DNA from: a virus
Direction: 5' to 3' (one strand)
IMG/VR virus record: IMGVR_UViG_3300030060_004154
Coordinates: 1 to 20,361 of that record
DNA: 20,361 nt
The first letter of the stretch is position 1. The number at the start of each line of letters is the position of its first letter. Both the position numbers and the translations under genes were made by a program. This document shows positions 1 through 20,361 of the stretch, one piece after another. The notes beneath the pieces were generated by a model. The model ran no database searches. It was not told where the DNA came from and saw nothing but the letters and a program-made list of their open reading frames with translations.

Positions 1-982
1 CATTAGATTTTCCTGATCTCACTCTTTCGAAGATTTTATCCCGTTGGTCCTTTTTGTGATGACCGTAGACCTGACAACTCTTTCGGTTCGTATGTTCCCA
101 TAATAAATGTGCGAACCTTGTAGCTATCTTCACTGAGGTACAGTACACCGCAATGAATTTACGGTCCTCAAATTGATTGAGGGATTTTGCAACGGCAACC
201 AACCAAGCATCGTACTCTGCCCGATGCATGACCCTGTCCAGTTCCATTTTATTGTAATCACCTTTTCCGGTGATAGTCACTTCATCGAGATTTAATTGAA
301 GCTCCGAGTTAAGGCCAACCAACGGTGCGAGATAGCCTTGCTCGACCCCCTGCTTTACATGATACTGAAAACTATTTCTATCAAACCAGTGACGATTACT
401 GTCGCTGTTACTGCCAATATCATCAGGGCTTCCACTGCGAATATTTCCATCTTTTTTCTCCAAGCAAATTGGTCCGTTATCCATACGCCACGGAGTAGCT
501 GTAAAGGCTACCCGTTGTGCTTCCGGATAAAGTTTAAAAATTTTTTCGTATTGGCTTTTGCCTGACGGGGTCATCGGTACTCGATGGGCCTCATCGACAA
601 TGATAACGTCTGGTGAGGGTATGGGATACTGGTGGACGGTCTTACGATATGCATAATTCTCAACTGTCTGGATGGTACCAAATAGGACTGCCTCTTCAAA
701 GTCCCAACGCCCTACTGGCCGCAACCCTGAGCACACGACACCGGAACGGCAAGCAAACTTAAAATGCTTTTCCCATGTCGCGTGGTTTTGCTCAGTGAGT
801 TTTAGATTGTGGGTCAGTACCCAAACTCTTTTCTTATATGTTGATACAAGTTTGGCAGCTACATCACAAATGACAACTGACTTTCCAGTGCCAGTTGCCA
901 TCGTAATACACGGGTTATACCCTTGCTTGAGGTCTTCGATACAGGCTCGTGTCGCTTCAAGCTGATACTCTCTAAGCCTCAT
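1..982 (-). CDS. SF2 DEAH-box DNA helicase (3' end beyond window)
   Basis: The first 327 residues of a superfamily 2 helicase/translocase of the type III restriction subunit-like (ResIII/DEAD) group; the C-terminus lies beyond base 1. Seen: an N-terminal LREYQ (Q-motif-like), Walker A ATGTGKS at residues 29-35, Walker B DEAH at 130-133, motif III TATP at 161-164, and the start of the second RecA-like domain around 'FIAVYCTSV'. The stretch 'GVEQGYLAPL' is typical of phage and restriction-type SF2 helicases. The likely role is ATP-driven unwinding during phage replication or recombination, in the cytoplasm. The start ATG overlaps the TGA of the upstream 64-aa gene (ATGA), so translation is probably coupled. 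It is the distal gene of the unit led by the promoter at 1847-1875. The family is clear; the exact role is inferred. Confidence 0.9.
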   Translation of the reverse strand, partial: MRLREYQLEATRACIEDLKQGYNPCITMATGTGKSVVICDVAAKLVSTYKKRVWVLTHNLKLTEQNHATWEKHFKFACRSGVVCSGLRPVGRWDFEEAVLFGTIQTVENYAYRKTVHQYPIPSPDVIIVDEAHRVPMTPSGKSQYEKIFKLYPEAQRVAFTATPWRMDNGPICLEKKDGNIRSGSPDDIGSNSDSNRHWFDRNSFQYHVKQGVEQGYLAPLVGLNSELQLNLDEVTITGKGDYNKMELDRVMHRAEYDAWLVAVAKSLNQFEDRKFIAVYCTSVKIATRFAHLLWEHTNRKSCQVYGHHKKDQRDKIFERVRSGKSN

Positions 983-1173
983 TCGGTTGGACCATCTCTG
1001 AGAGATGGTATTGGTTTTACAGGTGGTGGGTTCTTGAACTCCTGACGGAGTTGTCGGGCAAGCTCCAATACTTGCCCTCGCGCACTAACAGGTACGACCA
1101 CTTCTACTCTACAAAGACCCTTATCTTTTGAAGTGGCCCTGTAATTTGAATTGTAACCAGATTGCTTTTCCAT
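979..1173 (-). CDS. Small protein, possible ribbon-helix-helix fold
   Basis: A 64-residue protein directly upstream of the helicase, with a 4-bp ATGA overlap. The centre reads as a short beta-strand (CRVEVVVPV, about residues 21-29) followed by an amphipathic helix (ARGQVLELARQLRQEF), the order expected of the strand and first helix of an Arc/MetJ-type ribbon-helix-helix protein. The proline-rich tail (PPPVKPIP) looks disordered. An RHH protein would act as a DNA-binding dimer, but the second helix is not obvious, so the fold is only a suggestion. Shine-Dalgarno AAGGGA lies upstream of the ATG. The gene belongs to the operon started by the promoter at 1847-1875. Confidence 0.6.
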   Translation of the reverse strand: MEKQSGYNSNYRATSKDKGLCRVEVVVPVSARGQVLELARQLRQEFKNPPPVKPIPSLRDGPTE

Positions 1174-1174
1174 T

Positions 1175-1495
1175 TTAGAAATCCCTTTTTGCTAATTGAT
1201 ACCAAAGAGCCTTACCGTAATCTTCACCCAATCGTCCTTCCAATGCATCGTGAAAATTGTTGGAAGACTCATGCTTGTTCAGTGCATGAAACGCACTCAA
1301 TTCTTCAACGAGATTATAATCATCCCTGACAAAAAACCTCATAGCCTCGGCAATAAGATAATCCATAACCTCATGGCGAGGAATTTTGTAAGCTGCACAA
1401 AAATCATGGATGATTGGAAGAAGGTTGGGGCTGATGTCGTTGAAGACATCAGCCTGAACAGTCACTGCCGAGGTAACTTTTGCAGACTTGCTCAT
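1175..1495 (-). CDS. Hypothetical phage protein, 106 aa
   Basis: Not recognised. Seen: 106 residues, predicted by eye to be mostly helical after a Ser/Thr/Val-rich N-terminus; acidic in the middle ('VRDDYNLVEEL'); no metal-binding or NTP-binding motif; no membrane segment. It starts with ATG after GGGAG, and the A of its ATG is shared with the TAA stop of the upstream 104-aa gene (TAATG). It is one base away from the next gene. The tight coupling says it is expressed with the helicase unit; nothing more can be said about function. Confidence 0.65.
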   Translation of the reverse strand: MSKSAKVTSAVTVQADVFNDISPNLLPIIHDFCAAYKIPRHEVMDYLIAEAMRFFVRDDYNLVEELSAFHALNKHESSNNFHDALEGRLGEDYGKALWYQLAKRDF

Positions 1496-1809
1496 TACGC
1501 AACTCCCTTCAAGTAATGAGTTGCCAACGCTGACTCAGGCCTTACAGAAATCGTCGTGACAGGCTTTTCAGTTGTGTGAGCCTGAAGAAACTGGCGCGAG
1601 ACTTTTGCTTTGAGAGCTGCAATGTCAACGTTCTTACGATTGTGCGTGCGAACCTGAATGGTGCAACCGTGGCCTGCGATGTCAATGTTTTCACCGCGAG
1701 ACTTGAACTCTGCATGGAGTTCTTTCTTGCGTGCGTTAAGAGCTTTGAGTTGACCTTCGATGGCGAGTAACTCATCGGCGGCTGTGTAAAGATCAAATAA
1801 AGTTTCCAT
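1495..1809 (-). CDS. Hypothetical protein with N-terminal coiled coil, 104 aa
   Basis: First gene of the unit controlled by the promoter at 1847-1875. Residues 5-40 form a charged amphipathic helix with leucine/alanine heptad character ('ADELLAIEGQLKALNARKKEL'), followed by a short beta-rich piece ('GCTIQVRTHNRKNVDI') and a second helix. This architecture is common in small phage proteins of unknown role. Start chosen at the ATG at 1809, preceded by CGGAG within the conserved leader box. The family is not recognised and no catalytic residues are evident. An overlapping frame (1542-1844) reads basic and low-quality and is taken as a shadow. Confidence 0.65.
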   Translation of the reverse strand: METLFDLYTAADELLAIEGQLKALNARKKELHAEFKSRGENIDIAGHGCTIQVRTHNRKNVDIAALKAKVSRQFLQAHTTEKPVTTISVRPESALATHYLKGVA

Positions 1810-1846
1810 GTCGTTATCTCCGTTTTAAGTTCTAAGTTATACAAGT

Positions 1847-1875
1847 GTTATACCACCTACTCCGGAAATGGTCAA
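1847..1875 (-). promoter_or_regulatory. Sigma70-type promoter A with CCGG operator half-site
   Basis: On the minus strand: -35 TTGACC (1870-1875), 17-bp spacer ATTTCCGGAGTAGGTGG, -10 TATAAC (1847-1852). The spacer contains TCCGGAGTA, the right half of the palindrome seen complete at promoter B. Downstream comes a variant of the leader box, with AACTTA repeated before AAAACGGAG, ending in the Shine-Dalgarno of the 104-aa gene. The -35 begins three bases after the stop of the 76-aa gene, so it is a distinct promoter inserted between two genes on the same strand. Confidence 0.8.
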
Positions 1876-1878
1876 CAA

Positions 1879-2109
1879 TCAATATTCTTTTTTGTGACCG
1901 AGCTTCTCGTTTTCTATGTAACCCGTGTAATATTCATCTACTTCAAAGTTGGTCATATTAGCTCGGAGCACTTTGACAAATTTACCGTTTACCCACTTAT
2001 TGTAATGTGGGTTGAAAGGTCTGTCGTAGTAGCTATCGGCGCTGCCTCTATCGAAGGGTGATCCGTAGCCTCTTACTTGGTTCCAAGTTTTAGAAGAAAA
2101 ATCACTCAT
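1879..2109 (-). CDS. Conserved small phage protein with GSPFDRGSAD motif
   Basis: A 76-residue protein with the motif GSPFDRGSADSYYDRP at residues 16-31 followed by NPHY. I recall this signature from a widespread family of small phage and prophage proteins, usually annotated as hypothetical. The C-terminal half is acidic and tyrosine-rich ('EVDEYYTGYIENE'). The function is unknown. The start ATG overlaps the TGA of the upstream 76-aa gene by ATGA, with AGAGG as Shine-Dalgarno. It is the second gene of the unit led by promoter B. Confidence 0.75.
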   Translation of the reverse strand: MSDFSSKTWNQVRGYGSPFDRGSADSYYDRPFNPHYNKWVNGKFVKVLRANMTNFEVDEYYTGYIENEKLGHKKEY

Positions 2110-2336
2110 ATCGCAAACCTCTTGATTTGATTAAACCGAGCAGTAGGTAGCTTGGCCCGATTGCCCATTGTGTCACAAACGTAGGTCCATTTTCTACTGA
2201 CCTTCGCCCAAACGATTCGGTGACCGCAACCAACACGAGGTAGCTCATCCTGTAAGTAGACAGTAATCTTGATTGCATCTTTCAAAGCCTTTGGTGGTTT
2301 TTTGCTGAAAGGGTGTTTTGGCATTTTAAATTTCAT
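2106..2336 (-). CDS. Small basic hypothetical protein, 76 aa
   Basis: Start placed at the ATG at 2336, not at a further upstream start in frame, because the conserved leader box with CGGAG sits 6-7 bases before it and the upstream extension would run through promoter B. The 76-residue product begins very basic and proline-rich ('KFKMPKHPFSKKPPKALKD') and continues as alternating hydrophobic stretches that look like beta-strands ('KITVYLQDEL', 'HRIVWAKV', 'WTYVCD'), suggesting a small beta-barrel, possibly nucleic-acid binding. That reading is inference; no family is recognised. It overlaps the next gene by 4 bp. Confidence 0.65.
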   Translation of the reverse strand: MKFKMPKHPFSKKPPKALKDAIKITVYLQDELPRVGCGHRIVWAKVSRKWTYVCDTMGNRAKLPTARFNQIKRFAI

Positions 2337-2364
2337 GTCAGTTCTCCGTTTTAAGTTATCCCTT

Positions 2365-2393
2365 ATTGTACCACTACTCCGGAGTAGTGTCAA
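2365..2393 (-). promoter_or_regulatory. Sigma70-type promoter B with full 18-bp palindromic operator
   Basis: On the minus strand: -35 TTGACA (2388-2393), 17-bp spacer, -10 TACAAT (2365-2370). The spacer is filled by the perfect palindrome CACTACTCCGGAGTAGTG (2372-2389), which overlaps the last two bases of the -35. A protein bound here would be positioned to block or modulate RNA polymerase. The leader box ATAACTTAAAACGGAG follows. The -35 and palindrome lie inside the last codons and stop (TAG) of the upstream 98-aa gene. Confidence 0.85.
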
Positions 2394-2670
2394 ACAAATT
2401 AACAACTTTTAACTGAGCAACCTGACGATTCGATCCCAGACTTCTGACTGTCCGGATGCATCCGTCGATGGTGTAGTCACCATTCAAAAAATTTTTGACG
2501 GTCTGAATCAGATCACCTTTTGTGCCGATCATCAACTCTTGAACGATGGAGTCGAGGGGCATCCCCAACTCCAATGCCTCAGCCCGTGCCTCAGCAACCG
2601 TGTCAAACCAAGGGGTCTCTTTTGACTCATACCCCCACTCTCCATTTAAGATTACCCGATACATTCTCAT
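2374..2670 (-). CDS. Hypothetical protein, 98 aa; 3' end carries promoter B
   Basis: Start set at the ATG at 2670, which overlaps the TGA of the SprT-like gene (ATGA). The longer in-frame reading would run through the end of that gene. The product starts 'MRMYRVILNGEWGYESKETPWF' and has an 'AEARAEAL' helix; it looks like a small mixed alpha/beta protein. No family is recognised. Its last codons (TTT GAC ACT ACT CCG GAG TAG) double as the -35 and operator palindrome of the next transcription unit, so the C-terminal residues DTTPE are dictated by a regulatory site. Confidence 0.65.
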   Translation of the reverse strand: MRMYRVILNGEWGYESKETPWFDTVAEARAEALELGMPLDSIVQELMIGTKGDLIQTVKNFLNGDYTIDGCIRTVRSLGSNRQVAQLKVVNLFDTTPE

Positions 2671-3164
2671 GCTGCTAACCTCGCTTTGTTTGTGTTGACC
2701 AATTCTCTTCGCAAAATCCGGTAAATCTTTTGCCAACCGTGACCGTGTGGTGTGTTGTCAATGTCACGCAACCACCGTGTGTAAATAAAATAATTGAAAT
2801 GGATCAGATGAGCCACCTCGTGGGCAACCAATGCCATCAAAGCATCTTCCGAAGTCTCAAACTCCATTGCTCCAATGACAGGATCATTTTTGATCCGAGC
2901 GTACTCATCGAAAAATGTGTTACCCTTACGAAACTGAGCGACATCGATGCACACATAGTTTTTACCGCCATAGGATCGCTGACCCCTACATTTGATTTTG
3001 AGGTACAACTTATCCCAGACATCAGCCATAGTAAGACGCTTCGAATTTGGCCCAGTGATTTCCCACTTGGCTTTAACGATTTCCTTGATACATTTTTTGG
3101 TAAGGCGTTTCACCAAGTCGCGTTCCGCAGTGGTGACGTTCTTGGACTTTTTTATCAATCCCAT
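2667..3164 (-). CDS. SprT-like zinc metalloprotease domain protein
   Basis: A 165-residue protein with the zinc metalloprotease signature HEVAH at residues 115-119 and a third histidine candidate in PHGHGW (140 or 142) about 20 residues later, followed by 'KIYRILRREL'. This order (HExxH, then H near a G-W/F) is the SprT/Spartan-like peptidase core. It lacks an obvious C-terminal zinc ribbon. Cellular Spartan proteins cut DNA-protein crosslinks; whether the phage protein clears proteins from DNA or attacks a host target is unknown. It is the first gene after promoter C; the ATG follows CGGAG. The N-terminus is basic, which would suit DNA association. Confidence 0.75.
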   Translation of the reverse strand: MGLIKKSKNVTTAERDLVKRLTKKCIKEIVKAKWEITGPNSKRLTMADVWDKLYLKIKCRGQRSYGGKNYVCIDVAQFRKGNTFFDEYARIKNDPVIGAMEFETSEDALMALVAHEVAHLIHFNYFIYTRWLRDIDNTPHGHGWQKIYRILRRELVNTNKARLAA

Positions 3165-3205
3165 ATTGGGTCTCCGTTACAGTTTTAAGTTATCGTTATT
3201 TTCAC

Positions 3206-3234
3206 AGTATAACATTTTCCGGAGTAGATGTCAA
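3206..3234 (-). promoter_or_regulatory. Sigma70-type promoter C with CCGG operator half-site
   Basis: On the minus strand: -35 TTGACA (3229-3234), 17-bp spacer TCTACTCCGGAAAATGT, -10 TATACT (3206-3211). The spacer keeps the left half TACTCCGGA of the palindrome. The downstream leader reads ATAACTTAAAAC, then an extra CTGTAA-type insertion, then CGGAG before the ATG of the SprT-like gene. It points leftward and is back-to-back with the candidate rightward promoter at 3252. Confidence 0.83.
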
Positions 3235-3251
3235 ATCGGGAAAAATAGGTG

Positions 3252-3281
3252 TTGACAAAAAATATTATTTGTTTCTATTTT
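3252..3281 (+). promoter_or_regulatory. Candidate rightward promoter for the replication operon
   Basis: A consensus -35 TTGACA at 3252-3257 is followed, with an 18-bp AT-rich spacer, by TATTTT at 3276-3281 as a mediocre -10. It lies between the divergent minus-strand promoter C and the first plus-strand gene, where a promoter for the 3410-8347 operon must lie. It has no CCGG palindrome, so it would escape the control of the four leftward promoters. The -10 is weak; the start site could be elsewhere. Confidence 0.45.
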
Positions 3282-3290
3282 TAGTCTCCA

Positions 3291-3402
3291 TCTCAGTACT
3301 CCAGAGCTTGGTCCGACGAGTTCTGGGGTACAAGATGGTTTCATTTTAATTCCAAATACTCCCCAGAAGGTGCAACTTTTGGGGAACCTTTTATAACTGA
3401 GA
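3291..3402 (+). ncRNA. Structured 5' leader RNA, two hairpins with alternative pairing
   Basis: Hairpin 1: 3296-3310 pairs with 3317-3331 across a 6-nt loop GTCCGA (15 pairs, three of them G-U). Hairpin 2: 3360-3369 pairs with 3376-3385 across loop GTGCAA (10 pairs, one G-U), followed by CCTTTTAT. The 3' arm of hairpin 1 (TTCTGGGG, 3321-3328) is also exactly complementary to the 5' arm of hairpin 2 (CCCCAGAA, 3361-3368), so the two states exclude each other. TCTCAGT (3291-3297) and ACTGAGA (3396-3402) can close the whole element, and the latter includes the only GAG near the 3410 start codon. It could be an attenuator, a translational switch, an RNase III processing site or part of an origin. 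No known riboswitch class was recognised. Confidence 0.55.
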
Positions 3403-3409
3403 ACGAATA

Positions 3410-3595
3410 ATGAATAATATGTACGGAACAATTTTTATAGCTTTGGTGTTGGTACTCGTATACCTAACCGTGCATTCCTATTTTTTTTCTGAGGATGTGG
3501 ACTTCAATTTTAAGGAGTTCAAACATTATTGCTACATGGTTCAGCAAGGAGCGTGGCCCGACTACAAACGGCTAGGCGCGAAGTGTACGCCATGA
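3410..3595 (+). CDS. Small single-pass membrane protein, 61 aa
   Basis: First gene of the rightward operon. Residues 7-27 (from 'TIFIALVLVLVYLTVHSYFF') form one clear transmembrane helix, followed by an acidic then mixed cytoplasmic or periplasmic tail ending 'YKRLGAKCTP'. No family is recognised. The Shine-Dalgarno is poor (only ACTGAG, which may be paired in the leader RNA), consistent with controlled translation. Its TGA overlaps the polymerase ATG by ATGA, so translating this peptide probably feeds ribosomes to the polymerase gene. It could be a membrane anchor for replication or an early host-takeover peptide; that is speculation. Confidence 0.6.
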   Translation: MNNMYGTIFIALVLVLVYLTVHSYFFSEDVDFNFKEFKHYCYMVQQGAWPDYKRLGAKCTP

Positions 3596-5412
3596 GCACT
3601 TGGGTATTTGATGTTGAGGTCTATCCTAACTGCACGTTATTTCTAGCTAAGTGTATTGAGACAAACGAACGGCAGTCGATCTGGCATAGCGAGTCTGGAT
3701 CAGCTACTCGGTTGCGTGTATTCGTCGGTGACAAAGATAAAACATTTGTAGGTTTCAATAGCTATCACTATGACAGTGTTATTGTCTCTGCTTGGTGTAA
3801 AGGTTTAGACACCGAGACGATCAAACGAATTAGTGATGCAATTATCGTTGAGGGTATTTCCTCGTTCCAAATCAAAACCGAACATAAACTGAACGATGTT
3901 TTACACGATCACATTGATTTGATTGAAGTCGCACCAAGTTTTGTCGGGCTGAAAGCCTATGGAGCACGAATGAATATGCCGATGCTCCAAGATCTACCGT
4001 ATGATCCCAATGCAGATTTAGACGATGACCAACAAAATATTTTGGAGTCGTATTGCCTTAATGACATAGCAACGACTGAGCAGTTATTTAAACGACTCGA
4101 ACCGGAGCTGGAACTTCGACTGCAAATGTCGAAGCAATATGGCATCGACCTCCGAAGCAAGTCAGATAGTCAGATGGCTGAACAAGCATTTAAAAAAACG
4201 TTGAAGTTGAAATCTTATGAAGTGCCAATCCCAAACTCAATTACCTACGATCCACCGGACTATCTTAAAATGGACTTTGCAGGTACCCAATCTGTTTTAG
4301 AAGACATTGCCGATATGAAATTTTATGTCGATAAAAAATCCGGTCATATCAAAATGCCTGACAGTTTGGATAAATTAGAAGTCTATACACGGACAGGAAG
4401 TTATAAGTTAGGAATCGGGGGATTGCATTCGACGCATGATAAACGGGTCACTCACCTTGCACGCGACGAATTAATCTACGAGATTGATGCTGCTAGTTTT
4501 TATCCAACAATTATCCTTAATGGTAATCTCTCACCATCGCATATCGGGGATCAATTCATAAACGAGTATCGTCGTATCTATGATGAACGTATCCAAGCAA
4601 AAAGTAAGGGCGATAAGGTTACGGCAGACACTTTAAAAATTAGTTTGAACGGTACCTTCGGTAAGTTAGCTAGTCCTCATAGTATTCTGTATGCTCCGGA
4701 CCTTATGTTAGCTGTTACAATGACAGGGCAATTCACCTTATTGATGCTTATCGAAATGTTGGAGCGCGAGGGTGTCACCGTGCTATCTGCAAACACTGAT
4801 GGTATTGTAATTCGTGTTGCAGACTATAATGAACAAAGCGTCCGGTGGTGCGTCCAAGAATTTGAAGAGTTAAGTGGTTTTACTTTCGAATATACACCAT
4901 ACGAAAAAATTGCGTTCAAAGATGTCAACAACTACATCGCAGTTAAAAAAGACAAAACAGTTAAGGCGAAAGGCATTTACGCTCCGGTGTCATTGCGGAA
5001 AAATCCAACTGCCCCAGTGTGTGCATATGCCGTGGGTCAGTGGCTTGCCCGTGGCACGAGCTTTGAGCGAACCATTGAAAGGGCTTCATTTGATATGTTC
5101 ATCACTGCCAGAAACGTAGCTGGTGGTGGAGTACAAGGCGGTAAATATCTGGGCAAGGTTGTCCGGTGGTATCAGTCAAACAAAACGACAGACCCGATTC
5201 TGTACGCAAAAAATAATAATAAAGTTCCAAAGTCAGACGGAGCACAAGCCTGTATGCACGTTGTTCCGAGTGATTGGTCAGAAAAGCCTGACGATTTGGA
5301 TACACAGTGGTACATCAACGAATGCATCGACATAGCACATAATATCGGTGCCGAGCACTTTCTTGATGTAACAGAAATTTTCATGGCAAATTTTGGAGTT
5401 AGAAATGGCTAA
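3592..5412 (+). CDS. Family B DNA polymerase with 3'-5' exonuclease
   Basis: A 606-residue replicative polymerase. Proofreading domain: Exo I DVE (D7, E9), Exo II GFNSYHYD (N56, D61), Exo III YCLND (Y154, D158), all intact. Polymerase motifs: A DAASFYPTI (D299), B KISLNGTFGK (K349, N353), C SANTDGI (D403). Motif C has NTDG where many family B enzymes have DTDS; the second aspartate, the metal ligand in RB69-type enzymes, is kept. At about 600 residues it is much shorter than T4-type enzymes. It acts in the cytoplasm at the phage fork. Start chosen at the ATG overlapping the previous stop, because an upstream in-frame extension would lie wholly within the 61-aa gene in another frame. It overlaps the next gene by 8 bp. 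Confidence 0.93.
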   Translation: MSTWVFDVEVYPNCTLFLAKCIETNERQSIWHSESGSATRLRVFVGDKDKTFVGFNSYHYDSVIVSAWCKGLDTETIKRISDAIIVEGISSFQIKTEHKLNDVLHDHIDLIEVAPSFVGLKAYGARMNMPMLQDLPYDPNADLDDDQQNILESYCLNDIATTEQLFKRLEPELELRLQMSKQYGIDLRSKSDSQMAEQAFKKTLKLKSYEVPIPNSITYDPPDYLKMDFAGTQSVLEDIADMKFYVDKKSGHIKMPDSLDKLEVYTRTGSYKLGIGGLHSTHDKRVTHLARDELIYEIDAASFYPTIILNGNLSPSHIGDQFINEYRRIYDERIQAKSKGDKVTADTLKISLNGTFGKLASPHSILYAPDLMLAVTMTGQFTLLMLIEMLEREGVTVLSANTDGIVIRVADYNEQSVRWCVQEFEELSGFTFEYTPYEKIAFKDVNNYIAVKKDKTVKAKGIYAPVSLRKNPTAPVCAYAVGQWLARGTSFERTIERASFDMFITARNVAGGGVQGGKYLGKVVRWYQSNKTTDPILYAKNNNKVPKSDGAQACMHVVPSDWSEKPDDLDTQWYINECIDIAHNIGAEHFLDVTEIFMANFGVRNG

Positions 5413-5719
5413 AGTTTATATTGTCCAAGCTCACAATAATAAAGATATGTCGGATGCCAAACGACACGGGGAACTACACGTTTTATACCCGAACCACATA
5501 CATCGACCATACGACACTGATTACCTGACAGGCGTTGCTCATACGCAACTAAGGGATTTTTGTGAGGATGATTTTTTACTGCTACTCGGTGATCCCGCTA
5601 TATGTGGGATGGTAACCAAAGTGGCATCCGAGTATTCCCCAGTGGTACGGATGCTTAGTTGGAATCGGATCAAACAAGAGTATCACGAGGTAGCATGGGA
5701 TTTTGCAGATGCGGATTGA
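5405..5719 (+). CDS. Conserved hypothetical phage protein, 104 aa
   Basis: Start set at the ATG at 5405, eight bases before the end of the polymerase gene, with GGAG seven bases upstream. The product begins 'MAKVYIVQAHNNKDMSDAKRHGELHVL', which resembles small proteins found next to polymerases in other phages, but I cannot name a family. It contains 'DFLLLLGDPAICGMV', reminiscent of a hydrophobic strand plus turn, and ends in an acidic tail. No catalytic motif is seen. Its location between polymerase and recombination ATPase implies a role in replication, by context only. Confidence 0.7.
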   Translation: MAKVYIVQAHNNKDMSDAKRHGELHVLYPNHIHRPYDTDYLTGVAHTQLRDFCEDDFLLLLGDPAICGMVTKVASEYSPVVRMLSWNRIKQEYHEVAWDFADAD

Positions 5720-5748
5720 CAACCGCTAATTTCATAAAGGAGAAAAAA

Positions 5749-6501
5749 ATGTCAAAAAAGAAGGCTGACTTTGAAAGTCAATTAAGGCGAGGTAAACAAA
5801 AAAAACCGCCTCGCATTTGTATCTATGGAGATCACGGGATTGGAAAGTCAACATTGGCTAGTCACTTCCCAGATCCAATCTTTATAAGCACTGAGGACGG
5901 TCTAGACACACTGGACGTTGTTTCATTTGAACGTGCGGAGTCTGCAACAACGGTTGCTGAAAACATCCAGACTTTATTGTCGGGTGAGCACAATTTTAAA
6001 ACGTGTGTGATCGACTCCGTTGATTGGCTTGTCGAGCCTTTGATTGTTAAGTCCGTTGAAGATACTTATGACGCAAAAGAGTTGTCATACGGTAGGGATA
6101 AGGTCAAAGTGTGTGAGGAATTTCGGGAGATCCTTCAGGGTCTTGATTATCTTCGGGAGCACCGTGGGATGAATGTTGTGCTAATAGCTCACAGTGCAGT
6201 TATAAAATTCGAAGATCCTCGCACGGAACCGTTTGATAAATATGAGCCTAAGTTGCCAAAGTATTGTAACTCTTTGTTACAAGAATGGGTTGATGCTTTG
6301 TGCTTTGCAGCCTTCGACGTTGTAATACGCAAGTCGGACACTGGGTTCAACACAACGAAAAACCGTGGGGTATCGAGTGGTGATCGTTTCTTACACTTTC
6401 AACCCAACCCAGCTTTCGCCGCCAAAAATCGTTTTGATTGTCCTGATAAGATCGAAATGAATTTCGACAATTTATCTGAAGTCATCCCAGTATTTAGCTA
6501 A
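5749..6501 (+). CDS. Sak4-like RecA-fold ATPase (single-strand annealing/recombination)
   Basis: A 250-residue AAA/RecA-core NTPase of the phage nucleotide-binding (PF13479-like) group that includes Sak4 recombinases. Walker A is GDHGIGKST at residues 27-35; Walker B is TCVIDS with D89; the strand 'NVVLIAHS' ends in H148 and is the likely sensor. Sak4 proteins promote strand annealing together with a partner SSB, and the next gene is such an SSB. The start is the ATG at 5749 after a strong AAAGGAG; an upstream in-frame extension would overlap the preceding gene. The length and motifs fit the family. Assignment to Sak4 rather than a generic ATPase rests on the neighbour. Confidence 0.85.
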   Translation: MSKKKADFESQLRRGKQKKPPRICIYGDHGIGKSTLASHFPDPIFISTEDGLDTLDVVSFERAESATTVAENIQTLLSGEHNFKTCVIDSVDWLVEPLIVKSVEDTYDAKELSYGRDKVKVCEEFREILQGLDYLREHRGMNVVLIAHSAVIKFEDPRTEPFDKYEPKLPKYCNSLLQEWVDALCFAAFDVVIRKSDTGFNTTKNRGVSSGDRFLHFQPNPAFAAKNRFDCPDKIEMNFDNLSEVIPVFS

Positions 6502-6511
6502 GGAGATAGTT

Positions 6512-6988
6512 ATGCCTAAATTTGGATTTAACCCAAGTGAAGTTGGACCTGAAGAACCAAGGAGCTTTGAATTGTTACCTAAAGGTGAATACACTCTTAG
6601 GGCTACAGATGCCGAAGAGCTTCCAACAAGCACTGGTGGGGAAATGATTAAGGTTACATTCGAGGTAGCATCCGGTTCGTATGAGGGACGCAAAATCTGG
6701 TTTCAATTTAACACCAAGAATGCATCAGAAACAGCCGAGCGCATTGGTCATCAACAATTAGTTGCGTGGGCTACAGCGTGTGGTAAACCCGAAGCTGATG
6801 ACACAGACGATTTGTTGGAAAAACCGTGTCAAGCTAATATCGTTATTGAAAAAGGCACAAACGGTTTTAAAGATAGAAATACGATTGCGTCATTTCTATT
6901 TGAAAGAAAAAAAGCAAAGGCTCCAGTAGCGAAGTCTGATCCACCAAAGAAAGAAACTAACGGTGGTAGTAAGTGGAAAATTGATTAA
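6512..6988 (+). CDS. DUF669-type single-stranded DNA-binding protein
   Basis: A 158-residue protein resembling phage DUF669 (PF05037) ssDNA-binding proteins: 'LLPKGEYTLRATDAEELPTS' near residue 20, then 'GGEMIKVTFEVASGSYEGRKIW' near 42, an OB-fold-like strand pattern, followed by a flexible Lys/Pro/Ala tail. Such proteins coat ssDNA and stimulate the Sak4 partner encoded immediately upstream (10-base gap). Shine-Dalgarno AAGGAG precedes the ATG. The acidic C-terminal tip seen in bacterial SSBs is missing; the end is 'SKWKID'. A hairpin terminator follows six bases after the stop. Confidence 0.85.
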   Translation: MPKFGFNPSEVGPEEPRSFELLPKGEYTLRATDAEELPTSTGGEMIKVTFEVASGSYEGRKIWFQFNTKNASETAERIGHQQLVAWATACGKPEADDTDDLLEKPCQANIVIEKGTNGFKDRNTIASFLFERKKAKAPVAKSDPPKKETNGGSKWKID

Positions 6989-6994
6989 ACAAAC

Positions 6995-7024
6995 GCCCGT
7001 GGTGAAAGCCACGGGCATCTTTCT
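6995..7024 (+). terminator. Intrinsic terminator after the SSB gene
   Basis: A perfect 8-bp stem GCCCGTGG (6995-7002) / CCACGGGC (7009-7016) with loop TGAAAG, followed by ATCTTTCT. It lies six bases past the SSB stop and just before the nuclease gene. The U-tract is interrupted, so it may be partial and set a lower level for the two downstream genes. Confidence 0.75.
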
Positions 7025-7034
7025 GGATTGAGTT

Positions 7035-7862
7035 ATGGTTGCCATTCCACCATCAATTGAAAAACAAATTATTAAAAATATTTATGAATCTTACGAAAAA
7101 AATGAAACATTTTATTTTACTCGTATGGGTGCCTCTAGTATTGGCACCGAGTGTCTTCGAAAAATATATTTTCAATGGCGTAGGTTCGCAAAAAAACCTA
7201 TGTCCGGTAGGATTTTGCGTCTTTTTGAAACAGGTTATATTCAAGAAGAACGTGTATTGATCGATCTCATAAAGTCTGGTTTGGATGTTTGGCAAGTGAA
7301 TGAATACGGAAGTCCGTTTGAATTTACTGATTCTACCGGACACTTTGTTTGTAGAGCCGATGGAGTTGTTACCAACATACCACGGCATCCTCAATCTCAC
7401 TTACTGGAGATAAAAACTCATAGCAAAAAAAGTTTCTCGGCTTTACAGCGTCACGGCGTACAAAAGTCGAAACCCGAACATTATGCTCAAGTACAGATAT
7501 CTATGGCTTTGGGAAGTTTCCAACGTGCTCTCTACGTTGCTGTGTGTAAAGATGATGAGCAATTTTATATTGAACGTTTTAAACCGGACAAGCGGGAACA
7601 AAAAGAGTTACAAAAACGCATTACTTCATTAATCAATGCTCGGATGAGGCCGACAGGAATAAGTGTCGATGGCAGTTCGTTCCAGTGTAAATATTGTGAT
7701 ATGCGTTCTGTTTGTATTAAAGACGATGATCCGTTGGTTCACTGTAGAACTTGCGAAAATTCTATACCTAGTGATAATGGCACTTGGGAATGTACGTTGC
7801 ATGGCGAAAAATTAACATTAGAAGCCCAAGAAAAAACTTGTAAGGATTATTCACCTTTATGA
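7035..7862 (+). CDS. Cas4/RecB-like PD-(D/E)XK nuclease with Fe-S cysteines and extra zinc finger
   Basis: A 275-residue nuclease. Catalytic motifs: E65 in the early helix, CRADG (D109), LEIKTH (E125, K127) and a Q-helix 'HYAQVQISM' (Q152). Four cysteines match the Cas4/AddB iron-sulfur pattern: C40 (GTEC) and, near the C-terminus, C218-x2-C221-x5-C227. A further set, C237-x2-C240, C253, H256 and C269, looks like an added zinc finger. The likely role is end-processing or exonuclease activity producing ssDNA for the Sak4/SSB pair. No CRISPR genes are nearby, so a recombination role is favoured. It follows the terminator at 6995 and overlaps the resolvase gene by ATGA. Confidence 0.85.
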   Translation: MVAIPPSIEKQIIKNIYESYEKNETFYFTRMGASSIGTECLRKIYFQWRRFAKKPMSGRILRLFETGYIQEERVLIDLIKSGLDVWQVNEYGSPFEFTDSTGHFVCRADGVVTNIPRHPQSHLLEIKTHSKKSFSALQRHGVQKSKPEHYAQVQISMALGSFQRALYVAVCKDDEQFYIERFKPDKREQKELQKRITSLINARMRPTGISVDGSSFQCKYCDMRSVCIKDDDPLVHCRTCENSIPSDNGTWECTLHGEKLTLEAQEKTCKDYSPL

Positions 7863-8347
7863 TTACGATTGGCATAGATCCGGGTCTAAGAGGGGCCATT
7901 GGAATCCTAGATAATGGACAGTTTAAATCCGTACACGACATGCCAGTGATGAATAAAGGTGGTGGTAAAGTTAAATGGGAAGTTGATGTATCAGCTACGA
8001 TCAACTTACTACGACAAAAAAGTCGGAAGGATGGTGAACCTGAAGATTTTATTTCGTGTGTTATTGAGAGAGTTAACGCTCATCCGGGTCAAGGAGTTTC
8101 AAGCGTATTTTCTTTGGGTGATTCTTTCGGCAGTGCTCGTGCTTGCGTGGCAAGCTGCCGATTCGAACTGCGATATGTTACACCTCAAGTATGGAAAAAA
8201 TACTTTGGATTATCATCAGACAAAGAACAAGCCAGAGCACTTGCCCTGACAATGTTTCCTGATGCTCCGATTAACTTAAAAAAATACTCAGACCGAGCCG
8301 AGTCCTTGTTAATGGCTAGGTGGTTATGGGAGACGGAGTTTGAATAG
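7859..8347 (+). CDS. RuvC-like Holliday junction resolvase
   Basis: A 162-residue RNase H-fold endonuclease of the RuvC type: GIDPG at residues 5-9 (D7), VIERV with E70, and 'YSDRAESLLMA' with D145 and E148, supplying the four acidic metal ligands in the expected order. 'VTPQVWKKYFGL' before the last helix is also typical of phage RuvC-like proteins. It would cut branched DNA before packaging or during recombination. ATG overlaps the nuclease stop (ATGA). The 3' end overlaps the oppositely oriented mom-like gene by 32 bp, and a terminator-like hairpin lies just past the stop. Confidence 0.88.
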   Translation: MITIGIDPGLRGAIGILDNGQFKSVHDMPVMNKGGGKVKWEVDVSATINLLRQKSRKDGEPEDFISCVIERVNAHPGQGVSSVFSLGDSFGSARACVASCRFELRYVTPQVWKKYFGLSSDKEQARALALTMFPDAPINLKKYSDRAESLLMARWLWETEFE

Positions 8348-8984
8348 GTTCCTTTGGATAGTTATCCAAAATTTTATACCTCAACGCTTTTCTTAGATCC
8401 TTTTTCTCGCGTTTGCTTCCTAGAAAGTAAATGTATCGATGTTTTTGAGATCGCTCTACAACCTCATATTTTTCTGGGTTAGCTATTCGTTCTTCTAACG
8501 TGCTTTGTGACACGATAGTCTTAGAGTGCAAATTAGAGCCACGGACAACCCATTCAGTTCTTTTGGCACTTATACCAGTGTAAACAAAATTGAGTGCCTG
8601 ATAGATGACTCCTGTATGGTCCTGAGCCGTGTCAGCGTAGGAGACAACTACCTTTGGTCTTGGCAATAGTTTTAGAGCACGACTAACCAGAAAAGACGCT
8701 TCGTTTTTCAGATTGTCACGGAGCACAAGTCGGTTAAGTTCGATGACGTTTTCCTTGTGTTCCACGCCACAGACCCCCTCACACAACGAGGGTGATGGTG
8801 GTGTACCAAAAGAAACAATCCCCACAAGTGGCCCGATACGGAACAAGTCGTGAGGATTGTCACCCTTTTTGAATAAGCCAAATGCCCAACTTATCGAGGG
8901 TACTCGCCTCGCATAATGAATATCCAATATGAAAGGCAAGCAATCTTGATAATTGATAGGCTCGACGTTGTATTCTCTCTCCAT
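8316..8984 (-). CDS. mom: Mom-family DNA adenine modification protein
   Basis: A 222-residue protein of the phage Mu Mom family, which has an acetyltransferase-like fold and converts adenine to a carbamoylmethyl (acetamido-type) adenine in phage DNA, giving resistance to host restriction. Seen: DIHYARRVPS at residues 21-30, GIVSFGTPPSPSL at 55-67, ELNRL at 82-86, VSYAD at 114-118 and HTGVIYQALNF at 123-133, the run of conserved blocks I recognise from Mom proteins. The length is close to Mu Mom. The C-terminal tail is basic then proline-rich. It is the second gene of a two-gene unit, two bases after the 81-aa gene, driven by promoter D. Family assignment is strong; activity is inferred. Confidence 0.9.
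   Translation of the reverse strand: MEREYNVEPINYQDCLPFILDIHYARRVPSISWAFGLFKKGDNPHDLFRIGPLVGIVSFGTPPSPSLCEGVCGVEHKENVIELNRLVLRDNLKNEASFLVSRALKLLPRPKVVVSYADTAQDHTGVIYQALNFVYTGISAKRTEWVVRGSNLHSKTIVSQSTLEERIANPEKYEVVERSQKHRYIYFLGSKREKKDLRKALRYKILDNYPKEPIQTPSPITT
8353..8377 (+). terminator. Candidate terminator of the rightward operon (inside mom)
   Basis: TTTGGAT (8353-8359) and ATCCAAA (8364-8370) form a 7-bp stem with loop AGTT followed by ATTTTAT, five bases after the resolvase stop. The stem is AT-rich, so termination may be weak. It lies antisense within the 3' part of the mom-like gene. Confidence 0.45.
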
Positions 8985-8986
8985 TA

Positions 8987-9232
8987 TTATTCTTCATTTG
9001 GATTGTAGTAGGTGCCATTTAGACCTTCGATAATACTATCGTAACAATCCGCTAACACATCCCCAACACTCAACTTCGGATTTTTTTTGATTACATTTTG
9101 AAACTCATTGTGAGGGATTTTTTTCGCTACAACGTGTGCCATAGTCCACTCGTCATTTGTCAGATTTAAGTCACAGTAACCTTTAAGTTGTTCCTCTGTA
9201 GCTGGAGTATTAAATAGAATTTCATGCCGCAT
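8987..9232 (-). CDS. Small protein upstream of mom, 81 aa
   Basis: Start set at the ATG at 9232, six bases after CGGAG in the conserved leader box; the upstream in-frame extension would cross promoter D. The product is acidic and helical ('MRHEILFNTPATEEQLKGY', 'NEFQNVIKKN', 'VGDVLADCYDSIIEGL') and ends 'NPNEE'. Only two cysteines are present, not arranged as a zinc finger. In phage Mu, mom is preceded by com, a small zinc-finger translational activator; this gene occupies that position but does not resemble Com. The function is unknown; co-expression with Mom is clear from the 2-base gap. Confidence 0.7.
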   Translation of the reverse strand: MRHEILFNTPATEEQLKGYCDLNLTNDEWTMAHVVAKKIPHNEFQNVIKKNPKLSVGDVLADCYDSIIEGLNGTYYNPNEE

Positions 9233-9260
9233 TTTTGTTCTCCGTTTTAAGTTATTCTTA

Positions 9261-9289
9261 TTTATAACAACTTCCGGAGTAGATTGCAA
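9261..9289 (-). promoter_or_regulatory. Sigma70-type promoter D with CCGG operator half-site, upstream of mom unit
   Basis: On the minus strand: -35 TTGCAA (9284-9289), 17-bp spacer TCTACTCCGGAAGTTGT, -10 TATAAA (9261-9266). The spacer keeps TACTCCGGA like promoter C. The downstream leader box ATAACTTAAAACGGAGAAC matches promoter B almost exactly. It lies immediately after the endolysin stop with no terminator between, so late transcripts could also enter the mom unit. Confidence 0.8.
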
Positions 9290-9292
9290 GCA

Positions 9293-9754
9293 CTAAGTAG
9301 ACAAAAATAATTTTCTTTCTGCCATGCGTCTACGGTGTAAACCACGGATAAATTTACCACTGGCATAAGACCACCGTGGAAATTCGTCAGGTGCCGTAGG
9401 GTCACCACGGAGAACTTTTTTACGAAGTGTACTTGCACGAAGAGACCCACTGCCAAGATTATATGCGAAACTAACCAGACTATCGAACTGGTTTTGCGTT
9501 AGTTTACAGGGTACGAGCGTGAGGACTGCACGCTCATATGATACCAATTGTTGCCTTAACAGGCGTTCTGCCTCATCCTCGGACATCTCAGGGGTATTTT
9601 GAGTAACCCTACTACCATCAGCTAGGCGTGTACTACCCCAACCTATGGTCCATACTGAGGCGCTGCACTGGTAGCTTTTTGCCCGGAAGCCCTCGAAAGC
9701 CTTTATAAGATCGATGCCACGGTCAGATGTCTTGGTTACTTTCTGGACATCCAT
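9293..9754 (-). CDS. GH24 lysozyme-type endolysin
   Basis: A 153-residue peptidoglycan-cleaving muramidase of the T4/P1/P22-like glycoside hydrolase 24 family. The catalytic signature E-x8-C/D-x5-T is intact as E21, C30, T36, followed by 'GWGSTR'. 'NQFDSLVSFAYNLGSG' and 'RWSYASGKFIRGLHRRRMAE' are family hallmarks. There is no N-terminal signal-anchor, so it should stay in the cytoplasm until a holin opens the membrane. Its start lies 19 bp inside the EF-hand membrane gene and its Shine-Dalgarno is weak, suggesting coupled translation. It is the last gene of the late operon. Confidence 0.93.
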   Translation of the reverse strand: MDVQKVTKTSDRGIDLIKAFEGFRAKSYQCSASVWTIGWGSTRLADGSRVTQNTPEMSEDEAERLLRQQLVSYERAVLTLVPCKLTQNQFDSLVSFAYNLGSGSLRASTLRKKVLRGDPTAPDEFPRWSYASGKFIRGLHRRRMAERKLFLST

Positions 9755-10023
9755 GCTTGCATACCGAAAAATGCACCAATAATTCCAGCCAGCGCCACAA
9801 ACAGGGTTGAAATCAACCCTGACAGCGCAGTAATGCGGCTGTCTGGGATTAACCCTGATAATAACAAGGCTGTTAGAATAACAATTACTATAAAGCTGGC
9901 AATCGTTATGCGGGATTGAATGGTAGCCTTTTCATAAGCAGTAGCGACTTGCACCTCTTCCGCACTGATGACACCGTCACCATCACGGTCCATTTCTTTT
10001 TCAAATTTAATTGCAGCATTCAT
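9736..10023 (-). CDS. Two-TM membrane protein with EF-hand, candidate holin
   Basis: A 95-residue protein. Residues 12-23 (DRDGDGVISAEE) are a textbook EF-hand calcium loop with all liganding positions. After a short helix come two transmembrane segments, about 38-58 ('ITIASFIVIVILTALLLSGLI') and 66-90 ('ALSGLISTLFVALAGIIGAFFGMQAW'), ending MSRK. Size, two membrane helices, basic tail and overlap with the endolysin gene fit a class II-like holin. A single EF-hand joined to a holin would make pore formation responsive to calcium, which is inference. Start ATG overlaps the previous stop (ATGA). Confidence 0.75.
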   Translation of the reverse strand: MNAAIKFEKEMDRDGDGVISAEEVQVATAYEKATIQSRITIASFIVIVILTALLLSGLIPDSRITALSGLISTLFVALAGIIGAFFGMQAWMSRK

Positions 10024-10283
10024 GCTCTGGTCTTTCTATATTTTCTAGTTTTGCTTGCGATTTTAGTCGGTTGCTTAGAAAACTGTTTACCAGCTTTAGT
10101 TGCTTTACGTTTGGCAGCAGTTGTAGCCGCATATTCTTGGGTACTCAAACGCTTTATAGCTTTCTCCGGTAGGTAACGTTCACCAGTTGCCTTAGACCCT
10201 TGTGTAGATGGTTTACCTGATTTGGTTCGCCATTTCTGTTTACCCCAATCAGTCAGACTTTTTTGTCTAGGTGTTTTCGCCAT
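10020..10283 (-). CDS. Conserved small basic phage protein, 87 aa
   Basis: Extremely Lys/Arg-rich protein: 'LTDWGKQKWRTKSGKPSTQGSKATGERYLPEKAIKRLSTQEYAATTAAKRKATKAGKQFSKQP'. I recognise the 'KWRTKSGKPS...ATGERYLP...EYAATT' pattern from small basic proteins of marine phages, annotated only as hypothetical. No membrane segment is present; it likely binds nucleic acid or acidic protein. It starts at the TAATG junction with the upstream gene and ends at the ATGA junction with the EF-hand gene. Its place in the late operon suggests a virion-associated or late role. Confidence 0.72.
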   Translation of the reverse strand: MAKTPRQKSLTDWGKQKWRTKSGKPSTQGSKATGERYLPEKAIKRLSTQEYAATTAAKRKATKAGKQFSKQPTKIASKTRKYRKTRA

Positions 10284-10468
10284 TAGGACTTATAACCCCC
10301 ACCCGCATCTTTATATTTCTTAGCAACCATTTGAGCCTTGCGGGCGCTCCATTGTCCCGGCCTACCACCTTTCCCACTAGCCTTAACTGATTCAAATATC
10401 TTTTTTCTTAATCCGGGTTTCGTGTAATTACCTGATTTATTTACAGTGCTTTTCTTTTTTGGAGCCAT
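10283..10468 (-). CDS. Conserved small basic phage protein, 61 aa
   Basis: A 61-residue basic protein whose core 'GKGGRPGQWSARKAQMVAKKYKDAGGGYK' is a pattern seen in DUF5872-like small phage proteins; naming that domain is tentative. It begins MAPKKKS and has no membrane segment. It shares single-base TAATG junctions with both neighbours, so it belongs to the same late transcript. With the adjacent 87-residue protein it forms a pair of basic proteins that might condense DNA or be packaged in the capsid; that is speculation. Confidence 0.7.
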   Translation of the reverse strand: MAPKKKSTVNKSGNYTKPGLRKKIFESVKASGKGGRPGQWSARKAQMVAKKYKDAGGGYKS

Positions 10469-10653
10469 TACTTGTCCCTTCCGTTGTTAATACGATCACG
10501 TAAAGAATTTACTAAAGCAAACAAGGTTTCTATTTTCTTTTGAGCTTCGGCTAGCAGAACGTGATTTCTTACCAAAGCGTATACGATACCACCAAGCACT
10601 GCAAATGCACCGAGGAAAACGTTGATCCATTCTGTTATGCTAATACCTTCCAT
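10468..10653 (-). CDS. Single-TM membrane protein with coiled coil, 61 aa
   Basis: One transmembrane helix at residues 10-29 ('INVFLGAFAVLGGIVYALVR'), then a charged heptad-patterned helix ('LLAEAQKKIETLFALVNSLRDRINN'). The arrangement resembles small holin-associated or inner-membrane spanin-like proteins of lysis cassettes, but it is too short to be a normal Rz. AGGAAA precedes the start. It sits between the 3-TM holin-like gene (2-base gap) and the basic proteins. Function by context only. Confidence 0.65.
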   Translation of the reverse strand: MEGISITEWINVFLGAFAVLGGIVYALVRNHVLLAEAQKKIETLFALVNSLRDRINNGRDK

Positions 10654-10655
10654 AG

Positions 10656-11117
10656 CTATTTCCTACTGAATGCTCTACTACCAAAATAGAAACTTATGAT
10701 GGCGGCTAAAATTCCAGCATCTCCCTCATCCCAAATCAGTGGTAACGCATCTTTAATCATCATACCCTCAAATTGAATCATGCCATAAAGAGCAAACGTT
10801 TTTACAAAAACAAAAAACAATAAAAAGATGTAGGCGATAGTGGGTCTGACACTAGCTCGGTATGCGGATATCCACGATCCCTTTTCTAATGACGCAGCCT
10901 CCGCAGCATCGGCCTGATACAACGCAACTGTCTCGGCAGACAACGCTTGCACCTGAGCCTTGTCACGCTCAAATTCAGCCGTAATGCGTGTTAGTTCGGC
11001 TTGCTTTTCCATCAGCCGAATTTCTTGCTTGTTCTGTTCCCGTGTTTCTATGAACGAAAGTATCTTGGGAAGAAAGCTCGATCCAAATCCAATTAAGCTA
11101 CCGAGCAGTGTTAGCAT
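10656..11117 (-). CDS. Three-TM holin-like protein (GTA_holin_3TM type)
   Basis: A 153-residue protein: an N-terminal hydrophobic helix ('LTLLGSLIGFGSSFLPKIL'), a long charged helix rich in E/K/A/Q at about 25-80, then 'WISAYRASVRPTIAYIFLLFFVFVKTF' and a last hydrophobic helix ending 'GILAAIISFYFGSRAFSRK'. The 'SVRPxxxY...FYFGxRA' arrangement is that of holins in the GTA_holin_3TM family (PF11351), used for lysis and gene-transfer-agent release. It would form the membrane lesion releasing the endolysin; the neighbouring EF-hand protein is a competing candidate. AGGAAC precedes the ATG. Confidence 0.78.
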   Translation of the reverse strand: MLTLLGSLIGFGSSFLPKILSFIETREQNKQEIRLMEKQAELTRITAEFERDKAQVQALSAETVALYQADAAEAASLEKGSWISAYRASVRPTIAYIFLLFFVFVKTFALYGMIQFEGMMIKDALPLIWDEGDAGILAAIISFYFGSRAFSRK

Positions 11118-11120
11118 TGT

Positions 11121-11246
11121 TTAAGTTCCTAACGCCATAAGAATCGCGACTACAAAAAAAGTAACAAAAAGAATAATACCTATTTGTGTGATTATATTTT
11201 GTTCCCCAAAAAATTTTTGTAATTTGTCCAAAAATTTACCCATCAT
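11121..11246 (-). CDS. Small single-TM peptide, 40-41 aa
   Basis: A short gene in the gap between the 761-aa and holin-like genes. From ATGATG it reads MMGKFLDKLQKFFGEQ, then a hydrophobic stretch of about 22 residues ('IGIILFVTFFVVAILMALG') and stops with TAA. Either ATG (11246 or 11243) could be used; the first overlaps the upstream TGA by ATGA. An amphipathic basic N-terminus plus one membrane helix resembles small holin or pinholin-like peptides. No family is recognised. The overlap and the clean membrane helix argue it is real. Confidence 0.6.
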   Translation of the reverse strand: MMGKFLDKLQKFFGEQNIITQIGIILFVTFFVVAILMALGT

Positions 11247-13528
11247 TTTATTCCCATATCTTCTAGCTCGTTAACAATATTTTCGAGTTCTTTAACGCTA
11301 CCACCCTCAGCATATTCTATCGGTGTTTCTGGTAAGTTATCTGTATCACTATCGTCAGTTATTTTTGGTGCAACCGTGATCGAAGTTATGTCAGATAGCA
11401 CTCGCTTACCCGTCCTATCTATTGCATTTTTTGCTTGAGTCTTCTTTAACACTTCTACAAACACTGCAAGATCTTGTGGGTCTTCCGAATCTAATAATTT
11501 AACAGTTTCTTCTATTACACCTTTTTTGACTTTTTTACCTTGAAGCAAACCCGTCACCATGTACGCTAAATTAGACGGACTTAAATAGTTTGCCCCACCC
11601 ATTAGGAACTCACTTGCCACCCTTGTAACTTGCCTACCGACCTCATTCGATTCGCTAATATCTTTACCTAATGCGCTAGGTGTCGCTTTTTTTGCGTTGT
11701 CCATTAGCTTTGCGTTAACAGCAAGTGTTTTGAGATATAGATCAATCGATTCCCTGTCATTGTTATTTGGGAAAATAATCCGTAGTTTCTCAACGATTTG
11801 TGGATTATTTACGATTGCCTCTGTGTAATTTGGAACAGAACCCTCCGTTTTAGTTGCTATTTCACCACCAAAGTCTTCGCGTTTTGACGGATCTTTTCTG
11901 GCAATGCGCTGTATTGCTTGAGATGTAGAAGCTATGTATGATTTTTTAGCCTCATCTGATAACCCATCGAAATAAGTTTTTATTTCTTGGCTTGGTTGTG
12001 CGAGAAATTTTTCGCCTTCTTTCATGGCTTCTAAAACCTCAGCAGCTGATCCAAATTTTTTCCTAGCTGTGGCATAAGGAGAGACACCGTCAATTTTTGT
12101 TATGTCATCTAAACGATCTAACATTTGATTTTTCACAAAACGCAATGTCCTTTTAGTTTCTCCGGTAACATCTTGTCTTGGTCCCTTGGACGTAAAACCA
12201 CCAATCATATCATCTAGGCTTTTTTTAATGGCATTTAATGTGTAAACGTCAGGCAGTTCACCGGAGAGAACATCTTTCAAAGGACGGGTTCCCGGTATAT
12301 TTTGTCTTAACTTCAGGTCATTCGTTGTTTTAGCCAAATCAAATGCTGTTTTAAATTCTGGGGTTTTTAACTTTTCTAGGATAAAAGTATCGTCAATCAA
12401 CCCCTTCGCGTTCGATGCTGAACCATTTGGATTTTTCCAATCAAATGCTTTTTCATAGTCTGGTCCAGTTTCAAGAGTCATTCGAGATTCGTATTGCTCT
12501 TTAATTTTTTGTCTGTCTACGTCACTAATATTTTTTTGTGTTAGCTGTATTAAATCTTGAGCATTTCTATTTTGTCGTTCTCGTAATGATAAGCTCATAC
12601 TCTGTGCTTCAACTGGATTTTCTTTTGTTAACTTCCGAGCTTTCTCTGTTAGACTTGGGTCAAGATCGAGAAGTTTTGGTCTATTAGGACCAACTGATAA
12701 ACTTTCTAGATTTTCTGCTAATTGCGAAGGTGAGGTATTTGCACGCTCTACTACGTCCAATATATCACCTACAGCTTCTTGCTGCTCAAAAGTCTGTCGA
12801 GTTGGTGAACCAGTTAAATAATCGCCCAACGCTTTTAGTGGCGGTAAGTTTTTTACAGCATCAAACGTTCTCCCTGCAAATCTACCTGCTACTGGAAACA
12901 AGGTGCCAAATATCCCACCAGTTAAACCACCTCCAAATGCACTCGCTTCCCTTTCGTCTTGATTAGATCCTAAATAACCTTCCGTTGCACCAAACGCCCC
13001 ACCTAATAATCCTTGCCGAGCCATATTGCTCCCAAGCGTTTGACCTGTAGGTAACAAACGAGCGGGGTTAGCTTTAGATAGAACATTCATTAATTTTCCG
13101 TATGCAGTCGGATTTCTTGTTGCTAATTGTTGAACTGGAGCTGGATTCCTTGTGAATAAAGACAATAAGACTGCGGGGGCAAATGACCCAGCTAACTCTA
13201 GACTCTCTGCTTCCGTTGGGTTACTTGTTTTATAGGCTTCGTAGTTCTCAGATACGCTTTGTAATGCCGTATCGTATTCTTCTCCGGTATACAAAGACCG
13301 AGCCATAGCTTCAATTTCATCGCCACCTCTTAAACCTAAACCTTGACCTAAGAATGCACGCAGTCTGTTCGCACCTTCTCCGGGATTCGGACGCATAGCC
13401 TGAGCTAATGTGATTGGGTTATTTTCTTCATTATCAAGTTTTCTCCTAATACGTTGCAGACCACTCTCAACGGTTGGAGATGATGTTGGCCCTGTCATAT
13501 TGACTCTGGATCTAAGACTCTGTTCCAT
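11243..13528 (-). CDS. Large virion/ejection-type structural protein, 761 aa
   Basis: No enzyme motif recognised. Around residues 60-110 it carries 'LGLRGGDEIEAMARSLYTGEEYDTAL...YEAYKTSNPTEAESLELAGSFAPA', a pattern I associate with large internal or minor virion proteins of many phages. It is followed by a glycine/alanine-rich hydrophobic stretch (about 170-220, 'GGGLTGGIFGTLFPVAGRFAG') that could contact membrane, then long helical regions. The C-terminus has 'YAEGGSVKELENIVNELEDMGIK'. Position after other large structural genes and before lysis genes fits a DNA-ejection/internal virion protein of a podovirus. The start ATG is four bases past the upstream stop with a weak Shine-Dalgarno. Confidence 0.75.
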   Translation of the reverse strand: MEQSLRSRVNMTGPTSSPTVESGLQRIRRKLDNEENNPITLAQAMRPNPGEGANRLRAFLGQGLGLRGGDEIEAMARSLYTGEEYDTALQSVSENYEAYKTSNPTEAESLELAGSFAPAVLLSLFTRNPAPVQQLATRNPTAYGKLMNVLSKANPARLLPTGQTLGSNMARQGLLGGAFGATEGYLGSNQDEREASAFGGGLTGGIFGTLFPVAGRFAGRTFDAVKNLPPLKALGDYLTGSPTRQTFEQQEAVGDILDVVERANTSPSQLAENLESLSVGPNRPKLLDLDPSLTEKARKLTKENPVEAQSMSLSLRERQNRNAQDLIQLTQKNISDVDRQKIKEQYESRMTLETGPDYEKAFDWKNPNGSASNAKGLIDDTFILEKLKTPEFKTAFDLAKTTNDLKLRQNIPGTRPLKDVLSGELPDVYTLNAIKKSLDDMIGGFTSKGPRQDVTGETKRTLRFVKNQMLDRLDDITKIDGVSPYATARKKFGSAAEVLEAMKEGEKFLAQPSQEIKTYFDGLSDEAKKSYIASTSQAIQRIARKDPSKREDFGGEIATKTEGSVPNYTEAIVNNPQIVEKLRIIFPNNNDRESIDLYLKTLAVNAKLMDNAKKATPSALGKDISESNEVGRQVTRVASEFLMGGANYLSPSNLAYMVTGLLQGKKVKKGVIEETVKLLDSEDPQDLAVFVEVLKKTQAKNAIDRTGKRVLSDITSITVAPKITDDSDTDNLPETPIEYAEGGSVKELENIVNELEDMGIK

Positions 13529-13532
13529 ATCT

Positions 13533-15713
13533 TTAATCCGTATCTGTTACTCTACTAAATACCCGATTGTCTATGTCTGCTTTCATTTGTATGGCATCTT
13601 CTCTGGCTTTCCTAAAATCTGCCAATACATCTTCAAGGATTCTTGTTCTGGTAGGAACATCACCTTGCTCCGCAACACCTTGCAAGCTCAAGAATAAAGA
13701 TGTTTCTCGGTTTGACAATTGTCCACCGAATGTCTCTTTCAAGTTCTTGACAGCTTCTCTGTTCACTAAATTGTAAAGTTCGAGAAAGGCCGCTTGTTTT
13801 TTTGTAAGTTTTTGTCCTAAAACTCTATTCCATCCGTATCTGATGATATCATTTACCACTGTATCGGCCTCAGCAACCTTAGAAAGCTCTATTGCACGTT
13901 CTAACTTGCTTATCAAACCATTTTCACCCTCGTAAGCGCGAATCTTTCGAATGGTTTCAACTTTTAATTTTTGCTCAACCGCAGTTAATTCTTTGGTCTT
14001 CTTTTCTTTATTTGCTTGAACTTTCGCTTCATCGATGTCTAATTTTCTCTTTTTCAGTGCAAGCTCTTGGTTATTAAACGATTGTTCACGAGAGGCTTGA
14101 ATTTTTTCGAAATTCATTCTTTCTTCATCGTTCAATCGATCAGCCATCGTTTTGATCAGGTTTTGTCGTGTGGATTGTAATTTTTCTGCTTCTTGTAGAT
14201 TCAACGCTTTTTCTTCTGTAAGCAATGTGTTGATTCTATTTAATTGGGTTGCTGCTTTGTCTAACAAAAGTTTGTCTTTAGCTTGCGTACCTTTTCGTTT
14301 TGCAGCACCTGCTTTTCCTAATTCACCCGCTGCAAGTCCTAGACTTTCTCCAAACGATCCGGTGCGAGTTGGCTGTAGAAAAGCACTTGCCAAATTGAAA
14401 TAAATTTCGGAATCTGACATACCTTCACCAACCGCACTCGCCATACGATCAACCATTGCATCGTATCCCTCAATGGCTTGTCGTTGATTGGCTTCTAATT
14501 CCGCGATTTTCGCAGCCCGTTGTTTTTGTCTTTCTGGTGCTCCCTCTAGTTGTTTCATCTGCATTTCTATTAATTGATTATACAGTGAGGATGACGTTGG
14601 TGTGACTGACACAGGAACTTTGGGTTGGTTTATAGCATCAGTTATTTTCATCTCCAAATCCGTTGTCATTAATTCATCGTCAGAATAAATTGGTTGTCCG
14701 TCTTGTCCACCAAGTTGATAACCTTTAACCGGACCACCCGTTTTGTAGAACTGTCTTCCCTCTTGGAATCCAAAGTTTACAAAATGATCTTTAGCTGCTT
14801 GGGCTACAAAATCATCTACGGCTTGTGAACCGGGGCCAGAAGCACTAAGAACCGCTTGATATTCTGGCCTTGCTAAGATGTTGTTGAAAACATCCTGATT
14901 TTTAGCGAGGTAAGCACCATATGCAGGCACGCCCCTAATGCTACTTTCAGCAAATGGGTTTATGGTTTGTGCTTCTTCTAGAGAGCTTATGCTATCGTCT
15001 GGCAATGGGTTTGCTATATTCGCAAGGTTTTGCTCTTGCTGATTTGCAAAATCCTGAAAAGTTTGAGAAATATTACCTTGTGCGTCTACTGGATTAGTGT
15101 ACGCATCCTCTGTCGTAGTTATAGGTCCAGTGTACGGCGGGTTGGGGTTAGGTCTATTCGGAAATCGCTCTGCAAAAGGTAAGGATCGATCAATGGGTGT
15201 TGAGGAGTAATCCGGATTGCGTAAGATATTACCGTAGTAATTTCCTATTGTATCCATGACTGCCTGATTACCCGTATTTCTAATTCCTAAATTTTTAAAC
15301 TCATCTTCAAATCGTCTGAGAAATTGTTGACGTTGAGCAAGGCTGAGTGGGTTATCCTCAGTAATCTTTGCATCAAGTCCGATGGCTTCGGTGCGTTCTT
15401 GATCTGTCGGATCTCTGCCAAGGTATTGTTGATACATCTGCATATAACTCATTGGCTGAGGTGTCGTTTGTGTTTGAAATTGTGAACCAGCATACATGGG
15501 TGCGTTGCGTAATCTTGATTGATATTGTGCCTGATATTGATCAAATGCACGTTGCTTAGCAGGGTCAAAAGTTATTTCTCCCGGTGTGGTTGTTACCCCT
15601 CCGGTTTCTTCGTTTATTACTTCAACATCTGGACCACGTTCACCCTCATAGGAAAGCATAGTAGGGGTAGCTAGGCCATATTGTCTCATTAATTTGTTTA
15701 GTTCGAAGCCCAT
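13533..15713 (-). CDS. Large coiled-coil virion protein, 726 aa
   Basis: Not matched to a single family. In order: a Gln/Tyr-rich N-terminus; 'MYQQYLGRDPTDQER' at about 93-107, resembling the DUF4214 LGR-P-D motif; a Pro/Asn-rich linker (180-215); 'YLAKNQDVF' (268-276) and 'DHFVNFGFQEGR' (309-320), like the repeat seen in bacterial surface proteins (YLAxNPDV ... HYxxxGxxEGR); a short 'KTGGPVKGYQLGG'; then a long charged coiled coil from about 385 to 610. Probably a virion protein injected or attached to the tail; the coiled coil suggests an oligomer. It sits between two other large late genes with 4- and 12-base gaps. Confidence 0.72.
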   Translation of the reverse strand: MGFELNKLMRQYGLATPTMLSYEGERGPDVEVINEETGGVTTTPGEITFDPAKQRAFDQYQAQYQSRLRNAPMYAGSQFQTQTTPQPMSYMQMYQQYLGRDPTDQERTEAIGLDAKITEDNPLSLAQRQQFLRRFEDEFKNLGIRNTGNQAVMDTIGNYYGNILRNPDYSSTPIDRSLPFAERFPNRPNPNPPYTGPITTTEDAYTNPVDAQGNISQTFQDFANQQEQNLANIANPLPDDSISSLEEAQTINPFAESSIRGVPAYGAYLAKNQDVFNNILARPEYQAVLSASGPGSQAVDDFVAQAAKDHFVNFGFQEGRQFYKTGGPVKGYQLGGQDGQPIYSDDELMTTDLEMKITDAINQPKVPVSVTPTSSSLYNQLIEMQMKQLEGAPERQKQRAAKIAELEANQRQAIEGYDAMVDRMASAVGEGMSDSEIYFNLASAFLQPTRTGSFGESLGLAAGELGKAGAAKRKGTQAKDKLLLDKAATQLNRINTLLTEEKALNLQEAEKLQSTRQNLIKTMADRLNDEERMNFEKIQASREQSFNNQELALKKRKLDIDEAKVQANKEKKTKELTAVEQKLKVETIRKIRAYEGENGLISKLERAIELSKVAEADTVVNDIIRYGWNRVLGQKLTKKQAAFLELYNLVNREAVKNLKETFGGQLSNRETSLFLSLQGVAEQGDVPTRTRILEDVLADFRKAREDAIQMKADIDNRVFSRVTDTD

Positions 15714-15725
15714 GATAATTTACCC

Positions 15726-16760
15726 TTAACTTATGCCTAGTTTTTGTAAGCCTTTGTAAGTAGCCAAACCAGCCGCTATTTGTGACAATGGCGATGGTGA
15801 ATAAGTCGCGCCCGTTGACTGCCCTTCAGATGTTGTCCGTTTCGGTGCAACCGGAGCTAATCCCCTGATTTGGCTAGATAGAAAATCAGCTTGCTCTCGT
15901 GTAAAATTTTGTTCATCCAAAAATTGTTTCTCAGCTGCTGTAAGTTCTCGTTGTAATTGTTGTTGTTGACCAGCACCTGCGGCCTCAAGTGCTGCTGTAT
16001 CCGTATATCCAAGTGCTTGTCTTTGAGCACCAAGATTAGCCAAATCGGACAAGGCACCCATTTGCCGTGCTATGTCAGATTGTTGTATTCCTGCCACCGT
16101 TTGACCGAGGTTAGCTTGTCTAGTTAAATCTGCTGCTCGATTAGCCATTGCTTGAGCATATCCCGTGTTAGCTAATTCTGCTTGTTGAGCTAAAACTGCT
16201 TCTTGCGTATCTCTCAACGCTCTAGCTCCAAAATCACCCATACGACTTGACCCAAATTGACCTGCTCTAATAAAAGCATCGCTTACTGCTGGCAATAAGC
16301 TTTCTTGTAAGTTACGAGCACCTTGTTTTGCAAGTTCGTCCATGACTTGTTGTTGATATGGATTATAATAATTGGAAACGTTTGTAGGTGTGTCTTCCGC
16401 TGCTTTCGTAAAATATGTTTGTGCGGCACCCAATCCAGTTTGTGTGTTAGTGGGTATAATCTCGCTTGGCGTTCCGGGTAATGGGGCTAAACCAGCTAAA
16501 GCACGAATACCAGCTGCCGATGCATCGAGGTCCGGTTGATATGCTCCTTGGGCTTCTTGTACCTGTCTGTAGGCTTGTTGTTGTAACGGTGATAGTTCCG
16601 CTACAGTTGGTAAATCGTAACTCTCAAAAGGACGATTGGCTAAGTTTTGCGATATTTGTATTTGATTAAATATTGCATCTTGCATCCACCGTGGTGTTTC
16701 AGTAGTGGATGTTGTGTAAGACGTTGCGGTTTGTGGTGCTCCCTGAAATAAACTAGCCAT
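15726..16760 (-). CDS. Structural protein, alanine/glutamine-rich, 344 aa
   Basis: Start set at ATG 16760, eight bases after GGAG; the GTG three codons upstream lacks suitable spacing. The product begins 'MASLFQGAPQ' and has 'PFESYDLPTVAELSPLQQQAY' near 45, 'YYNPYQQQVMDEL' near 135 and 'FIRAGQFGSSRMGDFGARAL' near 165, followed by a long Ala/Gln-rich helix (180-290). The FxSSR/GxR pattern followed by long helices is familiar from minor virion proteins of marine and other podoviruses, usually annotated as hypothetical. One base separates it from the upstream gene, so it is co-translated with the other late proteins. No catalytic residues are seen. Confidence 0.72.
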   Translation of the reverse strand: MASLFQGAPQTATSYTTSTTETPRWMQDAIFNQIQISQNLANRPFESYDLPTVAELSPLQQQAYRQVQEAQGAYQPDLDASAAGIRALAGLAPLPGTPSEIIPTNTQTGLGAAQTYFTKAAEDTPTNVSNYYNPYQQQVMDELAKQGARNLQESLLPAVSDAFIRAGQFGSSRMGDFGARALRDTQEAVLAQQAELANTGYAQAMANRAADLTRQANLGQTVAGIQQSDIARQMGALSDLANLGAQRQALGYTDTAALEAAGAGQQQQLQRELTAAEKQFLDEQNFTREQADFLSSQIRGLAPVAPKRTTSEGQSTGATYSPSPLSQIAAGLATYKGLQKLGIS

Positions 16761-16761
16761 G

Positions 16762-18591
16762 TTAAGCACTCCTTCTCATATACTCAAGAGGTGATTTTGC
16801 ATCTGGGCTGAATCTACCTTTTGCTAAAACTTTACCTTTATGCATTCTAAGTTTCTTACGCATATCGTCTAACATTTTCGCCCCTGCAGCGTTACTTCCG
16901 TCTCCTAACATTGATACTGACTCTGCATCTATAACATATTCTCCATCAGACAACCTAGCGTTTATGACATCATCCCTACCATTGCCCGGACCACTGACGT
17001 AACCGGGAGCGTCCATTATTCCACCTTCTGCAGCGTACATTGTGTCATTATTCATATAATATTTACTTTGATCATTCATAAAAAATGGACTACTCAAAAA
17101 CTGCCCCAGTGTCATGCCACGTTGATTAGCCTCACCTCTGATTTTCACAAAATCATATTGATTTGTAGTTTTATCAAATATCCCATCTGTTTCTGCCATA
17201 GAAATATCCATTTGGTCTTGTTCACTCAGCCCACTAAGTGCAGCTAAACCTAACGCCCCTATCCCTAATTCTGTCATAGATAAATCATCTGGTAGCAAGT
17301 TAGCTATTGGTTCAGGTAGCAAATTCCTTAGTGCGGCAAATCCTTCCCCTTGGCTCTGGTTGGATTCTGCGGCTTCACTTAATGCCTCTACCGTATTAAA
17401 AGGATCAACGACTTGCTCTTGTTGAGCAGTCATTGGGTTTATTGTTGTAGGTTCATATTGCGGATATAACATTGAAGCAGACTCATCAAAAGGTAAATCT
17501 ATGGGTTGTGCAAAATCTGCGTATTGTGGATTTCCGTAACCCGGCATTTCTAATGCTTGTGAAACAATAATGTCCTGATCACTTCCGGGAGCTGGTTGGT
17601 ATACGGTTGATGCACCTGTAGTAGCTACTGGTTTCATGTTACCACTCGTCGCTGCATTAGCTTGCATCTGATTGTTAACAAACGTACTTGCACGTTGTGT
17701 CATATTTTTCATACCTTTTGTCACAGTAGGAGCGAAGAATGACCCTATTGCACCACGAGCTATTCCTTCAACCGGATCACCACCTGTCACAGCCGAACCC
17801 AAAGCTCCCGTGGCACCCCCAGCTATAGCTCTGACAGCTGCCGGACTGAGATTAGGAAATTGTTTGGCTAAATCCGAAGTAATTCCGGGCGCGAGTCCAC
17901 CTACTCCACCCGACACTGCACCCAACGCAATATCTCTGAAATTCAAATCTCCGGACAACGCACCTTGCAGTGCTGCACTTCCACCCCCAACTATCGCACC
18001 CCCAATTATGGGCGCGGCAGATGCGAATGCTGTTCCAGCGGTTAACGATGTACCAATAGCCGATCCCAACGGACCAGCTACGAGAGTTAAAGCGATTGGA
18101 AGGGCAACTTTGAGAACATTTTTTAGGCCTTTGTATTCTCGTAGTCCGGTGTTCGGGTTGACTGTTCCCTGACCACCCATTCTACGGAGCACCTCAGCCT
18201 CACGGTCATTGATGTGAGCTAAGTGTCGGTCACCACCTTGGCCCATACGAGCCAACTGTCTACCGGATACTGCAAGTCCACCCCGTGCATAACCTTGTTG
18301 TGCTAATCTGTCTTGCATTCCATACAAAACCACTAGAAGGCTTATAATGAGCACTTCATCAAATTGTGGGGGAAACATACCCTCATCTATCAAACCGTCT
18401 TTTATAGCCGCCATACGGACTTCTGGGTAAACTTCTGGGTTCTGCAATACATACTCAAGCATTTGTATGGCTTCAGTAAGATCCTCAGCAACGATATTAG
18501 TTCCAGATAATTGTTGTTCGATGACTGTAATCGTTTCTTGAAAACGGGGATCTTGCATTGCAATTGATAGGATTTGTTCTTTCATACTCAT
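16762..18591 (-). CDS. Structural/ejection protein with glycine-rich hydrophobic core, 609 aa
   Basis: Blocks seen: an acidic helical N-terminus (1-75); 'YARGGLAVSGRQLARMGQGGDRHLAHINDREAEVLRRMGGQGTVNPNTGL' (101-150), familiar from marine phage virion proteins; a long Gly/Ala/Leu hydrophobic zone (155-300) that could insert in a membrane; a Gln/Pro/Met-rich middle; and a conserved C-terminus 'YAAEGGIMDAPGYVSGPGNGRDDVINARLSDGEYVIDAESV' plus 'MRKKLRMHKGKVLAKGRFSP'. I recognise the C-terminal block as common in phage structural proteins of unknown role. A membrane-active internal virion protein is a reasonable guess. The ATG overlaps the stop of the GNAT gene (ATGA) behind GAGGAC. Confidence 0.75.
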   Translation of the reverse strand: MSMKEQILSIAMQDPRFQETITVIEQQLSGTNIVAEDLTEAIQMLEYVLQNPEVYPEVRMAAIKDGLIDEGMFPPQFDEVLIISLLVVLYGMQDRLAQQGYARGGLAVSGRQLARMGQGGDRHLAHINDREAEVLRRMGGQGTVNPNTGLREYKGLKNVLKVALPIALTLVAGPLGSAIGTSLTAGTAFASAAPIIGGAIVGGGSAALQGALSGDLNFRDIALGAVSGGVGGLAPGITSDLAKQFPNLSPAAVRAIAGGATGALGSAVTGGDPVEGIARGAIGSFFAPTVTKGMKNMTQRASTFVNNQMQANAATSGNMKPVATTGASTVYQPAPGSDQDIIVSQALEMPGYGNPQYADFAQPIDLPFDESASMLYPQYEPTTINPMTAQQEQVVDPFNTVEALSEAAESNQSQGEGFAALRNLLPEPIANLLPDDLSMTELGIGALGLAALSGLSEQDQMDISMAETDGIFDKTTNQYDFVKIRGEANQRGMTLGQFLSSPFFMNDQSKYYMNNDTMYAAEGGIMDAPGYVSGPGNGRDDVINARLSDGEYVIDAESVSMLGDGSNAAGAKMLDDMRKKLRMHKGKVLAKGRFSPDAKSPLEYMRRSA

Positions 18592-19040
18592 CGCGCAGTC
18601 CTCACATTACACCATCTGTGCGTATTATATTCATTCCGCAAAAACCCAAATACTTCTAAATCTTCGTTATCGTCGTAGGCTTGCCTCATTGTACCTTCGT
18701 GTTTGAATCCTAACCGTTTAACAAACCGTATTGACTTTTCGTTGTTATGACCAATCAAAGCTGTAGCCCGTGACGCTTCGTGTATCTTAAATATGTAGGT
18801 GAAAATAGCGTTGAACATCCGTAAAGTTTCTTTTGGAGATGCCCAGTTACCGCCACGGGCTGCAAACGATACATCTATGTTCCTAGGTGTAAAGTTGTTG
18901 AAAATTGCAGTGCATACGAATTTATCATTGTCATCAACTGCCGACATCGCACGAAAAAACTCAGGCTCATTTTTTAAACCTAGTAGCGGTCTAGCCCACT
19001 TTTCCGCTAGTATTTCTTTTTCAAAGCCAATAAATCTCAT
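18588..19040 (-). CDS. GNAT-family N-acetyltransferase in the virion cassette
   Basis: Start chosen at ATG 19040, overlapping the TGA of the upstream gene; a longer in-frame reading would overlap that gene fully. The 150-residue product has the GNAT C-terminal half: 'ATALIGHNNEKSIRFVKRLGFKHEGTMRQAYDDNEDLEVFGFLRNEY', with the N-x-S-I-R/K-x-x-x-R-L-G-F-x-x-E-G pattern that holds acetyl-CoA. The N-terminus ('EILAEKWARPLLGL') is typical of phage GNATs next to structural genes. Target unknown; it may modify a virion or host protein. Translation appears coupled to both neighbours. Confidence 0.85.
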   Translation of the reverse strand: MRFIGFEKEILAEKWARPLLGLKNEPEFFRAMSAVDDNDKFVCTAIFNNFTPRNIDVSFAARGGNWASPKETLRMFNAIFTYIFKIHEASRATALIGHNNEKSIRFVKRLGFKHEGTMRQAYDDNEDLEVFGFLRNEYNTHRWCNVRTAR

Positions 19041-19270
19041 AGCGTTGTCTGGACAAATCGTTCTGCCCACTCTCTCCAATCGTCATACATATACGGGTCT
19101 GGAAAATCTTCAATCAAATTGGTTGCGTTCAAAAACTGTGTAGCCCAATCCTGCCACTTTGTTTCATCATCTAATGGGTCGAATGCACCAAAGGCAATGA
19201 AGTCTGTAATTAGACAGTTCGCCCAATCTTTTAGACCAATACCCACTGGCAGTGTAACACTTAACGCCAT
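19037..19270 (-). CDS. Conserved small virion-cassette protein, 77 aa
   Basis: A 77-residue protein ending 'FPDPYMYDDWREWAERFVQTTL'; this PDPYxFxDWREWAxRF pattern recurs in small proteins of marine podovirus structural clusters. The rest is tryptophan-rich and acidic ('DDETKWQDWATQFLN'). It starts at a TAATG junction with the upstream structural gene and ends at the ATGA junction with the GNAT gene. The role is not known; location points to virion assembly. Confidence 0.75.
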   Translation of the reverse strand: MALSVTLPVGIGLKDWANCLITDFIAFGAFDPLDDETKWQDWATQFLNATNLIEDFPDPYMYDDWREWAERFVQTTL

Positions 19271-20361
19271 TATCCTAGATCCGTTCCGTCACCAACACCG
19301 AGGTGAGCTATTATCTGTCCCATTTGATAATCACCATATAAAGCGTTGGATTCAAATTTAACTCTCAATTCTCTACGTTGTTCTTTCAACATTACTATTT
19401 GTTCAAAAGGTTGTGTGGCTTGATCAGGAAACGTGAATGTTGTACCCACAACTTCAGGTGCTCTAGCGTTGGCCCTTCCGGTAACGGTCACTGTCATGTC
19501 TCCTACTTGCACAAAGTCCGGTTCAATAGTCGTAATGCGGAGATATCTGTCACCACCTTGTGTAAGTGTAGACAAGTCTGCCGTTTCAAAGAATGATCTT
19601 ATCGGTGCAATGTCAGGGCCGTCAATCTCATCCATACCAAACTCGTGTTGCCAAACTTTGTATCCAGTTCCAGATGCTGTCGTGGCTTGCACAATGCCTG
19701 TAAGCAAAGGGGCTGCAAACGAGTTATTAAATTGACCCGCTGAACGCCCACCGTTTGGAAGTTCTGTGTCGTACCATGTGTCTTCTCTAACGTTGTACAC
19801 TACAGCGTGAGTGCATTCTGTGGCTGTACCCCGTGGGTATGCCCACCAAATTTCACCATATCGTGGCACCTTGTAGGCAAAACACTTGCTTGCATGATCA
19901 CGGTTTAAACCATCGAAAAAGTAATTAAGATTGAGGTTGTTTGGCACTTCTCTGACAACACCGTTAAACAAGTAAAAACGATCAGTTCCAATCCAATAGA
20001 AAACGCCATCATAGTCAATCGGGCAAAATGGGCTGAGAATAGATGTTCCGGTAGCAACAATATCAAATTGGAATATGGCTGAACCACCAACAAACGTGCT
20101 CCGAATTACAGCATCGAATGCCCAGAATATACCAGCGGGTGCAGTTCCAGAACCCGCACGCAACGGTAAACCTTTAATTATTTTCTGACCCCACACCCTA
20201 GCGTTGCCACTACCTGTTCCTGTCAAATTGGAGGGTTCACCCGGAACGGACCAACCTATTATACCGTCTGTTCCAAAATAAAATAAATATGGATGTAAAC
20301 TGACTATACCACCTGTAGCATTTGTATTCGCTGGAAGTGATATACTTTGCAATGGGCCAGT
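19270..20361 (-). CDS. P22 gp10-like packaged-DNA stabilisation/tail structural protein (5' end beyond window)
   Basis: The reading frame is open to the end of the window, so the N-terminus lies outside; the first in-window TTG is not a convincing start. The visible 363 residues contain 'LHPYLFYFGTDGIIGWSVPGEPSNL', 'APAGIFWAFDAVIRSTFVGGS', 'DYDGVFYWIGTDRFYLFNGVVREVPNNLNLNYFFDGLN', 'VPRYGEIWWAYPRG' and 'VVYNVREDTWYDTELP', blocks I associate with a beta-propeller-like family related to P22 gp10 that plugs the portal or neck. It is the most upstream visible gene of the late operon. A different tail protein with the same repeat fold is possible. Confidence 0.75.
   Translation of the reverse strand, partial: TGPLQSISLPANTNATGGIVSLHPYLFYFGTDGIIGWSVPGEPSNLTGTGSGNARVWGQKIIKGLPLRAGSGTAPAGIFWAFDAVIRSTFVGGSAIFQFDIVATGTSILSPFCPIDYDGVFYWIGTDRFYLFNGVVREVPNNLNLNYFFDGLNRDHASKCFAYKVPRYGEIWWAYPRGTATECTHAVVYNVREDTWYDTELPNGGRSAGQFNNSFAAPLLTGIVQATTASGTGYKVWQHEFGMDEIDGPDIAPIRSFFETADLSTLTQGGDRYLRITTIEPDFVQVGDMTVTVTGRANARAPEVVGTTFTFPDQATQPFEQIVMLKEQRRELRVKFESNALYGDYQMGQIIAHLGVGDGTDLG

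Follow-up and report, generated by a model that had tools for sequence, protein, structure and literature searches.

Here, we provide comparative sequence evidence that an uncultured tailed marine phage uses what appears to be one regulatory format four times, namely a strong promoter of the host sigma70 type, a palindromic operator within its 17-bp spacer, and a fixed leader that carries the Shine-Dalgarno sequence. The spacer palindrome is probably the operator of a dimeric, phage-encoded repressor that is specific to a phage group and would shut off early sigma70 promoters. The format, its conservation, the replacement of the operator between sister groups, and an exchange of genes that is bounded by the leader can be read directly from the aligned sequences. 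The analyzed window comprises bases 1-20361 of a 50,333-bp viral contig and holds genes for a family-B polymerase (PolB), an AAA ATPase, a SprT-like protease, a Mom-family enzyme, and, as assigned by sequence, a RuvC-like protein; portal, terminase, and structural genes are located in the remainder of the contig. The portal protein is nearest to those of Caulobacter, Roseobacter, and Pelagibacter phages (30-50% identity). A megablast search against phage records gave no match to the contig, and a PolB-based search of genome contigs returned no host contig. No integrase was found among the reading frames examined, a non-exhaustive set, and a lysogenic role is thus without support.

A first-pass annotation of the window had proposed four minus-strand sigma70-type promoters with spacers of exactly 17 nt, and both the positions and the spacing hold for all four. 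Promoter A (1847..1875, TTGACC-ATTTCCGGAGTAGGTGG-TATAAC) drives operon A on the same strand, which consists of a 104-aa gene (1495..1809), ORF106 (1175..1495, encoding a 106-aa protein), ORF64 (979..1173), and the helicase. Promoter B is located at 2365..2393 (TTGACA-CTACTCCGGAGTAGTGG-TACAAT). Promoter C (3206..3234, TTGACA-TCTACTCCGGAAAATGT-TATACT) drives the SprT-like metalloprotease gene (2667..3164, minus strand), whose PF10263 match was just under the cut-off (E 6.4e-5). Promoter D (9261..9289, TTGCAA-TCTACTCCGGAAGTTGT-TATAAA) drives operon D, which has a variable small gene and, in second place, the Mom-family DNA-modification gene mom (8316..8984, minus strand; PF25680, E 8e-35). A feature that had passed unremarked is a TG one base upstream of the -10 in each promoter.

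The symmetry of the spacers was likewise described correctly. Promoter B contains a perfect 18-bp palindrome (CACTACTCCGGAGTAGTG, 2372-2389), promoter A retains the right half (TCCGGAGTAG, plus-strand positions 1857-1866), and promoters C and D retain the left half (CTACTCCGGA, plus-strand positions 3218-3227 and 9273-9282), with the palindrome centre 6 (A), 7 (B), or 8 (C and D) bases from the -35. The further claim that TCCGGA is embedded in TACTCCGGAGTA in all spacers stands for the hexamer, which is present in all four, but the full TACTCCGGAGTA is found in B only. At promoter B, the last codons of the 97-aa gene overlap the promoter (2374-2393, minus strand), and the operator contains the TAG stop of this gene.

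Across the 50.3-kb genome, the 10-bp half-site CTACTCCGGA is present four times, each time in the spacer of one of these promoters, and a scan of the remaining 30 kb of the contig revealed no further promoter-operator copy. In 300 dinucleotide shuffles of the 50,333-bp contig, a mean of 0.007 promoters of this form was expected by chance; the pattern used for this test filtered out promoter D and thus counts three although four are present. The divergent promoter of the replication (polymerase) operon (3252..3281, plus strand, TTGACA-18-TATTTT) is conserved in the same alignment without an operator. It serves as an internal control, and the operator is therefore a feature of the minus-strand set. 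The polymerase operon has a long leader (3290-3390, plus strand) with two hairpins that have CCCCAGAA/TTCTGGGG in common, which is replaced by a short leader in three relatives (L011, L012, L015); it is possibly an inserted RNA element, and a search of RNA families gave none at the gathering threshold.

Downstream of every -10 we found a leader, ATAACTTAnAACGGAGA, that ends in a Shine-Dalgarno sequence and that was missed by the first-pass annotation. It has the form ATAACTTA-n-AACGGAGA, starts 5-6 nt 3' of the -10, and ends a few nucleotides upstream of the start codon. Leader A (ATAACTTAGAACTTAAAACGGAGA, 1817..1840, minus strand), which begins 6 nt past the -10 and includes the Shine-Dalgarno sequence, and leader C (ATAACGATAACTTAAAACTGTAACGGAGA, 3171..3199, minus strand) are extended versions, and leaders B (2343..2359) and D (9239..9255), both on the minus strand, read ATAACTTAAAACGGAGA. 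By position, we infer that the leader forms the first bases of the transcript. The operator is located between -35 and -10 and hence is absent from RNA made from its own promoter. The leader also occurs without a promoter, in L008 (seen as L037) and at the group-2 loci L166, L086, and L102. Two such cases concern the gene of position B (MKFKMPK...), near 4600 in L008 and near 2441 in L166 (both minus strand), where the leader was kept and promoter and operator were lost.

Near relatives with 83-99% PolB identity (group 1) retain the operator sites promoter by promoter, with TCCGGA in the same register. Promoter B is symmetric in every relative that retains it, promoters C and D have the left half only in the relatives examined, and TCCGGAGTAG is invariant at promoter C in nine aligned sequences. 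Promoter A is conserved with its right half in L004-L015, and some relatives have both halves around a 5-nt centre, giving the fuller palindrome ACTACTTCCGGAGTAGT. Some relatives have lost promoter B or carry an extra promoter copy. The first gene behind promoters B and D varies among relatives, with at least three different first genes behind D; the first gene of operon D often encodes a protein with a DnaJ-type zinc-finger motif. Many other matches to the half-site pattern in viral contigs lacked the leader or the promoter and were rejected as chance. Among isolated relatives, six were examined (Caulobacter phage RW, Roseobacter phage CRP-901, an uncultured spring phage, Rhodobacter phage RcTitan, Vibrio phage LP.1, and Pelagibacter phage HTVC023P), and a matching promoter set with this leader was not found in them.

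Searching with the leader alone recovered a second, syntenic group of phages (group 2, PolB about 64% identical) that has the same promoter format and a different spacer palindrome. Its operators are CCTA-N7/8-TAGG palindromes (e.g., ACCCTACTACATAGTAGGGT), and the 16 distinct promoters all have 17-nt spacers with a mean inverted-repeat arm of 6.6 nt, as compared to 3.27 +/- 0.20 nt in shuffled spacers. Eight promoters of this format are present in the 47.3-kb group-2 contig G014. Only the arms CTA..TAG are common to the operators of both groups: the central TCCGGA is fixed in group 1, whereas group-2 operators have a variable centre flanked by an almost invariant outer CC/GG. Between the orthologous promoters A and C of the two groups, the hexamers are identical at 12/12 positions and the spacers at 7/17. 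Loss of the palindrome in related phages under conserved -35 and -10 elements had been named as evidence against an operator function; the palindrome is retained in the near clade, and outside this clade a different one stands in its place next to unchanged hexamers, which is replacement and not mere loss. The earlier suggestion that graded symmetry may tune promoter strength is compatible with the constant patterns of B, C, and D in the relatives examined, but nearly all group-2 promoters show near-full operator symmetry.

Farther phages (PolB about 54% identical) possess a related leader, ATAACTnnTAACTGGAG, and other spacer sequences, some of them palindromic. In five of these contigs (L183, L190, L194, L212, L222), TTGCC-type promoters with palindromic spacers precede the leader ATAACTnnTAACTGGAG, and these phages may have a third, CTTTT..GAAAAG-like operator type. 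Several TTGACA promoters with inverted-repeat-like spacers are also present in Vibrio phage LP.1 (L237; 19725 and 21274 on the plus strand, 25838 on the minus strand), and this isolated phage could be a tractable analogue.

The strongest evidence that the operator is read by a phage-group-specific regulator comes from the pattern of gene exchange. An 81-aa gene is preceded by a group-1 operator in L012 and by a group-2 operator in L086 and L106, although the reading frame is identical between groups at 242-244 of 246 nt (244/246 for L012 vs L086). Identity extends through the 18 nt before the start codon (16/18) and drops in the promoter region (14/30) to a level close to chance farther upstream (18-19/74); at the other end, it breaks off within the leader that precedes the following gene. 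The same upstream junction is seen for the D-position gene of L011 and L120 (178/183 identical) and for the B-position gene of L106 and L167, the latter from a third group (280/324 identical). This evidence comes from three gene families, and because the contigs of one group are close relatives, their counts are not independent. As these recently exchanged accessory genes carry the resident operator and are joined at the leader, the operator follows the phage and not the gene. The operator sequence would thus belong to the phage group and its regulator, and a gene that arrives by exchange at the leader would come under the control of the resident operator and become part of the regulon. The 104-aa gene of operon A has its group-2 orthologue behind a different operator.

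Dyad symmetry inside the -35/-10 region that is conserved beyond chance fits the predicted operator of a dimeric repressor in an early promoter. Transcription of these genes by host RNA polymerase would begin early in infection. It would last until a dimeric protein, in all likelihood a repressor that the phage encodes, binds the operator CTACTCCGGAGTAG between -35 and -10, blocks the polymerase, and shuts off the early genes; operon A may itself encode this protein and would then be autoregulated. What we infer from this arrangement is that the regulator represses, binds as a dimer, and comes from the phage, and when it acts. At lambda OR/OL and in the P22 ant/Arc system, a repressor dimer positioned over the -35/-10 region blocks host polymerase; those systems have one or two control regions, whereas the operators described here serve separate accessory-gene operons with a portable leader. 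Two features are at odds with a simple dimer operator. Promoters C and D retain a half-site only, which is unusual for a simple dimer, and the arms of group-2 operators are 7 or 8 nt apart, a variation that some dimers would not tolerate. The dedicated regulon of a spacer-bound dimeric protein suggested by the first-pass annotation appears well supported by the comparison between phages.

The spacer element could alternatively be an activator site, or a promoter-recognition element of a phage factor that acts together with RNA polymerase, such that the regulated state is 'on'. It is placed where MerR-family activators bind and is present in every promoter of the set. However, MerR-family promoters have 19-20 bp spacers and a fixed operator position, whereas here the spacer is 17 bp and the site centre shifts by 1-2 bp. 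An optimal spacer with near-consensus hexamers should need no help, and this combination together with the shifting centre favours a blocking repressor over a MerR-type activator. The palindrome, moreover, has changed almost completely between groups while the hexamers have not. We thus regard activation as very unlikely, and a dimeric repressor that blocks polymerase from a site over the spacer is the simplest reading of promoters that need no activator.

Binding of the operator by a host transcription factor, either exploited by the phage or repressing incoming phage genes, would be in accordance with the lack of a recognisable regulator family among the scanned phage proteins and with operators that differ by group, as hosts may. 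The genes exchanged between groups 1 and 2, however, are about 99% identical at the nucleotide level, which points to hosts that are shared or neighbouring. In 84,980 bacterial and archaeal genomes, in addition, the exact promoter-operator arrangement was no more frequent than expected by chance (2 matches in a search for the exact arrangement, by which host promoters with a half-site only would be missed). A widespread host regulon with this exact arrangement is therefore not seen, which argues mildly against a host factor, and we consider this explanation unlikely. A recent duplication of one cassette as the source of all four promoters, with a functionless palindrome, is highly improbable. 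Leader and promoters are indeed alike within the genome and cassettes do move, but the copies differ in register and in the half-site kept, each pattern is preserved across relatives, every group-2 promoter of the set has a different palindrome, and the half-site never occurs outside promoters. The presence of a Mom-family protein in operon D might point to TCCGGA as a DNA-modification or restriction switch, similar to the control of Mu mom by Dam methylation. This explanation is extremely improbable, as group-2 palindromes have no fixed central motif and TCCGGA is not avoided elsewhere. With 17 sites in the whole contig vs 8.8 expected from base composition, 4/17 being the promoter sites, it is over-represented, and we rejected TCCGGA as an avoided restriction site.

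Pfam, PHROGs, PDB sequence, and fold searches of the scanned proteins yielded no convincing match to a regulator, and no DNA-binding regulator families except the terminase small subunit. ORF106, ORF64, and the 104-aa, 97-aa, and SprT-like genes are present in groups 1 and 2 and absent from groups with other spacers, as is the 76-aa gene of position B from the latter groups. ORF106 in particular is confined to group-1 and group-2 contigs, i.e., to phages with CTA..TAG operators, and is most conserved at its N-terminus. Its predicted structure, a poor model (pLDDT 63), has an uncertain short N-terminal segment followed by two helices, as might be expected of a ribbon-helix-helix protein. Searches of families, PDB, and folds gave no significant match for it. 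By context and predicted helices, ORF106 is a weak candidate for the regulator. ORF64, found in groups 1 and 2 only, is a second and weaker candidate; for this protein, a ribbon-helix-helix fold was not favoured, as an extended segment and one helix are predicted. It is tempting, if speculative, to propose a clade-wide cassette system in which leader-joined accessory genes are controlled by a resident repressor, perhaps ORF106, of an undescribed DNA-binding family whose specificity changed between sister groups.

Among described systems, the promoter set is closest to the ESAS/SAS elements of cluster K mycobacteriophages (TM4, Adephagia, Pixie; PMC3203893, PMC11373665), being the same kind of device with unrelated sequence and not a member of that family. 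Adephagia has seven ESAS sites with an inverted repeat and SigA-like hexamers 17-18 bp apart (PMC11373665), and in cluster K the start-associated sequence is located downstream of ESAS and the repeat consensus is subcluster-specific (PMC3203893). Both systems comprise several sigma70-type promoters per genome (four copies here) with an imperfect inverted repeat and 17-18 nt spacing, followed by a conserved element over the Shine-Dalgarno sequence. In both, the start element can be present where the promoter element is missing, and the associated genes vary between phages. The phages are unrelated, however, and cluster K has a 13-bp SAS (GGGATAGGAGCCC) at start codons, whereas the leader described here begins about where the transcript should start. 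The palindrome is here located in the -35/-10 spacer and has been replaced far more between groups, and single-gene exchanges with leader junctions are seen directly. The operator and stoperators of cluster A phages are similar in having many sites per genome with a group-specific sequence, which tracks immunity specificity (PMC6550527, PMC9283540, PMC4351075), but stoperators are asymmetric, distributed genome-wide, and stop elongation, in contrast to sites that are restricted to promoter spacers and include one perfect palindrome. The 17-bp dyad repeats of cluster O phages, which are without evident lysogeny, are likewise palindromes in multiple copies, for which binding by a phage dimer has been proposed (PMC4351075); most of them are off promoters, whereas all sites described here are at promoters. 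Our searches of the open-access literature turned up no description of this element in marine phages, and what appears to be new is the replacement of operators by phage group together with gene exchange that ends at the leader.

These findings suggest a sequence-level answer to how phages admit new small genes and yet keep control, with the joint at the leader, downstream of the operator. Orthologous promoter pairs that differ almost only in the operator make a change in regulator specificity directly testable, and the format flags small genes of uncultured marine phages that share one control circuit. For the unexplained ESAS/SAS elements of cluster K, it also supplies a parallel from phages that are unrelated to these mycobacteriophages. 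Newly acquired genes thereby seem to be placed under a control circuit that belongs to the phage itself.
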